From: Salibacterium aidingense DSM 18341
GTDB lineage: Bacteria > Bacillota > Bacilli > Bacillales > Marinococcaceae
Direction of reading: 5' to 3'
Assembly: GCF_000429685.1 (NCBI RefSeq)
Contig: NZ_AUCI01000031.1
Span: 1-40,152 of the forward strand
DNA length: 40,152 bases
Positions 1-40,152 of the stretch are shown in pieces. The notes below the pieces were generated by a model. The model was not told where the DNA came from, did no database searches, and saw only the letters and a list, made by a program, of their open reading frames with translations. Numbering within the stretch: position 1 is the first letter of the stretch; the number at the start of each line of letters is the position of its first letter. The translations under genes were made by a program, and so were the position numbers.

Positions 1-257
1 GTAAAACGGACATCTTAGGGTTTATATAACAAGAACGTCCATTCAGCGGAGTCAAAATAGGTCGACTCCTGCGGGAAAAGCACGAGTCTCGAGACCCCGC
101 AGGAAGTGACTTTCTTCCGAGGAGGCTCGAGCCGTGCCCGCGGAAAGCGACCTATTTTGACGCAGCGATAGAACAATACACAAAAACCCGAACGATTTTT
201 TCCATAAATCGTTCGGATTTTTTGTCCTTGATAATGTTTTGTCCCAGACCCGTTTTT
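1..257. repeat. Structured Bacillaceae dispersed repeat, copy 1
   Basis: This gene-free stretch holds a long imperfect palindrome. The outermost arms, 50-63 and 142-155 (GTCAAAATAGGTCG and its reverse complement), match perfectly. Inside come GCGGG (71-75) with CCCGC (137-141), GCACG with CGTGC, CTCGAG with CTCGAG, and a terminal GGAAG/CTTCC hairpin (102-106/114-118). A second hairpin, CCGAACGATTT/AAATCGTTCGG at 188-216, follows and runs into T residues. A GGGACAA-type boundary sits near 236-257. The same arrangement recurs in direct orientation at 39758-40053. The left end may lie outside the window. Dispersed elements of this GACTCCTGCGGG...GAGACCCCGCAGG type are common in Bacillaceae genomes, and their function is not known to me. 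Confidence 0.8.
188..222. terminator. Hairpin with T-run at the end of repeat copy 1
   Basis: Arms CCGAACGATTT (188-198) and AAATCGTTCGG (206-216) pair perfectly and are followed by TTTTTTG on the plus strand. It looks like an intrinsic terminator carried by the repeat. The cognate position in the other copy (39982-40013) has the same hairpin. Confidence 0.6.
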
Positions 258-326
258 GTTCCTTTTTTGATGATGCATTGGAACTAAAATCGCAGGAACA
301 TGATAATTTTAATTTTGGTCATGCTA

Positions 327-332
327 TATAAT
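327..332 (+). promoter_or_regulatory. Candidate -10 box for the CDF transporter gene
   Basis: TATAAT lies 31 bases before the chosen start of the downstream gene. No convincing -35 element is visible at the usual distance, so this is a weak call resting on the -10 hexamer and its position. Confidence 0.35.
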
Positions 333-363
333 AGAAAAAATATTGTGTTAGGGAGACATGACC

Positions 364-1344
364 ATGTCCTTTATAAAATTACTAAAACGCGGCAACCAAT
401 CATCAGGATATGCAGCACTCGGAAATACTGTATTAGCTGCTATAAAAGGGATTGGTGCTGCGATCAGCGGAAGCGGCTCCATGTTCGCTACCACGATTCA
501 TTCCATCGCCGATGCGACGAATCAGGGGTTTGTATATTTCGGAAGTATCCTTGCTAAGAAAGAACCTACCAAACGTTTTCCCGCGGGTTTTGGACGGGTT
601 ATCAATCTTTTTGTCTTAGTTGCTGTGATCGTCGTATCCATCATGGCCTATGAAACGATAAGGAAAGGGTGGGAAATCATTCAAAACCCTGAAGAATCAT
701 CCAATCTATGGCTGAATATCATCATTTTATTAGCTGCCGTTATGATTGATGGATTTGTCCTGATGAAAGCAATGAAAGAAATTGTAAAGGAATCAGATTC
801 CAATGCTTCTGGTTTAAAAGTAGCAGCTGCAGCCTTCAAAAATGTACGTTATGCTGCCCCTCCAACCAGGCTTGTTTTTTACGAAGACATTGTGGCAACA
901 TTTGGAGCACTGGTCGCTTTCATTTTTGTCATTTTATCCCACGCGACCGGACTGTATTATCTGGACGGCATTGGTTCGATAATGATTGGTCTTTTACTTA
1001 TCGGCATTGCTTTAAAAATTGGATATGACAATACCATCGGTTTAATCGGTGTGGCTGCGCCGAAAAAAGTGGAGCATCGCGTGGCAAATATTATTTTACA
1101 TGATGATGATGTGATAGACATTAATAAAATGCGTGTGCTTCAAGAAGGGCGGCAGTATCATGTTGAAAGTTATATTGAATTAAAAAAAGGTCTTTCTCTG
1201 GCAGAAGCTGATGATATTAAATTTCGTGTCCGGGATAAACTCTTAAAAGATGACGATATTGGAGATGTCACCCTGGGTATTATAGAAGCAGACGAAAAGC
1301 AAAATTGGAGTCTCACCGATGAACCATTGTTAAAAGGAGAATAA
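364..1344 (+). CDS. Cation diffusion facilitator transporter, ZnT9/YdbO-like
   Basis: A membrane exporter of divalent cations (Zn, Mn or Fe are possible) working by proton antiport. The N-terminal half carries the family signature HSIADATNQ with the metal-site Asp, followed by hydrophobic helices. A later helix holds FYEDIVATFGA, where Glu-Asp replaces the HxxxD pair of classical CDF transporters, as in the ZnT9/SLC30A9 branch. The last ~90 residues form the cytoplasmic dimerisation domain. Two in-frame ATGs lie two codons apart (358 and 364). GGGAG at 351-355 is 8 bases from the second and only 2 from the first, so 364 is chosen, giving 326 residues. The gene stands alone and ends at a bidirectional terminator shared with the convergent fdh operon. 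The substrate cannot be read from sequence. Confidence 0.85.
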   Translation: MSFIKLLKRGNQSSGYAALGNTVLAAIKGIGAAISGSGSMFATTIHSIADATNQGFVYFGSILAKKEPTKRFPAGFGRVINLFVLVAVIVVSIMAYETIRKGWEIIQNPEESSNLWLNIIILLAAVMIDGFVLMKAMKEIVKESDSNASGLKVAAAAFKNVRYAAPPTRLVFYEDIVATFGALVAFIFVILSHATGLYYLDGIGSIMIGLLLIGIALKIGYDNTIGLIGVAAPKKVEHRVANIILHDDDVIDINKMRVLQEGRQYHVESYIELKKGLSLAEADDIKFRVRDKLLKDDDIGDVTLGIIEADEKQNWSLTDEPLLKGE

Positions 1345-1409
1345 ATGGGTATAGATACAGATATTCTGCGGCAAAACACCGGCGAACGAAGCCATAATCC
1401 CTCGATCAA

Positions 1410-1453
1410 AAAAGCCATGCTTCCCATCTTCCTTGATGGTCTCCATGGCTTTT
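1410..1453. terminator. Bidirectional terminator between CDF gene and fdh operon
   Basis: AAAAGCCATG (1410-1419) pairs with CATGGCTTTT (1444-1453). An inner CCATC/GATGG stem tops it. A/T runs on both sides allow it to serve both convergent units. Confidence 0.75.
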
Positions 1454-1484
1454 CAACTTAATGGCTATACATTACTGTGCTGAT

Positions 1485-1952
1485 TTAATCTTTTCCCATT
1501 CCTTTTAAGAACTGAAGGAGAAGGGTAATGCTTCGATTAATGTCCGGATCCTTCAACGACTTGACGATATCCGTATAGGAGGTTTCTTCCTGCTCCTTCT
1601 CCCCCTCTGTTTCCCTCAACCCATTGTTGAGACGTTGCAGCAGCATCCGTGTCTCTTCTATATCAAGATCGCCTAGAAGGAAAATGAGATTCGGCAGCGT
1701 GTCCAGCGCATCCGTATATTTCGGCTTATCTATTTCTTTTATGACATTGTTCAAGAGTGTTTTTCGTTTTTTCGTAAGGGCTGTCGCGGCTTCGAGGGCA
1801 TCTGCTTCTTCCAGCGCAGAGAGTAATTCGATGCCCTTCACAATGCTTTCTTTGTTTGCCGAGACAACCTCTTTGACCTCCTGCACGTCCTGCTCTACTT
1901 TCTCCTGACGAGACATTTCCATCCGTTTAATATCCGAAATTGGTTCAGCCAT
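1485..1952 (-). CDS. DUF1641 protein, partner of the formate dehydrogenase-like enzyme
   Basis: A soluble, helical, charged protein of 155 residues matching the DUF1641 family. In Bacillus subtilis the member YjgD is encoded directly after the formate dehydrogenase-like YjgC, and the same order is seen here. Its start codon overlaps the 3' end of the large subunit gene by 8 bases, which indicates translational coupling and probable co-function. The N-terminal third is Glu/Lys-rich and likely coiled; a short conserved-looking block (residues ~95-115) precedes a Glu-rich linker. There are no metal-binding Cys or catalytic motifs. Its biochemical role is unknown; assembly or regulation of the dehydrogenase is inferred from linkage alone. 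Confidence 0.8.
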
Positions 1953-4896
1953 TTCTCTTCACCTTATTTCCAGGAAATTCATAGTCATGCCGCTTCCATT
2001 TGTCTTCCACTCTTACACTGTACTGCGGCTGCGGGGCTCCCCGTCTATGGTTATTAGGCGGGATCGGGGATTTCCCTTGTTTTTTCAGGACCTGCATGTT
2101 GACGGCAATTTCTTTATAGGCCGGGGTATCACTGTCTTTGTCGACACTGTTGTCCGTTAAGAAATTGACAGCAGATTTCCCTTTACTATTTAAAGGCATA
2201 TACAGTTCTTTGCCCCTCACTCTGTCCGTGATGGTCACGGTACCGGTCGCTTCTCCGGCATCGGACGTCAGTTTCACTTCAGCCCCTTCTTTTATCCCGC
2301 GTTCCTCGGCTAATTCGGGAGAAACTTCAATAAAGGAACGAGGAGTTGTTCTTCGTATCCCCGGTGATTTGTACGTCATGTTGCCTTCATGAAAATGCTC
2401 CAGCAGTCTGCCATTGTTTAAATGAAGGTTATATGTTTCTGTGGTGTCATATGGCAGTTCAAAGTGGAGCGGATAGAGCCTGGCTTTTTTATCTTCAAAA
2501 GGAAAACCGTCCATGTAAAGAAGCGGCTCGTCCGTGCCATCCTCAGCCACCGGCCACTGCAGGGAATGATAGCCTTCCAGCCGTTCATACGTCACGCCTG
2601 CAAATAACGGCGACAGGCTGGCCGCTTCTTCCATGATTTCTGATGGATGCTCGTAGTTCCAATCAAATCCGAGCTTTTCCGCAAGCAGTTGTATAATTTC
2701 CCAATCCGGCTTCGTATCCTCCATCGGATGCATTGCCTGATAGAGCCGTTGTATCCGGCGTTCTGTATTGGTGAAGGTCCCTTCTTTTTCAAGACTTGCC
2801 GCTGCCGGCAATACAACATCAGCGTAGCGCGCCGTCTCCGTAAGAAAAAGATCCTGGACGACAAAGAAATCAAGTTTTTCAAAGGCCCTGGTGACGTAAT
2901 TGATATTAGCATCGACAATCGCTGTGTCTTCCCCTTTGACATACATCGCCCGCAGTTTATCTTCGTGAATAGCTTTAATCATTTCGTGGTTATCCATGCC
3001 AGGTTCATCGGAAAGGGCAACTCCCCAGGCCTGTTCGTACCGTTTTCTTACGTTTTCGTCGGATACCGGCTCATACCCGGGAAACGTGTTCGGCATACTT
3101 CCAAAATCGCTGCAGCCCTGGACGTTATTATGACCGCGGAGCGGAAACGCTCCCGTCCCGGGACGGCCATAGTTTCCAGTGATTAAGAGCAAGTTGGAAA
3201 ACGAGGTGCTTGTATCACTGCCAAGAGAATGCTGTGTAACACCCATCGCCCAGCATAAAGCGACTTTATCTGCCTTGGTTATTTCTTCTGCGACATATTT
3301 CAGATCCTCTGCCGGAATGCCGGTCATGTCTTCAGCATATTCCAGGGTAAAGGCACGCAGACTTTCATAGTATTCTTCAAAGCCGTTTACCCAGTTGGTA
3401 ATGAATTCCTGCTCCTGCCATCCCTGGTCAATGATATATTTGGTTACAGCAGAAGCCCACACAAGATCCGTTCCGGAGGCTGGCTGATAAAATCGGTCGG
3501 CTCGATCAGCCATTTCATGCTTGCGCAGGTCAAACACGAACAGTTTCTGCCCAAATAATTTCTGCGAGCGCTTGATCCGCGAAGCAAGTACAGGATGGGA
3601 TTCTGCTGTATTCGATCCAACCGTAAGTACCAGATCTGCCGCAGCAATATCATCGATCGAGCCTGAGTCGCCTCCGTACCCTACGGTCCGAAACAGGCCT
3701 TTGGTAGCCGGGCTCTGACAATACCTGGAACAGTTGTCCACATTATTGGTTCCCATCACCTGCCTGGAAAACTTCTGCATCGCATACGAATCTTCATTGC
3801 TCGCTTTCGACGAAGCAATAAATCCAAGCTTATCCGCGCCGCTTTCTTCCCTTATCTCTTGAAATCGCTGAGCTGCATAAGAAAGAGCTTCGTCCCATTC
3901 CACTTCCTCCAATTTATGGCCGCGCCGGATTAAAGGCTTCGTTAAACGTTCGTTATGGTTCACATAATCCCAGCCAAATTTACCTTTGATACAGGTAGCA
4001 ATCCCATTGGCTGGAGAATGTTCATTTGGTTCCACCTTTAACACTTTGCGGTCTTTGGTCCACACATCAAACGTGCAGCCAACCCCGCAGTAAGTACATA
4101 CCGTTTTCGTTTTATCGATTCTTTCTTCCCGCATTGCCGCTTCCGTATCAGATACTGCCAGCAGCGGCCCATATCCCGTTTCCACTTTTTTTGTGACATC
4201 GATCATCGAGCGCAGCAGGCTCGGTTCCTGTTCCGTCATAAAGCCTGCTTCTTCTTCCATGCCCTTTTCCATGATGGCATTGCACGGACATACTGTGGCA
4301 CACTGCCCGCAGTTCACACAGGAGGACTCCTCAATCGGAACATCATTGTCCCAGATGACTCTCGGCTCCTGTCGATCCCAGTCTATCGTTAACGTTTCAT
4401 TGACTTCAATATCCTGGCAGGCCTCTACGCAGCGGCCGCACAAAATACATTGGTCCGGATCGTACCGGTAAAAAGATCCTGAACGGTCGATTTCATAAGA
4501 GGTTGGCTGAAACGGACGCGACTGATGTTCCAGCCCAAACTCGGCAACCGCATTATGAATTTCACAATCTCCGTTATTATAATCGCATACGGTACAATAA
4601 AGTTCGTGCTTTTCCAGTATAGTATCGAGGGCCTCTTTTTGAGCAGCCTGAACGTGGGGAAGATTGGTTTCTATTTTCATGCCGGCCTCCACTTTCAAAC
4701 TGCAGGCCCGCTGCAGCTCCCCGTTCACCTGAATAACGCACGTATCGCACGTCTCGACCGGCCCAAGCGACTCGTTATAACATATCTGCGGTATGTTTTC
4801 TTCTACCGTATTGATCAAGTCCAGTACGTTTTGTCCCGGGTCTGCTAAGTATTCCTGTCCGTTTATCGTTACCACCGTATGATCACGTTCCGGCAA
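1945..4896 (-). CDS. Fe-S/molybdopterin dehydrogenase, formate dehydrogenase alpha type (YjgC-like)
   Basis: A 983-residue cytoplasmic oxidoreductase. In order it has a [2Fe-2S] ferredoxin domain (Cys39, 50, 53, 65), a His-(Cys)3 cluster site (His97, Cys101, 104, 111), two [4Fe-4S] motifs (Cys150-160 and Cys193-203), then the molybdopterin domain starting with CTYCGVGC near residue 268, and a C-terminal molydopterin dinucleotide-binding domain. Cys393 occupies the Mo-ligand position that is selenocysteine in E. coli FDH-H, but the next residue is Gln394 where FDH-H has its catalytic His. The active-site Arg motif [10 protein letters not shown] is kept. There is no Tat signal. The start is TTG with GGGAGGGG at 4902-4909 upstream. 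The gene overlaps the DUF1641 gene. The layout fits NAD-linked or ferredoxin-like electron transfer, but formate as substrate is less certain given Gln394. Confidence 0.88.
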
Positions 4897-5014
4897 CGTT
4901 AACCCCTCCCTGTGTTGAAAATTATCAGAACTTGGAATGCTTTTTCCCCTTCTTATGCGGACCGTAAACGTACTTGAGATTTTGTATGATGTCTTTGCTC
5001 CTTTTAATAAGGAA

Positions 5015-5045
5015 AAGGGCCGCCCTTTTGGGTCAGCCCCTTCTT
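5015..5045 (-). terminator. Terminator after the PstS-like gene
   Basis: Read on the minus strand, an AAGGGGCTGACCC arm (5042-5030) and a GGGCGGCCCTT arm form an imperfect GC-rich stem with an AAAA loop, followed by TTTCC. It lies 23 bases after the stop codon of the membrane-anchored binding protein. Confidence 0.65.
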
Positions 5046-5067
5046 AAATATAGATATAACAGTTTGA

Positions 5068-6219
5068 TCAGTTTTCCCCCAGCGGTACATATCCCGTTTT
5101 TTCGATGATGGTCTGCCCTTCCTCCGATAGGATCCAATCGATAAAAGGCGGGACGTTTGGGTTGTCTGTTCCATTGGTTATAGCGTAAAATTCACTGGAC
5201 AGCGGGTATTCGTCGTTTTTGATGGAGGGGACATCCGGAGGCACATCATTTACCTTCAGTAGCTTAATGTTGTTGTTCTCCTTCATCTGAGTGGAAAAAT
5301 ACCGATAGGAAAAACCGATGGCATTGCGGTGATTTCGATAACTGGAAGCTTTTTCTATTACACCGCCCATACCGCTCACCCGATGATCACTGGGAGGGTC
5401 CATGATCTTTTTCCCATCCATCATTTTCTGGAGGCCTGTCTGGCTGCCGCTTCCGTCCGGCCGTTGAAACGCAATGATCTCTTGATTCTTTCCGCCTACT
5501 TCTTCCCAATTGGTAATGTCTCCGGAATAAATACCACGCAGCTCTTCGACCGTTAAACTTTGCACAGGGTTGCTGTCATGGACGAAAAAGACAAAGGCTT
5601 CTTTTCCGATCGCTGTTTGTTCCATTTCCGGGCGAAGTTTTGATTCCTGTTTTTCGGAGGGGCCGGCTGCAAATATCATATCCACGTTTTGAGCAGCCAA
5701 TCGATTATAGGCCCCCGGGGTTTTGGACACGGCAACTTCACTGTCCAGAGTATTATCATGGGGGTATTCATTCTCGGGATACACCGCCCGTACAAAAGCA
5801 GAATACACCGGATACAATGCGGTGGCCCCGTCCAGTTCCGGAAGATTTTCTTTAAGGGTGAAAGAGGACGGCTGCTCTAAACGGACAGCTTTGGTCTCTT
5901 TGCGAAAAGGTTCATACGCTGTTAAATCAACCTCTGCATTTTCGATCTCAATATGATCGATATAAGCTTCATAGCCTCCGTAACCGGCAAGCGGAAGGAC
6001 AAACAGCAGAAGAGGAAGCACTATTTTCATCGTTGTCGACAGGCGTTGGAAGGCGCCTGATATAAGGACGTTGCCGAAGATGAGCAGCGCAGCTGCGATA
6101 ATTCCAACATAAATATATGTACTCTGTTGAAAAAGGAGCATGGAAAGCAAAACCGTAAACGCGCTTATTGCCGCGCCTGCGACAGTAAAAGCTGCCATCC
6201 CTATTATTCGTTTCTCCAT
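5068..6219 (-). CDS. Membrane-anchored PstS-like substrate-binding protein
   Basis: A 383-residue protein with three hydrophobic segments in the first ~85 residues (about 8-30, 35-55 and 64-82), followed by an extracytoplasmic PBP domain of the phosphate-binding PstS type. The domain carries RPDGSGSQTGLQ, close to the phosphate-contact signature of PstS, and the usual FVFFVHDSNPV and IGFSYRYF blocks. There is no lipobox; the protein is tethered by its helices. No pstC, pstA or pstB gene is adjacent, so it either works with a transporter elsewhere or senses an anion. A PBP domain joined to several N-terminal helices occurs in Bacillus relatives, role undefined. ATG start with AAGGATGGGAA upstream. 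A terminator follows. Confidence 0.75.
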   Translation of the reverse strand: MEKRIIGMAAFTVAGAAISAFTVLLSMLLFQQSTYIYVGIIAAALLIFGNVLISGAFQRLSTTMKIVLPLLLFVLPLAGYGGYEAYIDHIEIENAEVDLTAYEPFRKETKAVRLEQPSSFTLKENLPELDGATALYPVYSAFVRAVYPENEYPHDNTLDSEVAVSKTPGAYNRLAAQNVDMIFAAGPSEKQESKLRPEMEQTAIGKEAFVFFVHDSNPVQSLTVEELRGIYSGDITNWEEVGGKNQEIIAFQRPDGSGSQTGLQKMMDGKKIMDPPSDHRVSGMGGVIEKASSYRNHRNAIGFSYRYFSTQMKENNNIKLLKVNDVPPDVPSIKNDEYPLSSEFYAITNGTDNPNVPPFIDWILSEEGQTIIEKTGYVPLGEN

Positions 6220-6269
6220 ATTACGTTCCCATCCTTGTCATTTTCTTACATCAACAAGGATACAGGAAA

Positions 6270-6617
6270 TTACACTCGGTTTAAATGAGTATCTTTAAAC
6301 GATTCCGGGTATTTCAACCCAAACCCTATCATTCTATCCATGCCGATATGGGCGCTCCATATTAATCCAACAGCCAATACAGCTGGAAAAGAGAAAACCA
6401 TTCCAGCTGCAGCCACTCCAATTGATAGAATATAAGTATGGAAGATATTATACACAACAGCCCCAACTTTATCGTTTCCCATATAACCGATCATAGACAA
6501 ATCCGGTGCCAGCAAAAGGATGATAAAGAGAATCCAGCTGAATGAAAGAGAGCCATATAGATACAGACTCAGTGCGAAAACAACAAATCCTTCCCCATGC
6601 AGCAATATTTTATTCAA
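6270..6617 (-). CDS. DUF4260 membrane protein
   Basis: A 115-residue protein with about four membrane segments. The blocks LLAPDLSMIGYMGN, YNIFHTY, HIGMDRMIGFGLKYP and the ending FKDTHL are characteristic of the DUF4260 family. Its function is unknown. It lies between the PstS-like gene (50-base gap) and dinB (28-base gap), all on the minus strand, so co-transcription with dinB is possible. Confidence 0.8.
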   Translation of the reverse strand: MNKILLHGEGFVVFALSLYLYGSLSFSWILFIILLLAPDLSMIGYMGNDKVGAVVYNIFHTYILSIGVAAAGMVFSFPAVLAVGLIWSAHIGMDRMIGFGLKYPESFKDTHLNRV

Positions 6618-6645
6618 TTGTTATCCCTACTTTCCCATTGTCAAG

Positions 6646-7167
6646 TCAGCGTTCCAATTCAAATAAAAATTGGGCGTAATCCGTCGGTACTCCTGCATGC
6701 CCCATCTGCCTCAGCATCGCGGTGATGTTTCCGCGGTGGTAGGTGCCGTGATTCACGACATGATGCACCATTTCCGACAGACGTAATTCCTTCTTTCCCC
6801 ATTGCGGATGTTCACACGGAATCATTCCATCCAGATCTGACTGAGCTTTAAAGAAGGAACGATACATTCCCGCAACCTCCCGATACAATTGCTGCATTTC
6901 ATCGATGGATTTTGACGGCAGCTCTTTTTTCAGCCGTTCCATCACTCCAATTATTTCAGAAAAGTCTTTTTGCTGCATCACTCCCAGCCAGACATGATCA
7001 AACACATGAATATGAACGAAAACATCCTGTATCGTGGAAAAAACACTCTGAACCGGCTGTTCTACTATTTCTATCGGCAATTCTTTCACGTGGTTCAATG
7101 TCCTTTCGTTGGCCCATACATGATAATCATGCATCTGCAATGCTTGATGTTTCAATGTAATATCCAC
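6646..7167 (-). CDS. DinB-family four-helix metalloprotein
   Basis: A 173-residue protein of the DinB/YfiT superfamily. It keeps the three-His metal site seen in the family: the first His in the helix after MHDYHVWANERT or in VHIHVFDHVWLG, and the C-terminal pair in VNHGTYHRGNI. Members act as bacillithiol/mycothiol-dependent transferases or are DNA-damage induced with unknown role. A terminator separates it from the upstream WYL regulator, so it has its own promoter, possibly shared with the DUF4260 gene downstream. Confidence 0.8.
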   Translation of the reverse strand: MDITLKHQALQMHDYHVWANERTLNHVKELPIEIVEQPVQSVFSTIQDVFVHIHVFDHVWLGVMQQKDFSEIIGVMERLKKELPSKSIDEMQQLYREVAGMYRSFFKAQSDLDGMIPCEHPQWGKKELRLSEMVHHVVNHGTYHRGNITAMLRQMGHAGVPTDYAQFLFELER

Positions 7168-7198
7168 CTTTCCGCCTATTATTTATCCTCTCCATCAT

Positions 7199-7236
7199 AA
7201 AATAACTTCCCTGTCAGCTGCTGTCAGGGAAGTTAT
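7199..7236 (-). terminator. Terminator overlapping the WYL regulator stop codon
   Basis: AATAACTTCCCTG (7201-7213) and CAGGGAAGTTATT (7224-7236) form a perfect 13-bp stem. The regulator's TAA stop (7233-7235) lies inside the stem. On the minus strand a T-rich run follows. Confidence 0.85.
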
Positions 7237-8198
7237 TTTTCTTCATAATGCGAAACCATTTCCTTTAACAAGGTGGTCATTTCTTCTTTTAACCTCGACG
7301 GCTCCAGGATCCGGACCTTTTTTCCTTCTGCCAGTAATAGGTTTGGCATATAGAATAACGCCTCCTGCTCGTTGACGAGAAGATGTAATTGATCTCTTCT
7401 ATGCTCTGTTAGACAGGAGCGCATATAATAATTTCGCGCGAGCCGGTCCAGAGCCCCTTTTTCCCCTTCTATAACAACTGGAACCTTTGGGGATTTCGAC
7501 ATATAAGGTTCTTGAAATTTATCATGAAGATACGATTCGATCGAAAAATGAGCAGGTCTGGAAAACGTAGTATTCCCAATAGATACATGGCAAATTCGAT
7601 CCACCCGGAATACCCGCATTTCCTGCCGCAGATGACAATATCCAGCAATATACCAAAGGCTGTACCGGTAGGCCAGGCCATATGGATTCATATCTCTTGT
7701 TTGAGCTGTTTCCTCTTCCTTTTTGACATACTTGATGTGAACGATCCGGTCCTCTGCTACCGCTTTTTCCAGTTTCTGAAGTACTTCTTTTTCCGGCATT
7801 GCTTCTTTTACTGGAAGAACCCCAAAACCCTGGGTGTGTCGATGCAGCAGCTGATATTGCTCGTCGTTCAGCTGGCGTTCGATTTTCTTCATGGCCTCCT
7901 GAAGTTCTGCTCCGAATGGGTAACCTGTCCCCCCGGCCAGCATCGCTGCGTGAGCGATTGCTTTCAATTCATCAGAATCAAAAAACAATGGTGTTTCCCG
8001 GAAGTTTTTAGCCAGGGAATACCCGCCTTCATGGCCTGATTCAGCAATGATTGGAACACCGCTTGCACAGAGGGCGTCAATATAGCGGTAAACGGTCCGG
8101 ACACTGATCTCCAAAGAAAACGCCAATTCAGAAGCCGTCACCTGTTCCCTGGATCTAAGTATCCATAATATAGCAAGCATATTGTCCCATTTGGCCAT
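7233..8198 (-). CDS. YafY-type HTH/WYL-domain transcriptional regulator
   Basis: A 321-residue DNA-binding protein. Residues ~5-65 form an HTH_11 winged helix (LRSREQVTASELAFSLEISVR then TVYRYIDALCASG). Residues ~135-215 form the WYL domain with SLWYIAGYC and the basic segment RVFRVDRI, thought to bind a ligand or nucleic acid. A C-terminal WCX-like extension follows. ATG is the first possible start, since an in-frame TGA lies two codons before it; the Shine-Dalgarno sequence is poor (GGAAGG 12 bases away, or GAGGG directly adjacent). A perfect inverted repeat at 8261-8278, 63 bases upstream, is a candidate autoregulatory operator. Its target is unknown; dinB lies next, beyond a terminator. 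Confidence 0.82.
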   Translation of the reverse strand: MAKWDNMLAILWILRSREQVTASELAFSLEISVRTVYRYIDALCASGVPIIAESGHEGGYSLAKNFRETPLFFDSDELKAIAHAAMLAGGTGYPFGAELQEAMKKIERQLNDEQYQLLHRHTQGFGVLPVKEAMPEKEVLQKLEKAVAEDRIVHIKYVKKEEETAQTRDMNPYGLAYRYSLWYIAGYCHLRQEMRVFRVDRICHVSIGNTTFSRPAHFSIESYLHDKFQEPYMSKSPKVPVVIEGEKGALDRLARNYYMRSCLTEHRRDQLHLLVNEQEALFYMPNLLLAEGKKVRILEPSRLKEEMTTLLKEMVSHYEEK

Positions 8199-8260
8199 CC
8201 CTCACCACAACCTTCCGCATTCTTGTACCTTTCTAGCTTACTTCGAGGAGAAAGATTATT

Positions 8261-8278
8261 TTCCTGCAAAGGCAGGAA
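8261..8278. promoter_or_regulatory. Inverted repeat upstream of the WYL regulator
   Basis: TTCCTGC (8261-8267) and GCAGGAA (8272-8278) form a perfect 7-bp inverted repeat with a 4-base spacer. No T-run follows on either strand, so an operator is more likely than a terminator. Confidence 0.4.
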
Positions 8279-8363
8279 CATTAACAGTTCTACGGCTCCT
8301 GGATTAAAAAACGACACGGTACAATGACAACCATTGCAAGCTCAGAGAAGTTTCTGGCAGGTC

Positions 8364-8610
8364 TGCAAAAACTGGAGGATAGTACAGCGGAATTACGTTG
8401 GACTGGCGGGCTCCATGGGAGGGTTAGAGGACAGCAGAACTCTTCTTTTTCTTGTTTGTGTCCCCCAAGAGCATTTGGAGAACGCTGCTTCCCCTTTCTT
8501 CCTGAAACTTGGGTGCTAAAGTGGTTTGGAGGACAGTCAAAGCTTTGTACCGTTGATTCGTGTCCTCCACAACTGCTGCCGCAGCTACCGGACTCCTCCG
8601 GACAACCGAA
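8364..8610. repeat. Non-coding stretch with alternating GGAGGACA / TGTCCTCC arms
   Basis: No credible gene lies between 8199 and 8667. The stretch has four alternating arms: TTAGAGGACAG (8424-8434), TGTGTCCCCCA (8457-8467), TTTGGAGGACAG (about 8525-8536) and CGTGTCCTCCAC (8559-8570), plus a CCGGACTCCTCCGG palindrome near 8586-8601. The pairs can fold as two hairpins with ~20-base loops. The same arms recur at 24927-25078, pointing to a dispersed repeat family. Confidence 0.45.
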
Positions 8611-8667
8611 GCATTCATCGAAAACCTATGCGGAGGCTCGCACTGTCTTGTTGACTCCGTTTACTAA

Positions 8668-9711
8668 CTAATCATGGTTGTGTTCTTCCTCTCCATGATG
8701 CTCCTCATGCTCTTCCTCCCCTTGGTCATGGTTCTCTTCTTCCTCAATACCATTGGAATACTGCAAGGCCGTCTGCAGATTTTCTATATTCTCTTTCATC
8801 AGACTGAAGTAGTCCGCTCCTTCTTCGATTTCTTCTTCCGAACGAGTCGATACATTATGCAGATACAAGGCTTCCGCGTCTGCTTCATTCTGAACAACGT
8901 CCGTCACTTTAGAGGAAACATTTTGTTCAAACATCACATGTTGAATGCCGGTCTCCTCTATCGTTTCGATAATGGATTGGAGCTCCTTTTGACTCGGTTC
9001 ATCTGAAGGGGAGATTCCGGAAATAGACATTTGCTCTAATCCATAGCGGGCTTCCCAGTAACCATAGGCTGCATGAGACACAATAAATGTTTTATGTTCG
9101 GCTTTTTCCGCCATCTCCGTAAACGATGCGTCCAAGGATTGGAGGTCTTCTTCCAGCTCGGCAAAATTTTCTTCAAATATCTCTTCTTTTTGCGGACGCA
9201 GTTCAATCAAAGCGTCTTTAATGTTCTCTGCTGCCTGTTGTGCCAGGATTGGATCCAGCCAGACATGAGGGTCTGTATCTCCGTGTTCGTGAGTGTGCTG
9301 CACTTCTCCGTGGTCATGAGGATCGGCTCCCAAACCATCCTGTAAATCCAGCCCTTTTGTCACCTCCACTGACAATCCATCTTCCGCGGCCACGGTTTCA
9401 TTGACAGAGTCCGCAAAGCCTTCCATGCCGGCTCCGTTAAACAAGAAGGCATCGGACTCCGCGATATCGATCATCGTTTGAGAAGTAGGTTCAAAACTAT
9501 GGGCATCCGCCCCAGCTGGTACCAGATTTTCCACCTTTACTTCCTCTCCTCCGATGCGATTGGCAAAGTCTTCCCATGCAAATAGTGTGGTGTAGATATG
9601 AAGGGGCGATTCTTCCGAGGCTTCCTGGTTTTGGTCCTCTTCTGCCGCACACGCACTCCCTAACAGTCCTAAAATAAAAACAGCAAACAGCCCAATGAAT
9701 CTTTTTATCAT
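8668..9711 (-). CDS. znuA: Zinc ABC transporter substrate-binding lipoprotein
   Basis: A cluster A-I metal-binding protein delivering zinc to an ABC importer at the outer membrane face. The N-terminus has a lysine, a hydrophobic stretch and a LLGSAC lipobox-like Cys. His-rich insert HDHGEVQHTHEHGD precedes DPHVWLDP, and the C-terminus is a Glu/His tail (HEEHHGEEEHNHD), both typical of zinc-specific members. ATG at 9711 is chosen: AAAGGGG lies 11 bases upstream, whereas the ATG at 9738 sits inside a Zur box. This gives 347 residues. No ATPase or permease gene is adjacent, so it is an orphan component. Two Zur boxes and a good promoter lie directly upstream. Confidence 0.9.
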   Translation of the reverse strand: MIKRFIGLFAVFILGLLGSACAAEEDQNQEASEESPLHIYTTLFAWEDFANRIGGEEVKVENLVPAGADAHSFEPTSQTMIDIAESDAFLFNGAGMEGFADSVNETVAAEDGLSVEVTKGLDLQDGLGADPHDHGEVQHTHEHGDTDPHVWLDPILAQQAAENIKDALIELRPQKEEIFEENFAELEEDLQSLDASFTEMAEKAEHKTFIVSHAAYGYWEARYGLEQMSISGISPSDEPSQKELQSIIETIEETGIQHVMFEQNVSSKVTDVVQNEADAEALYLHNVSTRSEEEIEEGADYFSLMKENIENLQTALQYSNGIEEEENHDQGEEEHEEHHGEEEHNHD

Positions 9712-9727
9712 TATGTAGGTATCCCCT

Positions 9728-9785
9728 TTCGTAATCATTACGAATGACCGACTATCAGTATATCGTAACCATTACGGTTTGTAAA
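9728..9785 (-). promoter_or_regulatory. znuA promoter with two Zur boxes
   Basis: On the minus strand TTTACA (9785-9780) and TATACT (9762-9757) are separated by 17 bp. Box 2 (TCGTAACCATTACGG, 9763-9777) fills the spacer. Box 1 (TTCGTAATCATTACGAA, 9728-9744) is a perfect palindrome just after the expected transcription start. Both match the known Bacillus Zur consensus TCGTAATNATTACGA. Zinc-loaded Zur would block polymerase at both sites. Confidence 0.85.
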
Positions 9786-9842
9786 TGAGAATAATTATTA
9801 TTTTTATGGACAGGCCCCAAATGAATACACTGTTTTTGGAGC

Positions 9843-9886
9843 TAAAGAATCGACTTCAGGGAAACACCCCCGAAGTCGATTCTTTT
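9843..9886 (-). terminator. Terminator of the 53-residue small gene
   Basis: AAAGAATCGACTTC and GAAGTCGATTCTTT form a stem with flanking GGG/CCCC and a short loop. It begins four bases after the small gene's stop codon. Confidence 0.75.
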
Positions 9887-9889
9887 CAT

Positions 9890-10051
9890 CTACATCACCG
9901 GATAATACGGTTCGTATCTTGGGCAACAGTAATAAGGGGGTCTAGGACCTATTTTAGGCAGGGAAAAAGGGCGGGGATCATCATTATAGTACACTTTCAC
10001 TTTTTCCTCCGATTGAGGAAGGAGCAGCACAAATTCCTGGGAATAAGACAT
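9890..10051 (-). CDS. Small Tyr/Pro-rich protein of unknown function, 53 residues
   Basis: A short gene between znuA and the SDR gene. It starts with ATG preceded by a very strong ribosome binding site (GGAGGTGGAGGA, ending directly before the start) and ends with TAG just before a strong terminator. The protein begins MSYSQEFVLLLPQSEEKVKV and ends with a Pro/Tyr-rich tail containing a Cys-Cys pair (PPYYCCPRYEPYYPVM). There is no signal peptide or membrane helix. I do not recognise the family. The aromatic/Pro tail recalls small spore coat peptides, but that is only a resemblance. The strong translation signal plus dedicated terminator make it very likely a real gene. Confidence 0.72.
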   Translation of the reverse strand: MSYSQEFVLLLPQSEEKVKVYYNDDPRPFSLPKIGPRPPYYCCPRYEPYYPVM

Positions 10052-10189
10052 TCCTCCACCTCCAGTCTTTTTCCTTTCACTTTATTCCATACAGGGCCCC
10101 CGTGAGCATGTCCGTTTTCAGAAGAAGGGCATGCACGACAGACGCCTAGAAAACATAAGGTGAAAGGAATACTATTTTGGAGGTTTTTT

Positions 10190-11095
10190 ATGGCACCTCA
10201 TGATTATCCCTTGTACCCTAATTACGGTAAGATCACTCAATATGAAGAAGTTCCCATAACTGTGCCGGAGCAGCGTCAATACCGTCAGCCTGGCTTGGAA
10301 AAGCTCATGAACCCGCAGCCGATTGTGGAAAACCCCAACTATCAAGGAAGCGGAAAATTAACTGGAAAGACAGCGCTTATTACGGGGGGAGACAGCGGTA
10401 TTGGCGCCGCTGCCGCCATCGCCTTTGCCAAAGAAGGGGCGGATGTAGCCATTTCCTATTTAGATGAGCAGGACGATGCAGAGCGGACAAAAAGGCGTAT
10501 TGAAGAACTGGGACAGCGCTGCCTTTTACTGCCTGGAGATGTCAGAGAAAAACAGCAGTGTGTTCACCTGGTAGAAGAAACCGTTGCCGTTTTCGGCAAG
10601 CTTGATATTCTCTGTAACCACGTCGGCATTCAGTTCCAGCAGTTAAGCCTGCTTGATATTACCGATGAACAATTTGATGATACGTTTAAAGTGAACATAT
10701 ACTCTCATTTTTACACGACCAGAGCTGCTCTTCCCCATTTACACGCCGGCAGTTCAATAATTAATACCGCTTCGGTAGTAGCTTATGACGGGAATAAACA
10801 ATTAATGGATTATTCAGCGACAAAAGGAGCAAATGTTGGTTTTACAAGAGCTTTGGCCAATAACCTGGTTGACAAAGGGATACGGGTCAACGCCGTAGCA
10901 CCGGGCCGTATTTGGACGCCGCTCATTCCGGCAAGTTTTTCAGCGGACGAAGTGACGTTGGCTGGGAATCCCATGGAGCGGCAGGGACAGCCTTTCGAAC
11001 TGGCCCCCACCTACGTGTACCTGGCTTCGGATGACTCCCGGTTTGTGACTGGTCAGACCCTCCACGTAAACGGCGGCCAATGGACGTCTTCCTAG
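10190..11095 (+). CDS. SDR-family oxidoreductase, general-stress YhdF/YhxC type
   Basis: An NAD(P)-dependent short-chain dehydrogenase of 301 residues. It has the ~55-residue N-terminal extension (YPNYGKI...[12 protein letters not shown]) typical of the YhdF/YhxC/YdaD group, several of which are general stress proteins in B. subtilis. The Rossmann motif TGGDSGIG is at residues 65-72 and the catalytic Tyr208xxxLys212 (YSATK) is intact. The usual NNAG segment reads CNHVG. The start at 10190 is fixed by GGAGG at 10179-10183; an in-frame ATG at 10160 lacks one. The stop codon overlaps that of the convergent DUF3231 gene. The substrate is unknown. Confidence 0.87.
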
Positions 11096-12105
11096 CGCTT
11101 GTTCCTGGCTAATTCTTCCCTGTCCTTTGTTCCCGGGGGCTGCTCCAGCCAATGGTGCTTGATCATAATGTCCACGCCGCTTTTCGCATATTTCGCTACC
11201 TCCAAAGAAAGACGTTCATAATTAAGTGCCAAATCCGTCCGCAGACTGGAGGAAGCAGCCATAGCATAATTCCCCATCCCGGCAGAGGTTAAGAGGGACA
11301 TATGGAACATCATTAATTTATCCGAGAACGTCTTTGTCGTCGAATCGCTTGCGCTGAGATCGGGCAGTCTCGGCGTAACAATATCATTATCATCCAGCAA
11401 AGAGGTGAAAACCTTGATATGCTTATTTGAAATTTCTTTTCCCCGCAGCATATATTCCTGAACCTCTTTCATCGATGCCGTCTGGGCAAACGCAAGAGAA
11501 AGCTTCGCGCCTACTGAATTGGTCAGAATATTCATATACAAATAGGCGATTTCCACGGCATTCAAGGGGCGTTTGCTGCTGAATGGATTCATTCCGCTTA
11601 AATACTTTTTACTTTCGATGTAATCCGTTTCTTTTGGTACATTAATATACGGATGGGTAGCGTGAATTCCCTGGGACACCGCAACGTCGGTAGAATGATT
11701 ATACAGTGCAGAAGTATCTGTCAGCAGCTGGGTATAGAATCGTCTTATATCCTCTCTTTTGCTCATTCCGACAAACCCGCCGTATGTCATCATCCCTACT
11801 TTTGACATATGATTCACATAGGTCAGGCAGAATATGTCTGAAAAGAGCCAGGGAGCTTCCATGTTTACATCTTCCATGGAAAACCCGCGCGGCACGGCAA
11901 ACTGTTCATCGTCAAAAAGGCTGAGCAGGTGATCCATATTCCTGCTTGAAATATCATAGGCCTCTTTTGTAATCGTTTTTATCTCTGTATCCTGCAAATG
12001 TTTTAACATAAATTCCAGGATCACTTTGGACATGCTGTCATTCATATAGGTCGTCCACAAGCATCCGATTTCAGCAGATGTTAAATTGGTTTTTGGTTCC
12101 TTCAT
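11092..12105 (-). CDS. DUF3231 tandem-unit protein (paralogue 1)
   Basis: A 337-residue protein built of two related ~165-residue units, each predicted as a helical bundle of ferritin-like type. Unit 1 has [17 protein letters not shown] and [20 protein letters not shown]; unit 2 has [19 protein letters not shown] and [19 protein letters not shown]. The C-terminus ([13 protein letters not shown]) resembles the end of CotF-type spore coat proteins. ATG start with AGGAGGG seven bases upstream. It is the last gene of the minus-strand run that begins with gerAA, ends overlapping the convergent SDR gene, and is followed by no separate terminator. The molecular function of DUF3231 is unknown; a spore role is inferred from context. 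Confidence 0.85.
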
Positions 12106-12148
12106 ATCATTGCCCTCCTGATGTGATATGTAGAAGCCCTGTTCAGGC

Positions 12149-12631
12149 TTACGTTTTTATTTTCACTAACACCCATCGAATAATCATCCCTGCCGCTAAC
12201 CCTACAGGTAAAAAAAGAATAGGGAGCCATACCGGACCTATTTTATATCCAAATAATGTAAGATAAGGAGAATAAATTAAGCCTATCGTTACAAAATAGG
12301 CGGAAAAAGCAAGAGGCAAATACGAAAAAGCTTTCGTGCCGCCGCCTGCTTCTCTGTACGCATCCCATATCGCGAAAAAATAAATACAAGGATAAAACAT
12401 CAGCCATTGATAGTCGGTATGTTCAATAGCCTCCTGTATTCTTCCATGAAAGCTCAAGACAATAACATAATTAAAATTGCCTAATACATTAACCAGCACC
12501 TCTAAAAACACTAACAATATTCCCTTGGTATATTTTCCGAGGATTAAATGGGCGAACCCGGGAAGAGCAATGCTCCATAACAGCATTTCCAATTTTTTGC
12601 TTTGTTTATTAATTTCCATCTGCATAGACAT
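12149..12631 (-). CDS. Small multi-pass membrane protein in the ger/DUF3231 run
   Basis: A 160-residue protein with about five hydrophobic segments and a short charged N-terminus. The opening SIALPGFAHLILGKYTKGILLVFLE resembles small TM2-like proteins, and WLMFYPCIYFFAIWDAYREAGG forms a second block. I cannot assign a named family. It lies between two DUF3231 genes with gaps of 63 and 43 bases on the same strand. The first ATG (12631) has AGG almost touching it; the ATG at 12625 is better spaced and may be the true start. No function is assigned; position suggests a membrane partner of the germination receptor or of DUF3231. Confidence 0.7.
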   Translation of the reverse strand: MSMQMEINKQSKKLEMLLWSIALPGFAHLILGKYTKGILLVFLEVLVNVLGNFNYVIVLSFHGRIQEAIEHTDYQWLMFYPCIYFFAIWDAYREAGGGTKAFSYLPLAFSAYFVTIGLIYSPYLTLFGYKIGPVWLPILFLPVGLAAGMIIRWVLVKIKT

Positions 12632-12694
12632 TACCTGTTTCGCTTAGTTTTGATGTGAAGTTATGTCTATTTTTCTGCATAGACACATATCCTT

Positions 12695-13708
12695 TCATTT
12701 ATCAGACTTTATAAGTTCCCGTCGGTCCACCATGCGGGGAGGCTCTTCCAGCCACCCGTGGTTTATCATAATATTGACTCCGTCCTCGGAAAATAAGCCG
12801 GCTTCACCGATAAGGCGTGCATAATGAGAAGCCAGGTCTCTTCTAATATTGGTAGAGATACTCAACCCGTAGAACCCTATGCCCAGCGTACTCATCGCTG
12901 TAACATGGTACAGCATTAATTTCTCAGAAAACGGCCCTTCTTTGGCCGAAGTCGTAACCATAGATTCCGACCCCATTGGAACCGGTATCTGATTCTCCTC
13001 CAAAACTGAACGAAATATGCTTATATGCTTTTTTGCCATTTCGATTCCTCTGACAATATGGTCTTTTACTTCCTTTGATCGTGCGGCCTGACCAAATCCC
13101 GTTAGTGTGGTAACCCCTAAATCATTACGCTGGATATTATTAAACAGATGAGTGATCTCTACCGCTGTCAGCGGTCTGCGTTCGCCAAACCAGCCGGTTA
13201 AAAAGCTTTGTTTTTTGACAAAATCCACTTCGTCCAGCGTGGGGATCGAGGGAGGATAAAGATATAAACCCTTTTCCTGCAACAGGGTTTTTGTTCTTTG
13301 ATACAGCTCATTATAGTGGTGGAATCCATTGGTAAAGAACTGATATATATCTTCACGCACTGATAAACTGATCGCTGTCGAAAATGAAAACATCCCTACG
13401 TTGCTAAGTTGAAAGACATGCTGGAGAAAATAGGGATCCGTATATAACTTCGGAGCATGAATGTTGACATCTTCCTCCGTCATTCCAATAGGAACCGGTT
13501 TGTTCTCCTGATTAAACAAAGTGGCTATTTCATTTAAATGATCGGAGGTTATGGACAATGTCTTCTGCAGCATGGATGATATTTCTTCATCCTCAGCTTT
13601 TTCATGAAAGTATTTCAGCATAGCGCTTGAGGTACTCGCGTTCATATAAACTGACCATAACTGGGAGTGTTCCGCTGTCGTCATCTGGCTTTTTCTCATT
13701 ACTTCCAT
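12695..13708 (-). CDS. DUF3231 tandem-unit protein (paralogue 2)
   Basis: A 337-residue paralogue of the protein encoded at 11092-12105, with the same two-unit layout. Unit 1 has TTAEHSQLWSVYMNAST and SDHLNEIATLFNQENKPVPIGM; unit 2 has LTAVEITHLFNNIQRND and AKKHISIFRSVLEENQIPVPMG. It ends NIMINHGWLEEPP, again like CotF proteins. ATG start with GGGAGGAG six bases away. It follows gerAB by 59 bases without a terminator, so it is probably co-transcribed with the receptor genes. Identity between the paralogues is clear but far from complete, so the duplication is old. Confidence 0.85.
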   Translation of the reverse strand: MEVMRKSQMTTAEHSQLWSVYMNASTSSAMLKYFHEKAEDEEISSMLQKTLSITSDHLNEIATLFNQENKPVPIGMTEEDVNIHAPKLYTDPYFLQHVFQLSNVGMFSFSTAISLSVREDIYQFFTNGFHHYNELYQRTKTLLQEKGLYLYPPSIPTLDEVDFVKKQSFLTGWFGERRPLTAVEITHLFNNIQRNDLGVTTLTGFGQAARSKEVKDHIVRGIEMAKKHISIFRSVLEENQIPVPMGSESMVTTSAKEGPFSEKLMLYHVTAMSTLGIGFYGLSISTNIRRDLASHYARLIGEAGLFSEDGVNIMINHGWLEEPPRMVDRRELIKSDK

Positions 13709-13767
13709 GAAAGGCTCCTCCCTAACAACTTACTTGCCATTAGTCTGCCGAAAATTCTAAGTGTTAT

Positions 13768-14868
13768 TCACAAACGCTGCTTCTTTCTGTTTTTTACCAC
13801 TGCAATGAGAAGCAGCAAAGCAGGAATGATAACCTGAAAGGGTAAATGCATATACAGGGGTACAAACCGGATTCCTTCCTGAATGTGCTCGGAATAACTG
13901 CTTGCGATTGTCATAGAGGAAAATAATACCACCAGCCCCAGCGGATAGATAAGTCTAGAAAGACCATTTACTTTAAACAAATCTGCTGTTCCTATAAGTG
14001 CTGCATAAAAATAAAGTCCTATCTTAAAAAAACCTCCCGTGATTAAAGCAATCATAAAAAATACGTCCAGTCGTTCCAGAAATTCGGCAACTTCAATCGC
14101 CTGTATCGTATTCAGGAGAGGAAACTGGGAGCGTGAGACAAGTTCATAACTCAGGACTGAAATGTTCACCACCATGGTAATAACAATATTCAGACCACTT
14201 AACGCGATCCCCGTCAACCCTGCTGCTTTTACATGTTTCGGTCTGTTTAGATACGGGAAAATCATCGTAAATACAACAACTTCTCCAAAAGGGATATACC
14301 ATGTTTCCGTGACCACTGTCTTAATGACTGGACCAATTCCCTCTTCCAGCACCGGCTGCAGGTTATTTAACTCAATTAAGCCGGATACTACGACCAATAC
14401 AAAACCGATCACTGCCAAAAAATATAGCAGCACAAAAAGAAGCTCCCCTGTTCGGGCCAGAACTTCGATTCCTTTATGTACGGTATAAACTATGCAAAAA
14501 AGAAGCAGGGCATTTATAATAAACAGCGGCGTTTCATCATACGCAAACGTCACCAGCATTTCCCCAAAATCCCGAAGCACCCTGGCAGCAATATATAAAA
14601 AATAAATGAGATATAGAAAAGCAAGAAGTTTACCCAAAACTTTTCCGGTGATCTCCTGCATATACGTTGTCGGCAGGATATCCGGGTAATAGTTATAAAG
14701 AGCCTGGTATATCAGAAACAAACATAAACCCCCACCCATTCCCAATAATATAGCGAGCCATGCATCCTTCTTTGCACTTAAGCCAAGAGGGATTAACAGA
14801 GCGCTTCCAAGCTCAAACAGAAAGATGAGAATAAACAACTGACCAGGAGTTATTTTTGCTTTTTCCAC
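13768..14868 (-). CDS. gerAB: Spore germination receptor B subunit (GerAB type)
   Basis: A 366-residue endospore inner-membrane permease-like subunit of the amino acid/polyamine/organocation fold, with about ten hydrophobic helices. It opens KITPGQLFILIFLFELGSALLIPLG, characteristic of the family, and keeps WYIPFGEVVVFTMIFPYLN in the middle. It forms the germinant-binding part of the GerA-type receptor. The start is GTG, with GGAGG at the expected distance in the AAAGGAGGGGGG run. It is the third gene of the order A-C-B, which differs from the A-B-C order of the B. subtilis gerA operon but is known in other GerA-type operons. The germinant cannot be predicted. Confidence 0.9.
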   Translation of the reverse strand: MEKAKITPGQLFILIFLFELGSALLIPLGLSAKKDAWLAILLGMGGGLCLFLIYQALYNYYPDILPTTYMQEITGKVLGKLLAFLYLIYFLYIAARVLRDFGEMLVTFAYDETPLFIINALLLFCIVYTVHKGIEVLARTGELLFVLLYFLAVIGFVLVVVSGLIELNNLQPVLEEGIGPVIKTVVTETWYIPFGEVVVFTMIFPYLNRPKHVKAAGLTGIALSGLNIVITMVVNISVLSYELVSRSQFPLLNTIQAIEVAEFLERLDVFFMIALITGGFFKIGLYFYAALIGTADLFKVNGLSRLIYPLGLVVLFSSMTIASSYSEHIQEGIRFVPLYMHLPFQVIIPALLLLIAVVKNRKKQRL

Positions 14869-14902
14869 CTGGGGACCCCCCTCCTTTCTTTTTCCTCGTT
14901 TC

Positions 14903-16120
14903 TTAGAAATCCATAAGAAACGGTTTATTTCTCAATCCTGTCCGGCGGATGAAAGCATGGACCTTAACGTCTACCTCTACTTCAGGAAAATATTCGTCAT
15001 TCCAATTCTCCTTCATTTCCTTCCACGCTTCGGAGTCCGCCCGGTGGACGGCCTCCCCAAAACCTAATACATCCGTTTGCAGCTCCTGGGTTTTTTTAAT
15101 AGAAGACAGTAAATTCTCCTTAATCTCTTTTTCCACCAGACCTTCTAAATCTTTTAAAACATGTGGTTTTCGTAAATCAATCGGCACGGCCGTCTCCCCT
15201 ATATCCCCTTCAGCCGACACTTCCACGGAAATCTTCGGCTGGTTGTTTTTCACCTGGGCGGACACACTTGTTTTCTGCCGGATCACTTCGTAAACAATCG
15301 CTTCTTTATTTTGCTTCCAATCAAGCGAGACCCCAGTTTCTTTTATTTTGTCCAGCACCCACAAAATCCCTTTTGATGTGTCCCCATTAACGGTGTGTAT
15401 CAATTTTCCGTCTTTAAAAAGAGCCAGGCCGGAAGCCTGTAGCCGGAATGGAGGTTGTGTCTCCTGGATGCCTTCAATCGCTTCTCCCTTTTCTTCGTCT
15501 CCTGGAGCACGGAAACAACTAATGACCGGGGAGGTTCCTGGTGAAATCAATTTTTGCAGTAAACCCCTTGTCTCCAGGTTAATATTCTCGCCCCAGATTC
15601 TTTCGGTAGACCTTAATGTTTTAATAACTTTGTTTGCTGGAATCTTATCAATCGACGTGAGTGTTTTAATAATCTCTTCGGCTTTTGCATCCTGGGCTAC
15701 TACTACTTTTGTCGTTGTACGAAATTCGTTGTCCCGTTCCAGGGCATCAAATATTTCTTGAATTCCTCTTTCTTCCGCCAATTTTTCCCCGATCACGAGC
15801 AGGTTGGTATGAGCATAATAAAGTTCCCGGGACACTTTCTTGGAAATACGCCTTTGGGCTTCTGTCATATTGTATCCATGTTCGGTATAGGTGGAAACAG
15901 GAGGGCTCTCCGACCCTCCCGTATTCTGTATCCCTTCCCCTGCCACGTTTCCGGGGTTTATCACTTGAATGGTGTTCACAAATTCCCCGTCCTCGGACAA
16001 GTCAATACCGATCGCAGAAACAAGTGCTAAATCCGGCAGCTCCTGATTGCTCCAGCAGCCAGAGAGGATGGAAATACTCAGGAGCATACTGAAAAAACAA
16101 AGAAGCCCTTTAATCATCAT
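14903..16120 (-). CDS. gerAC: Spore germination receptor C subunit, lipoprotein (GerAC type)
   Basis: A 405-residue lipoprotein of the spore inner membrane. The signal peptide ends in lipobox LSGC with Cys22, followed directly by WSNQELPDLALVSAIGID, the hallmark of GerAC. The rest is the Ger(x)C domain, with the block YYAHTNLLVIGE near the middle. ATG start with AAAGGTGA upstream. The start overlaps the gerAA stop by 11 bases, implying coupled translation. The protein is needed for receptor function in the A/B/C complex. Length is normal. Confidence 0.92.
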   Translation of the reverse strand: MMIKGLLCFFSMLLSISILSGCWSNQELPDLALVSAIGIDLSEDGEFVNTIQVINPGNVAGEGIQNTGGSESPPVSTYTEHGYNMTEAQRRISKKVSRELYYAHTNLLVIGEKLAEERGIQEIFDALERDNEFRTTTKVVVAQDAKAEEIIKTLTSIDKIPANKVIKTLRSTERIWGENINLETRGLLQKLISPGTSPVISCFRAPGDEEKGEAIEGIQETQPPFRLQASGLALFKDGKLIHTVNGDTSKGILWVLDKIKETGVSLDWKQNKEAIVYEVIRQKTSVSAQVKNNQPKISVEVSAEGDIGETAVPIDLRKPHVLKDLEGLVEKEIKENLLSSIKKTQELQTDVLGFGEAVHRADSEAWKEMKENWNDEYFPEVEVDVKVHAFIRRTGLRNKPFLMDF

Positions 16121-17726
16121 TCAGGTCACCTTTCTTCATCTGCTGTTTTTTTATATTCCGTGTTTCAGGCGGGGTTGGCTTCTGGCCGCTTCCTTCTCGC
16201 TCATTCTTTGTAGTAAACAGTCTTGGTCTCTCCTTGTCTCCCCACCTTGGCAGACGAATAACCGAATCTCCAAAATCAGCCGGGATAAAGGGAGCAAGCG
16301 GTGCCATATATGGAATGCCAAACGATCGTAAACTGCACAAATGGGCAATAATGACAATAAAGGACAAGATCAACCCGTAAAATCCGAACGAAGCAGCCAC
16401 AATCATCAGCCCAAACCGTATGAGACGGGCAGCTATCGCCATGGAATAAGACGGGGTTGTAAAACTTGCAATTGCGGTAATCGCCACAATAATAACCATG
16501 GCCGGTGAGACAATCCCCGCCTGTACAGCGGCCTGGCCGATGACAAGAGCTCCTACAATCGAAACGGTCTGTCCAACTGCTTGAGGCATCCGAATTCCGG
16601 CTTCCCGTAAAATTTCAAACGTGATTTCCATAAGAAACGCTTCGATGACTGCCGGAAAGGGAACCGCTTCCCGCTGGGCCGATAGTACGACCAACAACTG
16701 AGTGGGGATCATTTCCTGGTGAAAGGTCGTAGCAGCAACATAGGTTGCCGGCGCATACAGAGATATTAAAAAAACCATAATTCTCATGAAACGAAGGGAG
16801 GACGCAATATACGCCCGGCTGTAATAATCATCAACCGATTGAAAAAATTGGATAAAAATAGAGGGGACATGCAGAACAAACGGTGTTCCATCTACAAAAA
16901 TTGCGATTCTGCCTTCCAGCAGATTTCCAGCGACAGCATCAGGGCGTTCCGTAAAATGGATCGTCGGAAAAGGGGAGGAGGGCTGGTCCTCAATAAGTTC
17001 TTCAATATAACCGGTTTCTAAAATGCCGTCCATATTAATATTCTCCAACCGTTCGCGCAGCTCATTGAGATTTTTTTCGCTTGCTATCCCTTCGATATAC
17101 ATAATCTCTACGTCTGTTTTCGTTTTTTCACCAAGCTGCAGGGACTCGACCCACAGATTTGGATTTTTAATTCTGCGGCGTACCAGGGAGGTATTCGTGC
17201 GTAGAGACTCTGTAAATCCTTCCCGCGGCCCGCGGATGGAAATCTCCGTAGGAGGCTCTTGAATAGAACGTCTTTCTCCTCCCTTTGTACTGGCGCTCAG
17301 TCCCTGCATGACCCCATCAACAAGAATGATAGTCAGACCTGACATCAGGGATTCATATAACTCCTTCCAGTTGTTCACCCTGGTTACTTCCCCAAGCGGA
17401 ACGATTTTTTCAGCAATCGTCTCCAGAACATCCCGTTCTGTCCCTTCTGTTTCGATAGCAGGGTCATCCATGAGCGATTCCAGGAGAAAATCATGGATGG
17501 TGCGGTTATCCACGATTCCTTCAACAAAAATAACACCAATCTGCTTGTTTTCCTGCGCCGTTGTCATTTCCCGGATAACTATATCTGAACTGTTGCCGGT
17601 CCTTTGTTTTATTTTGCTTAGATTGCTGTCTAACGAAGTATATAATTCTTCCGCCGGCCCAGCATTCTGGACAGCATTTGTATATTTTCTTTTTGATTTT
17701 AAAAATTTCCTGAACCTGTAAGACAT
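16110..17726 (-). CDS. gerAA: Spore germination receptor A subunit (GerAA type)
   Basis: A 538-residue spore inner-membrane protein. A hydrophilic N-terminal domain of ~290 residues includes QIGVIFVEGIVDNRTI and IAIFVDGTPFVLHVPSIFIQFFQS, followed by membrane helices (RIMVFLISLYAPATYVAATTF, FEILREAGIRMPQAVGQTVSIVGALVIGQAAV) and a polar C-terminal tail. These are the conserved GerA landmarks. The A subunit is proposed to form an ion channel in the receptor. Ribosome binding upstream of the ATG at 17726 is weak (GAAAG only), so the level may be low or the start may be internal. A sigma-G-like promoter candidate lies at 17760-17789. It heads the minus-strand operon. Confidence 0.92.
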   Translation of the reverse strand: MSYRFRKFLKSKRKYTNAVQNAGPAEELYTSLDSNLSKIKQRTGNSSDIVIREMTTAQENKQIGVIFVEGIVDNRTIHDFLLESLMDDPAIETEGTERDVLETIAEKIVPLGEVTRVNNWKELYESLMSGLTIILVDGVMQGLSASTKGGERRSIQEPPTEISIRGPREGFTESLRTNTSLVRRRIKNPNLWVESLQLGEKTKTDVEIMYIEGIASEKNLNELRERLENINMDGILETGYIEELIEDQPSSPFPTIHFTERPDAVAGNLLEGRIAIFVDGTPFVLHVPSIFIQFFQSVDDYYSRAYIASSLRFMRIMVFLISLYAPATYVAATTFHQEMIPTQLLVVLSAQREAVPFPAVIEAFLMEITFEILREAGIRMPQAVGQTVSIVGALVIGQAAVQAGIVSPAMVIIVAITAIASFTTPSYSMAIAARLIRFGLMIVAASFGFYGLILSFIVIIAHLCSLRSFGIPYMAPLAPFIPADFGDSVIRLPRWGDKERPRLFTTKNEREGSGQKPTPPETRNIKKQQMKKGDLNDD

Positions 17727-17759
17727 GACAGCATCAGTGCTTTCTTTGTAATTTATTGT

Positions 17760-17789
17760 TAGTTTTAGCGTTCGCTCTTTATTTATACA
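17760..17789 (-). promoter_or_regulatory. Candidate sigma-G promoter for the ger operon
   Basis: On the minus strand TGTATA (17789-17784) and AAAACTA (17766-17760) are separated by 17 bp. The first matches the forespore sigma-G -35 element; the second agrees at 5 of 7 positions with CATACTA. The start point would give a ~27-base leader to gerAA. This is inference from a degenerate consensus. Confidence 0.35.
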
Positions 17790-17833
17790 TAACCCTTCAT
17801 GGGTTGGATAAAAATAAGAGCGGAGATGATAAT

Positions 17834-18085
17834 ATGAAAATAGCAGGAATTACCATACTGATGATGGGGCTGGTAATGGGGTTTTCCATACTACTGGATA
17901 TGTTGATGGGTTTTGATATGAGAACCGCTTTAACAAACGCTATAAACCCGTTCCGGGTGATGCATATCATTGAAATTTTTCTTTCGTCTCTTTTTGTTAT
18001 CCTGTTTATCACAGAAACGATCTATTCGTTTATAAAAAAAAGAAAAAGCAGGCAGCAGCCGTCTGGTATGAATAAAGATGAGTGA
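17834..18085 (+). CDS. Small two-helix membrane protein, divergent from gerAA
   Basis: An 83-residue protein with two hydrophobic helices (about residues 3-25 and 46-66) and a basic tail (KKRKSRQQ). ATG at 17834 is chosen because GGAG lies 7 bases before it; a longer frame back to a TTG at 17756 lacks a binding site. It is followed 16 bases later by the single-unit DUF3231 gene, so the two form a plus-strand operon diverging from gerAA. I do not recognise the family. Its role in germination is inferred from position only. Confidence 0.7.
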   Translation: MKIAGITILMMGLVMGFSILLDMLMGFDMRTALTNAINPFRVMHIIEIFLSSLFVILFITETIYSFIKKRKSRQQPSGMNKDE

Positions 18086-18101
18086 AGGAAGGTGAAAATC
18101 G

Positions 18102-18656
18102 TTGGGAAATCCTTTTGAAGCCGCGTGGAACGTATTAAAAACATCGATGGATAATGCCAATGAAACAAAAGGGCAGCTGCACGTGATTGAGGTCGGGGAC
18201 TGCTGGAAGTACCTTACCTTAGTAGAAGAATTTATACGTTATGAAGAAAGCGGATTAAATACCACGACAGACGACGAAGTAAGAGAAATGCTGACAGATA
18301 TCATCAAACTATGTGAATCTCATGTGAAGAAGTTAAGTAAGTTTATGAAAGAAGAGGGGCTTCCCCTTCCGGATGTAACTTCTTCCAAACCAAACTCCGA
18401 ACCAAATGAAATCCCGTTAGGTGTTAAACTGACCGACGATGAAATTACGAACGGAGTAGCCTTTAAACTGGTTAGCAGCTTGAAAGCCTGTGCAAAAGGA
18501 CAGGCCGATGCAGTTCGTAATGACATCGGCATGATATGGCTGGAATTTTATATCGATTGGGTCACGATAGGGGCAAACTTAAAATCATTGATGAAAAAAC
18601 GCGGGTGGTTAAAAGTCCCTCCGTATTACTATCCGCCTGGCTCCCCTAAAAAATAA
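18102..18656 (+). CDS. Single-unit DUF3231 protein (paralogue 3)
   Basis: A 184-residue protein matching one unit of the DUF3231 family. The core reads HVIEVGDCWKYLTLVEEF, then CESHVKKLSKFMKEEGLPLPDV, with a second half beginning LTDDEITNGVAFKLVSSLKAC. The C-terminus GWLKVPPYYYPPGSPKK echoes the GWLEEPP ends of the longer paralogues. The start is TTG with GGAAGG nine bases away; no ATG is available. It sits downstream of the small membrane gene and ends at a hairpin shared with the convergent paralogue 4. The Pro/Tyr tail and location beside gerAA support a spore link (inference). Confidence 0.82.
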   Translation: MGNPFEAAWNVLKTSMDNANETKGQLHVIEVGDCWKYLTLVEEFIRYEESGLNTTTDDEVREMLTDIIKLCESHVKKLSKFMKEEGLPLPDVTSSKPNSEPNEIPLGVKLTDDEITNGVAFKLVSSLKACAKGQADAVRNDIGMIWLEFYIDWVTIGANLKSLMKKRGWLKVPPYYYPPGSPKK

Positions 18657-18664
18657 ATAATAAT

Positions 18665-18693
18665 GCTCCTTCCTGCATCGAAGCGGAAGGAGC
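18665..18693. terminator. Bidirectional hairpin between DUF3231 genes
   Basis: GCTCCTTCC (18665-18673) pairs with GGAAGGAGC (18685-18693). A T-rich run follows on the minus strand; it sits between two convergent DUF3231 genes. Confidence 0.6.
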
Positions 18694-18732
18694 CATTCAC
18701 CTGGACAGGACCGTCATCCTATCGTTTATCCG

Positions 18733-19743
18733 TCATCCTTTCCTTTTGGTTATTTTCGTTCTGTCCTCCATTTGGGGCGGTTCCTCTGTCCATCCGTGTT
18801 CAATCATCAGATCTCCTCCATCATTGGCAAAGTCATAAACATCTTTAGCTGTCATGAACATTCTCAGCGGCAGGTCTTTTCTAAGACTGAAGGAAGTGCC
18901 TAAAGCACTGCTGCCTAAGCCAAAACTGCTTAATAAGGAAGTATTATACATCATCAGTTTATCGGAAAAAGGAGACAAGGTGGAATTGGTAACCAATCCG
19001 GATGAGGTGGAAGGAACATTGACATCACTCTCTAATAAGACATTACTAAATTTTTGAACAATAGTTTTAGATAATTCTTTCCCCCGGAAAAAATATTCTC
19101 GAACGTCTTTTTTATGAGCCACTTGGGCAAAGCCAGTCATTAGTTTCATCCCCGTTACATTCGATTCAATGCCTTGATATAAATAGGCCACTTCCACTGA
19201 GTTTAACGTTCTCTTATTCCCAAGTAATTTAAATCCTGAACGATAATCTTTATTTTCCGCAAACTCTGCATGAACCGGCATCGTAACCTCTGGAGATCTT
19301 GGGAGAACTCCTTTTTCCAGCAAATACTGGGTTGTTTTTACACAGTATTCTTCCGCAAATGCCGAACAGTCTTTATATAACTTCATAATATCCTTACGAT
19401 AACTCATCGACATGTGTAAGGCGTGAAGCCCCGTGGCAATTTTCATCATCATTCTCAAGTACATGATATGATATATGTCATCAAACAGGGGAGGAGATTT
19501 GAGATTGACATCATTTTCGGTGAAGCCAACCGGGACGGCCGCCCCCTCTTGTTTGAAAATATCCGTGATTTCAGTGATGAAATTACATTCCCTGTCGTGA
19601 AAGGGTTGAAGTATTTCTTGAGCTTCCGGCTCCTGGTTTTTGGATAGAAAATTTTCCACAACTCTTGCCATCATTGTTTTCTTTTGATAAATGACCCAAA
19701 GGGTTGCAAGTTCGGACGAGGCTAACGGTGCCTGGTATGCCAC
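18733..19743 (-). CDS. DUF3231 tandem-unit protein (paralogue 4)
   Basis: A 336-residue two-unit DUF3231 protein. Unit 1 has LASSELATLWVIYQKKT and FITEITDIFKQEGAAVPVGF; unit 2 has LNSVEVAYLYQGIESNVTG and IVQKFSNVLLESDVNVP. It ends DLMIEHGWTEEPPQMEDR, matching paralogues 1 and 2. The start is GTG; AAGGAAGG is about 12 bases upstream, which is long. It is transcribed alone, convergent with paralogue 3 and divergent from the frameshifted membrane gene. The His seen in unit 2 of paralogues 1-3 is replaced by Val here (SKTIVQKF), so any metal site may be altered. Confidence 0.84.
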   Translation of the reverse strand: MAYQAPLASSELATLWVIYQKKTMMARVVENFLSKNQEPEAQEILQPFHDRECNFITEITDIFKQEGAAVPVGFTENDVNLKSPPLFDDIYHIMYLRMMMKIATGLHALHMSMSYRKDIMKLYKDCSAFAEEYCVKTTQYLLEKGVLPRSPEVTMPVHAEFAENKDYRSGFKLLGNKRTLNSVEVAYLYQGIESNVTGMKLMTGFAQVAHKKDVREYFFRGKELSKTIVQKFSNVLLESDVNVPSTSSGLVTNSTLSPFSDKLMMYNTSLLSSFGLGSSALGTSFSLRKDLPLRMFMTAKDVYDFANDGGDLMIEHGWTEEPPQMEDRTKITKRKG

Positions 19744-19954
19744 TATTTGAACATTCCTTCCTTGGTAAGGTTCGGACTTTCCTCTGCCTGATAAAAGACC
19801 GATTATATTCGATTATTTTGCCCAGGCTCTTCCTTTTCATACTCTTTCTGAAGATTTCTAAAAGAAAGCGGGAATGAACTCGGCTCTTTAACCTACTATC
19901 ATGCATATTATTTTACTGAAAACAGATAATAACAGCTAAAAAGGGGATCGCTGA

Positions 19955-20925
19955 ATGGCCTTTGCTGTATTTTTCTTAGCTTCCCGGCTTCTTAATACAT
20001 TATTTATAAGAATGGAAAAAACATTATCTTTAACAGAAAATACTTTTGTATTTATGATTATTCTTGTCATTAATATTAACTGGGATTGGATCGTGTATGA
20101 AGAAATGGATCGAGTGAATATTACAGAGGACGGTCTGAACTATACTGCGTTTCTTCTTTTCCGCAGTATTATTATTCCTATGGTTTTACCGTTTCCTTAA
20201 ACCTCTTACATAAATCAAGTAAGTTATGGATATATGTTATATCTCTTGCTGCCTTGCTTTTTCTCGCCTGCCTCTCCACTTCATTTCAGATCACAGAGCA
20301 CACAAAGTGGAACCTCGGTTATGATGCTGTATACTACACCTTCCTGGCCGGGGCTGCTTATTATTCCTTCTGCATCTATTCAGAAGACTGCCGTATCCGA
20401 GGTGAACAGCTCGTGAATTTGTGGGAAAGCTTTGACAAAAATGAAATAAGTATCTTTATTATGATGGCCGCGGCTTACACTGCTTTTTTTCTGCTATCTA
20501 AAAAATTCTCCCGCCCTGTCACCCTGTTATTCCTATTATGGGGATATACGATTGGGGTTGTATTTGATTTCACTATCGGCGGTGGTTTTATTGATTTTTA
20601 TAAGCTGAATGATACCCAGAACTACGAGTTGTTTGATTTCTTATATTATTCCCTGTTTGCTCCAGCTGCTTTCTTTTTTGTATATGTGTATGAGTTACTC
20701 CAGATCAAAAAATCTTTCATATGGTATATTATTGGCTGGGCCCTGCTTGGAACAGGAATGCAGTGGCCTTTTGCCTGGCTGGGGATTATTGATTTTCAAA
20801 ATGGCTACCAGCCTGTCTATTCTTTTCCCGTCTTTCTGACAACTCTGACGGTAACCGGTTTTTATTACGAAAGGGTACGTTCAACATTCGAGGTCCCCCC
20901 TTCCAAGGAAGAACATGGATCATAA
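19955..20925 (+). pseudogene. Multi-pass membrane protein gene broken by one frameshift
   Basis: Two adjoining frames give one coherent protein. The first (from ATG 19955, with AAGGGG before it) runs to RSIIIPMVLPFP then TAA at 20198. The second continues as LNLLHKSSKLWIYVISLAAL and ends at 20925. Adding a single T to the TT at about 20197 joins them as PFPLNLLHK, giving ~323 residues with about ten hydrophobic segments. Later blocks include DFYKLNDTQNYELFDFLYYS and WALLGTGMQWPF. The family is not named here; it resembles Bacillaceae membrane proteins of unknown function. It could be a true mutation, an assembly error or programmed slippage. Confidence 0.7.
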
Positions 20926-20954
20926 ATAAAAAACGGCCCAGTATAAAGCGAGGC

Positions 20955-21284
20955 TCAGGATATGGGGCATCCATTCGGAACAGAGGCATCCGGCTGCAGC
21001 AGCACGACGTCCCCCTCTTCCGGTGTTCCCCCGAGAACGAGCACCTCCGAGGTAAAACCGGCTATCCGCATTGGCGGGAAATTGACCACCGCCGCTACCT
21101 GCCGGCCGGGAAGCTGCTCTGGCTGATATCGTTTTGTTATTTGAGCCGAGGAGTTTTTCACCCCCAAGTCTCCAAAATCAATCGTTAATTTAACCGCCGG
21201 CTTGCGCGCTTCAGGGAATGCTTCGGCTGCCATAATCGTCCCCACCCGGATGTCCAGCTTCATAAAATCGTCCATTTTCGCCAT
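20955..21284 (-). CDS. csaA: CsaA-type tRNA-binding/chaperone protein
   Basis: A 109-residue OB-fold protein of the tRNA_bind family, the same size as B. subtilis CsaA, which has export-related chaperone activity and binds tRNA. It contains [20 protein letters not shown], the [18 protein letters not shown] segment and the [25 protein letters not shown] core. The ATG at 21284 is chosen because GGAAGG lies 8 bases away; the longer frame starting at 21383 adds 33 charged, non-homologous residues. It acts as a homodimer in the cytoplasm. It converges on the frameshifted membrane gene. Confidence 0.9.
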
Positions 21285-21489
21285 TCTTATAACCTTCCTT
21301 CCTGCCTTTCCTTTTTTCTCTTCCCGCCAGTTTGTATACTTCTCCATTCCAGTCCCAATCCCTTTTTCTCTCCTCTTGTTCATCGTTAAGCGGGATTTCT
21401 AAAAAATTACAGCTGGATGCTCATAAAAAGTGTAAAATAGATATCGGATGAACAATAATGCTGTGGCTACAGCAAAAAAGGAGAATAGG

Positions 21490-22038
21490 ATGATGGAGAT
21501 CCTTGAACTTAAGAAAGCACTATCGGTAAGAGGGAAGAATGGTCTTCCTTTTTTGCTTTCGGCTTGTGTAATTTGGGCTGGCATTACAGTCCTCTTCCTA
21601 TTGCCATTAGCAATTGATACAAAAAATATATTCATGTTATTTGCCACGGGACTAATGTTTCCAATCGCCTTGATCCTGTCCAAGTGGACAAAGTCCGAGT
21701 GGAAAATGGAGGACCATCCCCTTAGTTCATTAGGCTTGTATTTAAATCTCGCTCAGTTTATGTATTTCCCCATTATCTTCTGGGCCTTTGTTCAAAGTCC
21801 CCATCATATGGTTGTGTTTTTTGCCGTGATTACAGGAGCCCACTTTTTTCCCTACGGCTGGTTTTATCAAGCGAAAGCTTATTTTGTGATGGCACCTCTT
21901 ATTTCCATTACCCTAATGCTGCTTGGATGGACGACAGACGGTTCCCATGCCTGGCTTATCCCACTTACAATGCTTTTATTCCTTGTCTTTCTTAACTTCT
22001 GGCTGCTCGTTGATTATCGGAAAAAGATAAAAATGTAA
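21490..22038 (+). CDS. Integral membrane protein, possibly DUF7010
   Basis: A 182-residue protein with six or so hydrophobic segments after a short charged start (MMEILELKKALSVRGKNGLPF). The block HFFPYGWFYQAKAYFVMAP lies in the middle. It resembles the DUF7010 group, though that assignment is from memory of the pattern. The start is set by GGAG at 21480-21483, six bases before ATG 21490; the in-frame ATG at 21448 has no binding site. It stands alone and converges with the YafY regulator. Function unknown. Confidence 0.72.
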   Translation: MMEILELKKALSVRGKNGLPFLLSACVIWAGITVLFLLPLAIDTKNIFMLFATGLMFPIALILSKWTKSEWKMEDHPLSSLGLYLNLAQFMYFPIIFWAFVQSPHHMVVFFAVITGAHFFPYGWFYQAKAYFVMAPLISITLMLLGWTTDGSHAWLIPLTMLLFLVFLNFWLLVDYRKKIKM

Positions 22039-22093
22039 ATACCGCTTGAAACCATGTCTCTTCCTTTTTCAGTACCCCATCCCTCTATTTCTA

Positions 22094-23032
22094 TTATAAG
22101 TGATCTATTACATCTAAGTAGTAATCCTTTAACTGTTCTCTTAACGAAACCGGATCTATGATTTTTATCGATTTACCAAAACCGGCCAGGTAAGAAATCA
22201 TAAAATGCAATTCAGCCGGCTCGTATGTTCCCTTTAAATACATAATACCATTTTCTGTTACTACTTCCATGGACGGGTATGGCTCCTTATTGAATATCTC
22301 CACCCCTTCCGAAGTGAGTATACATGTAAATGGAACCGCCTGTTTCGTTGGCTGCCAAAGACTTTGGGCATTATGGAGGTTCACATCTTTTAAATCTACA
22401 GCACCTTCATGATTTACTATTTCCAGAGCGGTTATGCGATCACAGCGGAAAACACGGTAGGCGCCTTTATCTAAATCATACGCCTGGCAGTACCACCAGC
22501 TTTTCATGGCATATATCGCTATCGGCTGAATCCAGCGAATGGTCGTTTGTTTTGGCGCTTCATAGCGAATTTTAATCACGTTGTTCTGAGCAGCGGTCAG
22601 CAGAAGATCTTCCAGATAGTCACATTCATGCGTTTGTTCTCCGGGATAGAAGGCCACTCTTTCCCGGAAGTTTTCGATTTGTCCGCGAAGGTCAGCAGGG
22701 ACTCCTTCTAAAAATTTCTCATGAATGGAACGGAATGATATCTGAAAAGGAGTGCTGGCAAAGTTTTGGAGCACCTGCATCGCAAAATATAGAGCGAATA
22801 CTTCCTGGCTCGTAAAAGAAATCGGCGGTAATGTCATGGAGTTGACTAAACGATACCCTCCGTACCGCCCATATTCGACGTAAAGCGGGACCCCGATATC
22901 TTCTAACGAGGCAATATCACGAAGGGCGGTCCTTTTTGAAATCTGGAATTCACTCATTAGATCCTTCAAGGTGAACTGCTGTTTTTGATTGATAAACCGC
23001 AGCATTTGATTTAATCGTTCCCCTTTTTTCAT
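22094..23032 (-). CDS. YafY-type HTH/WYL-domain regulator
   Basis: A 312-residue DNA-binding regulator. The N-terminal winged helix reads LNQMLRFINQKQQFTLKDLM then FQISKRTALRDIASLEDIG. The WYL domain has SWWYCQAYDLDKGAYRVFRCDRI, with WWY in the WYL position. A C-terminal WCX-like domain follows. ATG 23032 is chosen because AAGGAG lies six bases upstream. It is divergent from the VOC-protein gene with an 86-base spacer holding a 21-bp near-perfect palindrome. The layout suggests a regulator controlling itself and the VOC gene (inference). The inducer is unknown. Confidence 0.83.
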   Translation of the reverse strand: MKKGERLNQMLRFINQKQQFTLKDLMSEFQISKRTALRDIASLEDIGVPLYVEYGRYGGYRLVNSMTLPPISFTSQEVFALYFAMQVLQNFASTPFQISFRSIHEKFLEGVPADLRGQIENFRERVAFYPGEQTHECDYLEDLLLTAAQNNVIKIRYEAPKQTTIRWIQPIAIYAMKSWWYCQAYDLDKGAYRVFRCDRITALEIVNHEGAVDLKDVNLHNAQSLWQPTKQAVPFTCILTSEGVEIFNKEPYPSMEVVTENGIMYLKGTYEPAELHFMISYLAGFGKSIKIIDPVSLREQLKDYYLDVIDHL

Positions 23033-23046
23033 AAAACACTCCTTAT

Positions 23047-23067
23047 AGGTGCCAATTATTGTCACCT
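23047..23067. promoter_or_regulatory. Palindromic operator candidate, YafY/VOC intergenic
   Basis: The arms AGGTGCCAAT (23047-23056) and ATTGTCACCT (23058-23067) pair at 9 of 10 positions around a central T. It lies 15 bases upstream of the regulator's start codon and 52 bases upstream of the VOC gene's start. Confidence 0.5.
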
Positions 23068-23118
23068 TTTCACGATATACTGTTTAGTGTAAGTCATTAA
23101 CAGGAAAGGGGCAACATA

Positions 23119-23562
23119 ATGAGCTTTGAAATGATTCCTTTTTTATCTTTAAAGGGGCGCGGTGCTGAAGCCATCCATTTTTATGAACAGTATTTAGGGG
23201 CAGAAGTTTTATTTAAGAAAAACTACGAAGAGATGAAAGAAATGGACCCGCATTTCACATATGAAGAAGGCCAGGAGAATTATATTACACACTCCGTCTT
23301 ACAAATTGGGAAGAATAAAATTATGATCGCAGAAGAGGAAATGGATAAGACCCGCCCCTGGCAGTTAAGTAACAGTTCCTCTTTATGTATCCAATCTAAA
23401 GATTATTCCGTCATTGAAACCATGTATAAAGATTTGATTACACATGATCAGGTTGATATCTTAACACCATTTGAAAAAAACGTATTCAGTCCCGGCTATG
23501 GGATCGTGCGGGATCCATTTGGCATCGTGCTGCAATTAACCGTCACCACCCATGATTTTTAA
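23119..23562 (+). CDS. VOC-superfamily protein, PhnB/YjdN-like
   Basis: A 147-residue protein of the vicinal oxygen chelate fold, PhnB-like branch. It starts PFLSLKGRGAEAIHFYEQYLGAEVLF and ends GYGIVRDPFGIVLQL, both typical. Members of this branch include metal-dependent enzymes and binding proteins of unknown role. ATG start with AAAGGGG nine bases upstream. It is probably the target of the divergent WYL regulator. A repeat element begins 33 bases after its stop. No catalytic assignment can be made. Confidence 0.8.
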   Translation: MSFEMIPFLSLKGRGAEAIHFYEQYLGAEVLFKKNYEEMKEMDPHFTYEEGQENYITHSVLQIGKNKIMIAEEEMDKTRPWQLSNSSSLCIQSKDYSVIETMYKDLITHDQVDILTPFEKNVFSPGYGIVRDPFGIVLQLTVTTHDF

Positions 23563-23594
23563 CTCTTGGAGGTGGCCTTGTAAAGGAACCCCCG

Positions 23595-23837
23595 AGGCTG
23601 CTAAAAAGTAGAATTACTATTTTATAAATTCCGCTGAATAAATAAGACGGTGATCCCTGGGCGGGCCCTCTTTCCGCGGAGAATTCGTCAAGCCGCTTCT
23701 CGCTCCGCCCTGCAGGGTTTCACCTGATTGCTTTTTCCAGGAGTCTTGCCTGCCCCGGTCTCACCTTCCGTCCTTATATAAATGGGACCGTGTTAATATG
23801 CATTAACAATTGGAGCTGCAAACTTTTTCAGCAGCCT
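23595..23837. repeat. MITE-like member of the structured repeat family, inverted
   Basis: This ~243-bp element fills the gap after the VOC gene. Its ends AGGCTGCTAAAAAGT (23595-23609) and ACTTTTTCAGCAGCCT (23822-23837) are inverted repeats with one extra base. On the minus strand its core carries AGACTCCTGGAAAAAGCA, ACCCTGCAGG and CCGCGGAAAGA in the same order as the repeats at both window ends, but the flanking ends differ. There is no coding capacity. It may be a non-autonomous mobile element or a conserved RNA structure. Confidence 0.65.
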
Positions 23838-23877
23838 TGACCTCCCTCCCCCCATATTATCTCTGAGGACCTTCTCT

Positions 23878-24213
23878 CTATACATACTTCCATGATTGTT
23901 GCGCCATGCTGAGTGAGGCGCCGAATAACAGGAACGCAATAATGGGATGAAGGGCGCCCAACACCCCCATCTCAGTGGAAAACTCCACTGTTATATACTG
24001 CAGAATAATCATTGCAACTAACATTAAATTCATCCAAATCAGCTTTTTTGGCAAACGTCCGATTATTCCGGTTACTAGCACAAGCAGAGGTAAATACATA
24101 AACATAGGAACAAAGGATATATGTAATCCCCAACCGGCATATCCCATAAACAGTGCCATTCCCGCAAAAAATACTTGGACAATAATACAAGCTGCGAAAA
24201 TGGAAGCTAGCAT
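23878..24213 (-). CDS. DUF6220 membrane protein
   Basis: A 111-residue protein with four hydrophobic helices. It reads VQVFFAGMALFMGYAGWGLH, then a LPLLVLVTGIIGRLPKK turn, and GALHPIIAFLLFGAS near the end, all matching DUF6220. The ATG at 24213 lies in an ATGCTAG overlap with an upstream 32-codon frame that has the better ribosome binding site, so the native protein may be ~140 residues and split by a frameshift. The function is unknown. It lies 110 bases after the 24324-24833 membrane gene on the same strand. Confidence 0.7.
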   Translation of the reverse strand: MLASIFAACIIVQVFFAGMALFMGYAGWGLHISFVPMFMYLPLLVLVTGIIGRLPKKLIWMNLMLVAMIILQYITVEFSTEMGVLGALHPIIAFLLFGASLSMAQQSWKYV

Positions 24214-24305
24214 GCATATCCTATCCTGAAATATTGGATAATATTAGACTGCTTTTGGTGAAACGCCGATGTTTCCGGTGTTACGCTTGATTCTTTGTTA
24301 TCCAT
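24207..24305 (-). CDS. Short upstream frame joined to the DUF6220 gene
   Basis: A 32-codon frame beginning MDNKESSVTPETSAFHQKQ and ending YFRIGYAC. It has a strong site (GGGAGGAG, 8 bases from ATG). Its stop overlaps the DUF6220 start. The ending IGYAC followed by MLASIF reads like an uninterrupted first helix, so this may be the severed N-terminus of the DUF6220 protein rather than a separate gene. Translational coupling of two genes is the alternative. Confidence 0.4.
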   Translation of the reverse strand: MDNKESSVTPETSAFHQKQSNIIQYFRIGYAC

Positions 24306-24323
24306 ACTGCATTCTCCTCCCGG

Positions 24324-24833
24324 TTAATGTTTAAGTTCCTGATTTCGTCTGCCCCATGGTTTAAATACGGAAACAACAATCATTGCTCCCAATGACCCAA
24401 TCTGAAGGATAATTCCAATAAAAAGCTGGAGCCGGTTAGTTATAAACACCGGGCTGTCTAACGCATGCAACCCCTCTGCGGACGCGATCGAAAACGTCTG
24501 AATCGTCCACACAGACATTCCAATGAAGGCTAACCCTATGGACGCTACAGTTAAAATTTCTTTGAAAATAATCCAATAAAATCTAAACAACCCCCACCTG
24601 GTCCATACCGACAGCAGCACGCCGGTCACCACAGAACCGATGGCAGAAGCCCGTACGGAAGATGTGGCTAGTACATACATACTGGTATAAGCCCCTTTTA
24701 GAATCGTTTCATCCTGCGTGGCTGCTGCCGTAATACTAAGTACCAGAAAAACGACCATCGTTCCAAACAAGATTGCCACAAATAAAAGGTGAAGGGACAA
24801 CAGCCATCTTCTTGGCGTGATGGACAACTTCAT
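24324..24833 (-). CDS. Four-helix membrane protein of unknown function
   Basis: A 169-residue protein with four hydrophobic segments (about residues 13-35, 56-76, 87-107 and 132-154). It opens MKLSITPRRWLLSLHLLFVAILFGT. Its layout resembles DUF2269-like proteins, but I cannot confirm this. ATG 24833 is chosen because GGAGG lies 8 bases before it; the frame extends to an ATG at 24857 that contains that binding site. It is the probable first gene of a unit with the DUF6220 gene. A repeat-bearing stretch separates it from the two-component system. Confidence 0.68.
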   Translation of the reverse strand: MKLSITPRRWLLSLHLLFVAILFGTMVVFLVLSITAAATQDETILKGAYTSMYVLATSSVRASAIGSVVTGVLLSVWTRWGLFRFYWIIFKEILTVASIGLAFIGMSVWTIQTFSIASAEGLHALDSPVFITNRLQLFIGIILQIGSLGAMIVVSVFKPWGRRNQELKH

Positions 24834-24926
24834 GACCAGCACCTCCCTCTCTTTCATCCTTATTTTGGCGGCTTTATCTAAAGCCGTTCTAAATAAAATC
24901 TAAAAATTATCTAAAGCATTAATGAG

Positions 24927-25078
24927 GGATGGAGGACACTGTTTTTATGGAGAATATTTTTAGTGTCCTCCATTCAGTAAATGGAAGACACTATTTTGTT
25001 TTAATGGATGCTTACTGGCGCCCAAAACCGGATGGAGACCAATTCCGGCTCCTTTTTCCTTCACCGTGTCCTCCACCA
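24927..25078. repeat. GGAGGACAC / GTGTCCTCC hairpin repeat
   Basis: GGAGGACACT (24931-24940) and AGTGTCCTCC (24962-24971) pair perfectly. The second arm can instead pair with ATGGAAGACACT at 24981-24992, and a fourth arm GTGTCCTCCAC lies at 25066-25076. The four alternating arms match the set at 8424-8570. No gene lies in this 294-base interval. Confidence 0.5.
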
Positions 25079-25110
25079 GGCAAAAGGTGATGGGGGAAGT
25101 AAGCATAAAT

Positions 25111-25133
25111 GAAAACCCGCAATAAGCGGGTTC
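25111..25133 (-). terminator. Terminator of the two-component operon
   Basis: On the minus strand GAACCCGC and GCGGGTTTTC form a stem with a five-base loop, then TTTCATTT. It lies 19 bases after the response regulator's stop. Confidence 0.8.
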
Positions 25134-25151
25134 ATAAAATGCTCCCATTTT

Positions 25152-25844
25152 TCAGCCCTTGAAACGGTATCCTACGCCCCATACCGTTTCAATGTACTGG
25201 GGGTTGGCTGGATCAAGTTCGATTTTGTCGCGTATTTTACCCACGTGCACGGTGACAGTGGCGACATCGCCGACTGCCTCCATCCCCCAGATCCTGTCGA
25301 AAAGATGGTCTTTCGTGAATACGTGATTGGGATTCCCGGCCATGAAACGCAATAAATCGAACTCTTTGGTCGTCAATGATACTTCTGTTTCATTCACAAA
25401 CACTTTTCGCGAGGCTAAATTCACGTGAAGCCCGCGAATATCAATCGTAGCGGTAAGATCGTCTTTATGAACCAATCGATCATAGCGGGATAGATGAGCC
25501 TTCACCCTAGCTGTCAGTTCGCCCGGGCTGAAGGGCTTCACCATGTAATCGTCTGCCCCTATCCCCAGGCCCCGAATTTTATCAGTGTCTTCTTTTTTCG
25601 CTGTAAGCATAATAATGGGGATGTCTTTGACCTGCCGGATTCGTTTACACACTTGAAATCCATCAAGGTTGGGAAGCATAAGGTCTAACACAATTAGATC
25701 GTATGGTTCAGAAAGAGCGGCCTGCAGCCCTTGATCCCCAGTTTTAGCGATATCCGCGCTATAATCATTGATTTCTAAATAATCTTTCACTAATTCAGCC
25801 AGGCTAGGCTCATCCTCAATAATCAAAATCTTTTTCATTCCCAT
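25152..25844 (-). CDS. OmpR-family response regulator
   Basis: A 230-residue two-domain regulator. The receiver has the acidic pair in IEDEP (residues 10-12), the phospho-acceptor Asp54 in IVLDLMLP, and Lys in YMVKPFSPGE. The C-terminal winged helix has LTTKEFDLLRFMAGNPNHVFTKDHLFDRIWG and VTVHVGKIRDKIE, ending WGVGYRFKG. Two ATGs two codons apart (25844, 25838) share AAGGAG; the second is better spaced. The gene overlaps the 3' end of the kinase gene by 29 bases. The target genes are not evident; the SHOCT gene across the divergent promoter is a candidate. Confidence 0.92.
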   Translation of the reverse strand: MGMKKILIIEDEPSLAELVKDYLEINDYSADIAKTGDQGLQAALSEPYDLIVLDLMLPNLDGFQVCKRIRQVKDIPIIMLTAKKEDTDKIRGLGIGADDYMVKPFSPGELTARVKAHLSRYDRLVHKDDLTATIDIRGLHVNLASRKVFVNETEVSLTTKEFDLLRFMAGNPNHVFTKDHLFDRIWGMEAVGDVATVTVHVGKIRDKIELDPANPQYIETVWGVGYRFKG

Positions 25845-27267
25845 TCTCTCCTTGATTTGACGCCTTTTTTATAATAAAGCTAATGGTTGTTCCTTTATTT
25901 ATTTCACTTTCTGCCCAAATGTCCCCGCCATGGCCTTTGATAATCTGTTCGGCAATCGCCAGGCCAAGGCCGCTTCCTCCAGTTTTTGTATTTCTGGAAT
26001 GTTCTACGCGGTAGAAACGATCAAACAGATACGGTACGTCTTCCGGCTTGATGCCGGGACCATTATCCGTGATGTCTACTTTTATATGTTCTTCGAGAGT
26101 CTTTAAATGGATGTGAAGCTGCCGCTTTTCTTTATCCATATACTTTAGACTGTTATCAATGATGTTGGAAAAGACACGCTTCAACTTATCCCTGTCTATG
26201 ATTCCCACATAGGATGTCGCCTGATCGTAATAGAAGGACACCTTCGTTTGCTCAGACAGCTGCAATGACAACTCCTCCACATAATCCTTTATATATTCTT
26301 TGATATCGATTTCTTCAAAATGATACGGCAGACGATTCATATCTAATTTAGAATAAAGAAATAATTCTTCTATTAAATGATCCAATTCATTGGCTTTCGA
26401 ATAAATCGTCTGTGTATAGCTGTCCAGCTTCTCCGGAGAGTTGGCGACGCCATCCCGAATTCCTTCGACATACCCTTTAATCGCCGATAAAGGAGTTTTG
26501 AGATCATGAGAGATGTTTGAAATTAATTCCTTTCGATTTTCCTCATACTGCATTTGCAACTCCATCGATTCTTTCAGTTTTTTTCTCATGATTTCGAACG
26601 TACGCGATAGCTGTCCAAGTTCATCTTTTCGGCGTGACTCTATGTGAAAGTCCAGGTCCCCCTCGCTAATCTTTTCCGAGGCGGCTCTTAACTCATTCAC
26701 CGGCGTCAGAATTGTTTTTGAGACAAAATACGTAAGCAACCCATTTGTAACAATCAGCGCAAGAAGGAGACAGCCAAATACTATCGGCCCAAACCGTTTC
26801 ACAAAACCAGCATCCTGGAGGAGAAACACAGTGCCTTCATTCCCATTGGAATAGTAAAAATCGTTTTTTTGTAGAAAATAGAGCTGGTTTCCGAGCCGGT
26901 GAATCGGCCGGCGCATTTCTTCAAAATCAAACGCGGGGAGTTCTGATACAGACAAAGCAATAGAAGGAGACGATTGATAAGTGATCTCTCCCTTTTCTCT
27001 TATAAGAACAGCCGCATTTTCCTGTGGAATCTCTGACATTCTGTTTGAAAGATATTCGTCCTCCCTCAGCTTATCCGGGTTACGTGCAGCCGTCTGTTTT
27101 AAATAAAGGTATTCTTCCATGATGGGTTCCCTGCCGTCACCATGATCAAAAAACGGCAGCCCTCCAAAAAATAACTGCACTAGAATACATAAAGACAGAA
27201 TGAAAAAAAGGATCGGCATCAGGATCATTGCTATGTTGGACAAAATCAGGCGTTTTCGTATGGACAT
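25816..27267 (-). CDS. HAMP-domain sensor histidine kinase
   Basis: A 483-residue membrane kinase. A first helix at ~10-35 and a second near 155-175 enclose an extracellular domain of ~115 residues. HAMP follows (LTPVNELRAASEKISEGDLDF), then HisKA with the phospho-acceptor in NISHDLKTPLSAIKGY, and the ATPase with N box (FSNIIDNSLKY), G1 (DNGPGI), F box (LFDRFYR) and G2 (GGSGLGLAIA). ATG 27267 is used because AAGGAAG lies 8 bases upstream; the longer frame from 27312 lacks a site. It is operonic with the response regulator. The signal sensed is unknown. Confidence 0.91.
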   Translation of the reverse strand: MSIRKRLILSNIAMILMPILFFILSLCILVQLFFGGLPFFDHGDGREPIMEEYLYLKQTAARNPDKLREDEYLSNRMSEIPQENAAVLIREKGEITYQSSPSIALSVSELPAFDFEEMRRPIHRLGNQLYFLQKNDFYYSNGNEGTVFLLQDAGFVKRFGPIVFGCLLLALIVTNGLLTYFVSKTILTPVNELRAASEKISEGDLDFHIESRRKDELGQLSRTFEIMRKKLKESMELQMQYEENRKELISNISHDLKTPLSAIKGYVEGIRDGVANSPEKLDSYTQTIYSKANELDHLIEELFLYSKLDMNRLPYHFEEIDIKEYIKDYVEELSLQLSEQTKVSFYYDQATSYVGIIDRDKLKRVFSNIIDNSLKYMDKEKRQLHIHLKTLEEHIKVDITDNGPGIKPEDVPYLFDRFYRVEHSRNTKTGGSGLGLAIAEQIIKGHGGDIWAESEINKGTTISFIIKKASNQGENGNEKDFDY

Positions 27268-27461
27268 GGAATGATCTTCCTTTTTGTATAATTGGTTTTC
27301 CCTTTTCCCCATTCTACCTTTTCTTTCTAAAATTTTTCTAAACTATCTTTCGAGAAAAATAGCGGAAAGCTTTTTTATACATTTTTTATAAATTATTTAG
27401 AAGTGTTTTATAAAGAAGGGATACTTTAGATGGTGACATAACAAGAAAGGAGGTCCTTGCC

Positions 27462-27668
27462 ATGCCGGAATGCGGACATTTCTTTCCGTTTCTTCCATTC
27501 GGTTTCTTTTTCCTTTTCTTCGTGATTTTCTGTCTCTTCCTGTTCAAGGGACGCGGCAGCTGGAAGCAAAATAGATTTGATTCTGAAACTTTGCTGCAGC
27601 GGCGTTTGATCAACGGGGAAATCGATGAGAAAGAATATGAAAGGCTTCGGGAGATCATTCATCGTTAA
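27462..27668 (+). CDS. SHOCT-domain small membrane protein
   Basis: A 68-residue protein: a very hydrophobic Phe-rich helix at ~8-28, a basic linker, and a C-terminal SHOCT domain (LLQRRLINGEIDEKEYERLREII). SHOCT peptides are thought to mediate oligomerisation. ATG start with AAAGGAGGT seven bases upstream. It is divergent from the two-component operon, from which it is separated by ~195 bases, and has its own terminator. It may be a target or accessory of that system (inference). Confidence 0.85.
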   Translation: MPECGHFFPFLPFGFFFLFFVIFCLFLFKGRGSWKQNRFDSETLLQRRLINGEIDEKEYERLREIIHR

Positions 27669-27681
27669 AAACACAAACAAG

Positions 27682-27716
27682 GACCCAATTCTGTTTCCGG
27701 TAAAAAGAATTGGGTC
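27682..27716 (+). terminator. Terminator of the SHOCT gene
   Basis: GACCCAATTCT (27682-27692) pairs perfectly with AGAATTGGGTC (27706-27716), and T-rich sequence follows. Confidence 0.85.
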
Positions 27717-27753
27717 TTGCTTAACGATTTTTTAATCGTTTGTATTTGCAGTA

Positions 27754-27873
27754 TTATGCCTGCGCAATTCTTGGCATAGGGATAGGCTCTTTCTCTAATT
27801 CCGCCCAAATATAACGAAGCAATAGATCTTTTTTTAACTCTAGATAATTTTCATCCTCCGTTTTGTAAGTCAA
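27754..27873 (-). CDS. Possible small gene, 39 residues, unknown
   Basis: The interval 27669-28038 holds two terminators and this short frame. It starts with TTG, preceded by GGAGAG four bases away, and ends in TAA. The product opens MTYKTEDENYLELKKDLLLR and closes with YIWAELEKEPIPMPRIAQA; it is soluble and amphipathic, with a sensible residue mix. It could also be the C-terminal stub of a decayed gene. I do not recognise it. The confidence is low because of size and the TTG start. Confidence 0.35.
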   Translation of the reverse strand: MTYKTEDENYLELKKDLLLRYIWAELEKEPIPMPRIAQA

Positions 27874-27959
27874 AAAACTCTCCGTAGGGATGGATCTTCG
27901 TTATCTCATGGCGGAATTCACAAATCACTAACAAAATTCACCACTCACAGATTGACACA

Positions 27960-27992
27960 AAGAAAGGACAGGCCCGCCCCCTGTCCTTTCTT
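27960..27992. terminator. Terminator after the aldo/keto reductase gene
   Basis: AAGAAAGGACAGG (27960-27972) and CCTGTCCTTTCTT (27980-27992) pair perfectly over 13 bp with a 7-base loop. T-rich sequence follows on both strands. Confidence 0.85.
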
Positions 27993-28038
27993 AATAGATA
28001 TGAGGATAAACATGGTGAATTTACGGTTCGACCAAATG

Positions 28039-28908
<870 letters not shown>

Positions 28909-28995
28909 TTAAAGGTAAAATAGCAAACGGCCGCAAAGACCGGGAATCGGGTACCGCAGCGGGCATTCCGCTTACGGCCGATTTGCTTTATAATA

Positions 28996-29026
28996 AGCAT
29001 ATCGCCTTAGTGTTACACGAAGGCAA
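28996..29026 (-). promoter_or_regulatory. MerR-type promoter and operator of the aldo/keto reductase gene
   Basis: On the minus strand TTGCCT (29026-29021) and TATGCT (29001-28996) are separated by 19 bp, the overlong spacer typical of MerR-activated promoters. A 21-bp palindrome at 29004-29024 (arms GCCTTAGTGT and ACACGAAGGC, 9 of 10 pairs) fills the spacer and touches the -35. Confidence 0.75.
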
Positions 29027-29060
29027 GCGATTTTTAATATTTTTTCAAGGAGGGTTACAC

Positions 29061-29522
29061 ATGCATACGGTCAAAGAAGCCGCCCTGATAACGGGACTCA
29101 CCGAGCACGCTGTACGCTTTTACACCGATAAAGGGTTGGTACCAAGCGTACAGCGCAATGAGAATAATATTCGGCTGTTCGATGCAGAATCCATTAACTG
29201 GCTGTACGGCGTCAAATGTCTCAAGCAATCCGGGATGAAAATTGAAGTCATCAAAATGTATGTCGATCTTTGTCTCGAAGGGGATTCGACCATTCCGCAA
29301 CGCTGCGCACTAATGATGGAGCATAAAAAAGAAGCGCTCGTTCAGCTCGAAGAAGCCAAACGGCGGGTCGCCCATTTGGAAGAAAAAACCATATTATATC
29401 AGGCCATTCTGGAGCAACGCATTCCAGACTCGACCAATCCAGGCAAATGGGAAAAATTCCGGCATATCCATAGTGACGTATTTTATTCGCCCTCTATTTC
29501 ACCAGAAAACTTAAATCCATAG
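29061..29522 (+). CDS. MerR-family transcriptional regulator
   Basis: A 153-residue activator. The N-terminal winged helix reads TVKEAALITGLTEHAVRFYTDKGLV then NIRLFDAESINWLYGVKCLKQSGM, followed by a long dimerising coiled coil (residues ~75-115, HKKEALVQLEEAKRRVAHLEEK). There is no effector-binding Cys cluster, so it belongs with the AdhR/YfmP-like group that responds to aldehydes or other small molecules. ATG 29061 is chosen because AAGGAGGG lies six bases upstream; the frame runs back to 28905 without a binding site. It is divergent from the aldo/keto reductase, its likely target. Confidence 0.88.
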   Translation: MHTVKEAALITGLTEHAVRFYTDKGLVPSVQRNENNIRLFDAESINWLYGVKCLKQSGMKIEVIKMYVDLCLEGDSTIPQRCALMMEHKKEALVQLEEAKRRVAHLEEKTILYQAILEQRIPDSTNPGKWEKFRHIHSDVFYSPSISPENLNP

Positions 29523-29615
29523 CTCACCTATTCTTGGCTTTTTTCAGCCGCTCCCTGGATGGCGAACCCGGTTGAGACGGCGTTCGAAGCGAATCAATTA
29601 AGTCTATATCGATGA

Positions 29616-29783
29616 ACAGAAGGCAGCCATATAGCTATTCTTAATCTTTCGCACGTAGGTGCAAGCAGAACCCATTTTTCCAATACGTTTACAAAAGCAG
29701 TCGGCAGCATCCCATACAACCAGAGCGCTATTTTTGTGATTCATCGTTTTGATGATGCTATGGAATATAGACTATATTTATAA
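29616..29783 (+). pseudogene. Remnant of an AraC-family HTH domain
   Basis: The interval 29523-29842 has no intact gene. One frame, open from 29616 to TAA at 29781, reads IAILNLSHVGASRTHFSNTF then TKAVGSIPYNQ, matching the second helix-turn-helix of AraC regulators (pattern IA..VGFSS.SHFSRVFKK..G.TP..YR). There is no start codon and no N-terminal domain. It is best seen as a decayed regulator. Confidence 0.45.
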
Positions 29784-29842
29784 AACCAGCGTTCAAGGCT
29801 TTATCTTTAGTTGATTCCAAGATCCAGCAAAGGAGTATTTTA

Positions 29843-30139
29843 ATGAGGAAGGGTTTTTTCGAGCAAGTCTATCAGATAGTGGGAGAGATTCCAGCCGGAA
29901 GAGTCGCCAGTTATTCTCAAATTGCCCGGCTTTTAGAACAGCCTCACAATGCGCGGGTGGTGGGGTGGGCAATGAGGAAGACTCCGGCCCACCGGAATCT
30001 CCCCAGCCATAGAGTGGTTAAAAAGAGCGGAGAGCTTGCCCCGGGATTTAACGAACAAAGAAATCTCCTTGAGAAGGAAGGAGTGACTTTTGACAAACAC
30101 GGAAGGGTGTTCATGCACCTTCATAACTGGGAAAAATGA
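29843..30139 (+). CDS. Alkyltransferase-like protein (ATL), MGMT fold with Ser in place of Cys
   Basis: A 98-residue protein with the C-terminal DNA-binding domain of O6-alkylguanine-DNA alkyltransferases. The active-site PCHRV motif reads PSHRVV, with Ser55 in place of the alkyl-accepting Cys. The arginine finger Arg38 in NARVVGWAMR and the helix-turn-helix VASYSQIARLL are kept. Such ATL proteins bind alkylated guanine without repairing it and flag the lesion for nucleotide excision repair; known members carry Trp or Ala at this site. ATG start with AAGGAG upstream. It converges on the sugar isomerase gene, their stops 12 bases apart. Confidence 0.85.
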   Translation: MRKGFFEQVYQIVGEIPAGRVASYSQIARLLEQPHNARVVGWAMRKTPAHRNLPSHRVVKKSGELAPGFNEQRNLLEKEGVTFDKHGRVFMHLHNWEK

Positions 30140-30150
30140 ATTTCCCGGGA

Positions 30151-30981
30151 TTACAGAGACAGGTGAAGTTGATTTTCGACGAAGTCCCGGCAAGTTTTCA
30201 GGCTTTGATACGGGGTGCTTGTGGACTTATCGATTTCAACTGTCATCCAGCCGTTGTAACTGGTTTCTTTTAAATACTCGGTGACTTCCCGAATGGAATC
30301 AGGCAGGATGCCAAGGCCGAGTTCACAGAAAATCGGCATAGCTTCGTTCCCGGAAAGAATCGGAAATGATTCGGCATCTACATGCTCCGGTGAAATATCT
30401 TTCAAGTGGACATAACCGATGCGGTCGCGGTAGCGTTTTACGATGGCAAGCGGGTCCATCCCGGCCTTAGCGAGGTGTGCCGTATCTGGACAGAAATAGA
30501 CATAGTCAGGGTCCGTGTGTTCCATGACAGCGTCGAGCTCATGTTCGAGCTCAATTTCTGTACCAAGATGAGGATGGACACATGCTTTAACCCCCAGATC
30601 AGCACACGCCTTGGCTGCTTCGTTAATGGTCTCTGCAGCAATTTTCAATTCTTCTGTCGTCGTCCCGCCTTCGGTGCGGGGGCCTTTCGGGCCGAACATA
30701 ATGTAGCCGCTTCCGTTCGCTGCAAGAAAACGGGCCACCCTTGTATTTTCTTCAATAATGTCTTTCCGCTTGGCGGGATCACTGAAGCGGCCGCCTCCGT
30801 ACAAAGCAGAAAGTTGAAAACCATGCTGCTGAAGCAGTTCTTGAAATTGTTCTACATCATGTTCATATTCCAATGCATTATGTGTAAAGGTTTCACAAGC
30901 CTGATACCCGAGCTCCGACGCTTCTTTCATCCCGGTTAAAAGCTCATTCCCCCAAGTAATTAAATGACAGGATACTTTCAT
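30151..30981 (-). CDS. Sugar phosphate isomerase/epimerase-type TIM barrel
   Basis: A 276-residue protein of the AP endonuclease 2-like family, which includes IolE inosose dehydratase and various ketose epimerases. Metal ligands are visible in VHPHLGTE, FCPDTAHLAKAG, VHLKDISPEH and MTVEIDKS. It is the last gene of the LacI-controlled operon, 14 bases after the first oxidoreductase gene. The combination of two Gfo/Idh/MocA dehydrogenases and one such isomerase is typical of inositol-like or oxidised-sugar catabolism. The exact substrate is not readable. Confidence 0.83.
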   Translation of the reverse strand: MKVSCHLITWGNELLTGMKEASELGYQACETFTHNALEYEHDVEQFQELLQQHGFQLSALYGGGRFSDPAKRKDIIEENTRVARFLAANGSGYIMFGPKGPRTEGGTTTEELKIAAETINEAAKACADLGVKACVHPHLGTEIELEHELDAVMEHTDPDYVYFCPDTAHLAKAGMDPLAIVKRYRDRIGYVHLKDISPEHVDAESFPILSGNEAMPIFCELGLGILPDSIREVTEYLKETSYNGWMTVEIDKSTSTPYQSLKTCRDFVENQLHLSL

Positions 30982-30995
30982 GCAGGTTCCTCCCT

Positions 30996-32072
30996 TTAAA
31001 ATATTTGCTGCATCGCAAGCGCTGCTGGTTTTTCGATGCGGCTGTTGATCGTAATATGTTTGTTTTCTTCGGAAGCGGTGTGAAAAGCGTGCATAATCTC
31101 CAGTACATGGTATTGGAGCTGGTCGTTGGCACGGTGCGGCCGCTTTTCCAGGAGGGCCTCTGCCATATCAGCCAGCCCGATGCCGCGGCTGTTGTCCGTC
31201 CAGCCGTGGGTGAGAGGCACATTCTCAAATTGCTTCCTGCCCAGTTTTTTGACCAGCACTTCCCCGCCAAAATGATTCGGGTCGGGAACAGATAACGTGC
31301 CGGTTTCCCCGTGGATCTCCATTCGCGGCAAATTGTTTCCGACAGAGTCAAAGCTGGTAATCACCGTTCCAACCGCCCCATTTTCAAAATCCAGGCTGCC
31401 TGTAATATGGGTCGGCACTTCAACGGGAATGCTTCGTCCTTCCGGGGTTGTTCTCACGTCGAAGCTTGTTTGGACCGAGCCGGTTACACGTTTCACAGAC
31501 CCAAGGAGAGAAACGAGCGTGGTCAGATAGTACGGGCCCATATCAAACATCGGCCCTCCCCCGGGCTGGTAGTAAAAGTCCGGGTTCGGATGCCATTTCT
31601 CGACTCCTCTGCTCATAAAAAACGCCGTCGCTGCGACCGGTCTCCCAATCCAGCCGTCTTCGATTAATTTTAATGCGGTTTGGATGCCGCCTCCCAGAAA
31701 CGTATCTGGCGCGCCACCGACACGTACGCCTTTTTCGGCTGCTGCATCAAGAACGGCCCGACCATCCTTGAGCGAAATCGATAAAGGTTTTTCCATATAG
31801 ACATGTTTGCCGGCTTCGATCGCTTTCAGGCTGATTTCCGCATGAGCAGCGGGGATTGTAAGGTTTAACACAATGTCAATTTCCGGATCTGCGAGAAGTT
31901 CGTCGACCGAGCATGTTCTCGGAATGTCAAAATCACGTGCCTGCCGTTCCGCATTTTCCCTATTGAGATCAGCACAAGCGACGATGTCCATGCTTTGAAA
32001 ATTGCGGCAGTTTTCTAAATAAATGCTGCTGATAAATCCGCAGCCGATCAATCCTGCTTTAATTGGTTTCAT
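30996..32072 (-). CDS. Gfo/Idh/MocA-family oxidoreductase (358 residues)
   Basis: An NAD(P)-dependent sugar dehydrogenase. The Rossmann motif GLIGCGFISSIYLENC is at residues 7-22, with the characteristic YMEKPLS (EKP motif) near residue 95. The C-terminal sheet domain has DMGPYYLTTLVSLLG, matching the family's active-site D..H/Y region; the usual His is Tyr here. ATG with GGAGG upstream. It overlaps the preceding oxidoreductase gene by 14 bases. It probably oxidises or reduces an intermediate in the same pathway as its partner. Confidence 0.87.
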   Translation of the reverse strand: MKPIKAGLIGCGFISSIYLENCRNFQSMDIVACADLNRENAERQARDFDIPRTCSVDELLADPEIDIVLNLTIPAAHAEISLKAIEAGKHVYMEKPLSISLKDGRAVLDAAAEKGVRVGGAPDTFLGGGIQTALKLIEDGWIGRPVAATAFFMSRGVEKWHPNPDFYYQPGGGPMFDMGPYYLTTLVSLLGSVKRVTGSVQTSFDVRTTPEGRSIPVEVPTHITGSLDFENGAVGTVITSFDSVGNNLPRMEIHGETGTLSVPDPNHFGGEVLVKKLGRKQFENVPLTHGWTDNSRGIGLADMAEALLEKRPHRANDQLQYHVLEIMHAFHTASEENKHITINSRIEKPAALAMQQIF

Positions 32073-33237
32073 GTTCCCCGCCTCCTGTTTTCACCCACTG
32101 CCGTGTCTGGTGGGATTGCTCGATCGCAGCAAGAAGGCGCTGATTAATAACCCCATCCCGGAAGTTAGGAACAGGCGCGCTTCCGCTGTGAATGCCTTTC
32201 ATCATTTCATAGGCTAAGTGAATAAACGTATGTTCATACCCAATCATGTGACCGGCCGGCCAGTAGTTCCCGGCATAAGGATGGTCCTCTTCGGTACAGT
32301 GTATCGTGCGGAATCCCTGCAGCCCCGGCTCATCGTTTTCAAAATACACCTCAAGATGGTTCATATTTTCCATATCCCAGCGCAGAGAACCCTTGCTGCC
32401 GTTGATTTCAATGCGGTTGCCATTGCGATTACCACCGGCATAACGCGTGGCCTCAAATACACCGAGCGCTCCGTTTTCAAACGTCGCTAGAAACGCTGCT
32501 GCATCATCAACCTCGACCTCCCCTTTCTTTTCTTCATTGGCTTTCCCGGAGAGACCGGCACTCGATTCAGCCAGCGGACGTTCTTTCACAAAGGTTTTCA
32601 TGGTGGAAACCAGTTCTGTGATCTCACCGACAAGGTACCGGGCCAGGTCAATGCTGTGCGACCCGATATCACCCAGGGTGCCGCTGCCGGAGATATCTTT
32701 TGAAAGCCTCCATACAAGCGGTGCCTCGGGATCAACAAGCCAATCCTGTAAGTACTGGGCACGTACATGGTTTATTTCACCAAGACGACCTTCCGAGATA
32801 AGTTTTTTTGCATACGCCACAGCAGGAGCAAATCGATAATTGTGGGCGATCATATGAACGATAGCGTTTTTCTCGGCTGCTTCGTGCATCCGCTCTGCCT
32901 GTTCCACCGTAAGAGCAAGCGGCTTTTCACAGAGAATGTGTTTGCCTGCTTCGGCGGCGGCAACAGCCATTTCAGCATGCGTGTGATTTGGAGTAACAAT
33001 ATCGATCATGTCAATATCATCCCGCTCTATAAGACGACGCCAGTCGGTTTCATACGACTGCCATCCTAACTTCTCTGCCGCCTGCTTCACTTTCTCCTCA
33101 TTCCTGCCGGATACAGCCTGCAGGACCGGCGTTACCGGGGGATCAAAATAAAAAGGCAGATCACGGTAAGCATGGCTGTGCGCTTTTCCCATAAATTGAT
33201 AACCTATCATTCCAATACGAACACTGGATGGATTCAT
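32059..33237 (-). CDS. Gfo/Idh/MocA-family oxidoreductase (392 residues)
   Basis: An NAD(P)-dependent dehydrogenase related to inositol/glucose-fructose oxidoreductases. The Rossmann segment is RIGMIGYQFMGKAHSHAYRD (residues 7-26), the EKP motif is in LCEKPLA, and the catalytic-region block is LGDIGSHSIDLARYL with the usual Asp and His. ATG with GAGAGGAG upstream. It is the first enzyme gene after the LacI regulator (21-base gap). A GNRNGNRIEINGSKGSLRWDME block in the C-terminal domain fits the type that works on inositol-like sugars, but specificity is uncertain. Confidence 0.87.
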   Translation of the reverse strand: MNPSSVRIGMIGYQFMGKAHSHAYRDLPFYFDPPVTPVLQAVSGRNEEKVKQAAEKLGWQSYETDWRRLIERDDIDMIDIVTPNHTHAEMAVAAAEAGKHILCEKPLALTVEQAERMHEAAEKNAIVHMIAHNYRFAPAVAYAKKLISEGRLGEINHVRAQYLQDWLVDPEAPLVWRLSKDISGSGTLGDIGSHSIDLARYLVGEITELVSTMKTFVKERPLAESSAGLSGKANEEKKGEVEVDDAAAFLATFENGALGVFEATRYAGGNRNGNRIEINGSKGSLRWDMENMNHLEVYFENDEPGLQGFRTIHCTEEDHPYAGNYWPAGHMIGYEHTFIHLAYEMMKGIHSGSAPVPNFRDGVINQRLLAAIEQSHQTRQWVKTGGGEHETN

Positions 33238-33258
33238 TATATTCCTGCTCCTCTCTTT

Positions 33259-34251
33259 TTAGAGTTGGGATGAGGCCCTGATTTTCAGCGTTACCGGGAG
33301 AAAATCCGGCGCTGCTTCTGTGGCGGCTAAGAGACGCTGGATTGCCGCTGCCCCAATCTCTTGAAATGGGACGGCCACAGATGTCAGCGGAGGCTCCATA
33401 TACCGGCCCAATTCGGTGTCGTCATAGCCAACAACCGCCATATCCCGGCCGGGACGAAGATGTCTTTCTGTCATTCTTTGCATCACACCGATCGCCATCC
33501 GGTCATTTGCTGCGAACACAGCAGTCGGCCGTGGACGTTCGTCCAAAATCACATCAGCCAGCTCATAGCCGCTCGTTCTGCTGTAGTTCCCGGTAAATAC
33601 AACCGGATCGAAAAGAGCATAAGCGGCACATGCTGATTGAACACCTTTTAAGCGCTGACGGCTGTTTACAAATGACGGAGGGCCATTAAGAAAGGCGATA
33701 GTACGATGTCCCTGTTCCGCCAGATGTATCATAGCTTTTTCACCGCCGCTCACATGATCCGCGTCCACAGCGAACGGATCCTCTGGATGCAGGGCATTGC
33801 CGAGCAGCACAAACGGATAGTTTTCTTTTCTCATGCTGCGCAGGTGCGGGAGATCTTCCACACCAGTGCCGAGCAGAATCAGACCATCTATTTTTTTATT
33901 CTGAAAATAGGCCCGGTAATCAACCTCCTCTTCCTGCATTCTCTTATAAAAAAGCAGAATGTCGTATCCTTTTTCATTCGCGGCTACAGTGGCTCCATGA
34001 AGAATCTCCGAGAAGTATGCCGAAGATAAAGCGCTGGCATGAGGAATGTAAGGAAGAACGACCCCGATATTACCGCTCTTTTTCCGCGCAAAACTCTGGG
34101 CAATGGCGTTTGGATAATATTCGAGTGCGGCGGCAGCCTGCTCCACTTTGCGCTTTGTGACAGCGTTTACAATATCCGGCGAACTAAAAACCCGGGAGAC
34201 CGTAGCTTCTGATACACCTGCTTTTTCTGCAACTTCTTTTCTGCCCGCCAT
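33259..34251 (-). CDS. LacI-family transcriptional regulator
   Basis: A 330-residue repressor. The N-terminal HTH reads RKEVAEKAGVSEATVSRVFS and the hinge helix NAIAQSFARKK follows, then a periplasmic-binding-like effector domain (IGVVLPYIPHAS, VVGYDDTELGRYMEPPLTSV). It is first in its own operon, followed by two oxidoreductases and an isomerase. A canonical promoter and an 18-bp CG-centred palindrome overlapping the expected transcription start lie directly upstream, indicating autoregulation of the whole operon. The effector is probably the operon's sugar. Confidence 0.9.
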   Translation of the reverse strand: MAGRKEVAEKAGVSEATVSRVFSSPDIVNAVTKRKVEQAAAALEYYPNAIAQSFARKKSGNIGVVLPYIPHASALSSAYFSEILHGATVAANEKGYDILLFYKRMQEEEVDYRAYFQNKKIDGLILLGTGVEDLPHLRSMRKENYPFVLLGNALHPEDPFAVDADHVSGGEKAMIHLAEQGHRTIAFLNGPPSFVNSRQRLKGVQSACAAYALFDPVVFTGNYSRTSGYELADVILDERPRPTAVFAANDRMAIGVMQRMTERHLRPGRDMAVVGYDDTELGRYMEPPLTSVAVPFQEIGAAAIQRLLAATEAAPDFLPVTLKIRASSQL

Positions 34252-34279
34252 TTTCTACTCCTTGAATTCCATTATTTAA

Positions 34280-34332
34280 AATGTACGCGCGTTCATTACG
34301 TTTATTCTATCCTTTGTTTACTGGATAGTCAA
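34280..34332 (-). promoter_or_regulatory. Promoter and LacI-type operator of the sugar operon
   Basis: On the minus strand TTGACT (34332-34327) and TAGAAT (34309-34304) are separated by 17 bp. The operator AATGTACGCGCGTTCATT (34280-34297) is a palindrome with one mismatched pair and a central CG, as LacI proteins prefer. It begins near the expected +1. Confidence 0.8.
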
Positions 34333-34384
34333 TGTTCTTTTTAACATTTCTCCCTCGTAATTTATTCACTTTCATATTCCTACC

Positions 34385-34436
34385 TTGACAGATAACGATA
34401 TATCGGATATTATGCAAATTAACGATATATCGTTAA
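34385..34436 (+). promoter_or_regulatory. padR promoter with two repeated operators
   Basis: TTGACA (34385-34390) and TATTAT (34408-34413) are 17 bp apart. AACGATATATCG occurs twice: in the spacer (34394-34405) and, as the perfect palindrome TTAACGATATATCGTTAA, at 34419-34436 just after the -10. Binding at both would block transcription. Confidence 0.82.
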
Positions 34437-34464
34437 AAAATTAAAAATTACCAGGAGGGTTACA

Positions 34465-35130
34465 ATGTTCAAAAGACCTGATTTTGCTCAACATCCTTTT
34501 TTTGAAGGAAAACACCATTTTCAACATGGTCACTTCTTTAAGGGAGACAGTTTCGACAGGGAATCGGGGATGAAAGCCAGTAATTTCGAAAAACCAGGTG
34601 GGTTTCATTTCTTTGCAGGCAAAAGCTCCGGGGGAGATTATGGTGGCGAGCGTTTTTTCAAGCGAGGCGATATTAAAATTGTCTTGTTAAAATTGTTACA
34701 AGAACAGCCAAGACATGGATACGAATTAATTAAAGTACTCGAGGAAAAGTTCAAGGGATTTTATTCGCCCAGTCCCGGTTCTGTTTATCCCACCCTTCAA
34801 ATGCTCGAAGACCAAGATCTTGTCAATATTATCAAGGAAGGGCGGAAAAAAGTTTATCATCTTACAGAGGAAGGACGAAGCTATTTAGAAAACCATCAAA
34901 ACGAAGATCCCTTTGTTTCAAGAATGAATATGCTTGAGAATGAGAATCTAGATGAAATGCAGACTTTACGATCTGACATTAAGGATTTATTCTATGAATT
35001 TATTAGGGTAGGCCGTCAAGTTATGAAAAACCCCGAAAAAAAGGAACAACTACAAAATTTACTCGAAGAAACCAAGATAAAGCTTTCGAAAATTACCGAT
35101 AACAATAAAAAAAGCAGAGATGAAGAATAA
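34465..35130 (+). CDS. PadR-family regulator with His/Phe-rich N-terminus (YqjI-like)
   Basis: A 221-residue regulator. Residues 1-65 form an unusual extension rich in His (10, 17, 18, 21, 23, 48), Phe and Gly, as in E. coli YqjI, where such a region binds nickel or iron. Residues ~66-145 are the PadR winged helix (IKIVLLKLLQEQPRHGYELIK, then FYSPSPGSVYPTLQMLEDQDLV). The C-terminal ~70 residues are helical, likely for dimerisation. ATG with AGGAGGG seven bases upstream. Two identical operator cores in its promoter indicate autorepression. No target other than itself is adjacent. Metal response is inferred. Confidence 0.85.
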   Translation: MFKRPDFAQHPFFEGKHHFQHGHFFKGDSFDRESGMKASNFEKPGGFHFFAGKSSGGDYGGERFFKRGDIKIVLLKLLQEQPRHGYELIKVLEEKFKGFYSPSPGSVYPTLQMLEDQDLVNIIKEGRKKVYHLTEEGRSYLENHQNEDPFVSRMNMLENENLDEMQTLRSDIKDLFYEFIRVGRQVMKNPEKKEQLQNLLEETKIKLSKITDNNKKSRDEE

Positions 35131-35173
35131 TATCCAGAAAGCTTGCTTTAATAAGGGAGTATAAGTCAGATTC

Positions 35174-35214
35174 CCCCATGACCGTCCTCTTTTTAAGAGA
35201 TGGCCATGGGTTTA
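35174..35214 (+). terminator. Terminator after the PadR gene
   Basis: CCCATG (35175-35180) pairs with CATGGG (35205-35210), and CTCTT with AAGAG inside, with small bulges; TTTATT follows. Confidence 0.65.
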
Positions 35215-35317
35215 TTGAAGCGTAGAAAACGTTTAAAATCTATATACTATAAGCAAATCTTGGGAAGGTAAAACACTTCTTTAGAATTCTTTATTTCATC
35301 TGGGAAAGGAGCAGACC

Positions 35318-35737
35318 ATGGAAAAAGTATTGGATCACATCGGGGTAGCAGTGAGAAATATCGAGGAGAGTATTCATTTTTATACCAATATCCTAGGAGG
35401 ATCATTCATTGATCGTTACACCAGTGAGGCGGAGGGGGTGGAAAGTGAAGTTGTGGTCCTCCACGTGAACGGGGTGCAGATGGAACTGCTGGCCCCGACA
35501 AATAACACGACTTCTCCCATCGCACGATTTATTAAACAAAAAGGAAAAGGAGTCCACCATATCGCCTACCGCGTCCACGATCTAGACGAAGCACTGGTCG
35601 ATTTACAAAACCGGGGGATCCGGGTGCTGGAACACACGTTACGGACCAACAAACATGGCAGGCGGTTAATCTACTTAAATCCTGCTGATACGGAAGGAAC
35701 GATTATCGAGTATTGCGATTATCCCGCTCCTAACTAG
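35318..35737 (+). CDS. mce: Methylmalonyl-CoA epimerase (VOC fold)
   Basis: A 139-residue enzyme interconverting (2R)- and (2S)-methylmalonyl-CoA in propionate/branched-chain catabolism. It has DHIGVAVRNIEESIHFY with metal ligand His7, QMELLAPTNNTTSPIARFI, KGKGVHHIAY with His80/His81, and EGTIIEYCDY with Glu131. All match the family. ATG with AAAGGAG ten bases upstream. It stands alone; in other Bacillaceae the gene neighbours methylmalonyl-CoA mutase or carboxylase subunits, none of which is here. Other VOC enzymes are possible but fit less well. Confidence 0.86.
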   Translation: MEKVLDHIGVAVRNIEESIHFYTNILGGSFIDRYTSEAEGVESEVVVLHVNGVQMELLAPTNNTTSPIARFIKQKGKGVHHIAYRVHDLDEALVDLQNRGIRVLEHTLRTNKHGRRLIYLNPADTEGTIIEYCDYPAPN

Positions 35738-35760
35738 CGTAGAGGGAAGATGGTCCCATC

Positions 35761-36330
35761 TCACCCCTCCTTTGTATTAGGATGAATAAATCGTTTAATG
35801 CCTATTACAAACCAATACGATATATAAGCAATGGAGATATCAATAATCAATACGTAAAATTGATTCATTCCACGGTCGAATTCCACTAAACCTATGACGT
35901 TTTCTAAGGACATAAAAACATAAACAAATATCGCACTTAAAATGACCGTATACACATAAAAATTTTTCTTGTGATTCGTGCAATACTGATATAACAGCAG
36001 AAATCCGATAGGAAGCAAAGATGTCGTCACGGTTAAAGCAAACGGCAGCAAGGGGGTCAGAAAACGGGTATGAATTAAATAATTTTGGTTTTCCAGGATT
36101 AAATCAATGTATGTCCAAAGTAAATGAATGGTATATCCATAACAAAACAGTTCAAATATCCTTTTTCTGTCTATAAAATAAAGCAGAAATAGAGGAAGGA
36201 CCAATAACGATAAAACGAGCCAGAACTCCCAGGTTCCCAAATTCGAATAATCGCTCCAGTAGGAAGAAATAAGCGAATTTAACTCTTCTCTCTTCTCCTG
36301 TATCTGCACCCAATACTCCCTGTAACTCAT
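35761..36330 (-). CDS. CBO0543-like multi-pass membrane protein
   Basis: A 189-residue protein with six or so hydrophobic helices. The blocks YWSDYSNLGTWEFWLVLSLLVLP, YFIDRKRIFELFCYGYTIHLLWTYID and the closing FVIGIKRFIH match the Bacillaceae CBO0543 family of unknown function. ATG 36330 is chosen because AGGAGG lies nine bases upstream; the frame runs back to 36390. It is divergent from the Crp/Fnr regulator, and the FNR-like box at 36426-36440 lies between the two genes. Confidence 0.72.
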   Translation of the reverse strand: MSYREYWVQIQEKREELNSLISSYWSDYSNLGTWEFWLVLSLLVLPLFLLYFIDRKRIFELFCYGYTIHLLWTYIDLILENQNYLIHTRFLTPLLPFALTVTTSLLPIGFLLLYQYCTNHKKNFYVYTVILSAIFVYVFMSLENVIGLVEFDRGMNQFYVLIIDISIAYISYWFVIGIKRFIHPNTKEG

Positions 36331-36425
36331 AAACACGGTCCTCCTAAAACGTTCCTTCTTTTTTAATGTTTCCACTGCCAGGGCATTCATGCAAAAAAGG
36401 TTATTTTTTATTTCATCTTCTATAT

Positions 36426-36440
36426 ATGATTAATATCAAA
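36426..36440. promoter_or_regulatory. FNR-like binding site
   Basis: ATGAT-TAAT-ATCAA matches the FNR consensus TTGAT-N4-ATCAA at 9 of 10 defined positions. It lies between the divergent Crp/Fnr and CBO0543-like genes, so it may control both. Confidence 0.55.
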
Positions 36441-36504
36441 CGAAGTGGCTCATTTTAAAAAAGAAGCGATAGGAAAAGAGAGGACAGGAGGGATCTCGCA
36501 GAAA

Positions 36505-37158
36505 ATGGAAGGACATCACCTTAAAACGGAATGTATCAAGCTTATTCCTATTTTCCAAAAATTGGATAATGAAGAAGTAGAACAGATCGCCTCTCTCAGC
36601 ACGATGCAAAGATACGGCAGAGGAAATGTAGTTTTTCAGGCTGGAGAACAGAAAGACCATCTTTACCTGGTTCAGAAAGGACGTGTTAAAATAACTCGCG
36701 GGACAGGAGAAGGAAACGAACAACTGCTTCAGGTGTTGGAGGCCGGCGATATTCTGGGGGAGCTTGCTCTGTTTTTCCAACAAACACACGAGGCGGATGG
36801 CAAAGCCGACACGGCTGCAGACATTTTTGTCCTCTCCCGTGAAGCCTTCCACCCTTTTCTCCGGAACCATCCGGAAATTTCCATGAAACTGCTGCAGGAA
36901 GTCAGCGAACGTCTGCATAAGGCAGAAACCCTCGTGCATCAATTATATGCTGCACAGGGAGAAATGCAGCTCGCTTCGTACTTACTCGAATTAGCCGAAA
37001 AACAAAAGAGTACAAGCATCACGCTTCCGATGAGCAAAAAAGATATGGCCTCCTATCTCGGCCTAAATCAGGAGCAATTAAGCAGGCAGCTGGGAGAGTT
37101 ACAAAATCAAGGCTGGCTCCGGCAGCAGGGACACCGCCATATCCAGCTTCTAGATTAA
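36505..37158 (+). CDS. Crp/Fnr-family regulator
   Basis: A 217-residue regulator. The cNMP-binding-like sensor is at ~10-125 (LYLVQKGRVKI, ILGELALFF), the dimer helix follows, and the C-terminal HTH reads MSKKDMASYLGLNQEQLSRQLGELQNQGWL. A lone Cys near residue 9 (KTECIKLIPIF) occupies the place where E. coli FNR has a Cys cluster, so an Fe-S sensor is unlikely; a redox or ligand signal is possible. ATG 36505 is chosen because GGAGGG lies upstream, though the spacing (13) is long; a GTG at 36445 opens the frame further with no good site. An FNR-like box precedes it. Confidence 0.84.
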   Translation: MEGHHLKTECIKLIPIFQKLDNEEVEQIASLSTMQRYGRGNVVFQAGEQKDHLYLVQKGRVKITRGTGEGNEQLLQVLEAGDILGELALFFQQTHEADGKADTAADIFVLSREAFHPFLRNHPEISMKLLQEVSERLHKAETLVHQLYAAQGEMQLASYLLELAEKQKSTSITLPMSKKDMASYLGLNQEQLSRQLGELQNQGWLRQQGHRHIQLLD

Positions 37159-37175
37159 TGTGGAACAGACTTTTT

Positions 37176-38054
37176 TTATCCCGCCTTTCTTGCTGCTTCC
37201 GCTTTATCCATTCCCTTATTTTTCAGGAACATGTAAAAGGATGCCCCAAATATGACAACGTAGCCTGCAACGCTGAGTAATGTCGGAATCTGGCCGAACA
37301 GGATAATGCTCAGCAGGGCCGAATACACCACGGTGGAATAAAAGAAAATGGAAATCTCGCTCGCCGGGGCAAACTTATAAGCGAGCGTAATACCAAATTG
37401 ACCGACCGTCGCACAAGCCCCGGCCAAAAGCAGTAATACCCATTGCTGCCAGCTCATCGGTTCATAATACAATACCATGAACGGCAGAAGGATGAGCGTC
37501 GTGAAGAGTGAAAAATAAAAGACCACGGTATAATGCTTTTCCCGGCTGCCAAGAACGCGAAGAAGGGTGTAGGCGCCTGCTGCGAATATGGCCCCCAGTA
37601 CCCCGGCCATATAAGGCAGCACTTCTACAGAAAATTCCGGCTGAATAATAAATAAAGCACCGGCAAATGCGATCAGCACGGCAATCATCTGATACCGGCG
37701 GGCGCTTTCTTTCAGAAAAACTGCCGAAAAAATAATGAGGATGAACGGGCTGAGTTTGTTAAGCATCTCCGCATCAGACAGCACAAGATGATCAATGGCA
37801 TAAAAGTTCAAAATAACGCCGACGGCACCGAGGATGGAGCGCCACAACAGTACCTTCTGATTTTCCTTTTTCCCAAAGATCCGTTCTTTATGATGCAGTA
37901 CAAAACCTAACGTGATAACGGCCGCGACAATATTACGAAAAAATGCCTTCTGCATTGTCGGCAAGTCTCCGGAAAGCTTCACAAAAGCCCCCATAAGCGA
38001 AAACCCCAAGGCAGAAACCAATAATAATATAATTCCTTTATTCCGATCAGACAT
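37176..38054 (-). CDS. EamA/DMT-family transporter
   Basis: A 292-residue protein of ten predicted helices in two EamA repeats (first opening GIILLLVSALGFSLMGAFVKLSG, second with GVLGAIFAAGAYTLLRVLG). Drug/metabolite transporters of this kind export metabolites or amino acids. ATG 38054 is chosen because GGAGG lies 8 bases upstream; a TTG at 38069 falls within that site. It converges on the Crp/Fnr gene. A substrate cannot be assigned. Confidence 0.85.
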   Translation of the reverse strand: MSDRNKGIILLLVSALGFSLMGAFVKLSGDLPTMQKAFFRNIVAAVITLGFVLHHKERIFGKKENQKVLLWRSILGAVGVILNFYAIDHLVLSDAEMLNKLSPFILIIFSAVFLKESARRYQMIAVLIAFAGALFIIQPEFSVEVLPYMAGVLGAIFAAGAYTLLRVLGSREKHYTVVFYFSLFTTLILLPFMVLYYEPMSWQQWVLLLLAGACATVGQFGITLAYKFAPASEISIFFYSTVVYSALLSIILFGQIPTLLSVAGYVVIFGASFYMFLKNKGMDKAEAARKAG

Positions 38055-38166
38055 CTGCTGTTCCTCCAATTCTTTAAAACCTAACGTCCACCGGTAGACT
38101 ATATTAATATAAAAATCAGGTTATGGAAAGAAATCTGTTTGGTTTCTCTCCAATACTAAGTTATAA

Positions 38167-38508
<342 letters not shown>

Positions 38509-38590
38509 CGAAAAAATAAGGAAGTCGTACGATCACTTTCTTGGCGGAAGCAAATCTAATGCCTTTTGAAAATAGAAAATAGCTGAAAAA

Positions 38591-38626
38591 GGGATGCCCC
38601 ATCGTTTTGGGACACCCCATTTTTTT
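38591..38626 (+). terminator. Intrinsic terminator after the SDR relic
   Basis: GGGATGCCCCA and TTGGGACACCCC form an imperfect GC-rich stem (38591-38618), followed by ATTTTTTT. It was probably the terminator of the decayed dehydrogenase. Confidence 0.7.
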
Positions 38627-38854
38627 GACAAGCGGGAATCAGGCAGATGAGCAATTCAGACTGGGCGCTCATCCATTGTTTCACCAGATTAAAATGTCAA
38701 AATATTTGATGTTATTTATCTTCTATTTGTTTTACATATTGGACTACACGACAATACCTCATTCATGATATAGTATATATGTGATTTTGTGCAATTACAT
38801 AATTCCCTGAATTCGAAGAGGGTATTTTACTACCATAAAAGGAGTGTTACGTAC

Positions 38855-39742
38855 ATGAACGAGAAACACTTTGAGCAGATGAAAAATGGCAAAGGATTTA
38901 TTGCCGCATTGGACCAAAGCGGCGGCAGCACACCAAAAGCGTTGGCTCTGTATGGCGTTACAGAGGATCAATATTCAGGCGAAGAGGAAATGTTCGATCT
39001 GGTCCACGAGATGCGTACCCGGATTATTACTGCCCCTGCCTTTGACTCCAGTCAAATTATCGGCGCCATCCTTTTCGAACAAACGATGGACCGCGAAATT
39101 GAAGGGAAGTATACGGCTGATTATTTGTGGGAGAAAAAAGGCGTGGTTCCGTTTTTGAAAGTCGACAACGGCCTTGACACGGAATCCAACGGTGTACAGC
39201 AGATGAAGCCGATCGGGGACCTGGAGGACAAGCTGAAACGTGCCAATGAACGTAATATTTTCGGTACCAAAATGCGTTCTGTGATTAAAGAGCCTAACCC
39301 GGAAGGCATTAAAGCCGTGGTAGATCAGCAGTTTGAAATCGGTCAGCAGATTATTGAAGCCGATCTGGTACCGATTATCGAACCAGAAGTGGACATTAAC
39401 AGTACAGATAAAGAAAAATGCGAAGAACTGCTCAAAGCAGAGATCCTGAAGCATCTTGACCAACTCGGTTCGGATGATCATGTCATGCTGAAACTGACTA
39501 TCCCAACTGTTGCCAATACGTATAAAGAGCTGATCGAGCATCCAAATGTGGTTCGCGTGGTCGCCCTTTCCGGCGGTTACGAAACTGAGACAGCCAACGA
39601 AAAGCTGAAAGAAAACAATGGTCTGATTGCCAGCTTCTCCCGTGCCCTGACCCAGGATTTAAACGTAAACCAGTCGGAAGAAGAATTCAACAAGCAGCTT
39701 GGACAAGCGGTCACCTCGATTTATGAAGCTTCTATCACGTAA
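38855..39742 (+). CDS. fda: Class I fructose-bisphosphate aldolase
   Basis: A 295-residue glycolytic/gluconeogenic enzyme of the bacterial class I (Staphylococcus Fda) type, which splits fructose 1,6-bisphosphate through a Schiff base. It has [37 protein letters not shown], and VMLKLTIPT with Lys213 in the Schiff-base position, then [12 protein letters not shown] 38855 is chosen because AAAAGGAG lies upstream; the frame extends to an ATG at 38789 with no site. It stands alone and is followed 15 bases later by the structured repeat. Bacillaceae usually also have a class II enzyme elsewhere. Confidence 0.92.
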
Positions 39743-39757
39743 AATGAGACAAAAATT

Positions 39758-40053
39758 AAAAAAGAGACCGGGACAAAAGATAAGAGGAATGTTGAAAACC
39801 TGAACATCTCGTCTTCTATGGTAAACAGTACTTCCTAAGCGTCGTCAACATACGAAGACTCCTGTGGGAACAGCACGTGTCTCGAGACCCCGCAGGCAGA
39901 GGGTTTCTGCCGAGGAGGCTCGAGCCGTGCCCACGGAAAGCGAAGTTTTTGACGGAGCGATAAATAGGACAGAACGAAAATTTCCGAACGATTTATGGAT
40001 TAATCGTTCGGAAATTTTTATCTTATAATGGTATTGTCCCAAACTCTTTTTTT
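39758..40053. repeat. Structured Bacillaceae dispersed repeat, copy 2
   Basis: Direct copy of the element at the window's left end. Its termini are inverted: AAAAAAGAGACCGGGACAA (39758-39776) against TTGTCCC-AAA-CTCTTTTTT (40034-40052), 16 of 19 matching. The core keeps GTGGG/CCCAC (39864-39868/39930-39934), GCACG/CGTGC, CTCGAG twice, and the GGCAG/CTGCC hairpin (39895-39899/39907-39911). The 39982-40013 hairpin with T-run follows, which may also terminate the aldolase transcript. No gene is seen from 39743 to the window end. Confidence 0.8.
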
Positions 40054-40152
40054 CGCGGGAATATCCCCAGATAAGAAAAAAGGGATAAAGCTCTCCCCAT
40101 GGCAGATAAACTATAACACTAAGTATATCATCGTGTTTTAAAAAATTTTAAA

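Follow-up and report, generated by a model that had tools for sequence, protein, structure and literature searches.

The window, the whole 40,152-nucleotide stretch of Salibacterium aidingense DSM 18341 DNA analysed here, carries the AA, AC and AB genes of a germinant receptor of the GerK type and, divergent from them, a gene for a GerKD-like D subunit. Attached to this receptor are DUF3231 genes and the gene for a 160 amino acid membrane protein (hereafter, mem160). The kind of receptor is itself already known, and the attached genes are the new part. Mem160 is the strongest new element, as it pairs with DUF3231 and also joins receptor operons alone. Comparison across genomes suggests that DUF3231 and mem160 may be overlooked receptor partners.

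A GerK-type receptor operon with attached DUF3231 and mem160 genes

The features of the cluster are as follows.

11092–12105, minus strand: tandem DUF3231 protein, 337 aa, at the end of the run (PF11553, 311 bits)
12149–12631, minus strand: mem160, a 160-aa multi-pass membrane protein (alignments; structure model with pLDDT 93.7)
12695–13708, minus strand: tandem DUF3231 protein, 337 aa, immediately behind gerAB (PF11553, 299 bits)
13768–14868, minus strand: GerAB-type subunit, Spore_permease (PF03845, 288.5 bits)
14903–16120, minus strand: GerAC-type lipoprotein subunit (PF05504, and PF25198 for the N-terminal domain; lipobox LSGC read from the translation)
16110–17726, minus strand: GerAA-type subunit (PF03323, 643.4 bits)
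17830–17858, minus strand: sigma-G-like promoter of gerAA (GTATG at 17858–17854, 17 nt, CATATTA at 17836–17830)
17834–18085, plus strand: GerKD-like D subunit, 83 aa, two transmembrane helices (homology to a Bacillus spizizenii gene)
18102–18656, plus strand: single-domain DUF3231 protein, 184 aa, 16 bp behind the D gene (PF11553, 82.5 bits)
18733–19743, minus strand: tandem DUF3231 protein, 336 aa, convergent with the single-domain DUF3231 gene (PF11553, 262.5 bits)
20254–20925: further membrane open reading frame with no Pfam match, inside the end (20925) of the region delimited in the preliminary description

The preliminary description had proposed a gerAA-gerAC-gerAB operon continuing into the DUF3231 genes in one direction, with short gaps and no terminator, and the order, strands and gaps are confirmed. 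The AA and AC genes overlap by 11 bp and are followed by gaps of 34, 59, 63 and 43 bp; no minus-strand terminator-like site is seen in the three gaps behind gerAB, and a plus-strand site of this kind lies at 12134–12150. The subunit identities are likewise secured by Pfam matches that include GerA (643 bits), Spore_GerAC and Spore_permease: A, B and C subunits lie on the same strand, with PF03323, PF03845 and PF05504 far over their cut-offs, as in a GerA-type receptor. The A-C-B gene order, which we take to be that of gerK, together with a neighbouring D gene that is divergent and codes for two TM helices, corresponds to the GerK layout. GerAA is 72% identical to its Salibacterium salarium counterpart, and the layout is matched by a locus of Bacillus spizizenii (L093). 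In the 80 nearest gerA loci compared, 13 of which hold less than 21 kb where contigs end, A-C-B order on one strand occurs in 70 and a D-like gene in 63, lying divergent upstream in 48. In contrast to this GerK and GerKD arrangement, the window adds DUF3231-mem160-DUF3231 behind gerAB and a single DUF3231 gene behind the D gene.

The divergent pair had been described as a small membrane protein with a single-unit DUF3231, which stands, but the membrane protein had not been recognised as a known type, the D subunit, and its start required correction. An ATG at 17834 preceded by GGAG is a better start than that of the 109-aa open reading frame and gives 83 aa, in line with its relatives of mostly 73–90 aa. 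The protein has two hydrophobic segments and shares 28% identity over 72 aa with the product of a divergent gene beside a gerK-like operon of B. spizizenii. It is thus small, has two TM segments and adjoins a receptor operon, as receptor D subunits are defined in passages of PMC4661057, according to which D subunits modulate their receptors. The order of D gene and single-domain DUF3231 gene is repeated in locus L125. A fourth DUF3231 gene had been noted as following this pair; it is indeed present, and its placing is refined to the minus strand, convergent with the single-domain gene.

Fold and kinship of the DUF3231 proteins

All four DUF3231 proteins of the window (82.5 to 311 bits) pass the PF11553 gathering score of 29.6 bits. 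The tandem protein encoded at 12695–13708 was modelled as two four-helix bundles with a pLDDT of 92.5, and a fold search returned 2RBD as the best PDB match (TM 0.88 by target). This entry bears the title putative spore coat protein BH2358. Matches to Dps, ferritins and manganese catalase were at E 0.03 and weaker. According to this model the tandem proteins are two ferritin-like bundles; the preliminary description had supposed a ferritin-like nature and called for a structure prediction. The tandem proteins contain no hydrophobic segment at all. Both BH2358 and YvdQ belong to the PF11553 family, and 2RBD also has the same fold, but these are single-domain proteins whereas the main members in the window are tandem.

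In di-iron ferritins the helices bear conserved metal ligands, E and ExxH. In a motif-based check of 43 tandem DUF3231 sequences, this conserved ligand set was absent among residues conserved in at least 60%, and an iron-storage role was rejected on that ground. The role of DUF3231 would lie in structure or docking rather than in iron storage as in ferritins.

A distant sequence similarity to the Coat_F/CotF family can be seen from either side, below cut-offs. The single DUF3231 protein of the window scores 24.2 bits against Coat_F (PF07875; gathering score 25.7 bits), and the Pfam scan gave no Coat_F match in the tandem proteins; conversely, a true Coat_F protein of B. spizizenii (86 bits) scores a sub-cut-off 22.7 bits on DUF3231. 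A C-terminal HGWLEEPP pattern had been put forward as common to DUF3231 and CotF-type coat proteins. The Coat_F protein's DUF3231 match does end at its GWY, but the single DUF3231 protein matches Coat_F elsewhere (residues 52–86) and the tandem ones remain unmatched, so that the motif as sole link to CotF is borne out only in part. A phage origin was rejected, as a PHROGs search with four proteins gave no match. The literature searched returned no papers naming DUF3231 or PF11553 and nothing on a DUF3231-mem160 module; for 2RBD, the matches listed were all unrelated by title.

Promoters

The preliminary description had called for a search for sporulation promoters. The site before gerAA, which overlaps the D-gene start, agrees with all 12 positions of what we take to be the sigma-G consensus, full matches to which occur in 0–1% of shuffled upstream sequences. 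DUF3231 genes (n = 45) are not clearly enriched in sigma-G sites (18% versus 10% in shuffles). The scan is weak, as near-perfect sigma-G sites precede only 21% of the gerAA set itself (4% shuffled).

These data bear on the possibility that DUF3231 proteins are made in the mother cell and belong, like CotF, to the coat or an outer layer, with mem160 as an anchor in the outer forespore membrane. The title of 2RBD and the distant Coat_F similarity would fit, as would full sigma-K matches before DUF3231 genes (4% versus 1% shuffled; n = 45, too few to judge). However, near-full sigma-K sites (16% versus 23%) and sigma-E sites show no enrichment over shuffles in the same 45, the four window proteins all fall below the Coat_F cut-off, and the window genes follow gerAB with no minus-strand terminator-like site, behind a sigma-G-like site. 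We regard a coat function as improbable.

Mem160 and its pairing with DUF3231

A crude count gives five hydrophobic segments in mem160. The fold search yielded 28 matches, the best at E 1.0 and none in the PDB at E 0.001, and a sequence search against the PDB found no match. In a Pfam scan of 34 members only sub-threshold hits to DUF5683 (18 members) and DUF6677 (3 members) were obtained; judged by sequence, mem160 is a family without a Pfam model. A search at E 1e-6 found relatives, distant ones included, in 121 of the 199 genomes covered for the order.

We compared 128 mem160 loci, comprising every match with E < 1e-35 (the window, L025 and 126 fetched loci). The set excludes weaker matches, many of which are partial and lie in frames of about 260 aa. 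A DUF3231 gene lies within 1 kb of mem160 in 40 of the 128. In 31 of 100 loci it is the gene immediately upstream, on the same strand, with a gap of 4–13 bp in 22 of these. Mem160 and DUF3231 are a recurring pair.

Association with GerA-type receptors

A ger gene is found within 8 kb of mem160 in 26 of the 128 loci and in 15 of 52 genera, against 2–4% expected, in a set whose ranking favours ger-linked members because 14 of these served to build the search model. The linked loci include 14 of the 40 with DUF3231 and 12 of the 88 without. Mem160 also occurs in receptor operons that lack DUF3231: it is the last gene, behind AA-AB-AC, in L138 (gap of 23 bp) and in L157 (gap of 102 bp), and the first gene in L226 (gap of 19 bp). 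In L136 the module is divergent to a receptor of different gene order, with DUF3231 54% and mem160 66% identical to those of the window. The receptors that neighbour the pair, or mem160 alone, are thus of different types. On the mem160 tree, ger linkage requires 15 changes, at least six of which are forced by well supported branches.

The enrichment of DUF3231 near gerA that the preliminary description had asked to be counted is seen, both in the mem160 loci and from the receptor side. Of 91 gerA genes, 12 lie within 5 kb of a DUF3231 gene among the matches listed, where about one is expected (random mean 1.05, maximum 6 in 5000 placements), although six of the 12 represent one gerK-like locus in near relatives (the window, L024–L027 and L125) and are therefore not independent. 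The count covers the 18 genomes of the family with a DUF3231 match, uses 150 of 186 DUF3231 matches and leaves out 24 gerA entries (fragments or below 470 bits). The window's own genome has five intact gerA genes, of which just one is near DUF3231. The pBM700 receptor region of Priestia megaterium, presumably GerU, similarly has two DUF3231 genes 4–7 kb behind the last gerAB-type gene, but these do not form one operon with it and no mem160 was found within the 21-kb stretch.

At the level of whole genomes, DUF3231 is limited to GerA bearers in three samples; in the class sample of 121 genomes it occurs in 42, all with GerA, and in none of the 28 that are GerA-less. This argues against DUF3231 being an envelope-stress family of vegetative cells with an incidental spore link, a reading suggested by Bacillus subtilis yvdQ, which an excerpt on mercury-responsive genes lists as downregulated beside the envelope-stress genes liaIH, pbpE and pspA. 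YvdQ is single-domain, and the tandem proteins of the window differ from it; we consider this explanation very improbable.

The pair might instead be spore-specific with a role of its own, in membrane or core protection, and lie near ger genes because accessory spore genes share regulation, move and cluster together. Most mem160 loci (102 of the 128) lack a ger gene within 8 kb, DUF3231 genes or pairs occur without ger genes on three stretches of two Priestia plasmids, and the copy number of both families varies widely among genomes. On the other hand, mem160 lies inside the ger operons of L138, L157 and L226, and for another spore family, Coat_F, not a single gene was located within 10 kb of gerA in the same 29 genomes, against about 1.7 expected, a control that is small and not significant alone. 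We rate an independent role as less likely than not.

Proposed role

We put at about even the chance that mem160 and a soluble, ferritin-like DUF3231 partner modulate GerA-type receptors in the spore. The nutrient receptor of the window is complete, with AA as the channel, AB as the sensor, AC as the lipoprotein and the divergent D subunit, and mem160 and tandem DUF3231 are attached to it as an accessory module that would be made in the forespore together with the receptor. Mem160 would share the spore inner membrane with the receptor and anchor DUF3231 at the core side, and the two may aid assembly, clustering or gating of the GerA-type channel, in a partnership comparable to that of FigP (YqhR) with SpoVAF. 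In the SpoVAF/FigP ion channel of B. subtilis the GerAA-like channel protein SpoVAF needs the partner protein FigP (passages of PMC11837508 and PMC11841064). These passages do not mention DUF3231, and mem160 has no Pfam match over cut-off.

In a bolder version, which we hold to be rather doubtful, mem160 would be a subunit, or an obligate partner, that has been overlooked in nutrient-gated channels of the GerA type and is interchangeable among several receptor types across Bacillales. Tandem DUF3231 would act as its soluble effector on the core side, setting channel opening or clustering the receptors; this would be a second FigP-like system with a ferritin-fold regulator.

Receptor assembly and signal passing are not settled according to passages of reviews of GerA-type receptors. 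Mem160, with relatives in many genomes of the order, can be tested directly as a candidate for a missing partner of the receptor, and the module offers a candidate first function for DUF3231. Work on B. subtilis may have missed the module; its relative B. spizizenii has one strong DUF3231 gene only, which is single-domain.

Organization of the locus

The receptor operon runs on the minus strand from gerAA-gerAC-gerAB through a tandem DUF3231 gene and mem160 to a second tandem DUF3231 gene. No gap in this run exceeds 63 bp, and Pfam confirms every named domain of the cluster. The following features are referred to below:

12149-12631, minus strand: mem160, encoding a 160-aa multi-pass membrane protein
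17858-17830, minus strand: sigma-G-like site ahead of gerAA, matching 12/12 positions
18733-19743: third tandem DUF3231 gene, running back toward a single-domain DUF3231 gene

The preliminary description saw no terminator in this run, and this is borne out for the minus strand in the three gaps behind gerAB, where a scan of the region (26 terminator-like sites, an excess over the 14.4 in shuffles) found no such site; a single plus-strand site lies inside the mem160-DUF3231 gap. The sigma-G-like site, scored against what we take to be the consensus, overlaps the start of a gene divergent to gerAA that encodes an 83-aa two-TM protein (start ATG 17834; the alternative TTG 17756 is less likely), and the single-domain DUF3231 gene lies 16 bp 3' of it. 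At 11092-11095 the last DUF3231 gene and a convergent gene for a short-chain dehydrogenase (10160-11095) share 4 bp at their 3' ends. A membrane ORF at 20254-20925 has no Pfam match; it scores weakly as hemolysin III-type (25.3 bits, where 172 is the cut-off).

Receptor type and D subunit

The receptor was compared with the 80 nearest gerAA loci from named genomes, with gerAA identities of 72% for Salibacterium salarium, 68% for S. halotolerans and 63–68% for Alteribacillus. The order A-C-B on one strand, which we take to be that of gerK, is found in 70 loci, gerAB being inverted in 8 and not clearly present in 2, and a D-like gene is located near the receptor in 63 (divergent upstream in 48, downstream in 15). 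The Bacillus spizizenii locus has the same layout as the window, and the divergent gene products share 28% identity over 72 aa. Because gene order, D-like gene and this layout match, the window receptor is, judged by sequence, GerK-type with a GerKD-like D subunit. The divergent small membrane protein of the preliminary description does stand beside the receptor but is not undescribed: receptor and D subunit are of known kinds, and D subunits are presented in PMC4661057 as modulators of their own receptors.

Modelled structure and kinship of DUF3231

The tandem DUF3231 protein (alignment of 43 sequences) is predicted to form two four-helix bundles (pLDDT 92.5, pTM 0.89); the sequences show neither a hydrophobic segment nor a conserved di-iron ligand set. 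Among PDB structures the model matches best 2RBD (E 5e-5, TM 0.88 by target), titled 'putative spore coat protein (BH2358)', and weaker matches, at E 0.028 and beyond, include Dps, ferritins and manganese catalase. The ferritin-like fold proposed earlier agrees with the model, and the kinship with Coat_F is distant: the profiles match with 72% probability, and both cross-scores fall below the family cut-offs (window single-domain DUF3231 on Coat_F, 24.2 bits versus 25.7; a true B. spizizenii Coat_F protein of 86.2 bits on DUF3231, 22.7 versus 29.6, in a match that stops at its GWY).

In the window's own genome, DUF3231 frames lie at contig starts (C36:46-531 and C47:10-489) or in a short open frame (C33:28835-29320), and two of these frames score the same, a picture that would fit an assembly broken by repeated DUF3231 genes. 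The genome of locus L082 (NZ_VTQV01000006.1), titled Bacillus subtilis DE0224, holds several tandem DUF3231 genes and that of B. spizizenii none, so the species label looks doubtful.

The mem160 family and its pairing with DUF3231

Alignments of 14 and 34 sequences were made for mem160, which has sub-threshold Pfam matches only and a predicted structure (pLDDT 93.7) with no convincing match in the fold search. Of 199 genomes from the order, 121 have relatives at E 1e-6, distant ones counted. The 128 loci analysed are all listed matches with E below 1e-35 (126 fetched, plus the window and relative locus L025), and 40 of them, in 24 genera, have DUF3231 within 1 kb. Among the first 100 fetched, DUF3231 lies immediately upstream on the same strand in 31 (gap 4–13 bp in 22) and immediately downstream in 3; when the neighbours of these 100 loci were clustered, DUF3231 was the commonest family (43 genes in 38 loci; next family, 30 in 25).

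Linkage to germination receptors

The preliminary description called for a count of DUF3231 genes beside gerA, and this shows enrichment: 18 genomes of the family match DUF3231, and of their 91 gerA genes 12 lie within 5 kb of a DUF3231 gene, versus a mean of 1.05 and a maximum of 6 in 5000 random placements, although 6 of the 12 come from the gerK-like locus of near relatives. The count took in 150 listed of 186 DUF3231 matches and excluded 24 gerA fragments or weaker rows. In the Coat_F control, run on the same set of 29 genomes, no gene lay within 10 kb of gerA (~1.7 expected), and three pairs were closer than 20 kb. In the stretches around the 80 named gerA loci, DUF3231 is present in 15 and mem160 in 13, all 13 also with DUF3231.

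A ger subunit gene lies within 8 kb of 26 of the 128 mem160 loci (15 of 52 genera): 14 of the 40 loci that have DUF3231 and 12 of the 88 that lack it. The binomial P for all 128 loci is 8e-12, uncorrected for kinship, at a 4% background; the background of 2–4% is estimated from 5–10 gerA genes per ~4 Mb genome, with at most 7 scored in any genome. The module of mem160 and DUF3231 follows gerAB in the window, L025 and L125, and in L048, L071, L075, L076, L082, L084 and L100 it lies close to an inverted gerAB and on the strand of that gene, some of these loci having an intervening D-like gene. In L136 it is divergent to an A-B-C receptor, with a DUF3231 54% identical to the window's. In AA-AB-AC operons lacking DUF3231, mem160 is the last gene in L138 (gap 23 bp) and L157 (102 bp; here the Pfam check covered the C subunit) and the first in L226 (19 bp). 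A FastTree tree of mem160 (128 rows) requires 15 changes in ger linkage, of which well supported (starred) branches force at least 6. This recurrence with different receptors is the main reason for reading the association as function and not inheritance. In one genus, L234, L236, L237 and L240 carry a diverged mem160 ~3–4 kb from a gerA operon, without DUF3231.

Of 121 genomes sampled across the class, 42 carry DUF3231 at E 1e-8 or better, all of them among the 93 with GerA, as against 0 of 28 without (Fisher P 1.6e-6); in the merged family and order samples the counts are 171/212 and 0/9 (P 9e-7). Both P values overstate independence, since GerA-less genomes fall in few lineages.

Possible role of the module

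GerA-type receptors are described in PMC11841064 and PMC11837508 as nutrient-gated channels, and the GerAA-like SpoVAF as requiring a partner, FigP. By analogy, and with no homology to FigP implied, mem160 may serve the receptor as a partner within its membrane. DUF3231, if made in the forespore, would then act from the core side, being without a hydrophobic segment. Beyond gene linkage we infer every step of this mechanism, and the chances of a receptor-linked role are about even. What is new is the set of accessory proteins at this germinant receptor locus, undescribed in the part of the literature searched, which names neither DUF3231 / PF11553 nor the module.

Less probable is that the genes form a general spore module whose proximity to ger genes reflects clustering only. 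Against a receptor-linked role, no ger gene is found within 8 kb at 102 of the 128 mem160 loci, and the draft genome to which the window belongs has its remaining DUF3231 genes on other contigs than its four further intact gerA genes. A gerAA remnant of two short pieces with one stop is found there at C2:196783-197069. Three stretches of two Priestia plasmids carry DUF3231 genes or pairs without ger genes, and on pBM700 two DUF3231 genes lie 4–7 kb behind receptor genes and do not share one operon with them. On this plasmid (L245, NC_014023.1) one of the two is a shorter gene with a 208-aa frame and the other is of tandem length. DUF3231 genes in the plasmid rows and regions examined are annotated as 'DUF3231 family protein' and mem160 genes mostly as 'hypothetical protein'.

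The preliminary description proposed a test for sporulation promoters; the window has the full sigma-G-like site before gerAA, but before DUF3231 genes (n=45) near-full sigma-G sites (18% versus 10% in shuffles) are not convincing and sigma-E sites show nothing above shuffles. Full sigma-K matches there amount to 4% versus 1%, and near-full ones are fewer than in shuffles (16% versus 23%). The single-domain DUF3231 gene of B. spizizenii adjoins two SMR-type genes and clpP, which fits the surroundings of yvdQ. In B. subtilis, yvdQ is listed as downregulated under mercury, in a table of PMC12563154 that also holds envelope-stress genes.
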